40,847 nt of DNA from Candidatus Gottesmanbacteria bacterium RIFCSPHIGHO2_01_FULL_40_15 (GTDB lineage: Bacteria > Patescibacteriota > Microgenomatia > 2-02-FULL-39-11): positions 641-41,487 of the forward strand of contig MFJF01000004.1 of NCBI GenBank assembly GCA_001779115.1. Direction: 5' to 3'. The translations under genes and the position numbers were made by a program. Under the pieces are notes generated by a model. That model was not told the origin of the DNA. It saw nothing but the letters and a program-made list of their open reading frames with translations, and made no database searches. Below, one piece after another: positions 1-40,847 of this stretch (its first letter is position 1; each line of letters begins with the position of its first letter).

Positions 1-1
1 T

Positions 2-70
2 GATGTTAAAATAATTACCTGGTTTGATAATTGGTTAGTTTATGCCGCAAATAAAACTAGTAACGGTTGA
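2..70 (+). CDS. 3' end of an upstream gene (partial)
   Basis: A reading frame open from the window edge ends at TGA 68-70 and gives a 22-residue tail (DVKIITWFDNWLVYAANK, then TSNG). It overlaps the start of the next gene by 29 bases, which is long for a normal same-strand overlap, so one of the two boundaries may be wrong. The tail is too short to assign a family. The upstream sequence would settle whether it is real. Confidence 0.35.
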   Translation, partial: DVKIITWFDNWLVYAANKTSNG

Positions 71-977
71 TTTGGGAACACAAAAAATCAGAATTCCGCA
101 GGCTCATATCCAAGGCGCTAAAAATCATCCTAAAATCCTGGTTACGGCAGGCCTTGATGGAGATGAATATGCCGGTATTGATGCCGCCTACCGCCTTATA
201 GAAAAATATCAGGAGGCCAAATTTGACGGGGTTCTGACCGTTATTCCGATTGTAAATGTTCCCGGATTTGTTAACAGAACTCCGTTCAATCCCCATGACA
301 GCAAATATCCCAAAAGTATTTTTCCGGGCAATAAGAATGGCTCTTCGACAGAGCGTCTGGTCCACTGGTTAAGTGAAATAATTTATAAACATGAAGCCTG
401 GATAGATTTGCACGGCGGCGGTTTGGATGAATATCTTGTTCCGTTTGTTTACCTCACACCTCCGTCCAATAAACAGCTTAAAAAAAGGGTATTTTCTTTA
501 ATAAGACATATGCCCCATCGCAATATTATTTACGATAAGAAAAATTCCTGGGGGTTTAAGGGATTGGATGAAAAGGGAATTCTCCGACTTGTGATAGAAG
601 CAGGTTCCCGCGGCGGCCGGAAAACCGATCATATTGAATACCACCTCTATTTGATCAGAAAATTGATTTATTTGCTCAATAAAAACCCTGATGAATTAAC
701 TTCAAATTTGAGAAAGAAGAAAATCTTTACCGGCTGGTCTGTTTTGCGGGCGGATAAAGCCGGGATTTGGAGCCCCATGAACAATCTTAAGAAAATATTT
801 GAAAAGGGCGACCTTGTCGGAGAAATAAAAACTTACGGCGGAAAAATCATTTCAACGGTTAAAGTTAATGAAGGAGGTATTCTCCTTTTCAGAAAAACCG
901 GAGCCCTTTGCACAAAAGGGGACCTTCTGATCGGACTTGCCGTTAAACCGGAACCGTTAAACCGGCTCTTAAAATAA
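42..977 (+). CDS. Succinylglutamate desuccinylase/aspartoacylase-like zinc hydrolase (AstE/AspA superfamily)
   Basis: The 311-residue protein has the layout of the M14-like AstE/AspA deacylases: an N-terminal strand leading into GLDGDEYAG (37-45), a WIDLHGG segment with a candidate zinc His at 124, and a later LVIEAG stretch whose Glu fits the catalytic position. The last ~80 residues resemble the C-terminal beta domain (GWSVLRADKAG, KGDLVGEI). In the family the first motif is GxHGxE and its His and Glu bind zinc. Here the His position is Asp39 while Glu42 is kept. The usual DLNR-x-FPG stretch is also changed to KSIFPG. This may be a shifted metal site or a different amide substrate. It is convergent with the next gene with a 3-base gap. 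The fold is fairly secure; the substrate is unknown. Confidence 0.72.
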   Translation: MPQIKLVTVDLGTQKIRIPQAHIQGAKNHPKILVTAGLDGDEYAGIDAAYRLIEKYQEAKFDGVLTVIPIVNVPGFVNRTPFNPHDSKYPKSIFPGNKNGSSTERLVHWLSEIIYKHEAWIDLHGGGLDEYLVPFVYLTPPSNKQLKKRVFSLIRHMPHRNIIYDKKNSWGFKGLDEKGILRLVIEAGSRGGRKTDHIEYHLYLIRKLIYLLNKNPDELTSNLRKKKIFTGWSVLRADKAGIWSPMNNLKKIFEKGDLVGEIKTYGGKIISTVKVNEGGILLFRKTGALCTKGDLLIGLAVKPEPLNRLLK

Positions 978-980
978 GCA

Positions 981-2519
981 TTACGGCGTTACCATTGAAT
1001 CCTGTAATACTTTTTTAATTCTTTCCGCTTGAATTATATCTTCGGTTCCTGCCGATATCCGGAAGAAGGGCTTACCGAATTTACTCCAAAGCGATGTCAG
1101 GTAAATCCTTGTTGTGTTTAAACCGAAACTGGTTCCCGCCACAATATCAACACCGGCAATTTTTGCCTCTTTGATAATTGAATCAACAGCCAATTTCATA
1201 TACTTCGGGTTGTCATATCTTTTTTTAAATCCGATATTGAAAAAAGTTCCGCCGAATATGGCGTTTTTCATAAAGGTATATGCCGGGTGTCCCTTCAGTT
1301 GGGGATATAAAACGTCATCAATAATTGATTTTTGTTTGCCCGAAACCGATTCGGATATTCCTTTTGAAAGATAAAGCGCGTTTCTGTTATGCCTGAATAA
1401 TCTTTTTTGCAGTAATTTCCGGGAGGGAGTCGCCATGGCAAAAACCGAGCTGTCGGTTATGTTGGTGCCGGCATGCTTTCTGTATTCAAATATGCCTCCC
1501 GCATCCCTGTTTTCACAGATTATAATGCCGGCTGTAACCCGGTCCAATCCGAACTGGTAAAATTTATTCAGGCTTTCAAAGGACATCATATGAACATTTC
1601 TATTAGACCGGCGCAATAAAAACGGTTGGAAGCCAAAAGCCATACATGAATTATCAATAATGATGTAAATGTCCTTTTTAATATTTTTATATATATACTC
1701 AATAAGGGTTCTAAGGTCAGGCACCGGCAGGTCGGCGCTGTTGCATAAGGAATCAAAAAAAACAACTGAAGGTGAATATGTTATTATTTTATCGATTATT
1801 TCATGGGTATTTGTTTCCGCCACCGTAATCAATTTATCGCCAAACGTCTTAACCAGTATTTGCTTGTACTGGAAATAGGAGGATTCTCCGATAAGTATCC
1901 TGCCGCTTGTTTTTTTCTCACAGGTCAAATAAGTCAGAATTGTTTGAAAAGCGGCCTGTCCGCTGTTGGTTAAAAAGCTTTTAAGCAGAAATTTATATCC
2001 GGCATCAATATATTCCTTTAAAAAAAGTTCCTCATATTCTTTTTCGTCCAGATGAACATCCCTTTTATAATCATTAAAAGTCCCGCTGACTTTTCCGGTT
2101 TGCCTTCCTGCTTGGGAAACTAAAGAGTAATTAAAAGAAGGTGATTGCCAGTCAGTTTGGATAATAACGGCTGAGCTGACTGCCGCTTGCGATCTTAAAA
2201 GACGGTTAGTTCCGTTTTTTGTTTTCAACAATTCCTCATAAATTTCAGGACTGGCCTTTTTTCTTTCAGCATTTTTTAAAATTTTATTAAGATTTGAAAT
2301 GTGTTCCCCGTAAAGATTAATAAAGTGCTCCAAGTCTGTTTTGGCCACGGCATAAACGGTCCTGTCGATAAATTTTTCGGCCCGATTAATTTCCCGACCG
2401 GCCAAAGTCAGCCTTTCCCGGTATTTCCAGTAAAGAAATTTGAGCTCATAAATATCATCCCTTAATTCCGAAATTGCCTCTGGCAAAAGATGGGTTTTTG
2501 CACTGGAAATACTATTCAT
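981..2519 (-). CDS. Divergent Cys/Met-metabolism-type PLP-dependent enzyme with N-terminal extension
   Basis: The protein is a fold-type I PLP enzyme resembling the cystathionine gamma-synthase/lyase group. Visible motifs (numbered from the ATG at 2519) are TNSGQAA (185-191, phosphate-binding turn), IIDNS with Asp289 (partner of the pyridine nitrogen), SFESLNKFYQFG with Lys319 (likely Schiff-base lysine) and a late RISAGTEDI like the family's R-x-S-x-G-x-E-D. At 512 residues it is longer than the usual ~380-400. The extra part is a charged, probably helical N-terminal region of about 130 residues. The frame extends to a TTG at 2540, but the ATG at 2519 is preferred; it overlaps the stop of the ZIP gene by 8 bases, suggesting one transcript. 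Substrate unknown. Confidence 0.68.
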   Translation of the reverse strand: MNSISSAKTHLLPEAISELRDDIYELKFLYWKYRERLTLAGREINRAEKFIDRTVYAVAKTDLEHFINLYGEHISNLNKILKNAERKKASPEIYEELLKTKNGTNRLLRSQAAVSSAVIIQTDWQSPSFNYSLVSQAGRQTGKVSGTFNDYKRDVHLDEKEYEELFLKEYIDAGYKFLLKSFLTNSGQAAFQTILTYLTCEKKTSGRILIGESSYFQYKQILVKTFGDKLITVAETNTHEIIDKIITYSPSVVFFDSLCNSADLPVPDLRTLIEYIYKNIKKDIYIIIDNSCMAFGFQPFLLRRSNRNVHMMSFESLNKFYQFGLDRVTAGIIICENRDAGGIFEYRKHAGTNITDSSVFAMATPSRKLLQKRLFRHNRNALYLSKGISESVSGKQKSIIDDVLYPQLKGHPAYTFMKNAIFGGTFFNIGFKKRYDNPKYMKLAVDSIIKEAKIAGVDIVAGTSFGLNTTRIYLTSLWSKFGKPFFRISAGTEDIIQAERIKKVLQDSMVTP

Positions 2520-3258
2520 GAAGCATTGTTTTGATCGCAAAAGTCAATATAATCCCCAGTAAAAATACCAGTGTTTGCTGCCAGGCATCTGATTTTTTTT
2601 CCGAGGAGCGGTGCAGTTCGGGAATAAGATCCGATCCGGCAATATAAGTAAACATTCCTGCCGTAAAGGCTATAATGATCGGCAGATAATCAGTAATTAC
2701 TTCTGACAAAAAATATGTCCCTACCGCCCCAAAAAGTGAAGCCAGCGCTGAAATCAGGTTTAAAGTGATAATTTTCCTTTTTGACACCTTCTCGGACAGC
2801 ATCACGGAAAAATCGGCAATTTCCTGAGGTATTTCGTGGGCAGCCACCGCGATTGCGGTGGTTATGCCCAAAGAATAATTCACTAAAAAGGCTCCGGCGA
2901 TTGCCACTCCGTCTATAAAATTATGTATGGAATCACCAACAGAAATTAGAAGGGTTGACGGGTGGATCCCCTTATGCGATCCGTGATGGTGATGGTACCA
3001 CAGGAAAAATCTTTCAAATGTGAAAAAAGAAACTATGCCGGCCAGGGCAAACATAAATATCGTTGCCGCATCATAATTCGCTTCTAAAGCCTCCGGAAAG
3101 AGGTCAAAAAAAGCGGTTGCCAGAAGCACTCCCGCTGCAAATCCTGTCAGCATGAGAATAGTGTTGTCAGAAAGCTTTTTTCTCGTAAGAAGAACTACTC
3201 CTCCGATAAGGGATAGTATGCTGCCGATAATCGTAAACAGAATAATGTAAACCAACAT
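2512..3258 (-). CDS. ZIP-family divalent metal (zinc) transporter
   Basis: This is a 248-residue integral membrane protein with about eight hydrophobic segments. The two metal-site helices of ZIP proteins are clear: HNFIDGVAIAG (112-122, with His112, Asn113, Asp116) and HEIPQEIADF (141-150, with His141, Glu142, Glu146). A histidine-rich loop, WYHHHHGSHKG (about 87-97), sits between TM3 and TM4, where this family binds metal on the cytoplasmic side. It is inferred to carry Zn2+ or a related metal into the cytoplasm. It lies 6 bases downstream of a Fur-family regulator on the same strand, so metal-dependent regulation is likely. Confidence 0.88.
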   Translation of the reverse strand: MLVYIILFTIIGSILSLIGGVVLLTRKKLSDNTILMLTGFAAGVLLATAFFDLFPEALEANYDAATIFMFALAGIVSFFTFERFFLWYHHHHGSHKGIHPSTLLISVGDSIHNFIDGVAIAGAFLVNYSLGITTAIAVAAHEIPQEIADFSVMLSEKVSKRKIITLNLISALASLFGAVGTYFLSEVITDYLPIIIAFTAGMFTYIAGSDLIPELHRSSEKKSDAWQQTLVFLLGIILTFAIKTMLHE

Positions 3259-3264
3259 GGCTTA

Positions 3265-3681
3265 TTAACTGCAATTTCTGCAGATACCGAAAAATTCCAG
3301 GCTGTGTTCAATTACCCGAAACCGGTATTTTTCAGTTATTATTGACTCCTCGCGGCTTAAATCATTTTTTAATCTGACATCTTTAATATTTTTGCATTTC
3401 CTGCAAATAAGATGATGGTGATGGTCCGTTTTTAATTCGTAACGTTTCTTACCTTCTCCCAGTTCAATTGTTTTAAGAATTTTTTTATAAGTCAGTGTTT
3501 GCAATTGGCGGTAGACGGTTGTTTTATTCAGCCGGCCGTATTTTTTACGAAGTTTTATGAGTAATTCCATAGCATCACAAGGAGCTTTTTTTTCTGAAAG
3601 TATTGCCAACAGATCACTCCTGACAGCCGTTTTTTTAAGCTGTTTATTTTTAAGTAACACCATAGTATCAAGCGGCTCCAT
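3265..3681 (-). CDS. Fur-family metal-responsive repressor (possibly Zur-like)
   Basis: The 138-residue length matches Fur proteins. The N-terminal half is a winged helix (LNKTTVYRQLQTL is the recognition-helix region), followed by the family's HHHHLICRKCKN metal-binding segment. The structural zinc site shows as two CxxC pairs, CRKC and the C-terminal CRNC. The product is inferred to repress transcription when loaded with metal. It is the first gene of an apparent regulator-ZIP-PLP enzyme unit, and a 7-1-7 palindrome lies just upstream of its start. The partnership with a ZIP transporter favours zinc sensing, but Fur, Zur and PerR cannot be separated by sequence alone here. Confidence 0.88.
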   Translation of the reverse strand: MEPLDTMVLLKNKQLKKTAVRSDLLAILSEKKAPCDAMELLIKLRKKYGRLNKTTVYRQLQTLTYKKILKTIELGEGKKRYELKTDHHHHLICRKCKNIKDVRLKNDLSREESIITEKYRFRVIEHSLEFFGICRNCS

Positions 3682-3694
3682 ACTTAGAAGTTAA

Positions 3695-3709
3695 TGCAAC
3701 TAAGTTGCT
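3695..3709. promoter_or_regulatory. Fur-box-like operator palindrome
   Basis: TGCAACTAAGTTGCT is an inverted repeat with 7-base arms around one central base, with six of seven arm pairs matching. This 7-1-7 geometry is that of Fur-family operators. It lies 14 bases upstream of the regulator's ATG (position 3681, minus strand) and 51 bases upstream of the divergent hydrolase gene, so it could control both. Only this one copy was noticed. Confidence 0.5.
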
Positions 3710-3759
3710 TTTGTCAATAAGCATTTAAAAAGTGCCTCTCTTTTGCCATAATAGAAGTT

Positions 3760-4944
3760 ATGACATTCGTCATCTTTCATGGTGCTTTTGGCAATCCCGA
3801 AGGAAACTGGTTCCCTGAACTTGGTGAGAGATTAAAATCTTTAGGACAAAAAGTTATCCTTCCCGGCTTCCCTGTGGACGACTGGGATCAAATTACTCAG
3901 AAAGGACCTTCAGTAAAAGCAACTATGCAGAATCTTGACAGTTGGTTGGCAACTTTCGAGACTGTTTTGCCGGAAATTGAAGCGGAGAAAAATCTTCCTG
4001 TTTTTGTCGGTCATTCCCTGGGTCCGCTTTTTATTCTTCATGTTGTAACCAGGTTTAATATCAGGTTAAACAGTGCAATATTCGTTTCTCCTTTTATGAA
4101 TTCTCTTGATTCTGCCTGGCAGTTGAATGCGGTTAATTCTACATTTTATAAAAATGATTTTGATTTTATTAAATTAAAGAAATTAATACCTTTTTCATAT
4201 GTTTTGTATTCGGATAATGATCCTTATGTTCCCAAAAAAGAATCACTTTACTTTGCCGGGAAACTGAATAGTTCAGTAATCGAGGTTGCCGGTGCCAGTC
4301 ATATGAATTACGAAGTGAATTTAAATGAATTCCCTTTAGTTCTGGAGCTCTGTAAATCCAGACTTGACTTGTCCTTATATCAGCGCTATTTGGATCACCG
4401 GCAGAAACTTTATGCCCTGGATTATGTCAAAGATAAAAATGAAGAAATTATTTACATTGATCCTAAAGAGGTATTTGATGAAGGTGTTTTCCATTTCCGT
4501 AATCTGCAAAGTGGAGGATTCTGTACTTTTTATACCGCTTTGAAGTTTTGGGACACTCAGAGTAAATACTATGAAGAAGCAAGAAAAGCCGCCAGAAGAG
4601 TAAAAAATCTTACCAGGGTATTTATTATTGATAAATTAGATGACTTAAAAAGTACAAAATTACTTAATCAAATCAAATTGGATATAGAGGCAGGCATAAA
4701 AGTATATTTATGCCGGTACCGGGATATTGAAAATGAAATAACCGAGCCGGATTTCGGTATTTGGGATGATGAGTATTTATGTATTGTTCCAATTTCTGGC
4801 GGTCGGATTAACAAAGTAAAATTAAGCAGCCGGATTGAAGATATAAAGGAAGCTAAAAAATGGCAAAAATTAATACTGGAAAAAGCAAAAAAGATAAACA
4901 ACACCGATACCGATATCAGAAGATTTATTAAAAAGTATAAGTAA
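3760..4944 (+). CDS. RBBP9/YdeN-like alpha/beta hydrolase fused to an unrecognised C-terminal domain
   Basis: Residues 1-205 are a small serine hydrolase of the RBBP9/YdeN type. They show FVIFHGAFG at the oxyanion region, the nucleophile elbow GHSLG (Ser86), SDNDPYVP (Asp154) and ASHMNYE (His181), which completes the triad. The remaining ~185 residues form a separate domain I cannot assign; it contains GGFCTFYTALKFWD, RVFIIDKLDDL and a basic Lys-rich end. Family members are normally ~190-210 residues, so this is a fusion. No clear SD precedes the ATG, and a CATAAT -10-like hexamer at 3747-3752 would place the transcript start close to the ATG (leaderless). It is followed after 2 bases by the ATP-cone protein, probably the same operon. 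Confidence 0.75.
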   Translation: MTFVIFHGAFGNPEGNWFPELGERLKSLGQKVILPGFPVDDWDQITQKGPSVKATMQNLDSWLATFETVLPEIEAEKNLPVFVGHSLGPLFILHVVTRFNIRLNSAIFVSPFMNSLDSAWQLNAVNSTFYKNDFDFIKLKKLIPFSYVLYSDNDPYVPKKESLYFAGKLNSSVIEVAGASHMNYEVNLNEFPLVLELCKSRLDLSLYQRYLDHRQKLYALDYVKDKNEEIIYIDPKEVFDEGVFHFRNLQSGGFCTFYTALKFWDTQSKYYEEARKAARRVKNLTRVFIIDKLDDLKSTKLLNQIKLDIEAGIKVYLCRYRDIENEITEPDFGIWDDEYLCIVPISGGRINKVKLSSRIEDIKEAKKWQKLILEKAKKINNTDTDIRRFIKKYK

Positions 4945-4946
4945 GC

Positions 4947-5774
4947 ATGCAGGATATACAAGTCATCAAATCCGGCGGTCAAAGGGAAAATTTCAGCACG
5001 GATAAGCTTCGCCGCTCAATTAAGCGTGCCGGAATCCCGGACGAACTTCAGGATCAGGTGGTTGATCATATAAAATCCGTTCTTCATCCTGATATCCCGA
5101 CAACAGAAATATACAAACACATACTTGAATATCTGGGAAGTTCGTCCTACCCGCATTCAAGGATAAGGTACAGCCTTAAAAAGGCCATAATGGAATTGGG
5201 TCCGACAGGATTTCCTTTTGAAAAATTTATCGCCGCTATTTTAAACAGAAACGGATATAAAGTTGAAACGGATGTCATTTTGAGAGGTCTTTGTGTTTCT
5301 CATGAAATTGATGTTCTGGCGCAAAAAGATAATAAACAGATAATGATCGAGTGCAAATTCCATAATAATATGGGTGTCAGGACCGATGTCAGGGTTGCCC
5401 TTTACGTCATGGCCCGGTTTCAGGATCTGACTGCCGGTTGGGTTAATAAAACCAACACTTCCCGCTTTCATGAAGTCTGGCTGGTGACCAATACCAAATG
5501 CAGCATTGATGCCATAGCTTATGCTCAATGCATGGGAATGAAAATTGTCAGTTGGGGTTATCCGGAAGAAGGCAATCTTCAGGAACTGGTGGAAAAGGAA
5601 AAACTTCATCCGGTTACCTGTCTTAGCTCTTTAACGGCTCATCAAAAAAAAATACTGCTTGATAATAATATAGTTTTAGCCAAAGATATTTTGACTAATA
5701 AATTGTTTTTGGACCTTCTGAATTTATCCGGAGATGAAAAAGAAAAACTTCTTGCTGAACTCCGGGCATTATAG
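4947..5774 (+). CDS. ATP-cone plus restriction-endonuclease-like (Mrr-type) protein
   Basis: Residues 1-85 match an ATP-cone, the nucleotide-sensing module of ribonucleotide reductases and NrdR (IKSGGQRENFSTDKL near the N-terminus, then a helical part). Residues ~90-190 form a PD-(D/E)xK nuclease fold: FEKFIAAIL, then EIDVLA (Asp122) and IMIECK (Glu135, Lys137). A C-terminal helical segment follows. All the catalytic-type residues are present, so cleavage or binding of nucleic acid gated by ATP/dATP is a reasonable inference, but the target is unknown. The gene starts 2 bases after the hydrolase stop. No methylase or specificity subunit is nearby, so it does not look like a conventional restriction system. 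Confidence 0.78.
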   Translation: MQDIQVIKSGGQRENFSTDKLRRSIKRAGIPDELQDQVVDHIKSVLHPDIPTTEIYKHILEYLGSSSYPHSRIRYSLKKAIMELGPTGFPFEKFIAAILNRNGYKVETDVILRGLCVSHEIDVLAQKDNKQIMIECKFHNNMGVRTDVRVALYVMARFQDLTAGWVNKTNTSRFHEVWLVTNTKCSIDAIAYAQCMGMKIVSWGYPEEGNLQELVEKEKLHPVTCLSSLTAHQKKILLDNNIVLAKDILTNKLFLDLLNLSGDEKEKLLAELRAL

Positions 5775-5787
5775 TAACCTATAGTGC

Positions 5788-5816
5788 TTGACATAGTATT
5801 TTTACTCTGCTATAAT
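5788..5816 (+). promoter_or_regulatory. Consensus sigma70-type promoter
   Basis: TTGACA (5788-5793) and TATAAT (5811-5816) are separated by exactly 17 bases, a perfect match to the housekeeping consensus. Transcription would start near 5823, about 34 bases before the ATG of the DUF11-like protein. It is the best-formed promoter in the window. Confidence 0.85.
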
Positions 5817-5856
5817 CGGCCGCAACTTAAATAACTGCCCAAAATTTTGTTCAATT

Positions 5857-6585
5857 ATGAATAAATTCCTTATACGGGCAGTCTTTTTATTGTCCTTGAC
5901 AACAGTTTTACTTTTTAACTCCTTTTCCGTTTTTGCTGCCGGTGATGAAGAGCCGACTGCCACTCCCGAACCTGAAGTCCAGGAAGAAGAATCTGATATA
6001 CCGGTATATGGCGGTGTTCCGGTTTATGGAGGGGGAATAATATCCCCAAGAGAAGGGGAAGTAATAGTTGAGAAGAAAGTGCTAAATCCAGCTACCGGTG
6101 TATTTGTTGATCATTTGGGACCGACTGATCCTAAATATAAACCGTTGGATATTATTACTTTTCAAATTCGGGTACAAAATAGTGCTGAAGAAGAACTGGC
6201 GGAAATAAATTTGGTTGACACTTTACCTGATTTTGTTGATTTTAGTTCCGGGCCCGGAGATTATGATGAGAAAAACAGGCAATTAAACTTTAAAGTCGAA
6301 AATCTGGTTGGAGGCGCGTCTGAAGTATTCGAAATAAAAGTAAGGGCTTCACACCAGTCTACTTTTCCTGAAGAAGAATCAGTCCTTTGCCCGGTAAACG
6401 TTATTGAAGCTACAGTTGAAGACAAAACGGACAGAGACGAAAGCCAATTCTGCATAGAAAAGGAAGTTGCTGAACTTGAACCGCAGGAAACTCCTGAAGC
6501 CGGACCCTTCAATTGGCTGTTATTAATCCCGGGACTTTTGGGCTCAATGTCTGTAGGTTCTTTTTTAAGAAGAAAAACAAAATAA
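5857..6585 (+). CDS. Secreted, C-terminally anchored DUF11-like surface protein
   Basis: The 242-residue protein begins with a signal peptide (hydrophobic residues ~6-27 ending VFAAG). An acidic, proline-rich spacer follows (about 29-65). A beta-rich domain at ~70-190 resembles DUF11/conserved-repeat domains of surface proteins (FQIRVQNSAEEELAEINLVD, then TLPDFVDF). A Pro/Glu linker leads to a C-terminal membrane helix (about 217-236) and a basic RRKTK tail that would hold it in the membrane. It is likely an adhesive or structural cell-surface protein. It has its own strong promoter and is probably a single-gene unit, since a terminator-like hairpin follows. Confidence 0.7.
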   Translation: MNKFLIRAVFLLSLTTVLLFNSFSVFAAGDEEPTATPEPEVQEEESDIPVYGGVPVYGGGIISPREGEVIVEKKVLNPATGVFVDHLGPTDPKYKPLDIITFQIRVQNSAEEELAEINLVDTLPDFVDFSSGPGDYDEKNRQLNFKVENLVGGASEVFEIKVRASHQSTFPEEESVLCPVNVIEATVEDKTDRDESQFCIEKEVAELEPQETPEAGPFNWLLLIPGLLGSMSVGSFLRRKTK

Positions 6586-6625
6586 TAACTTAAAACCAGC
6601 CTGGCAGATAGAGCCAGGAAGATTT

Positions 6626-6671
6626 AATCCTCTTGACTCTTTTTTGCCCGAAGGATACAGGAGGATTTTTT
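6626..6671 (+). terminator. Possible rho-independent terminator
   Basis: AATCCTC (6626-6632) pairs with GAGGATT (6661-6667) and runs straight into six T (6666-6671). The loop is long (28 bases), which weakens the call. A second hairpin, CCTGGC/GCCAGG (6600-6618), lies just before it. Together they separate the surface-protein gene from the deacetylase gene. Confidence 0.45.
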
Positions 6672-6682
6672 GAATATAACCT

Positions 6683-7420
6683 ATGCCCAATATACACAGT
6701 GACGATTACGGATATAAAATATACTCGGATAAAAAAATTATTCAACTTATTAAAAATAAGAGAATAAAAAGTGTATCCGTTCTATCTACTATGGTTGGCC
6801 AAAGCAGTTTAAAAGCACTCAAAAAGCAGGCTGGAAATAATAATCATTTGCACATCGGATTGCATTTGAATCTTATTGAGGGAAAAAGCAACAGCGGTAA
6901 AGATTTTGTGCCGTCACTCTTAAGCGGGAAAGGCAACTTTTATTTCCTGCCGGTTTTTTTAATCAGACTATTTTTAAAAACAATTAATAAAGATCATTTA
7001 AAAAGAGAAATTGAACAACAGATAGACAAATTACAAAAATCCGGATTATCGGTTAATTTTATCGATTCTCACCAGCATGTTCATGCACTTTCCCCGGTTG
7101 CTGAAATTCTTGATGAGATAGTTAAAGAAAAAAAGATAAAAAATATCAGAACCTATAACAATATCAGGACATATACTTTTATCGCCAAATGTAAGTTCTT
7201 GTTGCTCAAATTAGCCTCAGTTACCAGCTACTATTTGGAGTACGGCAAATTGGGACTGCCCAGTTCATGGAGGGGCGGTCACAACATCCAGTATTCGATC
7301 ATGAGTTGGGAAGGAGGCCGTCTTGATTTTTCCAAAATCACCAATAAATCTCTGATTTTGGTAACACATCCTTTTCTTCCTTTTGATACCAATAAATCAT
7401 ATATCTCTTTTCTGATATAG
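6683..7420 (+). CDS. YdjC/ChbG-family carbohydrate deacetylase, possibly shortened by an in-frame TAG
   Basis: The 245-residue protein carries the YdjC/ChbG/HpnK metal-site motifs: SDDYG (residues 6-10), HIGLHLNL and DSHQHVH. Members remove acetyl groups from N-acetylated sugars or related lipids, which fits the glycan genes further along. The N-terminus is short before the DD motif; an in-frame TAA just upstream rules out an extension. The frame stops at TAG 7418-7420. The same frame then stays open for 22 more codons to TAA 7487-7489 (starting LEKPESDALRQLNIKKF), which resembles the C-terminal helix and strand usual in this family. The TAG may therefore be a recent nonsense mutation or a sequence error. 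Confidence 0.75.
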   Translation: MPNIHSDDYGYKIYSDKKIIQLIKNKRIKSVSVLSTMVGQSSLKALKKQAGNNNHLHIGLHLNLIEGKSNSGKDFVPSLLSGKGNFYFLPVFLIRLFLKTINKDHLKREIEQQIDKLQKSGLSVNFIDSHQHVHALSPVAEILDEIVKEKKIKNIRTYNNIRTYTFIAKCKFLLLKLASVTSYYLEYGKLGLPSSWRGGHNIQYSIMSWEGGRLDFSKITNKSLILVTHPFLPFDTNKSYISFLI

Positions 7421-7509
7421 CTCGAAAAGCCTGAATCGGATGCACTTCGACAATTAAATATTAAAAAGTTTATTTATATTCAGAGTTAAGTTCTTTTTAA
7501 CATCCAAAA

Positions 7510-7538
7510 GGGACTGTCCCCGAATGGGGACCGTTCCC
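7510..7538. repeat. REP-like palindrome 1
   Basis: GGGACTGTCCCC, a GAAT loop, then GGGGACCGTTCCC form a near-perfect stem with one bulge. Short GC-rich palindromes of this kind recur in intergenic regions as REP elements. Only one copy lies in this window. Confidence 0.55.
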
Positions 7539-7642
7539 AGATCAAGTCAGGAAGAATTTAATCCTGGGTATAAACCCAGATCTTCGATTGCTTGGAAAAT
7601 TTTAATTTTGCAAAATTTAACCTGAGCATGTCGAAGGTTTAC

Positions 7643-7667
7643 CCGCCGTAGCTTTATGCGAAGGTGG
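7643..7667. repeat. REP-like palindrome 2, copy A of a direct repeat
   Basis: CCGCC, the spacer GTAGCTTTATGCGAA, then GGTGG. It is identical over all but one base to the copy at 7736-7760. The arms pair with one mismatch, and the variant base is in the arm. It directly follows a smaller inverted repeat at 7619-7640 (AACCT...AGGTT). Confidence 0.65.
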
Positions 7668-7689
7668 GGCACTTTAACAACCAGAAATG

Positions 7690-7734
7690 CAGAGCCGAGT
7701 TTTCAAACTATATGTTTGAAATTACTCGGATCTG
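7690..7734. repeat. Long inverted repeat (about 18-bp stem)
   Basis: CAGA-g-CCGAGT-TTTCAAAC, a five-base loop, then GTTTGAAA-tt-ACTCGG-a-TCTG. The stem is about 18 base pairs with one mismatch and one two-base bulge. It lies between the two copies of the CCGCC/GGYGG repeat and touches the second, so the three together form a compound palindromic element. Confidence 0.7.
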
Positions 7735-7735
7735 T

Positions 7736-7760
7736 CCGCCGTAGCTTTATGCGAAGGCGG
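7736..7760. repeat. REP-like palindrome 2, copy B of a direct repeat
   Basis: CCGCC, the spacer GTAGCTTTATGCGAA, then GGCGG: the perfect-arm copy of the repeat at 7643-7667. With flanking bases the stem extends to GTCCGCC/GGCGGAC (7734-7762). Arms and spacer are conserved between copies, the pattern expected of a mobile or REP-type palindrome. Confidence 0.7.
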
Positions 7761-7833
7761 ACATATAATTTCTTTTGTACCAAAAACACTTTTCTCACAG
7801 GTGAGTGGGTACAGGAACAGTAAAGCGCGATAA

Positions 7834-7878
7834 CACCTCCGAGGTGACAAAGCAACGACTTTGGCTCCTCGGACGGTG
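7834..7878 (+). ncRNA. Long imperfect hairpin, candidate structured RNA
   Basis: CACC (7834-7837) pairs with GGTG (7875-7878), CCGAGG (7839-7844) with CCTCGG (7867-7872), and CAAAG (7848-7852) with CTTTG (7859-7863). They close a CAACGA loop with a symmetric 3x3 internal loop, 15 paired positions in all. More hairpins follow at 7928-7943, 8012-8025, 8042-8056, 8083-8102 and 8123-8137. This could be a structured RNA or the leader of the small-ORF transcript. No known RNA family was recognised. Confidence 0.4.
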
Positions 7879-7991
7879 GAGATGTCAGAAAAAATTACTG
7901 TTTCTCTATCCACTCACCATGTCTTTGACGGATAAGTCCGTCACAAAACAATTTTCTGGAGACTCTTGATCCCTTAGAGAAGGAACAGAGC

Positions 7992-8105
7992 ATGAGGAGA
8001 ATTGCAACAAGCTCCCAAAAGGGAGGAGGCACCGACTCTTTGGACGATGGTCGTCCCAAGGAGCATTGCGGAAGTTCTGAAGCTCCCGAATCAATTAGGG
8101 AGTAG
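7992..8105 (+). CDS. Small hydrophilic ORF (37 aa), uncertain
   Basis: ATG 7992 to TAG 8103-8105 encodes 37 residues (start MRRIATSSQKGGG, end APESIRE) with no recognisable domain. An AAGGA SD-like site lies about 8 bases upstream (GAGAAGGAACAGAGC before the ATG), which is notable because most genes here have poor SD sites. The frame overlaps several hairpins, so these bases may be conserved for RNA structure instead. The next gene starts 55 bases downstream on the same strand. Confidence 0.35.
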   Translation: MRRIATSSQKGGGTDSLDDGRPKEHCGSSEAPESIRE

Positions 8106-8122
8106 AGGATGCGGAAGCAATG

Positions 8123-8137
8123 GACGCATTGTGCGTC
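8123..8137 (+). promoter_or_regulatory. Small hairpin upstream of the collagen-like gene
   Basis: GACGCA-TTG-TGCGTC is a perfect six-pair stem with a three-base loop, ending 23 bases before the ATG at 8161. A good SD (AAGGAG, 8150-8155) lies between them. Other tri-loop hairpins occur in this island at 7834-7846, 8042-8056, 9109-9123, 9257-9273 and 9281-9293. Confidence 0.45.
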
Positions 8138-8160
8138 TAGGAGTGTGAGAAGGAGAAAAC

Positions 8161-9087
8161 ATGTTAGGTTGGCTAACAAAAAGCGTATGGAATCTGTTGC
8201 TCCTCATTGTAGGGGTAGCATTTCTTGTCGCTATCCTGGTTTCATGTACGTTAGCAGGAGCAGCTGTTGTTTTTTGGCCAGACCAAATCGTTGGCCCTCC
8301 TGGTCCTCAAGGCCCCGCTGGCCCCGCTGGCCCCGCTGAAGAACCCGCCCAGCCCGAAGAGCCGGCCATGACCGAAGTCTCGCCCGAACCCGCCGTAACC
8401 CAGGCCGCCCCGCCAGTAGATCCCGGCGATCCCAACGCCAACGCTCCCGCCGGATTCCCTCGAACCCAGCAAGAAGTTATGGAACTTCTCAAGTTGCAGT
8501 ATGTCGCGCTTGACGAAATCCGATGGTGCTATGACGGAGTCGGGGGCTATGAGTCGAACTGTTGGTGGATTCCCCGCGAGAAGGAAGGGAACACTGACGA
8601 GGTTAGGGATCCATACTGGATAGGAGCCCAACCATTCGATTTCTGGCAGGATGGTTTCCGTCACGAGTCTGGTCAACTTCGCCCAGGAAATTGCCCTTTG
8701 CCGGATAAGTCCGGAATCCCGCCTGATTTTTCAGGTTGGATTGAGGGTATAACCCTGCGGGCGGAGGATCCACAATCATGTGACGTTGCCGCGTCTTCGA
8801 TTTCTGGAACCCCGATGGCTCCTGAAACGCCTGCAGACTGGCCACAGACGCCAGAAGAGGTGATCTCTTTCTTTAGGATCGAGGGGCTCGATGTGAACCA
8901 AATTCACCCCCTCGTGGGTGAGCAGAACACCTGGGAAGTTTTGATCCAGCCCACCTTCCATTTCGAGAATCTCTCTGGGTGTCCGCAAGACGGCGCCTAT
9001 CTGGTGGCTGGCCAGGAAAAATACACGATTCCGGATGGATTCGTCGGCGATACCGTAGCCTTCACCCTGCGACCCTGCGCCCCGTAA
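8161..9087 (+). CDS. Membrane-anchored protein with collagen-like linker and duplicated C-terminal domain
   Basis: The 308-residue protein has one N-terminal membrane helix (about 10-38), a collagen-like linker (GPPGPQGPAGPAGPA, 45-59) and a Pro/Glu/Ala-rich stalk (60-97). Two related modules follow: ~99-200 begins FPRTQQEVMELL and ends GITLR; ~227-304 begins WPQTPEEVISFF and ends AFTLR. Each has Cys residues that could form disulfides outside the cell. Codon and base use are clearly GC-richer than in flanking genes, and a good SD (AAGGAG) precedes the ATG, again unlike most neighbours. Both suggest transfer from another genome. Function unknown; the layout suggests a stalked exterior binding protein. 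Confidence 0.75.
   Translation: MLGWLTKSVWNLLLLIVGVAFLVAILVSCTLAGAAVVFWPDQIVGPPGPQGPAGPAGPAEEPAQPEEPAMTEVSPEPAVTQAAPPVDPGDPNANAPAGFPRTQQEVMELLKLQYVALDEIRWCYDGVGGYESNCWWIPREKEGNTDEVRDPYWIGAQPFDFWQDGFRHESGQLRPGNCPLPDKSGIPPDFSGWIEGITLRAEDPQSCDVAASSISGTPMAPETPADWPQTPEEVISFFRIEGLDVNQIHPLVGEQNTWEVLIQPTFHFENLSGCPQDGAYLVAGQEKYTIPDGFVGDTVAFTLRPCAP
8311..8337. repeat. Three tandem 9-base units in the collagen-like linker
   Basis: The unit GGCCCCGCT is repeated three times without change and encodes Gly-Pro-Ala each time. Exact identity suggests recent slippage-type expansion, so linker length may vary between strains. Confidence 0.85.
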
Positions 9088-9126
9088 CCCGTTCATTTTT
9101 CACCACCCCCACCTAGGAGGTGGAGC

Positions 9127-9228
9127 ATGAGCGACCAATCTTGCTTCGGGCGGGACCCGCCAATGGATCTCGCCGCGATGCGAGCCAGGGTTCCGTCCGA
9201 GCAGGTTGGAAAGGTACAAGAGAATTAA
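9127..9228 (+). CDS. Small ORF (33 aa) with strong SD inside a hairpin
   Basis: ATG 9127 to TAA 9226-9228 encodes 33 residues (start MSDQSCFGRDPPMD, end QVGKVQEN). AGGAGG (9115-9120) lies six bases upstream at ideal spacing. The SD is partly buried in the hairpin CCACCT-AGG-AGGTGG (9109-9123), so translation could be controlled by its opening. No domain is recognised. It follows the collagen-like gene by 39 bases and may belong to the same transcript. Confidence 0.45.
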   Translation: MSDQSCFGRDPPMDLAAMRARVPSEQVGKVQEN

Positions 9229-9322
9229 TTAGATGCTGGCAAGAACTTGTCAGTTTTCACCGCTTGGCGGTGACTATCTGGCTCGTTTCGAGCTTTCTCT
9301 AATTTTTTCTGCATTTCTGGTA

Positions 9323-9363
9323 CCTTTTAAGCGCCAAAGCCAATGGTTTTGGCATTTAAAAGG
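9323..9363. repeat. Long inverted repeat before the 9.4-kb promoter
   Basis: CCTTTTAA-gc-GCCAAA pairs with TTTGGC-at-TTAAAAGG around a nine-base loop. The stem has 14 pairs with a 2x2 internal loop. There is no T-tract on the plus strand after it, so it is not a typical terminator. It marks the boundary between the GC-richer island and the glycan genes. Confidence 0.6.
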
Positions 9364-9366
9364 CAT

Positions 9367-9396
9367 TTGCATTAATACTAAGGCCTATAGTATAAT
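9367..9396 (+). promoter_or_regulatory. Promoter of the small membrane-protein gene
   Basis: A perfect -10 TATAAT lies at 9391-9396 with a weak -35 (TTGCAT, 9367-9372; 18-base spacer). Transcription would start near 9403, putting the terminator-like hairpin 9412-9457 inside the leader. Confidence 0.5.
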
Positions 9397-9411
9397 AGGT
9401 AACTGTTTCTG

Positions 9412-9457
9412 CCCTTTCTGACGCTCTGAATTTTCAGAGCGATGGAAAGGGTTTTTT
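9412..9457 (+). terminator. Intrinsic terminator/attenuator in the leader of the 9476 gene
   Basis: CCCTTTC (9412-9418) pairs with GAAAGGG (9445-9451), and an inner stem GCTCTGAA/TTCAGAGC (9423-9440) stacks inside it. Six T follow (9452-9457). The hairpin lies about 10 bases after the predicted transcript start and ends just before the SD, the position of an attenuator rather than an upstream gene's terminator. Confidence 0.75.
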
Positions 9458-9475
9458 GTGAAAGGAGGTGATTGT

Positions 9476-9715
9476 ATGAATAAACAATCAAGCATGGAAG
9501 TTATAGCAACGGCATTGGTTTTGATAGTAGCAACGGTCTTTATTTATATGCAGTCAAGTAAGTTTTTAAAAGAGTATGCGGTTGGACAGTGTCTGCAAGC
9601 CGGAATTGAGGAATACGGTTATCCGGAAGACAATGCCAAATCAACTACGCCCAATATGGAAGCATATAGGGATTGTATGAACCTGATGGGTTTTAGCGCC
9701 GATGGACAAAAGTAA
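9476..9715 (+). CDS. Small single-pass membrane protein, unknown function
   Basis: The 79-residue protein has one N-terminal membrane helix (about residues 8-26, MEVIATALVLIVATVFIYM) and a short soluble tail with two Cys about 30 residues apart (GQCLQ, YRDCMN). The frame opens at GTG 9458, but the ATG at 9476 is preferred because an extended SD (AAAGGAGGTGAT) lies just upstream of it. Very few genes here have such an SD; the other is at 39250, and both follow a terminator-like hairpin. It precedes the GT2 gene by 8 bases, so it may be co-transcribed with the glycan operon. Confidence 0.65.
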   Translation: MNKQSSMEVIATALVLIVATVFIYMQSSKFLKEYAVGQCLQAGIEEYGYPEDNAKSTTPNMEAYRDCMNLMGFSADGQK

Positions 9716-9723
9716 AGGGAATT

Positions 9724-10518
9724 ATGAAATCACTGACAATCATCATTCCCCTTTATAATGAAGGGGAGAGAATAGTGCGGACCTTAAACATTCTCAAAAA
9801 GGGTGTTCATTTGCCTGGGCTTTTTCTTGATCAGATCATCTTTATCGATGACGGATCAACTGACAGGACGGTTAAAAAGCTGATCGCGGCAAAAAATGCG
9901 TTAAAGTCCGCACTGAAAACCCGTGTGACTATTATTTCATACAGTCCGAACAGGGGAAGGGGTTATGCTATCAGATTCGGAGGCCTGATCTCCAAAAGCG
10001 ATTACGTTCTTTACATTGACGGAGATCTATCGATTCCTTTAAGTAATTTGAAGGCATTTGAAAAATTCATAAGTTATAAATATGATCTGATATTTGGCAG
10101 CAAGAAAAAAAGCGGAGCCAAAGCGGTAATTCCCAGAAGCTTCCTGAGGAAAACCGTAGGTTACGGACACAGCCTTTTCGCTTCGCTGGTTTTGGGTGTT
10201 TTCGCCTGGGATTATCAGGGAGGATTCAAGCTGTTTTCCAGGAGATTAATCAGGGAAATTTTTCCTGATTTGACTATTGACAGGTGGGGATTTGATATGG
10301 AAGTTATTTTCCTGGCAAAAAAGCTTGGATATCAAAGTGAGGAAATACCGGTAGTCTGGTCTCATTTCGAAAACGGCAGTAAAGTAAAACTTCTGCGTGA
10401 TATATTGCGTTCTGTAAAAGAAATTTTCACCATCAAATACTATTGGCTGATGGGCAGGTATACCCAATCAGTCCCTTCCATATCTCCTACGAAAGTATCA
10501 GCGTATTCCGTTTATTAA
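9724..10518 (+). CDS. GT2 glycosyltransferase, polyprenyl-/dolichyl-phosphate sugar synthase type
   Basis: The 264-residue protein opens with SLTIIIPLYNEGERI, followed by FIDDGSTDRT (sugar-nucleotide binding), GRGYAIRFG and YIDGDLSIP, whose Asp-Gly-Asp supplies the metal-binding DxD. A late WGFDMEVIFLAKKLGY matches the acceptor side of dolichyl-phosphate beta-glucosyltransferase-like enzymes. It probably loads a sugar from a nucleotide donor onto polyprenyl phosphate on the inner membrane face, for use by the GT-C proteins nearby. It is the first enzyme of a run that continues in the same direction to 16433. Confidence 0.82.
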   Translation: MKSLTIIIPLYNEGERIVRTLNILKKGVHLPGLFLDQIIFIDDGSTDRTVKKLIAAKNALKSALKTRVTIISYSPNRGRGYAIRFGGLISKSDYVLYIDGDLSIPLSNLKAFEKFISYKYDLIFGSKKKSGAKAVIPRSFLRKTVGYGHSLFASLVLGVFAWDYQGGFKLFSRRLIREIFPDLTIDRWGFDMEVIFLAKKLGYQSEEIPVVWSHFENGSKVKLLRDILRSVKEIFTIKYYWLMGRYTQSVPSISPTKVSAYSVY

Positions 10519-10533
10519 ATAGATTCCCTTTAA

Positions 10534-11784
10534 ATGTTAAATAAACTGCTTATCATATCGCCCTACCCCTCAGCCGATTCTGCTTATGACAATCCGTTCA
10601 GTGCTCTAGCCTCATTTGGCAAAAATACCCTGGAAGCGATAAGGAAAAAATCCCCAAAAACCAAAATGGTTGTTTTAGCGGATAAATATGCCGGCGGAAA
10701 AAATTATTATGGAAAAAATTATGAAGTATTGCGGGTTTGGCAGAGGAATAATATTTCACTTTATTACCATTTGTTTAAAAAAATTCTATATTACCGTGAC
10801 TATAGGGTTATTCTTATTGAGGTCGAATGGAATCTCTTCGGCAAAAATCCTCTGATTCTGAGTTTATTGCCTGTTTTTACCCTGTTTCTGAAACTACTCC
10901 GGAAAAAAATCATTCTGGTTATTCACGGAATATCATTGGACTTTACGGAAATTTCACCGCAATTGGGTATGCGCAGGGATAACTGGCTGACCAAAATATA
11001 CAGTCTGGGACTTAAAGAGTTCTATAGATTGCTGATTTTATCCTCGGCAAAAGTCATTGTTTTGGAAAAGTATTTTGCCGATATGATAAATATTTATTTT
11101 CAGACTGATAAAGCCGTTTATATCCCGCACGGAGTAGATATTGATTTACCCGTTATTGATAAAAACAAGGCCAGACGTAAACTTAATTTGGCTGTTAAAG
11201 ATTTTATTATTTTAAACTTCGGCTTTATCAACTGGTATAAAGGCAGTGATATTATTGTCAAATTATTCCGCCAGATAAAGCCGGGAAATATTCCCAAACA
11301 GTCGAAACTGATAATGGCCGGCGGAAAAAGCGGTATTCATGGCCAGGACCGGTATTACAAACATTATTTCCGGTATATATTGAAAATGATTAAGCCTCAA
11401 GAAAGAATTATCATCACCGGTTTTCTTAATGAAAAATTATTGCCTTATTATTTTTCAGCTGCTGATTTGGTTATTCTTCCTTACAGAGTTTTCATATCTT
11501 CATCCGGACCGTTGTCATTAGCTTACAGCTTTAAAAAACCTTTTATTGTGGCAGAACCTCTATCCCGATATTTTCACAGTCCGGATTTTAAAAAAGCTGC
11601 TGAATCGGCCGGCTTAAAAAAGGAACATTTGGTATTCAGATTTAAAGCTGATGATTTGTCGGATAAAATAAAAAAATCCGTAAATAATTTATCTAAAATG
11701 AAAAATTTATCTTCAAAATTAAGATCAGAAAGAAGCTGGCGGAATGTATCTTTCAAGTATCTGGAAATATTAAATTCAATTTAA
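10534..11784 (+). CDS. GT4-type (GT-B fold) glycosyltransferase
   Basis: The 416-residue protein has a GT-B layout. Its N-terminal half includes a hydrophobic segment around residues 105-130 that may associate with the membrane. The C-terminal half carries LNFGFINWYKGSDIIVKLF, a variant of the donor-domain entry, then RIIITGFLN and DLVILPYRVFISSSGPLSLAY. The usual family Glu near EGFGL is replaced by a Ser-rich SSSGP turn, as in several envelope-glycan GT4 enzymes. It likely adds a sugar in the cytoplasm. Its stop abuts the next ATG without a gap, indicating coupled translation. Confidence 0.75.
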   Translation: MLNKLLIISPYPSADSAYDNPFSALASFGKNTLEAIRKKSPKTKMVVLADKYAGGKNYYGKNYEVLRVWQRNNISLYYHLFKKILYYRDYRVILIEVEWNLFGKNPLILSLLPVFTLFLKLLRKKIILVIHGISLDFTEISPQLGMRRDNWLTKIYSLGLKEFYRLLILSSAKVIVLEKYFADMINIYFQTDKAVYIPHGVDIDLPVIDKNKARRKLNLAVKDFIILNFGFINWYKGSDIIVKLFRQIKPGNIPKQSKLIMAGGKSGIHGQDRYYKHYFRYILKMIKPQERIIITGFLNEKLLPYYFSAADLVILPYRVFISSSGPLSLAYSFKKPFIVAEPLSRYFHSPDFKKAAESAGLKKEHLVFRFKADDLSDKIKKSVNNLSKMKNLSSKLRSERSWRNVSFKYLEILNSI

Positions 11785-13344
11785 ATGAACCTGCTAAGGA
11801 ATAATTTCACGGTTAATAAATTCGCCCCGCTTATTTTCATTCTGCTTTTTTTGCTGTTTGCCTTTCCTGTTTCCAGGCTGAATTTATATCTGGATGACGT
11901 CAGTTATATTTTTCCGTCCATTGTGGGCAATTATCAAAAGCATTTTACAAATTATATGAGGGATAACGGATTCAACCGTCCGTTTGCCCTGTTTTATTAC
12001 TACACCATACTAAAAATTTATATTTTCAGTCCGGCCCTTGCCCATTTGATTCCGCTCTTATTCCTGATGATAAGCGGTTGGTTATTGTATAAAACTTTGA
12101 TGCTTCAGGGAATAGACGGAAAAATATCACTGGCTGCCGGTGTAGCCTTAATGCTGGTGCCTTTTTCGGTTGAACAATATGTCTGGTTTTCAGCCAGTGT
12201 CGGAGTAGTGGCTTTATCGGTATTTATGTTGCAGCTGTATCTGATTATGCGGTTACCGGCTAAATTTTTAATATATTTAACCGTTTTTATTTTGCAGATA
12301 ATATCATCATTTTTGTATGAAACGACTCTCTTTATGCCTCTGGCAATAGCTTTTTTATTTACCTCTAAGCAGAAGTTGTTTTCAAAAACTTCATTTCTGA
12401 AAAAATATATTATAAGTTTCACGGGACTTATCCTTCCGGTTACCGCTTACATTTTTATAAAAATCAGGTCTCCCTATACGGTTGATCCGGAGTTTGAAAT
12501 CTCTAAAGCACCGCAGTTATTTGATTTCGTCAGAAATTACTTTGCCCAATTTTTTGAGTTATTTTGGACAAAAGGACCGGGACAGTTTTGGAAAGGACAG
12601 GCGGTTTCCGGTTTCAATTTGATAATGTCATTCCCGTTATTTTTTAGCTTTTTCACCGTATTTCTCTTATTACTTTTTATGGAAATTTTCAGAAACCGCA
12701 AATGGAAAAAAGCCTATTTTTCCTATAATAAAACATTAATTTTTTGGATATTGGTTCTGGTCGGCAGCCTCATACCGCTGATCTGGAAAGAATATTATTT
12801 ACCCTTCCGGACATTATTTTTGCCTGTTCTGGCCGTTATAATATTACTTGGAGTCGTATTTTCAAGATTTTCGGGTACATTTCCCTCTCCGGTAAAAAAC
12901 TTATTCAAGGGAGTTTTTGTTTTATCCGTAATCTGGGCAGCATCCTTAAATTTCAAAATGATTGATAACTTCAGGCGTCAATATCTCTGGGATTTAAAAA
13001 TGATGGAGGAAATCAGGCTTATAACAGAGGATTTGGGATTCAACTCGGAAAGAAGGACAAACCTCTTATTGACAAATATTCCCCATAATTCTGTATCAAC
13101 CTTTATATATGGTGATTACATCTATAGCCTTTTTAACCAGGATTGGACAGCAGTCGGTTTTATCGATCTTAATTCCGGAACTATAAAGGAAGTCGGAATA
13201 GAACTTGCGGATAAAAATATTTTTTCCGGAAATTATTCCAGGTCATATTTTGAAAGTCTCATACCTTTGACAGTATTAAAGTATAAAGGTGATTTCGACT
13301 GCCGGCTTTCTTCCTGTTTTGAATTAACATATACCACTTTATGA
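11785..13344 (+). CDS. Polytopic GT-C-like membrane glycosyltransferase
   Basis: The 519-residue protein has about 10-12 hydrophobic helices. An acidic motif follows the first helix (YLDDVSYIFP, about residues 33-42), in the place of the catalytic DD/DE of lipid-sugar-using GT-C enzymes. A short soluble C-terminal part (about 430-519) follows. It is inferred to transfer a sugar from polyprenyl phosphate outside the membrane. Acceptor and sugar are unknown. It starts directly at the GT4 stop and overlaps the next gene by four bases (ATGA). Confidence 0.7.
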   Translation: MNLLRNNFTVNKFAPLIFILLFLLFAFPVSRLNLYLDDVSYIFPSIVGNYQKHFTNYMRDNGFNRPFALFYYYTILKIYIFSPALAHLIPLLFLMISGWLLYKTLMLQGIDGKISLAAGVALMLVPFSVEQYVWFSASVGVVALSVFMLQLYLIMRLPAKFLIYLTVFILQIISSFLYETTLFMPLAIAFLFTSKQKLFSKTSFLKKYIISFTGLILPVTAYIFIKIRSPYTVDPEFEISKAPQLFDFVRNYFAQFFELFWTKGPGQFWKGQAVSGFNLIMSFPLFFSFFTVFLLLLFMEIFRNRKWKKAYFSYNKTLIFWILVLVGSLIPLIWKEYYLPFRTLFLPVLAVIILLGVVFSRFSGTFPSPVKNLFKGVFVLSVIWAASLNFKMIDNFRRQYLWDLKMMEEIRLITEDLGFNSERRTNLLLTNIPHNSVSTFIYGDYIYSLFNQDWTAVGFIDLNSGTIKEVGIELADKNIFSGNYSRSYFESLIPLTVLKYKGDFDCRLSSCFELTYTTL

Positions 13345-16300
13345 AAAAAATATTTTACAATTTTTTCCCTGAAATAATATTGACTCTTGTTGTAGCCGTA
13401 TTTTTTTTGGCAAATTACACACCGGGAACATTTTTAATGGGATGGGATAATGTTCAGGTTGATCTGAATCCGGTTTTAGGATTAAAAAGGTCGTTTTACG
13501 GGGTTTGGCAGGAATATCAGGGATTGGGATTGTTAGGCGGCATGAGCCATTCCGCTGATCTTATAAGATCGGTCCTTATTTATTTTGCTTCCAAAATAAT
13601 ACCGCAAGCTGTTATCAGATATGCCTACCACTTTGTCATGTTGCTTATGGGAGGAATAGGTTCTTATAAACTGATTAATTACCTGTTGGGAGAAAAAAAC
13701 CTTGCGGGGAAAATAACCGGATTGACAGGCGCGTTTTTCTATTTATTTAACCTGGCTACTTTACAGATTTTTTATGTTCCTTATGAGCCGATGTCTGCTC
13801 ATTTCGCTTTTTTGCCCTGGTTGCTATTTTTAAACCTTAAGTTTATTGATTCCGGCAAAAGATTAACCCTGTTGCTTTTAATCATATTTAATTTACTGGC
13901 CACGCCCCAGTCATATGTTGGTACTATTTTTATAGTTTTTACTGTCTTTCTGTCCATTATTTTCTTGTTTAAGGCACTCACAGCAAGTGGCACAATCAGG
14001 CGGATTTTAATTTGTTTTCTGGTGCTTTTTCTGGCAAATGCTTTCTGGTTGCTGCCGAATATCTATTTTATTGTAAACAAAGCATCCGTAAACATTAATT
14101 CAAAAAGCAATCAGATGGTAACGGAAGAAAATATTCTGAAAAATAAAAAATTCGGTAACTTTGGGAATGCCGCTCTGTTAAAAGGATTTTGGTTTGACAA
14201 TATGGAAATAGATGAAAAAGGATTATTGCACTATCAAATGGGAATTTGGAGAAATCATATGCAAAAAAGTATTTATCCTATTATTGGTTATTTTATGTTT
14301 ACCGTATCCGTTTCCGGCATGATTATCGCTCTGAAAAATAGGCGGAAAGAGCTGTATCCGTTTATTGTTATTTTTATCGTTTCTTTTTCCATGATTGCCA
14401 ATGCCACACCGGTTTTAAAATTAATTCCTGAGTTTCTTTCGGATATTCCGCTTATAAAGCAGGCATTCCGGACTCCCTTTACTAAATTTTCAATCTCGGT
14501 CTCATTGATTCAGTCGATATTTTTTTCCGTGAGCAGTTTGTATTTATATTTTTGGTTTAAAGATACAAAAAGATGGTGGCTAAGCGCTATATTATTGTTA
14601 CTCCCTGTTATTTATGTTTATCCGATGCTGACGGGAAATTTATTTTACAGAAGAGTGAAAACCCGGTTTCCTGAAGAATATTTTAAAATGTTTAAATATT
14701 TTTCTCAGGCAAATCCCAACAGCAGAATCGCCAATTTTCCGCAATATACTTATTGGGGATGGTCGTTTTACCGCTGGAATTATTCTGGTTCCGGATTTAT
14801 TTGGTATGGAATAGAGCAACCTGTATTGGATAGAACTTTTGATGTTTGGAGCCGTGAAAATGAAAATTATTATCATGAACTGTCATATGCGGTTTATTCG
14901 GGAGATAGTAATCTCTTCGAAAATACATTGGAAAAGTATCAGATTGATTGGTTGCTTCTGGATCGCAATATTGTCAGCTTTTCAAATGCCAAGGAACTTT
15001 ATTGGGATAAAATTTATTTCATACTCGCGACTTTAAACGCTAAAATCAGCTTGGAAAAAAAGTATAGCAATTTAGAGATATATAAGGTAAATCTTCACAA
15101 TAAAACAGAGGATTTTATATTTGCGCCAAAAAACCCATTGCATACTGTGGATCCTGTATATCAATGGAATAATAATGACACTGGTTTTGCTCAATACGGC
15201 AATTACTATTCGGCTGCCGGTGATACCGGTATTTATTATCCTTTTAGAACGCTATTTACAGGCAGGAATCAGGACGATATTGAATTTTCGGTTGAACAGA
15301 TAGATCAGGAAATTATATTTTCCGGGGATATTTCCGAAAAATTTTCAAAGTCTAATCTATATCTGCCGCCTTTAAGTGTTGAGGATTATGTGTTTGTAAC
15401 CAAAAGTAACCAAATCACTGCTGATCATATATACCCGCAGGTATATTTGAATAATCAGTTAATTCCGTACGATGTTAATAGTGTAAACGGAAATTACATT
15501 TTTCTTGGAGATAAAGGCAGTGGTCAACTGCAAATAAAAATACCTATTACCAGCGGACTCTACTCGTATGACAATATGGATGAAAACGCCAAGTCTTTGA
15601 CGGATTGTAACTTACTTGATGGAAGTTCTAATGGCTATGTTGAAAATATAATAAATAAGTCAGGTTGGAAGAGATTGTCAAGTTTTGGCAGAACTGTTTG
15701 CCTGTCCTTGCAGCTTCCTCAGTTAGCTCATAAATTAAGTTATCTGGTTTCCGTTACCGGGAATAATCAAGCCGGCAGAAGTTTGTTTTTTTCAATAATA
15801 AATCGTAATTCCGACAGATCAGATTTGGAAACTTATTTGTCTTCATCTTTTATTACCGGAAACTCTTATTATATTATTCCACCGATGGAAAAATTCGGCT
15901 CAGGATATAATTTTGTATTAAAAAATATATCCGTTGGAAATATCCGTTCTGTCAATGAAATAGGCAGAATAATAATAAATCCGGTTCCTTACAAATTTCT
16001 GAATGGTATTAAATTAATAAGCGATGGCAATTTAAAAATAAACAAAAATTCCGGTAATAATCTTAAAGTTTCAGTCAGTCATACGGAACCATCCAGATAT
16101 AATGTTGAAAGTGACGCCAATGCTCATACGATAGTTCTTTCCCAGAGTTTTGATAAAGGCTGGAAATTGTACCGGGTAAACTGTAACGGAGGATTATTAT
16201 GTAACGTCAGAAAGTCAGTTCCTTTCCTTTTCCTTGAAACCGCCGGAAAACATGTACTTGTTAACAATTGGGAAAACGGCTGGATAATTCCAAAATTGCC

Positions 16301-16433
16301 GGGCTTAATAACAGTTAATTATGTCATCTTATATTTACCCCAGTATTTGGAATATGCCGGATTATTATTATGGTTAATATTACCTGCCGCATTATTATTG
16401 GTGCCTGTTACCCATTCAGAAGAGCACAACTGA
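13341..16433 (+). CDS. Very large polytopic membrane protein, GT-C/YfhO-like
   Basis: The 1030-residue protein has about 12 membrane helices in the first ~470 residues. An early loop after the first helix carries MGWDNVQVDLNP, the usual place of the GT-C catalytic Asp. A long extracytoplasmic part of about 500 residues, probably beta-rich, follows, and one or two helices end the protein (near residues 990-1020). Size and layout resemble YfhO-like or arabinofuranosyltransferase-like GT-C proteins. The segment HTIVLSQSFDKGWKLYRVN resembles the 'SE.YYPGWK' motif near the end of YfhO-like proteins, also seen in the 17911 gene. It likely glycosylates an envelope polymer. It is the last gene of the 9.7-16.4 kb run. 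Confidence 0.62.
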   Translation: MKKIFYNFFPEIILTLVVAVFFLANYTPGTFLMGWDNVQVDLNPVLGLKRSFYGVWQEYQGLGLLGGMSHSADLIRSVLIYFASKIIPQAVIRYAYHFVMLLMGGIGSYKLINYLLGEKNLAGKITGLTGAFFYLFNLATLQIFYVPYEPMSAHFAFLPWLLFLNLKFIDSGKRLTLLLLIIFNLLATPQSYVGTIFIVFTVFLSIIFLFKALTASGTIRRILICFLVLFLANAFWLLPNIYFIVNKASVNINSKSNQMVTEENILKNKKFGNFGNAALLKGFWFDNMEIDEKGLLHYQMGIWRNHMQKSIYPIIGYFMFTVSVSGMIIALKNRRKELYPFIVIFIVSFSMIANATPVLKLIPEFLSDIPLIKQAFRTPFTKFSISVSLIQSIFFSVSSLYLYFWFKDTKRWWLSAILLLLPVIYVYPMLTGNLFYRRVKTRFPEEYFKMFKYFSQANPNSRIANFPQYTYWGWSFYRWNYSGSGFIWYGIEQPVLDRTFDVWSRENENYYHELSYAVYSGDSNLFENTLEKYQIDWLLLDRNIVSFSNAKELYWDKIYFILATLNAKISLEKKYSNLEIYKVNLHNKTEDFIFAPKNPLHTVDPVYQWNNNDTGFAQYGNYYSAAGDTGIYYPFRTLFTGRNQDDIEFSVEQIDQEIIFSGDISEKFSKSNLYLPPLSVEDYVFVTKSNQITADHIYPQVYLNNQLIPYDVNSVNGNYIFLGDKGSGQLQIKIPITSGLYSYDNMDENAKSLTDCNLLDGSSNGYVENIINKSGWKRLSSFGRTVCLSLQLPQLAHKLSYLVSVTGNNQAGRSLFFSIINRNSDRSDLETYLSSSFITGNSYYIIPPMEKFGSGYNFVLKNISVGNIRSVNEIGRIIINPVPYKFLNGIKLISDGNLKINKNSGNNLKVSVSHTEPSRYNVESDANAHTIVLSQSFDKGWKLYRVNCNGGLLCNVRKSVPFLFLETAGKHVLVNNWENGWIIPKLPGLITVNYVILYLPQYLEYAGLLLWLILPAALLLVPVTHSEEHN

Positions 16434-16463
16434 TATTTTGTTTAATTTGAACCAAAATGCAAG

Positions 16464-16493
16464 TTGAGTAAAGCCGTATTATTCTTCTATACT
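16464..16493 (+). promoter_or_regulatory. Promoter of the signal peptidase-CAP gene
   Basis: TTGAGT (16464-16469) and TATACT (16488-16493) are separated by 18 bases. Transcription would start near 16500, about 11 bases before the ATG at 16511, giving a near-leaderless message. Confidence 0.5.
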
Positions 16494-16510
16494 ATCGTCA
16501 TCCGATAAAC

Positions 16511-17875
16511 ATGAGGAGTTTTGTTTTTTATTTCTCTGTTCTTTTAATTATTGGATTTCTTGGGTTCAGGTTTTCACCTCTCGCCTATTCCTTAATGCAA
16601 AATTCCGGGATTGTCGGAGAAGAAGTTCCTGTTTCCGGAACGGGTTCCATGTACCCGACATTTCCCAAAGCCGAGGGAGTGACCGAAAAAGAAGCATCCG
16701 CTCAAACCGTTGCCCGTCCTAAAATGCTCCGTTATCCGGCCGGCATTAATCTTATGGGAAAAAGATTTTTTTCCTATAAACTCCAAAGAGGGGATATTGT
16801 CGAGTTTGAAAACGATCTGACCCGTCAGTTAACGGATGAAAAATACGGCACGGCCACGGGATTTGTCAAAAGAATAATCGGCCTTCCCGGTGATTCTGTT
16901 GAATTGCGTGACGGTTACGTTTATTCAAACGGGAAAATACTGACTGAACCGTATACGGCAAAACCCAGAAGCACTTATGGCGGAGACTTTACGCCCGATT
17001 GCTCTGTAGTCAAAATTCCCGCTAGTTCATATTTTGTCCTGGGTGATAACCGCAAAGCCAGTCTTGATTCCAGGTTTGATATCGGTTTTGTAAAAGAAAC
17101 AGATATCCACCATGTTTTGCCTTTACATGATCAGGAAATATACAAAAGTAAGTGGCGTGATAGCAAAGACGATCAGTTGGCAGCCCACAAGACAACAACA
17201 GATGCACAGGATTTCGTTTTTCAACTAAATGAGGTGAGGCTTGCAAAAAATCTGAAAAAATTGAATTTGGACAATCTTTTGAATAAGTCAAGCCGTATCC
17301 GCGGAGATATTATTTTGGAAACTGATGATTTTTCTTCAGAAGCTTCAAGAAGCGGATTGACCCTGGAAAAAAGTATCAGGCAATCAGGTTACCGCAATAT
17401 TATATTTGCTGAAGTTTTTACCAGGGGTTATTATGAAGCCGGTGAACTTCTTGAAAATTTCTTTGAATTCCCGGACACCGAAAAACTGTTATTGTCAAAT
17501 GAATATCAGGATATCGGTTTATCGGCGGTAATAAAAGACGTAAACGGTTGTCCGACCCAGGTGGTAGTTATCCATTTGGGCGGTTACAAAGCTCCTAATT
17601 ATCAATCGGAAGATGTTAAAAGCTGGCAGACGCTAATCGCTAATTTAACCGATATATTACCCGGCTGGGAAAGTCTGTCAGGGGTAGAAGGAGTTAATCA
17701 GGAGAAATTAAACCGCTTGCTGACAGTATTAAGGACCCGTCTGGAAAATGCCCGAAGAATTTACAAACGGATTTTCGACAATCAGTGGCTTACCGACGGG
17801 GAGAAGAATTTAATTGAACAAGACAAGGCGCTTCATTCCGAAGCGGAAAAACTGATTACCGAACTCAATCGATAA
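16511..17875 (+). CDS. Signal peptidase I fused to a CAP/SCP-like domain
   Basis: Residues 1-200 are a signal peptidase I (S26): an N-terminal helix (about 4-20), GTGSMYPT with catalytic Ser46, FVKRIIGLPGD with general-base Lys120, and VLGDNRKASLDSR (177-189, family box E). Residues ~213-365 look like a CAP/SCP domain: FQLNEVRLAKNLKKLNLD near its start and YQDIGLSAVIKD near its end. A charged helical tail finishes the protein (about 380-454). The peptidase half cleaves signal peptides outside the membrane, so the CAP-like half would also be extracytoplasmic. Bacterial type I peptidases are normally 180-320 residues, so the fusion is unusual. It has its own promoter within the glycan region. 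Confidence 0.8.
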   Translation: MRSFVFYFSVLLIIGFLGFRFSPLAYSLMQNSGIVGEEVPVSGTGSMYPTFPKAEGVTEKEASAQTVARPKMLRYPAGINLMGKRFFSYKLQRGDIVEFENDLTRQLTDEKYGTATGFVKRIIGLPGDSVELRDGYVYSNGKILTEPYTAKPRSTYGGDFTPDCSVVKIPASSYFVLGDNRKASLDSRFDIGFVKETDIHHVLPLHDQEIYKSKWRDSKDDQLAAHKTTTDAQDFVFQLNEVRLAKNLKKLNLDNLLNKSSRIRGDIILETDDFSSEASRSGLTLEKSIRQSGYRNIIFAEVFTRGYYEAGELLENFFEFPDTEKLLLSNEYQDIGLSAVIKDVNGCPTQVVVIHLGGYKAPNYQSEDVKSWQTLIANLTDILPGWESLSGVEGVNQEKLNRLLTVLRTRLENARRIYKRIFDNQWLTDGEKNLIEQDKALHSEAEKLITELNR

Positions 17876-17910
17876 TTTTCAAAATATCCACGCGTGAGGA
17901 TTTTAAAAAA

Positions 17911-20100
17911 ATGGTCAGATTGAATAAAAATTTAACCGTCTTACTCATTATTATCTTATTTTCGTGGGCTTTATTAGGTAAAACTCTGATTCCTGATAAA
18001 ACTGAAATAATTTACGGCGGAGACCTTCTTACCCAATTCTATTTCTGGAAGGGATATCTGCGGGAAAACCTTTTGGCGGGCAAAATTCCTTTCTGGAACC
18101 CTTATATTTTTTCCGGAACTCCTTTTCTTGCCCATCCGGGCGTTGCTCCGTTTTACCCTCTAACCCTTATTTTTCTTCTGCTGCCTTTAAACTTTGCTTT
18201 CTCTGTTAATTATTTGATTCATATAATTATCGCCGGTCTCGGAGTTTATTATCTGACAAAAAAATCTACCGGTTATATTTCATCAATTTTTGCCTCATTG
18301 CTTTTTATTGGTAGCGGCTATGTTTCCAGCCGTATTTACGCCGGTCACTTAGACCTTTTAACCACTTCCGTCTGGATCCCCTGGATAATTTATTCATTAA
18401 TAAATCAGGCTGAACATCCAGGTCACAAAAAATACATAATTCATACCTCGTTTTTTATAACGCTTCTGATTTTGGCCGGGTACAGCGCCTATCTTCTTTT
18501 TACTTTGGGATTTATTACCCTGTTTCTGATGTTTTTATGGTTTCAAAGCCGGTCGATAAAAAAATCATCAGAAATATTACCTGCTTTTCTCGGCATTAGC
18601 CTGTCCGTTTTGTTCGCTACGGGGTTATCAGCCCTGTCATGGCTTCCTACCTGGCAATTAACCGGAAATTCCATTAGAGGCCAGGGATTGCCTTACAGTC
18701 TGGCGTCTTGGGGTTCGCTGCCTGTATCCGGTCTTAAGCTTTTCATAAATCCGTTTGACAGAACGGAGCTTGACAAAATCAGCTTTAATTTGGGAGGCGG
18801 TCCCAAACCAAACCCCTTTGACCATTATTCCGGTCGTATTGCCATTTTAGTAATTCTTGGCTTTGTTCTTCTTTGGGTTTTCCGGGCTGTTTTGAGGAAA
18901 AAGACTAAAATCAATCCGTATTTTTGGCTTTTCCTTTTTGCTTCCGTTATTTTCCTTTGGATTTCATTCGGACCCAATATTTTTCCGTCACTGCATTTAT
19001 TGCTATTCAGGTTTATTCCGCTTTACCGCTATATCAGGATTCCGATTCAAAACCTGATTTTTCCTGTCGTGCTTTTGCCTGTAATGACGGCATTTGTCCT
19101 GTCGGTAATTAAAAATGATCTGATAAAATTAATTATTGGTTCAGTCGCGGTTATCGAGTTGTATATTTTTTCCGCACCCTTTATATTTCTGACTTCTCTT
19201 CCGGAAATGAAACATGATCAGGATCTTATCCTCAGTATCAAAAAGGAAACAGACGCTTTTTTGAAGCCAGGAAGCGGAGGAAGACTTCTTCCGGCAGCCA
19301 GGGTAATATCGCCGCTTTTGCAAAAATTTGATCTTAACGCCTCAATGAATTATAGATTCGGCTCAACATCAGGATATGATCCGGTCATTTTAAGAAATTA
19401 TTATGATTTTATTGATGCCGCCAACACCAGTCGGCTTTCTTCACTCCTCTTATATAACGTGGAAATACCTCCGCTTAACTTAAATCCTGCGATTTTGAAT
19501 TTTCTTAATATATCGCGCGTTCTCGTTGATTATCCGGCTGATGACTTGAGCGGATTGAAATTGAAAAGCAAAACGGAATACTACTCACTTTTTGAAAATA
19601 CATCTTATCAGGAAAAATTTTTTCCCGTATCATCCCTTAAAATCTTTAACAGTGACGACAGCCTTAAAGATGAAATTATCAGCAAGCTGCCTGATTTTTC
19701 TGCATCTGTATATATATCAACCAAGGAAATTAACAAACTATCTTCATACAATATAAATTGTCCCGACGGCAACCTAACCGGTGAAGCCGAAATCTTGGAA
19801 TTCGATATCAATAAAATTAGAATTAAAACTTCTTTTAACTGTCCGGTATTTCTATCTTCAAGTGAAGTTTATTATCCCGGATGGAAAGTAAAGGTTAATG
19901 GAAAAAAAAGTCCAGTACTTAACTCAAATATTGCTTTCAGAACAGTTTATTTACCCATGGGGGAAAATAATATTGAATACTATTTTTCCCCGGATATTTA
20001 TATATTAGGTTTTACTATAAGTTTAACAAGTCTTGGATTTATTTTAATTTACTATTTGAAAAAACCCAAACCAAAGCAACACCCTGCCGTGAAACTTTAA
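17911..20100 (+). CDS. YfhO-family polytopic membrane protein
   Basis: The 729-residue protein starts with a helix, then YGGDLLTQFYFWKGYLREN and FWNPYIFSGTPFLA, the hallmark opening of YfhO-type proteins. About 11-12 helices fill the first ~430 residues. A soluble part follows with SSEVYYPGWKVKVNGK near residue 650, a typical YfhO C-terminal motif, and a last helix. YfhO is implicated in glycosylation of lipoteichoic acid in Firmicutes; here an envelope-glycan role is inferred. Its 3' end overlaps the convergent gene by 62 bases. Confidence 0.75.
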   Translation: MVRLNKNLTVLLIIILFSWALLGKTLIPDKTEIIYGGDLLTQFYFWKGYLRENLLAGKIPFWNPYIFSGTPFLAHPGVAPFYPLTLIFLLLPLNFAFSVNYLIHIIIAGLGVYYLTKKSTGYISSIFASLLFIGSGYVSSRIYAGHLDLLTTSVWIPWIIYSLINQAEHPGHKKYIIHTSFFITLLILAGYSAYLLFTLGFITLFLMFLWFQSRSIKKSSEILPAFLGISLSVLFATGLSALSWLPTWQLTGNSIRGQGLPYSLASWGSLPVSGLKLFINPFDRTELDKISFNLGGGPKPNPFDHYSGRIAILVILGFVLLWVFRAVLRKKTKINPYFWLFLFASVIFLWISFGPNIFPSLHLLLFRFIPLYRYIRIPIQNLIFPVVLLPVMTAFVLSVIKNDLIKLIIGSVAVIELYIFSAPFIFLTSLPEMKHDQDLILSIKKETDAFLKPGSGGRLLPAARVISPLLQKFDLNASMNYRFGSTSGYDPVILRNYYDFIDAANTSRLSSLLLYNVEIPPLNLNPAILNFLNISRVLVDYPADDLSGLKLKSKTEYYSLFENTSYQEKFFPVSSLKIFNSDDSLKDEIISKLPDFSASVYISTKEINKLSSYNINCPDGNLTGEAEILEFDINKIRIKTSFNCPVFLSSSEVYYPGWKVKVNGKKSPVLNSNIAFRTVYLPMGENNIEYYFSPDIYILGFTISLTSLGFILIYYLKKPKPKQHPAVKL

Positions 20101-21622
20101 AGACGATTTTGCCTGATTTTTCCTTTTCGGAAAGAAGTGAACCGACTCCGTAAAGATCATAAAACGATTGACGGTTGAGAAGGACGACATAATCGCTTTC
20201 ATTAATTGCTTTTTTATTGGCATTTAAAAGAAGATCAGGTCTTAAATACGTAGCTGCGGTTGCTTGAGCCATGACAATATTAACGTAAGAGCCAAAAGGC
20301 GCGTTTTCATTTAACCATAAAACCGCTTCCCGTTGGGGTGTACCCCAGAAATCAATGTCAAATTTTCCCTGTGCTCCGGAAATTCCTCCCGTCAGACTGT
20401 TGAAATAACTGGTCTGATAGGGATGTAACCGTATTAAATTCCAGGATAATGCGGAAATGAAAAAAACTCCTGATAATAATTTAAGAGCTTTTAATTTCTT
20501 GGTATTGGAAACAGTTTTATAAATAAAATTCAACCCGATTCCCGTAAATGCCGACAAAGGAAATAAAATTTCCATAAAATGCCGGACGCCGTCAATAGCG
20601 CCGGTTTTAGGACTTAAATACCTGGCTAGCGGAATAAAAAACCATAAGAGGATTAATAAATATCGTCTGCTGTTTTTGATAGATTGAATCAGGCTTATTA
20701 CTATACCCAATATAGAAGGCAACAAAATAAGAAGGGGAGTCGCAACAGCCAGGTATACATAAGGGTAATGAAATGGAATATTAATGCCGGATCGTATCAT
20801 TTTGCCCAAATATAAAACCGGCATGTTGTAGGTATTTAATGAATAAAAACGGGGCAATTCCAAAAGTTTTTCCAGGGGATCACTCCAGAAAGGCCACCAT
20901 AGGGTAATAGCCAAAATCGGAGCCAGCAAAAAATAGGAAATCACTTTTAAGTTTGTTTCTACAAAATATTTTTTGTTTTGAAGATATCTGCCTATTCCGG
21001 TTATAAAAAAATAAATGCCGGAGATTACCGGAATCATTATCGAGTTAATTTTGACATTGAAAGCAAAGGCAAAAGCCAGGCAGGCGTACAGAAGGGAGGA
21101 TAAATTTTTTTTATTGGTAAGGCGCCAAAATAAATAAATTGATAAAGCAAATGCAAATGAGTTCGGTACATCCTTCATATTATTATGGATATACCCGAAA
21201 TATGACGGATGTAATGACAGAGCCAGTGATCCGGCAACCGCTACGGTTAATCCGAACGCTTCAAGAAGGAATATGAATAAAACAAAAACCCCTGCCGCAC
21301 CGAAAAACACCATCGGTAGATTATAGGCTGCGTCAAACGGGAGAATGTTAAACCTGTCGGTAAATATGACCTGGGATAAGGAAGGAATTATTTGGGTAAA
21401 TGGTCCGAAGGGATCCTCAGTTGTTAATCTCGGATCAGGCGCTGAATAGGGTAAATTGTCCGGTTCGGATATTTTCGGTACTTTTTCTCCCAGATGAAAC
21501 AGACCGGCATAATGATGATAGTGATAATCCCAGGACAAAGCGTAATCTTTTAAGATGGCTAAATTTATTGAAAGATAAACAAAAAAAATTATAAGTCCGA
21601 TAAATAAATTTCTTTTTCCCAC
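20039..21622 (-). CDS. GT39/ArnT-like polytopic mannosyltransferase-type protein
   Basis: The 527-residue protein has about 11-12 helices. The first loop carries LSWDYHYHHYAG with the Asp expected at the GT-C catalytic place, and a later loop has NNMKDVPNSFAFALSIYLFWRL, typical of protein O-mannosyltransferase/ArnT-like sequences. It is inferred to use polyprenyl-phosphate sugar made by the two GT2 enzymes just upstream on the same strand (21650-23079). The stop lies inside the convergent YfhO-like gene. The sugar and acceptor cannot be read from sequence. Confidence 0.72.
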   Translation of the reverse strand: MGKRNLFIGLIIFFVYLSINLAILKDYALSWDYHYHHYAGLFHLGEKVPKISEPDNLPYSAPDPRLTTEDPFGPFTQIIPSLSQVIFTDRFNILPFDAAYNLPMVFFGAAGVFVLFIFLLEAFGLTVAVAGSLALSLHPSYFGYIHNNMKDVPNSFAFALSIYLFWRLTNKKNLSSLLYACLAFAFAFNVKINSIMIPVISGIYFFITGIGRYLQNKKYFVETNLKVISYFLLAPILAITLWWPFWSDPLEKLLELPRFYSLNTYNMPVLYLGKMIRSGINIPFHYPYVYLAVATPLLILLPSILGIVISLIQSIKNSRRYLLILLWFFIPLARYLSPKTGAIDGVRHFMEILFPLSAFTGIGLNFIYKTVSNTKKLKALKLLSGVFFISALSWNLIRLHPYQTSYFNSLTGGISGAQGKFDIDFWGTPQREAVLWLNENAPFGSYVNIVMAQATAATYLRPDLLLNANKKAINESDYVVLLNRQSFYDLYGVGSLLSEKEKSGKIVFKVSRQGVALVWVFSNSKLK

Positions 21623-21649
21623 GACAATAAATTAATATTTCAGATTTTA

Positions 21650-22360
21650 TTATTTAATCAAAAAAATTTTAGGAAGAAAAAAAAGGTAATCAATAAATGT
21701 CCGCATTTTTCCCATTTTACTTTTTCCCCAAATTCTCGGCTCGTAAACTATCGGTACCTCAGCCATTTTGTAGCCCAGTTTTGAACTTTTAATCAAAAGC
21801 TCCATGTAGTTGGGGTAGCCTTTTTCCAATAACCTGTTTCTGACGTCGATAATGACCGGGCTTTTAATCAGCCGGTATCCTGAGGAGATATCATGGATTT
21901 CAAGCCCCACTGCCATTCTAATGAATTTGTTGGTCAATTTACTGATGATTTTCTTCCATATTCTTTTATCCCGGAAGGCGCCTCCTCGCATAAATCTTGA
22001 TCCGACTACCAGGTCAGCGTCAATCGAGTTCATTTTCCTTATAAATAAAGGCAAACTCTTGGGATCATGGTTGAGATCAGCATCAAGAGTCAGAACATGG
22101 GAAAACCGTGGCGTAACCCGGTCAAATCCTGTTTTATAAGCCCGGCCTACTCCCAGAGGATTCGGAAAATAGATCCAGCTGATTTTCCTGTATTTTTTCT
22201 TAAGTTTTCTCAGCAAAGTTTTGCTTCCGTCATTTCCCTGGATTATAAATAATATTTCATAGTCCCGGCTGACTTTAGGTAATATTTTAAAAAGTCCGGC
22301 AATCAGCGGTTTAAGATTGTTTTTCTCGTTATAAGCCGGTATTACGCACAAGAGCTTCAT
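21650..22360 (-). CDS. GT2 glycosyltransferase, DPM1-like
   Basis: The 236-residue protein has LLCVIPAYNEKNNL, a RVTPRFSHVLTLDADLNHDP segment with the metal-binding Asp pair, VVGSRFMRGG and the EVPIVYEPRIWGKSKM end typical of dolichol-phosphate mannose synthases. No C-terminal membrane helices are present, so it is a soluble or peripheral enzyme. It is expected to make a polyprenyl-phosphate hexose in the cytoplasm. Its ATG shares one base with the upstream stop (TAATG), so translation is coupled with the paralogous gene. Confidence 0.82.
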   Translation of the reverse strand: MKLLCVIPAYNEKNNLKPLIAGLFKILPKVSRDYEILFIIQGNDGSKTLLRKLKKKYRKISWIYFPNPLGVGRAYKTGFDRVTPRFSHVLTLDADLNHDPKSLPLFIRKMNSIDADLVVGSRFMRGGAFRDKRIWKKIISKLTNKFIRMAVGLEIHDISSGYRLIKSPVIIDVRNRLLEKGYPNYMELLIKSSKLGYKMAEVPIVYEPRIWGKSKMGKMRTFIDYLFFLPKIFLIK

Positions 22361-23079
22361 TATCTGGTGAGGATAAGTTCAATTACGGTTCTTGAATAGT
22401 CAAGAAACATGGTGAAAAATTTTGATTTACTTACCCCGTGGATTCTGTTTTTATAATATACTGGGATTTCAGTTATCAATAAGCCCTTATTATTTCCGGC
22501 GTAAACCAATCTGATGAAATAGTCGCCGTACCCGCGAAAAATTTTTTCGGTAAGCAGTTCCTCAATTGCATCTTTTCTGCTCATGAAAAATCCGCTTAAA
22601 TTATCCCGGGTCGGCAGGGCTAAAATAAACTGGATTAATCTGTTATATATAAGACTTAAATAATTTCTTAATCTGTTTTCCATTCCTCCGCCCGAAACAT
22701 ATCTTGACCCGACGATTAAATCATATTTTGATAGTTTTTTATACATCTTCATCAGTACTTTGGGGTCATGGTTAAAATCGGTATCCATAACACAAACAAA
22801 TTTTCCGCGCGCCTTCCTTAATCCGTGAAGTATTGCCGTTGCCAAACCTTTTTCCTTTCTCACAAATATTCTGATATTTCTTTTTTTGATGTATTTTTTC
22901 TCTGTTTTGATTCCTGTTTTATCAGGACTATTGTCATCTACAACTATAATCTCAAATTCTATTTTTCCTTCTAAATTTCTGCGGATTTCCTCGATAAGGA
23001 GAATAATATTATCTGCTTCATTATACGTCGGCAGCACTACGCTTAACTTTAATCCGTCATTTCTCATTAGGTAATTCAC
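22360..23079 (-). CDS. GT2 polyprenol-phosphate mannosyltransferase (DPM1-like)
   Basis: The 239-residue protein shows LKLSVVLPTYNEADNI, IVVDDNSPDKTG, CVMDTDFNHDP with the DxD-type metal site, IVGSRYVSGG and ITEIPVYYKNRIHGVSKS, all standard for DPM1-like GT2 enzymes. It is paralogous to the next gene and starts the minus-strand unit of two GT2 genes plus one GT-C gene. Two sugar-lipid synthases side by side suggest either two sugars or a heteromeric enzyme. It is divergent from the GT4 gene at 23135 with a 55-base gap. Confidence 0.85.
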   Translation of the reverse strand: MNYLMRNDGLKLSVVLPTYNEADNIILLIEEIRRNLEGKIEFEIIVVDDNSPDKTGIKTEKKYIKKRNIRIFVRKEKGLATAILHGLRKARGKFVCVMDTDFNHDPKVLMKMYKKLSKYDLIVGSRYVSGGGMENRLRNYLSLIYNRLIQFILALPTRDNLSGFFMSRKDAIEELLTEKIFRGYGDYFIRLVYAGNNKGLLITEIPVYYKNRIHGVSKSKFFTMFLDYSRTVIELILTR

Positions 23080-23134
23080 CCTAATTCTGATAATATCTGA
23101 TCATATAGATTTTGGCTATTTTCTGCAATAACCG

Positions 23135-24343
23135 ATGAAGGTGGGTTTTATATCTTATTGGTCCTGTCCGTTAACCAGATTGGGAATTCTCCGGGCGGGA
23201 GGTATGAATGTTTATATTGTTAATCTGGCTAACCAGCTTGGTAAATTGGGTGTGGCTGTTGATATTTATACCAGATCCCATAAGGATAAACACGCTCCAA
23301 GTACTATAAGGTTGTTTGAAAACGTTAATCTTATTCATCTGCCGGTTCAAAATAAAGATGATTATCTGGCTGTTTTAAATTTCGCCCGGATAGTTTCCGA
23401 TTATATTGATAAAAAAAATTTGACTTATGACTTATTTCATTCTCACTATTATTTTTCCGGGTTATCGGCGTTAATTCTTAAAACAAAATTTAAAATTCCC
23501 TTTATTCAGACATTCCATACGTTAGGGGAAATGAAAAAAAGATACGTCGGATTATCAGATATTAGCCGGATAAAAGCTGAAAAACAAATAACGATAATAT
23601 CTGATGCTCTGATTGCTTCCACCCAACTGGAAAAAAACCATTTGGAAAAATATTATAAAGCTGATCCCGGGAAAATCCATGTTATTACACCCGGAGTAAA
23701 TCACCATCTTTTCCGGCCTCATGATAAAATAAAAAGTCGCCGTATCCTCAATTTGCCTTTAAATAAAAAAATTGTTCTATTTGTGGGAAGGATTGACCCG
23801 GTAAAAGGCCTGACTTTTCTTATCCGGGCAGTAGGTCTTCTCACCCGGAAATATCCCGATTTTAAGGAGAGTATTAATGTTCTTTTGATCGGCGGCGATA
23901 TAAACAGCAGGTATTTTTGGCATAATAAGGAAGTTAAAAAAATAGTCAGACTCATTAAAATTAAAAAATTGTCAGGTTGTGTCAATTTCCTGGGAAGTGT
24001 CAGCCATAATAAACTTCCCAGATTTTATTCATCGGCTGATGTGGTAGTGCTGCCCTCATTCTATGAATCATTCGGATTGGTTGTTTTGGAGGCAATGGCT
24101 TGCGGATCAGCCGTGCTTTCTTCAGCTGTCGGTGGTGTACAATATTTAATCCGTGACGGAAAAAACGGAATAATATTTCGAAGCGGAAATGTGGCGGATT
24201 TGAGCTGGAAATTATATCAGCTGATCAATAATCCCGGTAAAAGGGAAAGTTTGGGAAAAAATGCCGTTTATACCGGCCGGAATTTATGCTGGGAGAAACA
24301 GGCTGATAAAATGAAGTCATTATATGAAAAAATTGCAGTATGA
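23135..24343 (+). CDS. GT4 glycosyltransferase, MshA/sucrose-synthase-like
   Basis: The 402-residue GT-B enzyme begins with the acceptor-side GGMNVYIVNLANQLGKLG. The donor domain shows FVGRIDPVKGLTFLIRAV and then PSFYESFGLVVLEAMACG, with the E-x7-E motif of retaining GT4 enzymes. It resembles glycosyltransferases using UDP- or GDP-sugars on small or lipid acceptors (the MshA-like group). It overlaps the phosphatase gene by four bases (ATGA) and heads a plus-strand run to 26318. The specific acceptor is unknown. Confidence 0.82.
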   Translation: MKVGFISYWSCPLTRLGILRAGGMNVYIVNLANQLGKLGVAVDIYTRSHKDKHAPSTIRLFENVNLIHLPVQNKDDYLAVLNFARIVSDYIDKKNLTYDLFHSHYYFSGLSALILKTKFKIPFIQTFHTLGEMKKRYVGLSDISRIKAEKQITIISDALIASTQLEKNHLEKYYKADPGKIHVITPGVNHHLFRPHDKIKSRRILNLPLNKKIVLFVGRIDPVKGLTFLIRAVGLLTRKYPDFKESINVLLIGGDINSRYFWHNKEVKKIVRLIKIKKLSGCVNFLGSVSHNKLPRFYSSADVVVLPSFYESFGLVVLEAMACGSAVLSSAVGGVQYLIRDGKNGIIFRSGNVADLSWKLYQLINNPGKRESLGKNAVYTGRNLCWEKQADKMKSLYEKIAV

Positions 24344-24939
24344 ATATGGTGAATATTAAAGCCAAACATAATAAAACAACTCTGATAATAATGAGGCACG
24401 GCGAGGTGGAAAATCTTGGTAAAGTGCTTTACGGCAGGCTTCCCGGATTTGGTTTAAGCCAAAAAGGTATTTTGCAGGTAATTTCGTCTGCTGAAAAACT
24501 TCAAGGCCGGAAGATTTCCGCGATTTATACAAGTCCGATGCTGCGGGCTAGGCAAACAGGTGCCATTCTTTCCCGTTATTTTCGGATTCACCCAAAAATT
24601 TCGTCACTTATCACTGAAGTGAACATTATCTATCAGGGAATGGCTCTTGATAGTTTCCGGAAGGAAATACAATCAACTCTCTATACTCCGGTTAATTTAA
24701 AAAAAGGTCAGGAATCAATAGAATCAATATCAGATAGGATGATGAGATTTGTCCACCTAGTAAACGGAAAGCATCCGGGTGAAACAGTAATTGCTGTTTC
24801 TCACGGAGATCCGATCCTTATATTAAAATGTAACACGTTAAAGCGTTCTTTTACCTGGAGTTACAAGAAAAATAATTACATTAAAACCGGAGATTTCATG
24901 GAACTGGAAATAAAGGAAGAAAAGTATAACTGGAAATAA
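24340..24939 (+). CDS. Histidine phosphatase (phosphoglycerate-mutase-like)
   Basis: The 199-residue protein carries the RHG signature (LIIMRHGEV, residues ~17-25, His phospho-acceptor), LSQKG, IYTSPMLRARQTG and the second catalytic His in VIAVSHGDP. These place it in the histidine phosphatase superfamily, branch 1, where substrates range from phosphoglycerate to sugar and polyprenyl phosphates. Next to a GT4 enzyme and a PAP2 phosphatase, a role in sugar-phosphate or lipid-phosphate removal is more likely than glycolysis, but this is inference. Confidence 0.82.
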   Translation: MNMVNIKAKHNKTTLIIMRHGEVENLGKVLYGRLPGFGLSQKGILQVISSAEKLQGRKISAIYTSPMLRARQTGAILSRYFRIHPKISSLITEVNIIYQGMALDSFRKEIQSTLYTPVNLKKGQESIESISDRMMRFVHLVNGKHPGETVIAVSHGDPILILKCNTLKRSFTWSYKKNNYIKTGDFMELEIKEEKYNWK

Positions 24940-24945
24940 CATTAT

Positions 24946-25587
24946 ATGATGATTTCAAAAAGGCTGAGAATTTTATCCGCTTCATTGTTTTTTTTCCTGC
25001 TTTTTATCCTGTTAAGCGGATTGGTACATTATGATTTTTTTCGGGGAATCGATTACCAAAGTATGCTGTTTATTCAGAAAATCCAAAGTCTGTCAATTGA
25101 TTATTTTTTTTCCGTTTTGACCCTGCTTGGATCCAGTGAGGCGGTATTTATTTTTGTTTTGGCAGTTTTTTTAATCATCTTAATAAGCCGTAAAAGAATG
25201 TTTCTGGGCGTATTTTTATACATCCTGATTTATCCCGTTGAACTGATGGGCAAATTATCAGTTTATCACCCGAAGCCACCCGTATTTTTAAACCGTTACA
25301 TATTTAATTTCCACCTCCCTTCTTCCTATTTTGTTTCTACCAACTATTCATATCCTTCCGGCCATATGGCCAGAACAGTTTTTCTTCTGGTAATTGCGAT
25401 TTTTATTATCAGGAGTAGTTTTCGGATCGGCTTTAGGACAAAATTGCCGCTTTATTCAGCTCTGATTGCATATTTATTTCTGATATTGATAAGCCGTATT
25501 TATCTGGGTGAACACTGGTTTTCCGATTGTTTGGGAGCATTATTTTTGGGAACTTCGGTCGCGTTTTTCTCGTTAGTTTTCTGGTAA
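24946..25587 (+). CDS. PAP2-family membrane phosphatase
   Basis: The 213-residue protein has about six hydrophobic helices. The PAP2 triad motifs are visible as KLSVYHPKP (a KX6RP motif with Lys in place of Arg), YPSGH and SRIYLGEHWFSD. Such enzymes dephosphorylate lipid phosphates, for example undecaprenyl diphosphate, outside the membrane. That would recycle the carrier used by the neighbouring glycosyltransferases. The Arg-to-Lys change in the first motif is conservative but uncommon. The gene follows the histidine phosphatase by six bases. Confidence 0.8.
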   Translation: MMISKRLRILSASLFFFLLFILLSGLVHYDFFRGIDYQSMLFIQKIQSLSIDYFFSVLTLLGSSEAVFIFVLAVFLIILISRKRMFLGVFLYILIYPVELMGKLSVYHPKPPVFLNRYIFNFHLPSSYFVSTNYSYPSGHMARTVFLLVIAIFIIRSSFRIGFRTKLPLYSALIAYLFLILISRIYLGEHWFSDCLGALFLGTSVAFFSLVFW

Positions 25588-25589
25588 TT

Positions 25590-26318
25590 ATGACAAGTTC
25601 CAAAATTATAACGAAAACATATATATTCATCGGCCAGTATCTGGAAATGGAATTAAACGGATATGCCGTTCACTGTCCTTATTGGGCGAATAAATTGAAA
25701 AATGGAAAAGTTATAATCCGCGGATTTCTTAACGGAAAAGGGGATGCCCGCAGCATTCGTGCGCACTTTATTGATTTACTCAAAGATCAAAAAAGCGGTA
25801 ATAACAGTACTGATAAAATCCTAAGTAATATGGAATCATTCCGGAAATACGCTAAAAGAAACAGGACAGGTATAGATTGTTCCGGATTTGTCTACCGGAT
25901 ACTGGATTCTCTTGTCTCTCTCGGGTTTGTTAAAAGAGATATCAAAAAACTTGCTGATATTTTTCCCGGCGGTATAAGTAAAACCAACGCTGATAAACTG
26001 ACCGGTCCGGAATTTACCGTAAAAATTAATTCCGTAAGTAATGCCCGATTCGGCGATCTGATCAGATTAAACGGAGGAAAACACGTAATTTTTATAACAG
26101 GTGTCAGTTCCGGAAAACTCGAGTATGTCCACTCATCAAGTAAGCTGACCCGGGATCAGGGGGTTCATGAGGGGATTATTAAATTGGTGCGCGAAAAGCA
26201 GAATCTTTCAGATCAAATCTGGATGGAAAATACCAAAACCGGAAATAATTTGGGAAAGGAATATTTCAAAATCAGGGATAGTGACGGTATTTACCGGCCG
26301 GTATTTTTGCCGGACTGA
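25590..26318 (+). CDS. NlpC/P60-like cysteine peptidase or amidase
   Basis: Numbered from the ATG at 25590, the protein has 242 residues with GIDCSGFVYRIL (Cys97), then ARFGDLIRL and GKHVIFIT (His165), the Cys-His order of NlpC/P60 and CHAP-like cell-wall enzymes. An upstream in-frame ATG at 25527 would overlap the PAP2 gene by 61 bases; the one at 25590, two bases after that gene's stop, is more likely. No signal peptide is evident with this start, so access to peptidoglycan is unclear and a cytoplasmic amide substrate is possible. It stands between the envelope genes and the Mur-ligase gene. Confidence 0.68.
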   Translation: MTSSKIITKTYIFIGQYLEMELNGYAVHCPYWANKLKNGKVIIRGFLNGKGDARSIRAHFIDLLKDQKSGNNSTDKILSNMESFRKYAKRNRTGIDCSGFVYRILDSLVSLGFVKRDIKKLADIFPGGISKTNADKLTGPEFTVKINSVSNARFGDLIRLNGGKHVIFITGVSSGKLEYVHSSSKLTRDQGVHEGIIKLVREKQNLSDQIWMENTKTGNNLGKEYFKIRDSDGIYRPVFLPD

Positions 26319-26326
26319 TCGCGCCG

Positions 26327-27721
26327 ATGAAAACTATAAAGAATTTTTTAAATAATCTTAAACATAAAAATATCCATCTTGTCGGGGTAACCGGTGCCGA
26401 AATTTCAAGCATTCTCAACTTGCTGGTTTCACAGGGAATAAAAAATATTACCGCTCATGATTTTTCGGAAAGAAAGTATTTGGAGAAAAATTATAAAATC
26501 TGGCATAAAGGTTTGTCAGTAAGTGAAAGAAACAGACAGTTTGCCGTCTTTAAAAATAACCTGGAAAAAATTTTATTTTTCGACGCCGGTTCCTACCTTA
26601 ATAATATTGAAGATGCAGATATTATTTTCGTGCCCCAATCCTGGCGTTTATATCCGTCAAACCGGAAATTGTTCTCAAATGAAGTTAATAAAATACCATT
26701 CTATTCATTGACAAGACTTTATTTGGATTATTCCCCGGCCAGAATAGTGGCAGTTACCGGTACGGTCGGTAAAGGCAGTGTCGCCTCGCTTCTTTATAAT
26801 TTACTGGATAATGGGAGATCAAAAGTCTGGTTTGCCGGTAACGAAACCTGGAAGATACAGCTGGCCGAAAACTTAATTTCCATGACTCCTGAGGATCTCA
26901 TGATATTGGAAATTTCACACCGGCAGCTGCAGGATGGTTTTGCCCGAAGCCCGTCCATGGTTGTTTTTACTAATCTTTATCCTAATCATCTGGACGAACT
27001 TTCCTGGGAAAAATATGCACAAATAAAATTATCACTGCTTAAAAGTCTGGGAAAATCATCCGCAGCTGTGATAAATTATGATGATCCGCTTCTGAGAAAA
27101 ACAGCAACCCGTTTAAATACGAAAGTGCTTTTATACAGCCAAAAATATAAGAATATGAATATTAAAGATGTTCAACATATATATAATATATTATTGAAAA
27201 CAAAAAGTGATCATTATATAATAAATATATTAGCAGCATCAACTGCAGCCATAGCATTAGGTGTTTTTCCTTCTGGCATACCCGATCGTGTATTTAATAT
27301 TCCCCCTTTACCGGCCAGATTGGAGCGGGCCGGATTTATTTCAGGAATTAATATCATTGACGATATTAAAAGCACAACACCCTGGTCAACTTTAGCTGCC
27401 GTTGAAAAAATTAAAAATATTAACTCATTGATATTGGGGGGGGATACCAAAAAAATTGATTACACCGCTTTCTGCAAAAAATTAAAAGAAAAGGATTTCC
27501 GGCTAATTGTTTTGGAAAGTCCTCTCAGTCTGATTCTAAAAAAATATTTTTCTGAATTTGAAATTAGGATTGTTACGGATTTGGAAAATGCGTTTGAGGA
27601 AGCTTTGAAAAACTCAAAAAAAGGTGATTCAATCCTGATTTCTCCCGCAGCTGCTAATTTCTACAGCCGATTCATAAAAGGGAAAAAATCAATCAGAAAA
27701 ATTATTTCTTCCTTTGACTGA
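26327..27721 (+). CDS. Mur-ligase family protein (MurD-like)
   Basis: The 464-residue protein has a Rossmann-like N-terminal part, the ATP-binding P-loop VAVTGTVGKGSVA (142-154), a central ILEISHRQLQDG segment with TNLYPNHLDE, and a C-terminal domain with PLPARLERAG and DDIKSTTPWSTLAAVE. The last matches the NDSKATN region of MurD (D-glutamate ligase). It should form an amide bond between a carboxylate and an amino compound using ATP. The match is distant, so it may be the organism's MurD or a paralog for another acceptor. It directly precedes the LysW-like, PLP and ATP-grasp genes. It ends 5 bases before the convergent LysW-like gene. Confidence 0.75.
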   Translation: MKTIKNFLNNLKHKNIHLVGVTGAEISSILNLLVSQGIKNITAHDFSERKYLEKNYKIWHKGLSVSERNRQFAVFKNNLEKILFFDAGSYLNNIEDADIIFVPQSWRLYPSNRKLFSNEVNKIPFYSLTRLYLDYSPARIVAVTGTVGKGSVASLLYNLLDNGRSKVWFAGNETWKIQLAENLISMTPEDLMILEISHRQLQDGFARSPSMVVFTNLYPNHLDELSWEKYAQIKLSLLKSLGKSSAAVINYDDPLLRKTATRLNTKVLLYSQKYKNMNIKDVQHIYNILLKTKSDHYIINILAASTAAIALGVFPSGIPDRVFNIPPLPARLERAGFISGINIIDDIKSTTPWSTLAAVEKIKNINSLILGGDTKKIDYTAFCKKLKEKDFRLIVLESPLSLILKKYFSEFEIRIVTDLENAFEEALKNSKKGDSILISPAAANFYSRFIKGKKSIRKIISSFD

Positions 27722-27725
27722 AAAA

Positions 27726-27905
27726 TTATTTTTCTTCTTCAAGAGGAGCCAGTTGAGGAGGATCTGCGGAAATGAATTCACTTTCCGTACCGCAGGCAGG
27801 GCATTCTATAAAAAGACCGGCTTTTGGCATTTCCTTTACCGGAATCGGATTCTCGCATTCCGGGCAGGGATAAGCCCGCTTATTTTGTTGTATAACTTTA
27901 TTCAC
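27726..27905 (-). CDS. LysW-like zinc-ribbon (amino-group carrier-like) small protein
   Basis: The 59-residue protein starts at GTG 27905, with no alternative start upstream because of an in-frame stop. It has two CPxC knuckles (CPEC at 14-17, CPAC at 35-38) and the order CPEC-x17-CPACG-x-ESEF-DPPQLAPLEEEK. This resembles LysW/ArgW, whose C-terminal EDWGE carries a substrate on its last Glu for an ATP-grasp ligase. Here the C-terminus is LEEEK, so the carrier Glu is missing or displaced. It lies on the opposite strand between a Mur-ligase gene and a threonine-synthase-like gene, near an ATP-grasp gene, and has no SD. A generic zinc ribbon is the alternative. Confidence 0.65.
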   Translation of the reverse strand: MNKVIQQNKRAYPCPECENPIPVKEMPKAGLFIECPACGTESEFISADPPQLAPLEEEK

Positions 27906-27933
27906 AGGATATAATTAAACCACATAAGCCGCC

Positions 27934-28842
27934 ATGAAACAAGAAAACCGGGGAATCTGGAAATTTGCCCGTTTACTTCCTCCCGTTGGATCTGTCAATC
28001 AATATACTCTCGGTGAGGGCAATACCCGTCTTATTGAAAAAGACGGTGTCTTTTTCAAATGCGAATTTGAAAACCCGACCGGCTCAATCAAAGACAGGGG
28101 AATCTGTTATCAGATAGCAGTTCTTAAAAAAAACAAAATAAAACATGCCGTGTTATCTTCATCGGGAAACGCGGCTGTTTCCGCCTCAATATACTGCGCT
28201 GAAAACGGAATAAGTTTAACTGTTTTTCTTAGTCCTTCAGCCAATCCTCAAAAAATTAAAAAAATTCACCCCTACGCCACTATTGTAACGTCGAAAAAAC
28301 CCGTCAGTGAAGCTTTTAAATATTCACTTGAAAAAAAAATATTCAACTTGCGTCCGACAAAAGATCCGGCAGGTTATATCGGTTACAAAACTGTCGGTTT
28401 TGAAATTATGGAAGCTCTTCCCGAAGCCGACGCTCTTTTTATACCCGTTTCTGGAGGAACTATTTTTAAAGGTATATTTAACGGGTTTGGTAAAAATAAT
28501 TTTCTGCCGTCTTTTCATGCAATCCAGTCATCAGTTGTCTGTCCGATTGCTTCAGACTATGACCGTGATTTTTCACCTGAAACAAAATCATTGGCAGACG
28601 CTTTGGTTGCTAGAATTTCGCCTTTTAAAAATGATTTGCATTCGATTATAAAAAAAACCGGTGGTTCCGGGTGGGTAATCCAAAATAAAGCTATGGAAAT
28701 TTACCGGAAAAAATTGTCCCGTTACGGATTTAATTCCTCATTCGAAGGCGCGGCCTGTTTCGCTGCATTAAATAAAGCCCGCCAAAAAGGCTACCGGTTT
28801 AAAAATCCCGTCATACTTTTAACAGGAAAGTATTATGGATAA
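27934..28842 (+). CDS. Threonine synthase-like PLP enzyme (fold type II)
   Basis: The 302-residue protein shows LGEGNTRLIE, ENPTGSIKDRG with Schiff-base Lys53, LSSSGNAAVSASIY (substrate and phosphate contacts) and the Gly-rich PVSGGTIFKG. This is the threonine synthase/threonine dehydratase/cysteine synthase group. It is shorter than threonine synthase (about 350 residues or more). Likely chemistry is beta- or gamma-replacement/elimination on an amino acid. It overlaps the ATP-grasp gene by eight bases (ATGGATAA), so the two are coupled. Whether it is the housekeeping ThrC or a specialised enzyme cannot be told here. Confidence 0.75.
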   Translation: MKQENRGIWKFARLLPPVGSVNQYTLGEGNTRLIEKDGVFFKCEFENPTGSIKDRGICYQIAVLKKNKIKHAVLSSSGNAAVSASIYCAENGISLTVFLSPSANPQKIKKIHPYATIVTSKKPVSEAFKYSLEKKIFNLRPTKDPAGYIGYKTVGFEIMEALPEADALFIPVSGGTIFKGIFNGFGKNNFLPSFHAIQSSVVCPIASDYDRDFSPETKSLADALVARISPFKNDLHSIIKKTGGSGWVIQNKAMEIYRKKLSRYGFNSSFEGAACFAALNKARQKGYRFKNPVILLTGKYYG

Positions 28843-30166
28843 GTTCAGTAAATTAAGAGGCAAATTCGGAAATAAATCTTTTTTCTTTATAACCACTGAC
28901 ATAAAAAGGGCGATCGGGCTCGAAGATATCATTCCCGATTTCCATATAATTTGCTCAAATTATGACCCTTTAATTCCTGTTTTAAGAAACAAAGGAACAA
29001 GAATTTATTGCCTTGAGGAATTGAAGGGAAAAAAGGCAGACCATACAAATAATAGCGGGCTTTTAATATCTGATGAATCTGTTGAAAAATACATAAGAAA
29101 AAATTCGTCTGATAGGCCGTACATTGTATATTTCAAACCGTCATTAATAATTGACCGAATCATTTCAGCAAAAAAATATATTTCTGTCGGAAACACATTA
29201 GCATTGAATAACCGTTTCGAAAATAAAATCAATATGGCTCTTATCCTGAAAAAAATCCGTCCGGATTATATTCAGGAGTTTGCTGTAGGAAAATTCAATG
29301 ATCTTGATTTTACTGACACCCTCAGGCAATTCGGTCTTCCTTTGGTTGTTCAATTCGGACACGGTTGGGCCGGGAGAACCACATTTTTTATTGAATCGGA
29401 AGATGGCTTCATAAAGTTAAAAAAGCAATTCCCCCATACAACCGTCAAAATTACAGCCAATATCACGGGATTTACTTTACTTAATAACTGCTGCATTTAT
29501 CGGGATAATATTCTGGTCAGCCCGCCGGCGATACAGATTGACGGTATAAATAAATTAAGTGTTAGTAAAAGCGTTACCTGCGGCCGTTCCTGGCCGGTCC
29601 AAAATTTAACCGGTGATTTAATTTTGCAAATCTACAGGATATCCCGGGATATCGGAAGAATTATGTCGGATTCCGGTTACCGGGGATATTTCGGAGTGGA
29701 TTTTTTAGTGGAAATTTCATCAGGCAGACTGTTTCTGTCTGAAGTTAATGCCCGTCTGACCGCTTCATCGGCATTTTTTTCCCTTTTGGAAATGGGATTG
29801 GATCAAATTCCCCTTCTTGCATTTCATTATGCATCGTTTTTATCCATTGATTTACCTGTTTCCGGCCACCCCTTCATATCAATTCACAAGGACAAATCAG
29901 TTTCAGGATCCCAGGTTATTATCCGTCGCAAGGACACTATTAATTCCATGAATATTAAGAAATTCGGTGAATATCGCATTATCGGAAAAAGCGCCAGACT
30001 GTTAAACACGGATTATGCCCCCCAAAGACTTAAAAAAAACCGCTTTATTTTCCTTCCGCGTATAAATGGCTATGGAAGTGAATTTGCCCGAATAGAATCA
30101 AAAGATAAAGCGCTTAAAAAACCCGGAGAACTGGCGGGTTGGGTTAAAAATCTCCTTGGAGGCTAA
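28835..30166 (+). CDS. ATP-grasp family carboxylate-amine ligase-like protein
   Basis: In this 443-residue protein the C-terminal half of an ATP-grasp fold is recognisable: GYFGVDFLVEISSGRLFLSE followed by VNARLTAS, where Glu and Asn would bind Mg2+. QEFAVGKF and LPLVVQFGHGWAGRTTFF match the central nucleotide-binding lid with a Gly-rich turn. ATP-grasp enzymes join a carboxylate to an amine or thiol through an acyl phosphate. It is longer than LysX/RimK (about 280-300 residues). The neighbours (PLP enzyme overlapping by eight bases, LysW-like protein, Mur ligase) suggest an amino-acid ligation pathway. Substrates unknown. Confidence 0.75.
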   Translation: MDKFSKLRGKFGNKSFFFITTDIKRAIGLEDIIPDFHIICSNYDPLIPVLRNKGTRIYCLEELKGKKADHTNNSGLLISDESVEKYIRKNSSDRPYIVYFKPSLIIDRIISAKKYISVGNTLALNNRFENKINMALILKKIRPDYIQEFAVGKFNDLDFTDTLRQFGLPLVVQFGHGWAGRTTFFIESEDGFIKLKKQFPHTTVKITANITGFTLLNNCCIYRDNILVSPPAIQIDGINKLSVSKSVTCGRSWPVQNLTGDLILQIYRISRDIGRIMSDSGYRGYFGVDFLVEISSGRLFLSEVNARLTASSAFFSLLEMGLDQIPLLAFHYASFLSIDLPVSGHPFISIHKDKSVSGSQVIIRRKDTINSMNIKKFGEYRIIGKSARLLNTDYAPQRLKKNRFIFLPRINGYGSEFARIESKDKALKKPGELAGWVKNLLGG

Positions 30167-30182
30167 AACTCTCTTTTATATA

Positions 30183-30191
30183 TGGTATACT
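30183..30191 (+). promoter_or_regulatory. Extended -10 promoter of prfB
   Basis: TGGTATACT (30183-30191) is an extended -10 element (TGN plus TATACT). No good -35 is seen, which is normal for extended -10 promoters. The transcript would start near 30198, 40 bases before the ATG. Confidence 0.45.
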
Positions 30192-30237
30192 TATCACCTT
30201 GGTTTAAGCTTGTTACTAATTCAATATTTAACTATTT

Positions 30238-31251
30238 ATGGATGCGATTAACCGTTTACAAGAGTTGAAAGAAAAATTGAAAATAGAAGACAAAAAAAAT
30301 CGGATTGCCGAATTGGAACGCCTTTCGGCAGATCCAGGATTTTGGCAGGAAAGGGAAAAATCAACTGCTTCAATGATAGAACTTTCAAATCTGAATAAAC
30401 AGTTGAAAAAGATAGAAGATTTAAGAATTTTATTGAATAAAGGAAATACCCGGGAGGCCGGAAAAATAATGGATGAGCTGGAATTTGAACTCTATTTTTC
30501 AGGACCTCATGATACGAAAGGCGCTTTACTTTCCATTCATCCCGGTCAGGGTGGAACAGAAGCAATGGATTGGGCGCAAGTGCTTTTAAGGATGTATCTC
30601 CGCTTTATTGAATCAAAAAAGTGGCAGCATGAAATGGTCGACGAAGTTCCCGGTGAAGAAGCGGGTATAAAAAGTGCGGTTATCTCCATTCCCCAATATC
30701 TCGCGTACGGTCATCTGAAAAGCGAGTCTGGTACTCATAGATTGGTCCGCCAGTCGCCGTTTAATGCCGATAAATTAAGGCAAACTTCATTTGCCCTCGT
30801 TGAAGTGGTGCCGATATTGGAAGACAATCAAACGGTAGATATAAAAGATTCGGATGTGGAATGGGAATTTTTCCGTTCAGGAGGTAAAGGCGGTCAGAAT
30901 GTCAATAAGGTTTCAACCGCCGTAAGACTCCGCCATCTGCCAACAGGTATCGTTATTGAATGTCAGCAAGAGCGCTACCAGGGTCAAAACAGGGAAACAG
31001 CCTTAAAAATTCTGCGCGGAAAGCTTTGGCAGTTGATGGAGCAGGAAAAAGTCAGGAATATCAGTGAACTCAAGGGTAAATTTAAATTGGCATCCTGGGG
31101 TAACCAGATCCGTTCATACGTACTCCATCCATATCATCTTGTAAAAGATTTAAGGACCGGTTATGAAACAGGGGACAGTAAAGCGGTTTTAGACGGAAAT
31201 ATAGATCCGTTTCTGAATTCATACTTGAAAAAATTCTCTGCTGTCGTATAG
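30238..31251 (+). CDS. prfB: Peptide chain release factor 2 (RF2)
   Basis: The 337-residue class I release factor has the RF2 tripeptide SPF (residues 173-175, reads UGA/UAA stops) and the GGQ motif (218-220) that triggers peptide release in the ribosomal peptidyl-transferase centre. The N-terminal helical domain starts [18 protein letters not shown], aligning with other RF2 proteins in one open frame. The programmed +1 frameshift used by many bacteria is therefore absent. It stands upstream of ftsE-ftsX, a gene order seen in many bacteria. Confidence 0.95.
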
Positions 31252-31281
31252 TAATAAATAGCCTTAAATAGTTATTAATCA

Positions 31282-31755
31282 ATGATAAACAAAAATTTAA
31301 AAACCGTGAAAATTATACCGGCTGCCGGAGAACCTCTGGTACACCATTTGAATTCTGAGAGAAACGGAGTCAATTACCGGGATATTATAGCCGGAGGAAT
31401 TATAATCATATTGGGCGTAATAAGCGGATATTTTATGGCTACCCGCCGGGGGTTACTGGGAGTAACCGGTACATCCCGTACCGGGGGGCCGGAAAGTTCA
31501 ACTATCGTGGGTTCAAAAGATTCAAAAACTTTCCGCGATAATGCCGAAGGGAAACTTGTTTCCGGAGGGATAAACGGCGAAGGAACTCACAAGCTGGAAA
31601 GACCGGGCGGGGAAAGTCAGACCGTTGCATTAACATCATCTGTTCTTGATTTATCTCAGTTTGAAGGGAAAAAAGTTCGTGTTTGGGGTGAGACTTTTGC
31701 CGCTCAATCTGCCGGGTGGCTGATGGATGTCGGTAAAGTGGAAGTTATGGAATAA
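31282..31755 (+). CDS. Membrane-anchored protein of unknown function before ftsE
   Basis: The 157-residue protein has a short cytoplasmic N-terminus, one membrane helix (about 36-53, IIAGGIIIILGVISGYFM), a Gly/Ser-rich linker and a small C-terminal beta-rich domain (about 113-155) with LSQFEGKKVRVWGETFAAQ and WLMDVGKVEV, which looks like an OB-type barrel. I do not recognise the family. The domain would sit outside the membrane. It lies between prfB and ftsE, so it may act with FtsEX at the division site. Confidence 0.62.
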   Translation: MINKNLKTVKIIPAAGEPLVHHLNSERNGVNYRDIIAGGIIIILGVISGYFMATRRGLLGVTGTSRTGGPESSTIVGSKDSKTFRDNAEGKLVSGGINGEGTHKLERPGGESQTVALTSSVLDLSQFEGKKVRVWGETFAAQSAGWLMDVGKVEVME

Positions 31756-31776
31756 ATCCCGGGCCTTCATCACCAT

Positions 31777-32454
31777 ATGATCCTATTCGAGTCTGTTACA
31801 AAAAAATATGGTCCCCGCATTACTGCAGTTAATGAAGTTAATTTCAAAGTCGGGGATGGAGAATTTATTTTTCTTATTGGTCCTTCAGGTGCAGGAAAAA
31901 CAACCGTTCTTCGTCTTTTAAACAGGGAAATTATGCCTACAGTCGGATCTGTGTTTATTGATGATTGGGAAGTTAACAAATTACCAAAGTCCAAATTGCC
32001 GTATCTTAGGAGAAAAGTCGGATTTATATTCCAGGATTTTAAGCTTTTACCTGATCGGACTGTTGGAGAAAATATTGGTGTCGCCCTTGAAATTTTAAAT
32101 AGAAGCAGGCAAGAAATTAACAAAAGGATTGGAGAAGTGCTTGATATTGTGCATCTTGAAGATAAATTGAATTATTTTCCGCGGCAGTTATCACTGGGAG
32201 AACAACAGCGTGTTGCCATAGGCCGGGCTATTGCCGGTAATACCTCAGTTATTTTAGCCGATGAACCGACCGGTAATCTGGACCCGAAAACTTCCTGGGA
32301 AATATTAAAAATAATAAATGATATTAATAAAGAAGGAAAAACCGTAATTATGGCTTCCCATAACGTTGATATAGTCAACAGTATGAAAAAAAGGGTGATT
32401 GTTATGAAAAAGGGAAAAATCATTAAGGATGAAAAGAGAAGCCGTTACTTATAA
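31777..32454 (+). CDS. ftsE: Cell-division ATP-binding protein FtsE
   Basis: The 225-residue ABC ATPase has Walker A GPSGAGKTT (residues ~36-44), the signature LSLGEQQRVAIGRA, Walker B VILADEPTGNLDP and the switch His in MASHNVD. With FtsX it forms the FtsEX complex, which uses ATP to switch on periplasmic peptidoglycan hydrolases at the septum. FtsX starts 5 bases downstream. The assignment rests on motifs plus the adjacent FtsX and EnvC-like genes. Confidence 0.93.
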   Translation: MILFESVTKKYGPRITAVNEVNFKVGDGEFIFLIGPSGAGKTTVLRLLNREIMPTVGSVFIDDWEVNKLPKSKLPYLRRKVGFIFQDFKLLPDRTVGENIGVALEILNRSRQEINKRIGEVLDIVHLEDKLNYFPRQLSLGEQQRVAIGRAIAGNTSVILADEPTGNLDPKTSWEILKIINDINKEGKTVIMASHNVDIVNSMKKRVIVMKKGKIIKDEKRSRYL

Positions 32455-32459
32455 ATAAT

Positions 32460-33368
32460 ATGACTGATTCTCTGTCCATTTTCCAGAGGTTGCGCCGCAC
32501 TCCGTATCAGGCTGTTGCCTCTGTTTTTATGATGTTTATCACCCTTTTTGTGATGGGTCTTTTCCTTCTTTTGGTGACATCGACTTCATCTCTGGTTTCT
32601 TATTTTGAAAGTAAGCCTCAATTAACCGTATTTTTCAGTAATGAGAAAGATAAAACATCAATCGACAAACTTGTTAATAAACTGATGACTACGGGGAAAA
32701 TATCCTCTACTAAATATGTTTCTAAAGAAGAAGCCCTGAATATTTACCGGGAGCAAAATAAGGATGACCCCCTTCTTCTTGAGATGGTCACTGCTGATAT
32801 ATTGCCTGCTTCTTTGGATATTTCAGCTACCGCTCCTCAGTATCTCAATGAAATTTATCAGATGGTTAAGGGTGAAGAAGGTGTCGACGATATTGTTTTT
32901 CAAAAGGAAGTTGTTGATACGATAATTTCCTGGGCGACAACAGTCAGACGGATAGGATTAATTTTTATTTTGTTATTGATCCTTTCAACTTTCTTTATTC
33001 TTCTGACGTCAATCGGTATGAAAATTGCGATGAAAAAAGAAGAAATAGAAGTTCTCAAACTGGTCGGTGCGACCAACTGGTATATAAAAAAGCCCTTTGT
33101 CTACGAAGGAATATTTTACGGATTTATCGGAGCGACTCTCGCCTGGCTGTTTTGCACCTTCATAATTTATTATCTGAAGCCGTACGCAACTTCCTTTTTG
33201 AAGGGTGTTGGTACACTTTCGTTATTTTCTTATCAGGGGATATCCATAGATGTCTGGCCGCCAAACACTATGCTTATTTTAATTATCTGGTTTATTCTGT
33301 TGTGTTCCGGATTGTCAATCGGGCTAATTGGCAGTCTGTTTGCTTCATCCAGGTATCTTAAGGAGTAG
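32460..33368 (+). CDS. ftsX: Cell-division permease-like protein FtsX
   Basis: The 302-residue protein has four membrane helices (about 23-45, 165-190, 215-240 and 270-295). A large loop between the first and second carries PQLTVFFSNEKD and KYVSKEEALNIYREQN, the FtsX extracellular domain that contacts the hydrolase or its activator. FtsX relays FtsE ATP use across the membrane. It follows ftsE and precedes the coiled-coil M23 protein, its probable partner. Confidence 0.92.
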   Translation: MTDSLSIFQRLRRTPYQAVASVFMMFITLFVMGLFLLLVTSTSSLVSYFESKPQLTVFFSNEKDKTSIDKLVNKLMTTGKISSTKYVSKEEALNIYREQNKDDPLLLEMVTADILPASLDISATAPQYLNEIYQMVKGEEGVDDIVFQKEVVDTIISWATTVRRIGLIFILLLILSTFFILLTSIGMKIAMKKEEIEVLKLVGATNWYIKKPFVYEGIFYGFIGATLAWLFCTFIIYYLKPYATSFLKGVGTLSLFSYQGISIDVWPPNTMLILIIWFILLCSGLSIGLIGSLFASSRYLKE

Positions 33369-33371
33369 CCG

Positions 33372-34595
33372 ATGGTGAAACCCTTTAAAAGGTACATATT
33401 ATTTTTTCTTCTTATCTGCTGGATTTTTTTGGTAACACCTTTCCGCGTTCGGTCTGCCCCTTTCTGTCCGACCGACGATCCCTGCAAAGATAAAAATGAT
33501 GTCAATGACAAAGTCGCCTGTTATAACGATATAGTCAATACGTGTGCGGCTCAAAGACAGAGTATGACCGCCCAAATTGTCTATCTGACAACTTCAATTG
33601 AGCTGACGTCCGCCAAAATTGAAGCCACGCATGCCAAGATTACCCAGTTGGAAAAAGATATCCTGACGATTTCAGAGAAAATAGATAAGCTGGAAAATAC
33701 CCTGACAAAAATAACCCAGATACTTTTAGACAGGATTATTGCCACTTACAGAGTCGGTGAACAGTCTTACCTAACATTGTTTTTGGGAAGTAACGGTTTT
33801 TCGGATTTTGTCAACCGCTTTAAATACATGCAACTGGTTCAGGCCCATGACCGCAAACTATTATTTCAATTGCAAAACAGCAAGGAAAATTTCAAAGATC
33901 AAAAGCAGGAACGTGAGGACAAGAAAGTTCAGTTGGACGCGGCCAGAAAACAGCTTGAAAAGGAAGAGGTGACTTTAGCCCAGCAAAAAAAGGAAAAAGA
34001 GGTATTTTTACTGGTAACTAAAAACAGTGAAGCTGTCTATAAGCAAAATTTGGCGGCGGCCCAGCGGGAAGCAAGAAATATCCAGCAGGCGGCTTCAATC
34101 CTTTCCCAGGCTGGAGTTTCCAAAAGGGTAAACAAAGGAGAAGTAATCGGTGTCATGGGCAATACCGGATTTTCCACCGGTCCGCATCTTCATCTGGGTG
34201 TGTATAATCTGCATGAATCAGAACTAAATAAATTTTATTTTGAGAGCGGCTATGATAACCCCTTAAACTTTTTAGCTTCAAAAGAAGTTACTTTTTATGC
34301 TAATTCCTGTGATGATATAGGAAGCACCCAGAGAAAATCAACCGGTGGCGGTTCCTGGGAATGGCCTATGTCGGACCCTACCATAACCCAATGTTTTGGC
34401 CATACTCCCTATTCGGGTGCGTATTACAGGTCCGGCGTTCATTCAGGTGTGGACATGTACAATGATAACAACCCTTTGATAAAGGCTGTCGAGGGAGGCA
34501 ATGCCTACACTTACCGGGGCGGCCAGTCTGCAGGTAACGGCGTCTTTATTTTCCATGACAACGGTAAAATGACATTATATTGGCACTTACAATAA
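33372..34595 (+). CDS. EnvC/RipC-like coiled-coil protein with circularly permuted M23 (LytM) domain
   Basis: The 407-residue protein has a signal-type helix (about 8-25) and then a long coiled coil (about 60-240), like EnvC/PcsB partners of FtsEX. The M23 pieces follow in reversed order. First comes KGEVIGVMGNTGFSTGPHLHLG, with HLH at 272-274, normally the C-terminal end of the domain. After a ~75-residue insert comes VHSGVDMYN (His357, Asp361), normally the start, and the protein ends at TLYWHLQ (His405). All expected zinc and catalytic residues are present, so it could still be an active peptidoglycan endopeptidase or an activator. The start overlaps nothing and is 3 bases after ftsX. Confidence 0.82.
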   Translation: MVKPFKRYILFFLLICWIFLVTPFRVRSAPFCPTDDPCKDKNDVNDKVACYNDIVNTCAAQRQSMTAQIVYLTTSIELTSAKIEATHAKITQLEKDILTISEKIDKLENTLTKITQILLDRIIATYRVGEQSYLTLFLGSNGFSDFVNRFKYMQLVQAHDRKLLFQLQNSKENFKDQKQEREDKKVQLDAARKQLEKEEVTLAQQKKEKEVFLLVTKNSEAVYKQNLAAAQREARNIQQAASILSQAGVSKRVNKGEVIGVMGNTGFSTGPHLHLGVYNLHESELNKFYFESGYDNPLNFLASKEVTFYANSCDDIGSTQRKSTGGGSWEWPMSDPTITQCFGHTPYSGAYYRSGVHSGVDMYNDNNPLIKAVEGGNAYTYRGGQSAGNGVFIFHDNGKMTLYWHLQ

Positions 34596-34609
34596 ACAAA
34601 AAAAATTAA

Positions 34610-35464
34610 GTGGCATTATCGGCCAGACTTATTGGCATTATTATTATACTGATTCTAATCTCAGTACTGTTTTCGCCCGTTCAGGCCGCTTCAATCGAAT
34701 TACAGGAACCTCATCCGGATTCCATAATAACCGGTTTTGATCAGGAATTTTCGGTTAAATCAGTCCTTAATGTTAATACTTCCGACGGTGCTGTTTACTT
34801 CTTAAGGGGAGTCTTTTACCCGAAAAATACGAATAAATACTGCGGATATACCTGGAACGGCCAAAGTTGGTTTAACGGTCCGTACTCCACCGGTGACGGA
34901 TGGAAGAATCTCCCCTCTGTATCAGTCTCTTCCCAGTCAGCTGAAACAGAAATATTGGCAAAACTTGATGCTGATGATCCTGATTGTAACGTGTCAGGTG
35001 AATATTCTTTTAAAGTCCAGCGTTATACTGAAAAAGGTTCCGCTATCTTTGACGATCAGAATGAAATTAATATTCAGGTTATATTGCCTATACCAACACC
35101 AACCTTAATCCCGACAGCCCGCCCGACTCCGGCTGTAAATTCCCAAACTTCTCCAAATTTACCGGCATCGGTAACCCTGTCAACAGTTGATAAAAATACT
35201 TCCAAATTTCTTATTTCTTCACGGGATTTATCTCCGTCAGTATCAATAATACATAAAACCGGAAAAACAGCACAATTTATGGATTCAACTGCTGCTTCTG
35301 CTTTTACTGAAGAAACTTTTTCAATTCCATCGTCAGTTGCCGGAGCAGCGGATAAAAAATTTTCCGGTATTCTGGCCGGAATTCCTTTAATGGCGGGAAT
35401 TGCCGCTATTTTTTCTTCAGCTTATCTCAGTTTTATAAAATTGAAAAAAAGCTCAAGAAGTTGA
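34610..35464 (+). CDS. Secreted, C-terminally anchored protein with Ig-like/beta domain
   Basis: The 284-residue protein starts at GTG 34610. It has a signal peptide (about 7-26), a beta-rich domain with two close Cys-containing segments (KYCGYTWNGQSW and DPDCNVSGEYSF, possible disulfide; about 50-155), a Thr/Pro-rich stalk and a C-terminal membrane helix (about 253-272) with a basic tail. I do not recognise the family. It follows the M23 gene by 14 bases and may be co-transcribed. It is convergent with the GNAT gene after a 4-base gap. Confidence 0.62.
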   Translation: MALSARLIGIIIILILISVLFSPVQAASIELQEPHPDSIITGFDQEFSVKSVLNVNTSDGAVYFLRGVFYPKNTNKYCGYTWNGQSWFNGPYSTGDGWKNLPSVSVSSQSAETEILAKLDADDPDCNVSGEYSFKVQRYTEKGSAIFDDQNEINIQVILPIPTPTLIPTARPTPAVNSQTSPNLPASVTLSTVDKNTSKFLISSRDLSPSVSIIHKTGKTAQFMDSTAASAFTEETFSIPSSVAGAADKKFSGILAGIPLMAGIAAIFSSAYLSFIKLKKSSRS

Positions 35465-35468
35465 TTTG

Positions 35469-35939
35469 TTATATTTTTTTCCTCAAAAACAGATTTAAAA
35501 CGGAAAACCCGTAACTTTTCCAGGCGGATACTCCGGCGGAATTTTTTTCATTGGCAAATACTTCAATATATTCAAGATCTTTATTTTTAAACCATCCTTC
35601 CGCTTCCGCCATTAGCGCCTTACCGGTTCCCTTTTTTTGAAATTCCTCCTTTACGACCAGAAAAGAAATATGCCCCACAGTTGTTATTCTGTACCAGGGG
35701 AATAAATATTTAATGTATCCTGATACAAAGCCGCTTATTCCATTATTTTGTACTGAAACAAAAAGAAAATGAGACGGTACTTCAATTTGTGCTTTTATCC
35801 AGTTTTCAACGGAAGAATTAAAATTTTTTCCGGTCCTGTAATACTGTCTGTCAAATTCAAGGTGAATCTTTATTAAATAAGTGAATATTTCAATAATATC
35901 TTTAATGTCTTTTAATTCGGCGGATCTTATCGTAATCAT
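35469..35939 (-). CDS. GNAT-family N-acetyltransferase
   Basis: The 156-residue protein has the GNAT acetyl-CoA motif VVKEEFQKKGTGKALM (variant of the R/Q-x-x-G-x-G/A loop) and ends with VFANEKNSAGVSAWKSYGF, the family's C-terminal motif. It should transfer acetyl from acetyl-CoA to an amine. The substrate is unknown and RimI-type activity is possible. It starts 61 bases from tsaE on the opposite strand. Confidence 0.85.
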   Translation of the reverse strand: MITIRSAELKDIKDIIEIFTYLIKIHLEFDRQYYRTGKNFNSSVENWIKAQIEVPSHFLFVSVQNNGISGFVSGYIKYLFPWYRITTVGHISFLVVKEEFQKKGTGKALMAEAEGWFKNKDLEYIEVFANEKNSAGVSAWKSYGFSVLNLFLRKKI

Positions 35940-35963
35940 AAAAACTATTATACGTTATAACAG

Positions 35964-35992
35964 TTGGCAATAAATTGATTATCCAATAAAAT
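35964..35992 (+). promoter_or_regulatory. Promoter of tsaE, probably leaderless
   Basis: TTGGCA (35964-35969) and TAAAAT (35987-35992) are 17 bases apart, each one base off consensus. The predicted start (about 35999-36001) coincides with the GTG start codon at 36001. Confidence 0.6.
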
Positions 35993-36000
35993 TATCTAAA

Positions 36001-36474
36001 GTGGCCTCATCCGGAATTACCATAATCAGTGAAAACCCGTCCCGGACAAAAAAAATGGGAAAAAGACTAGCTTCCCGGCTGAAAGGGGGAGAGGTATTGG
36101 CTTTTTTCGGGGATTTAGGAGCCGGTAAGACTACTTTCATAAAAGGACTCATCAATTGGTTTCTGCCGGGAAGGCGGGTTATCTCCCCTACTTTCATTAT
36201 TGTGCGACAATATTGGCCGGTGAGAACAAAGGTTAGTCAGATAATCCATGCCGATCTCTACCGCTTGGAAAAAATTCCTGAAATTGAAGATCTGGGTTTA
36301 ACGGATTTTTATAATAATCCGGGCGCGGTTTTACTGATCGAATGGGCCGGTAAAATTCAGGGCTTCCTTCCGGAAAAAAGACTCGAATTGCATTTCGACG
36401 TCAAAGAAGATAACAGTAGGATCATCACTATTAAACATATGAATCAGTTTCCCCATCTTAAAAATATTTTTTGA
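36001..36474 (+). CDS. tsaE: tRNA threonylcarbamoyladenosine biosynthesis ATPase TsaE
   Basis: The 157-residue protein shows the Walker A GDLGAGKTTF (about residues 38-47), HADLYRLEKIPEIEDLGL and VLLIEWAGKI, the TsaE/YjeE pattern. It powers the TsaB-TsaD complex that makes t6A37 on ANN-reading tRNAs. GTG at 36001 is the only plausible start and is probably the 5' end of the message. It overlaps tsaC by one base (TGATG). Confidence 0.93.
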   Translation: MASSGITIISENPSRTKKMGKRLASRLKGGEVLAFFGDLGAGKTTFIKGLINWFLPGRRVISPTFIIVRQYWPVRTKVSQIIHADLYRLEKIPEIEDLGLTDFYNNPGAVLLIEWAGKIQGFLPEKRLELHFDVKEDNSRIITIKHMNQFPHLKNIF

Positions 36475-37073
36475 TGAGTGTTTCAAAAGCCATAGAAATA
36501 TTAAAAAAAGGAGGTATTGTCATTTTTCCGACAGATACAGCCTTCGGTATCGGATGCCGGGTAGATGATTATGAAGCGGTCAAAAGGTTATTCAAAATAA
36601 GAAACAGACCGGAAAATCAGCCCGCACCGGTTCTGGTTGATTCCGTTTCAATGGCGGAAAAAGTTCTTACATCTCCCCTTCCTGACAATGTGCGACATCT
36701 AATGAAAGATTATTGGCCGGGATCACTTACGGTAATTTGGTATTGCCGTAAAAATCTTATTCCTCCTCCGGTAAGAGGCGGCGGTGGCTTATTAGGGGTC
36801 CGCGTGCCGGATCATAGCCAGGCATTAACAATAATAAAAGGTACCGGAGTCCCGATACTGGGTCCGTCAGCCAATTTTCACGGTAAAAACACACCTTTTG
36901 AATTTAAAGATCTTGATCCTGCTCTTGTCCGGCTGGCCGATTTTACGGTACCTGGTGACTGTACAGTCAGGCAGGTCTCGACCGTTATTGACACAACACC
37001 GTCTCCCTGGAGGATAATCAGACAGGGTGCGTCGGTAGTCGAAATAAACCGCTATAAAAGGCATGAAAAATAA
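36474..37073 (+). CDS. tsaC: Threonylcarbamoyl-AMP synthase TsaC/Sua5-type
   Basis: The ~199-residue protein has GGIVIFPTDTAFGIGC, FKIRNRPENQPAPVLV (the KxR-type nucleotide-binding segment) and GPSANFHGKNTPF. It makes threonylcarbamoyl-AMP from threonine, bicarbonate and ATP, the first step of t6A. A TTG at 36471 is in frame, but the ATG at 36474, sharing one base with the tsaE stop, is preferred. The length fits TsaC without the C-terminal Sua5 domain. Confidence 0.9.
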   Translation: MSVSKAIEILKKGGIVIFPTDTAFGIGCRVDDYEAVKRLFKIRNRPENQPAPVLVDSVSMAEKVLTSPLPDNVRHLMKDYWPGSLTVIWYCRKNLIPPPVRGGGGLLGVRVPDHSQALTIIKGTGVPILGPSANFHGKNTPFEFKDLDPALVRLADFTVPGDCTVRQVSTVIDTTPSPWRIIRQGASVVEINRYKRHEK

Positions 37074-37386
37074 TAAATATAAATTATATTTTGATACAAG
37101 TAACCGCCAATCTGTCAAAATAAAATTATTCCTTAACGGGGATTTGGTAGCGGAAAAAAGCCAGTTACATTTATTGACTTCGCAAATTCTTCTTATTCTG
37201 ATTGAAAAAGTGTTGCGGAATAACGGATTAACCGTCAGGCAAATATCAGAAATAGAATTTAACCCCGGACCCGGATCATATACCGGTCTTAAAATCGGAG
37301 CGGCTGTGGGAAATACTTTGGGTTGGCTTTTAAATATTCCGGTAAACGGCAAGAAAAAGACCATCGCTCTTCCGGTCTATCAGTAG
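37063..37386 (+). CDS. tsaB: Short TsaB-like protein (N-terminal lobe only)
   Basis: The 107-residue protein carries the TsaB opening (KLYFDTSNR, LFLNGDLVAEK) and the family motif FNPGPGSYTGLKIGAAVGNTLG. TsaB is usually ~220 residues; here it ends after the first ASKHA lobe (ALPVYQ, then TAG). TsaB is a scaffold for TsaD in t6A synthesis and its first lobe makes much of the contact, so a half-length form may still work. It overlaps tsaC by 11 bases. No remnant of a second lobe is seen before the convergent gene at 37409. No tsaD is in the window. Confidence 0.78.
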   Translation: MKNNKYKLYFDTSNRQSVKIKLFLNGDLVAEKSQLHLLTSQILLILIEKVLRNNGLTVRQISEIEFNPGPGSYTGLKIGAAVGNTLGWLLNIPVNGKKKTIALPVYQ

Positions 37387-37408
37387 ATTTTCCAAAAAAG
37401 GAAATATA

Positions 37409-38863
37409 TTATTTATTTCTTGTAAAAACTGCCGCCGATTCATCTTCGTATACTCTGGTCCACTGACCCCGGTCAGAGAGTGTCGTTAGCCTGCGGTAAA
37501 GAGGTTTTTCAGTAGATATGTAAACCGTATCGTAATCACTGTTGTCTATGTTCCGGATGTCCTGTTCCAATAAGTAGTATTTTGAAAAAGCGCTGTAACC
37601 GGTTTTATCCTGCCATAAATGCATCCTGCCGTCCACTGAAGGAACTATTTCGGGATAGTTCCAGATAAGATATCCGCCCCAATTGTAAAAGGACAAAAAT
37701 TTTCCGGGCGGTTTATTATTTAGTAAAAATTCCGCCGACTCCGGTGAACATTTGATAAATTCATTGCAGAACCGGCTCCAGTTCATTTTTGTCAGCTTTT
37801 GACCCGGAATATGAATTTTAACGGCGGCAAAATATATGATGATAAAAATTAAATAAGGAAGAAATCTTAACACTGATTTTCTTCTGTCGGGTTTGATGTC
37901 TTTGAATAAAAATCCGGCCACCGGTAAAGAAACGGGATACATTGTCCAGGCATATCTTCTCATCCAATGGGACAGGAAATACATTATCACGGTGATAAAA
38001 ACCCATTCCGACACATGACTGAATTTTTCCCTGTCTACTATTAAGCTGACGTTGATAATGATGAAAATTCCCCAGAAAATTAATACCCACCATAAATCGG
38101 AAAAAGGAGAAAGAGGGATCCATTCGACAATGTATTTTTGGTAGGGATTGCCAAAATGCCTGATTATTTCGCTGTAAATTCCTATTCCCCAGGGATTTAT
38201 CAGCGTAGCCGGGATAGATATAAAAATCGCGGCGGCCAGATTTTTATCGGCAAAACCCTTTTTTGCCGTAAAATTTTTTATCTGCCGGATTGTAAAATAC
38301 ATAAGACAAATTATTAGACCCAAAAGAAATCCGCCGTGAAGATTTGCCCACAATAAAAATAAAGGTACCAGAAAAAATACCGTTTTTGTTTTACCCCGCC
38401 GGTATTGGGATAAAAGGTAAATGATTATTGCCGTAAAAAGAAGCGATATCAGCTGTCCCCTGAACGAGATTTTAATCAGGGGATATTCCAGAAAATATAA
38501 TACCGGAAAAATAAATGCTTTTTCCCAGAAAGATAATTTGAGAACCTTGGAAAATATGTAAAAAGTTAAAACGACCGTAATTGCCCCAAGGATGGATAAC
38601 CCCAAAAAACTTCCCGTGTTATAAACCGGATATGTTATTAAATCAGTCAACCAGGAACTGTTCACCCATTTGTAACCGGGCATTTCCAGGGAAAATATGT
38701 TTTCCCGGACAATTTTTCCGGTTTTGAAAAAGAACTCCCCGTATCTGAGGTGCCACCCCAGATCTGTATCTCCGGGCATAAAAAGAGATAGAAGAAATAT
38801 GGTTATGTAAGGCAGAAGATTACTGCTGAAAAAAATTACAAATTTCCACAGAGAGCTTATCAT
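37409..38863 (-). CDS. Polytopic GT-C-like membrane protein
   Basis: The 484-residue protein has about 10-11 membrane helices. The first loop has GDTDLGWHLRYGEFF and then SSWLTDLITYP, the acidic/His pattern common in GT-C proteins with unknown acceptors. A short soluble C-terminal part (about 365-484) includes NWGGYLIWNYPE and VPSVDGRMHLW, seen in several hypothetical membrane glycosyltransferases. Function inferred: transfer of a lipid-linked sugar. An extended -10 (TGATATACT) lies on the minus strand at 38892-38900, upstream of the start. Confidence 0.65.
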   Translation of the reverse strand: MISSLWKFVIFFSSNLLPYITIFLLSLFMPGDTDLGWHLRYGEFFFKTGKIVRENIFSLEMPGYKWVNSSWLTDLITYPVYNTGSFLGLSILGAITVVLTFYIFSKVLKLSFWEKAFIFPVLYFLEYPLIKISFRGQLISLLFTAIIIYLLSQYRRGKTKTVFFLVPLFLLWANLHGGFLLGLIICLMYFTIRQIKNFTAKKGFADKNLAAAIFISIPATLINPWGIGIYSEIIRHFGNPYQKYIVEWIPLSPFSDLWWVLIFWGIFIIINVSLIVDREKFSHVSEWVFITVIMYFLSHWMRRYAWTMYPVSLPVAGFLFKDIKPDRRKSVLRFLPYLIFIIIYFAAVKIHIPGQKLTKMNWSRFCNEFIKCSPESAEFLLNNKPPGKFLSFYNWGGYLIWNYPEIVPSVDGRMHLWQDKTGYSAFSKYYLLEQDIRNIDNSDYDTVYISTEKPLYRRLTTLSDRGQWTRVYEDESAAVFTRNK

Positions 38864-38941
38864 AGCGCTTTATTTAAAATTTATTCTGTTGAGTATATCA
38901 TACTATGACAAATTACCGCTTTAAAATTATGTAACTGGTAC

Positions 38942-38969
38942 TTGACAAACTGTGGTCATTCATTTTAAC
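38942..38969 (+). promoter_or_regulatory. Promoter of the 39250 leader
   Basis: TTGACA (38942-38947) is a perfect -35; TTTAAC (38964-38969) is a 4/6 -10 at 16 bases. The transcript would start near 38976, giving a ~274-base leader before the GTG at 39250. Confidence 0.55.
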
Positions 38970-38976
38970 GTGAAAT

Positions 38977-39032
38977 TAGAAGAGTTTGCCGACCGCAAAC
39001 GGAAGCAATCCTTGAATAGGATTGCTTTTTTT
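38977..39032 (+). ncRNA. Candidate short leader RNA
   Basis: From the predicted start this ~55-base RNA would hold a six-pair hairpin GTTTGC/GCAAAC (38984-39000) and then the strong terminator 39004-39032. If termination is efficient, a free small RNA is made. No known RNA family was recognised. Confidence 0.4.
39004..39032 (+). terminator. Strong intrinsic terminator in the leader
   Basis: AGCAATCCT pairs perfectly with AGGATTGCT (nine pairs, five-base loop) and is followed by seven T. No plus-strand gene lies upstream for it to end, so it must act on the leader transcript. Confidence 0.8.
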
Positions 39033-39047
39033 ATGCATCTCTTGCCG

Positions 39048-39077
39048 AGCTTTTCCCCTGCCCCGGGAAGCTTTTTT
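39048..39077 (+). terminator. Second terminator-like hairpin in the leader
   Basis: AGCTT-tt-CCC pairs with GGGAAGCT (39065-39072) with a two-base bulge and is followed by six T (39072-39077). Confidence 0.55.
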
Positions 39078-39138
39078 ATCGCCGACTCTCTGCCATGAAA
39101 AATAAGACTGCTCTCTGCCAGGATAAACACTCATTACC

Positions 39139-39242
39139 CCTGACGGGTCTGGGTACATCTGCCCGGATCCGTTGTCTTCAGGCGGTAACGGGTGTTTTTT
39201 TGTGGAAAACCCGTTTAAGTATTATCTGCCTGAAAGGAGGTG
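39139..39242 (+). promoter_or_regulatory. Switch-like region with mutually exclusive stems ending at the SD
   Basis: Stem 1: ACGGGTCTGGG (39143-39153) with CCCGGATCCGT (39162-39172), 11 pairs including two G-U, extended by CCTGA (39139-39143) with TCAGG (39178-39182). Stem 2 (terminator-like): ATCCGTT (39167-39173) with AACGGGT (39187-39193), then seven T. Stem 3: AACGGGT with ACCCGTT (39209-39215), closed by TTCAGGC (39177-39183) with GCCTGAA (39228-39234), next to the SD AAGGAGGTG (39234-39242). Stems 1, 2 and 3 share segments and cannot all form at once. Confidence 0.6.
39167..39201 (+). terminator. Third terminator-like hairpin, competing with an alternative fold
   Basis: ATCCGTT pairs with AACGGGT (seven pairs, one G-U, 13-base loop), then G and seven T (39195-39201). 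Its arms are also used by the alternative stems, so termination could be conditional. Confidence 0.5.
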
Positions 39243-39249
39243 ATATAAA

Positions 39250-39840
39250 GTGAAAAAAATAATCAGCGCGGCTTTCAGCGCGGCTTTATTTTTAGCTGCC
39301 GTTACACCGTCATTAGCAGCCGATAGGGTCCGTATCATTGATACCGGTGCGCAGTCGTGGAATATTGGCGGTGTCGTAAGGTTAAAAAGAACCGTTGTCA
39401 CTAATCCGCAGAATGCTGCTATTACCAATAATGTTAATTCCAACACAAACTCAGGTGGAAATGAAGTCCAATTCAACACCAAGGTTTTGGGGGATGTATC
39501 AAGCGGTAAAGCCACTTCATATCTTGACGTCTATACTGATGTTAACAATTCCGACATCGAGATTAACGGTTGCGGTTGTGAAGAGGATACGAATGTTTTA
39601 ATTGAACAAACAGGCTATCAGTCAAAAAATGTAGCTTTGGTCGTTGACGCCCAGTCAATTTCTGTGAATAACACTCAAGATGGAAGAGTTGTTAATAACA
39701 TAAGCTCAAGTGCAAATTCCGGGGGCAACAAAACTAATTACAACACCAAAGTTGATGGTGGAGTATCAAGCGGAAATGCCAAAACAACGACTTTTGTAGA
39801 TACATGGGCAAATACATCGGTTATTACAATTAATCAGTAA
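39250..39840 (+). CDS. Secreted protein with two ~45-residue repeats
   Basis: The 196-residue protein has a signal peptide (about 1-24, ending SLAA). Two related units follow, one beginning VNSNTNSGGNEVQFNTKV (about 61-105) and one beginning ISSSANSGGNKTNYNTKV (about 151-195). Each has an NSGGN turn, NTKV, G-x-VSSG and a final beta part ending INx. Asn/Ser/Thr-rich beta repeats suggest a surface fibre or coat protein; no enzyme motif is seen. Start is GTG 39250 behind a full-length SD (AAAGGAGGTGAT) and a long structured leader. A NGCGCEED motif (about 101-107) adds two close Cys between the repeats. Confidence 0.72.
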   Translation: MKKIISAAFSAALFLAAVTPSLAADRVRIIDTGAQSWNIGGVVRLKRTVVTNPQNAAITNNVNSNTNSGGNEVQFNTKVLGDVSSGKATSYLDVYTDVNNSDIEINGCGCEEDTNVLIEQTGYQSKNVALVVDAQSISVNNTQDGRVVNNISSSANSGGNKTNYNTKVDGGVSSGNAKTTTFVDTWANTSVITINQ

Positions 39841-39881
39841 ATTTACAGACAGTATTGCTTTTGGTTGACACATCAGAGTTA

Positions 39882-39907
39882 TGGGCTCTCTTGAAAAAGA
39901 GAGCCCA
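39882..39907. terminator. Perfect hairpin, probable terminator
   Basis: TGGGCTCTCTT, a GAAA tetraloop, then AAGAGAGCCCA: 11 perfect pairs. The T-tract after it is weak (TTCTTAT), but the stem position, 41 bases after the secreted-protein stop, fits a terminator. Confidence 0.7.
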
Positions 39908-39957
39908 TTCTTATAGAATAGCTTGTCAATAAGCCCTATTTAACCTGCCGTTCATTT

Positions 39958-40847
39958 ATGCCGCGTCTAAAACAGGCTCTACTTATTTTCATCGCTATTA
40001 ACTTTTTTCTGTATTTTTATATGTGGAACTTCCATTCCCTGGTTCCTTTTAATGAATTAATGTACAAAAACTCTGCCCATCATTATTTTCAGGATGAAAG
40101 GATTTTGGGCAGATTCAATTTTTTACGGGCTTTAGGCCAGTGGGATGCTCAATGGTATTTACGGATTGCAGATGCCGGTTACCCGGAAAACCCTTCAATT
40201 ATTGATATTAACGACAAGTCGGTGTTAGACGGATTAACTTATGCTTTTTTTCCCTTATATCCGTCATTGCTTTCCCTGATTAACACGCTGGTTGGAAACA
40301 TAGAGGCAACGGCTTTCATTGTTTCCCAAATTTTGATGTTGTCAAATTTTATAAGTTTGTATTATGTCATTGGCAAATTTTACGGGGAAAAAATTGCATT
40401 AAAAACTGTTTTTCTGCTTTTCCTTTTCCCTTTCAGTATTTTTTACAGAAGCTATTACACCGAGGGTTTATTCCTGTTGATTCTGATCTGGTACTGTTAT
40501 TTTTTGATAAAAAGAAAATGGCTGCAGATTTCTCTTTTCTCAGGTTTGTTATATGTTACCAGACCGACCGGATTATTTTTATTTCCTCTGACTCTGCTTT
40601 TTCTTTTGTCCGATTTAAAGGAAAAAAAATTGAAACCGGTCAATGCCGTAATATTTATACCGGTTATGCTCGGATTTTTCGGCTTGTGGTTACTGTTAAA
40701 TTTAATTAATACCGGCAATATGCTTTACTGGAAAGATGTGCAAAATTCCTGGATACCGATAGTTTCGGTAATCGATAATATAAAGCACAACCTTCGTCTG
40801 GTTAGGTTATTTTTTGTACTGCCGCTTCATAATGTCCATGCCTCCAA
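39958..40847 (+). CDS. PIG-V-like polytopic mannosyltransferase, 3' end cut by window
   Basis: From ATG 39958 the frame stays open to the window edge (296 residues seen, no stop). After the first helix comes LGQWDAQWYLRIADAGYPE, with the Trp-Asp pair in the position of the catalytic Asp of PIG-V/GT76-type mannosyltransferases, then YAFFPLYPSLLSLI. Several more helices follow, with FYRSYYTEGLFLLIL and VTRPTGLFLF, also typical of the family. It probably transfers mannose or another sugar from polyprenyl phosphate outside the membrane. The gene continues beyond 40847. Confidence 0.75.
   Translation, partial: MPRLKQALLIFIAINFFLYFYMWNFHSLVPFNELMYKNSAHHYFQDERILGRFNFLRALGQWDAQWYLRIADAGYPENPSIIDINDKSVLDGLTYAFFPLYPSLLSLINTLVGNIEATAFIVSQILMLSNFISLYYVIGKFYGEKIALKTVFLLFLFPFSIFYRSYYTEGLFLLILIWYCYFLIKRKWLQISLFSGLLYVTRPTGLFLFPLTLLFLLSDLKEKKLKPVNAVIFIPVMLGFFGLWLLLNLINTGNMLYWKDVQNSWIPIVSVIDNIKHNLRLVRLFFVLPLHNVHAS

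Follow-up and report, generated by a model that had tools for sequence, protein, structure and literature searches.

A probable transcription-attenuation element in the leader of a secreted repeat protein gene of Candidatus Gottesmanbacteria

What does the long leader ahead of a small secreted-protein gene do in Candidatus Gottesmanbacteria bacterium RIFCSPHIGHO2_01_FULL_40_15? The leader lies within a stretch of 40,847 nt (contig MFJF01000004.1, positions 641 to 41,487; here the window, to whose numbering all coordinates refer) from a 1.33 Mb CPR genome. An initial annotation, made from the letters of the window, had noted a perfect -35, three terminator-like hairpins and mutually exclusive stems near the 3′ end of the leader, and had proposed a candidate riboswitch or attenuator. 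We find that the 5′ end of the leader is probably an attenuator of transcription belonging to an RNA class not yet described, in which a factor, most plausibly a protein, would turn envelope genes ON.

The leader and its gene

The initial observation was sound, since the -35 is perfect, three hairpins with U-runs are present (T1 to T3, Table 1) and the leader folds far better than shuffled sequence (-99.3 kcal/mol, with shuffled sequences averaging -72.9; z = -5.4; 0/200 shuffles). There are four terminator-like sites in the region where 1.3 are expected, although the scan listed T2 and T3 and missed T1. The register proposed for T3 did not stand: its 'closing helix' form is computed at -40 kcal/mol, and the earlier ATCCGTT/AACGGGT hairpin at -9 kcal/mol. 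Transcription would start near 38978, as placed from the promoter sequence, and locus comparison finds TTGACA...TTTTACATTGGATATAGAG at the equivalent position in family leaders.

Table 1. Features of the leader and the gene that follows it (window coordinates).
Feature	Coordinates	Strand	Description and basis
Promoter	38942..38971	+	-35 TTGACA 38942-38947, 18-nt spacer, weak -10-like TAACGT 38966-38971; predicted from sequence
Putative antiterminator hairpin	38986..39008	+	P1 38986-38990/39004-39008; covariation, models R1 and R2
Internal loop of the hairpin	G38991-A38992/A39003	+	between P1 and P2
P2 of the hairpin	CCG 38993-38995/CGG 39000-39002	+	loop CAAA 38996-38999
Terminator T1	39003..39032	+	AAGCAATCCT 39003-39012 / AGGATTGCTT 39018-39027; U-run 39026-39032
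Terminator-like hairpin T2	39048..39077	+	loop UGCCC; U-run 39072-39077
Terminator T3	39125..39201	+	outer stem 39125-39138/39184-39197, inner hairpin 39143-39172, U-run 39195-39201
Shine-Dalgarno and start codon	39235..39252	+	AGGAGGTG, GTG 39250; sequence, kept in relatives
Controlled gene	39250..39840	+	196-aa secreted protein, signal peptide, two Asn/Thr/Gly-rich repeats

The product of the controlled gene is the small secreted repeat protein that had been annotated. It has no match among curated Pfam or NCBIfam families but has homologues in all 15 family genomes, the closest among named genomes being those of Candidatus Gottesmanbacteria. An AlphaFold model (pLDDT 49, low confidence, beta-rich) was left uninterpreted. 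Genes for TsaE, Sua5/TsaC-like and TsaB-like tRNA-modification proteins (36001-37386) adjoin this surface-protein locus, and a TsaB-like gene also adjoins the surface-protein locus of a genome of another family (G642, locus L119), so that long-range synteny of the two is possible.

T2 and T3 are predicted to be further stops, conserved within the family only. The UGCCC loop of T2 is present in most of the 14 family leaders that were read, on stems that vary compensatorily (ACACC/GGUGU, UUCAUC/GAUGAA, UUACC/GGUAG), and the U-run is broken or absent in some of them. The T3 outer stem (ACUC...GAGU/GGGU) and its U-run are shared with family leaders.

Alternative pairing and covariation at the 5′ end

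Used as a DNA query against the 15 family genomes, the leader matches all of them, with the best match mostly confined to its first ~50 nt; this segment (38986-39032) is a conserved, putatively cis-regulatory RNA. It contains a ~20-nt hairpin with the consensus YRCY-GA-CCG-CANN-CGG-A-RGYR, the 3′ strand of which doubles as the 5′ strand of the intrinsic terminator T1, and in family loci the terminator starts inside the last four letters of this core (RGYR). In the window copy the 5′ arm of T1 is the 3′ arm of P1; the T1 stem is a perfect 10 bp, and P1 has one mismatch, C38990:A39004. Like this mismatch, a rival hairpin (GUUUGC/GCAAAC, -6.3 kcal/mol) that is compatible with T1 counts against switching in this particular copy.

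Covariation was assessed on element-level alignments rather than on whole-leader alignments. In 25 family sequences there is compensatory change both in the hairpin and in the terminator, well above shuffled and slid controls. A covariance model containing P2 and the terminator, without P1 (model R1), collected homologues from the class and aligned 82 of them, and in the great majority of these P1 is paired, a helix that the fitting had not used. Over 81 distinct homologues 93.4% of P1 and P2 cells are paired, with 66 double changes (cell counts not being independent events); 0/500 shuffles are as high, and slid-partner controls give 24-48%. The terminator helix also covaries, with 83-92% of cells paired. 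Column 24 changes with both its P1 partner and its terminator partner (G-C-G in 40 sequences, A-U-A in 12), and the shared strand covaries with both in this three-way manner, as expected of antiterminator and terminator pairings that exclude each other. P2 is nearly invariant, and where it changes the change is compensated (CUG/CAG in L085, GCG/CGU in L128, GCG/CGC in L194 and L235); long compensated P1 helices include UUUGUU/AACAAA, CUAACC/GGUUAG and CUCAGCC/GGUUGAG.

Mutually exclusive stems thus exist with evolutionary support, as the initial annotation had supposed, but they lie at 38986-39008 versus 39003-39027 and not at the 3′ end, in a stretch that the annotation had given as a terminator only. 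It had also set the absence of compensatory changes in homologous leaders as the outcome that would count against an attenuator or riboswitch; such changes are present across the whole class, a stronger case than its reader could know. The leader has the general parts of an attenuator, namely a 5′ leader, an intrinsic terminator before the gene, and a computed alternative pairing that removes the terminator.

A folding script finds a terminator that reuses the hairpin 3′ strand in 98 of 115 copies, with mean energies of -8.1 kcal/mol for the hairpin and -23.8 kcal/mol for the terminator; the script is pattern-based, and a few duplicates or chance sites may be among its counts. In a few copies that have no terminator the hairpin instead buries the ribosome site (GGAGG) of a short leader ORF. 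The hairpin GGAGG or GAGAAA is such a ribosome site in L109, L198/L205, L202 and L210, where the short ORF ends in or crosses a later terminator-like hairpin, and in L137 and L152 the leader ORF extends to the ribosome site of the next gene. The ORFs of L109, L202, L205 and L210 (14-23 aa, before TasA/camelysin-like and repeat-protein genes) are possible translation-coupled attenuators with the same hairpin. That one sensor hairpin has different outputs suggests that the hairpin is the recognised part, and the minority of copies that cover a leader-ORF ribosome site suggest a portable sensor module.

Distribution and genes behind the hairpin

In samples of GTDB genomes R1 matches 15/15 family genomes and 61 of 374 genomes of the class, and a hairpin-only model (R2) matches 82 of the 374, about a fifth; E-values from both models are rough. 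Across a phylum sample R1 matches 8 of 380 genomes, seven of them inside the class, and the R1 match outside it (G285) is weak. R2 gives only six weak matches outside the class (G165, G220, G264, G265, G291 and G329), none in a comparable leader. We reject the out-of-class matches as true copies, as those that were read lack a comparable leader and several fall within open frames, and within the R1 set L151 was rejected because the hairpin is absent. The exact hairpin pattern has 24 matches in viral contigs, mostly inside open frames, with a convincingly long P1 only in L278. This hairpin (positions 6185-6225, strand -, of IMGVR_UViG_3300036766_000117) has a 9-bp P1 and no terminator, and a ribosome site and a 152-aa ORF follow it a short distance downstream.

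Two arrangements are seen. Copies either follow a TTGACA promoter and precede the first surface-protein gene, as in the window, or are of a second type (class-2) located just 3′ of an upstream gene and ahead of the next repeat-protein gene. Chief among the targets is a secreted repeat protein, ~380-460 aa long, that has a signal peptide and whose start resembles TTIxISGNG. The 82 hairpin-positive and 76 protein-positive genomes have 61 in common (hypergeometric p ~2e-37, phylogeny ignored), and a listed hairpin stands 64-305 nt (median 152) upstream in 49 of the 53 best surface-protein matches that were looked at. Secreted Asn/Thr/Gly repeat proteins recur among the genes 3′ of copies, and the 'other' category of an automatic gene census consists mostly of secreted repeat proteins overlooked by its crude pattern. 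UDPG_MGDP/nucleotide-sugar dehydrogenases are downstream in six genomes (L083, L085, L100, L101, L122 and L125), and other targets are a PIG-L deacetylase (L102), a family-2 glycosyltransferase (L221), camelysin/TasA-like proteins, and a protein that combines a peptidase-like N-terminal part with a lamin-tail domain. These targets are unrelated to each other, and nearly all suit the cell envelope. No model match is obtained in fifteen class genomes that encode the main surface-protein family, and no copy is evident in 13 of the 14 of their upstream stretches that were read, so the hairpin is not indispensable.

The hairpin is thus small, strongly conserved, and found upstream of secreted and envelope genes in ~20% of the sampled class genomes. 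Our literature search found no regulatory RNA described in Patescibacteria/CPR, and the mechanisms by which these bacteria differentiate between cell states have been described as completely unknown (PMC11665869). Given its presence before surface-protein genes in about a fifth of the sampled relatives, the switch seems to be a previously undescribed RNA that acts as an on/off control for the cell surface.

How the switch may work

RNA polymerase would first make the ~20-nt hairpin, with P1, the GA/A internal loop, P2 (CCG/CGG) and the CANN loop, which is complete before the 3′ arm of the terminator is made and so should form first. If the hairpin holds, its 3′ strand would be unavailable as the base of T1 and transcription would continue; if it opens, T1 would form and transcription would stop. 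A factor is probably needed to hold it, since the terminator is usually far more stable and should displace it. We infer a factor acting in trans that reads the CANN loop, the internal loop and P2 and stabilises the hairpin in response to some signal, with envelope genes ON as the outcome. By analogy with LicT-RAT and ANTAR systems the factor would be an RNA-binding protein, a preference that follows from the nature of the invariant part, a hairpin of 20 nt interrupted by a small internal loop. One point against this model is that the leader-ORF copies would respond with the opposite sign if folding blocks translation. More tentatively, a single undescribed RNA-binding protein (or ligand) might read the hairpin throughout the class and coordinate many surface-protein and envelope-glycan genes through interchangeable platforms (terminator, leader-ORF ribosome site), forming an RNA-based regulon for envelope state and perhaps for an attached/swarmer switch.

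The RNA class is undescribed but the mechanism is of a known kind. Neither the whole window nor 20 homologous loci have an Rfam 15 match at gathering score, be it to T-box, PyrR-site, known riboswitch or r-protein leader families, in line with the annotated lack of a known class; permissive searches gave only sub-threshold matches, mostly to unrelated gene types. The RAT elements of BglG, LicT and SacY are short leader hairpins that contain one or more asymmetric internal loops; their 3′ side overlaps a terminator, and their folding shortens the terminator stem beside the U tract (PMC3369936). Our element is likewise a short 5′-leader hairpin with an internal loop, mutually exclusive with a terminator by three-way covariation, but it differs in sequence, has one conserved internal loop rather than two, and precedes surface genes rather than those for sugar catabolism. 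Proteins with CAT_RBD (PF03123) were found in 0/15 family genomes, whereas the E. coli, B. subtilis, C. glutamicum and L. lactis controls were positive, which speaks against a LicT/BglG-type factor in these 15 genomes. ANTAR leaders (AmiR, NasR, EutV) also have a protein-stabilised hairpin overlapping the 5′ arm of a terminator; they depend on two stem-loops in which loop residues A1 and G4 are critical (PMC3369936), whereas here there is one conserved hairpin with a 4-nt CANN loop.

In EAR and LoaP systems an RNA element in the leader enables polymerase to run through several terminators ahead of envelope genes. Read-through of several terminators before such genes would be a likeness shared with LoaP, EAR and put, but here each hairpin directly overlaps one terminator. 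A single NusG-domain gene was found in each of 13/15 family genomes, and the other two, both drafts, yielded none. No LoaP-like paralogue is therefore seen; with CAT-domain proteins also absent, the factor would be of some other type.

A metabolite or ion riboswitch of the same architecture, with the hairpin binding a small molecule, perhaps a nucleotide sugar or other envelope precursor, is rather unlikely. Several of the genes (NDP-sugar dehydrogenases, PIG-L deacetylase, glycosyltransferase) would fit envelope sugar metabolism, and more than one expression platform is used, as in riboswitches. However, the controlled genes are mostly structural surface proteins rather than enzymes or transporters, and the conserved part is a ~20-nt irregular hairpin in which no pseudoknot or second helix is seen. 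Natural aptamers are usually larger than this, and small irregular hairpins are typical of protein sites. Transcription-terminating ON riboswitches differ both in this core size and in the Rfam result given above.

We consider it improbable that a ribosome, either sitting on the hairpin GGAGG or translating a leader peptide, blocks the terminator. GGAGG is common, an ATG follows it by a few nt in the four leaders noted above (L109, L198/L205, L202, L210) and opens an ORF to the later hairpin, and the L137/L152 ORF reaches the next ribosome site; most copies, however, have the overlapping terminator instead, and GGAGG can be lost with pairing kept (CGCAGG in L194 and L235, CGUAGG in L128, CGGAAA in L213). 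The invariant CCG and the A-rich loop would also be unaccounted for.

Still less probable is the absence of any switch. The element would then be a repeat, a strong terminator acting constitutively, or a hairpin at the 5′ end of some short stable RNA. The terminators are real, and the position of class-2 copies immediately after an upstream gene would suit an ordinary terminator, but P1 covaries although a terminator has no need of it, and the hairpin is kept in terminator-less copies. A promoter-proximal constitutive terminator would moreover silence its gene, and copies are few per genome and ahead of envelope genes, unlike a mobile repeat. The 3′ switch first proposed, in which two copies of ACGGGT (39143 and 39188) would compete to pair with ACCCGT (39209) and GCCTGAA (39228) is placed beside the SD, is hardly credible: the sequences and inverted repeats exist as described, but L011 and L012, the leaders of the two closest orthologues, lack the ACGGGT/ACCCGT pairing, T3 is conserved in a different register, and the GCCTGAA helix is specific to the window sequence.

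The proposed attenuation element is suited to in vitro work, and its hairpin is a good bait for the regulator. Some further features of these leaders may be recorded. A MITE/REP-like repeat, ATGCA(T/G)CTCTTGCCGA...AGAGATGCATAATCCGCC, directly follows the terminators in several genomes (L012, L068, L070), and 39033-39050 of the window retains its first half. CUGCC(C) occurs five times in the window leader (39058, 39090, 39115, 39159 and 39226) and also near relatives' leaders, and the hairpin loops of class-2 leaders contain its complement, CCUAGGCAG. Just 5′ of the SD of repeat-protein genes lies a further leader motif, in which GAAGUGC/U precedes a variable hairpin (37 distinct by pattern; L107, L116, L120, L133, L244-L248, L251 and L252); this motif is present also in leaders that do not have the antiterminator hairpin.
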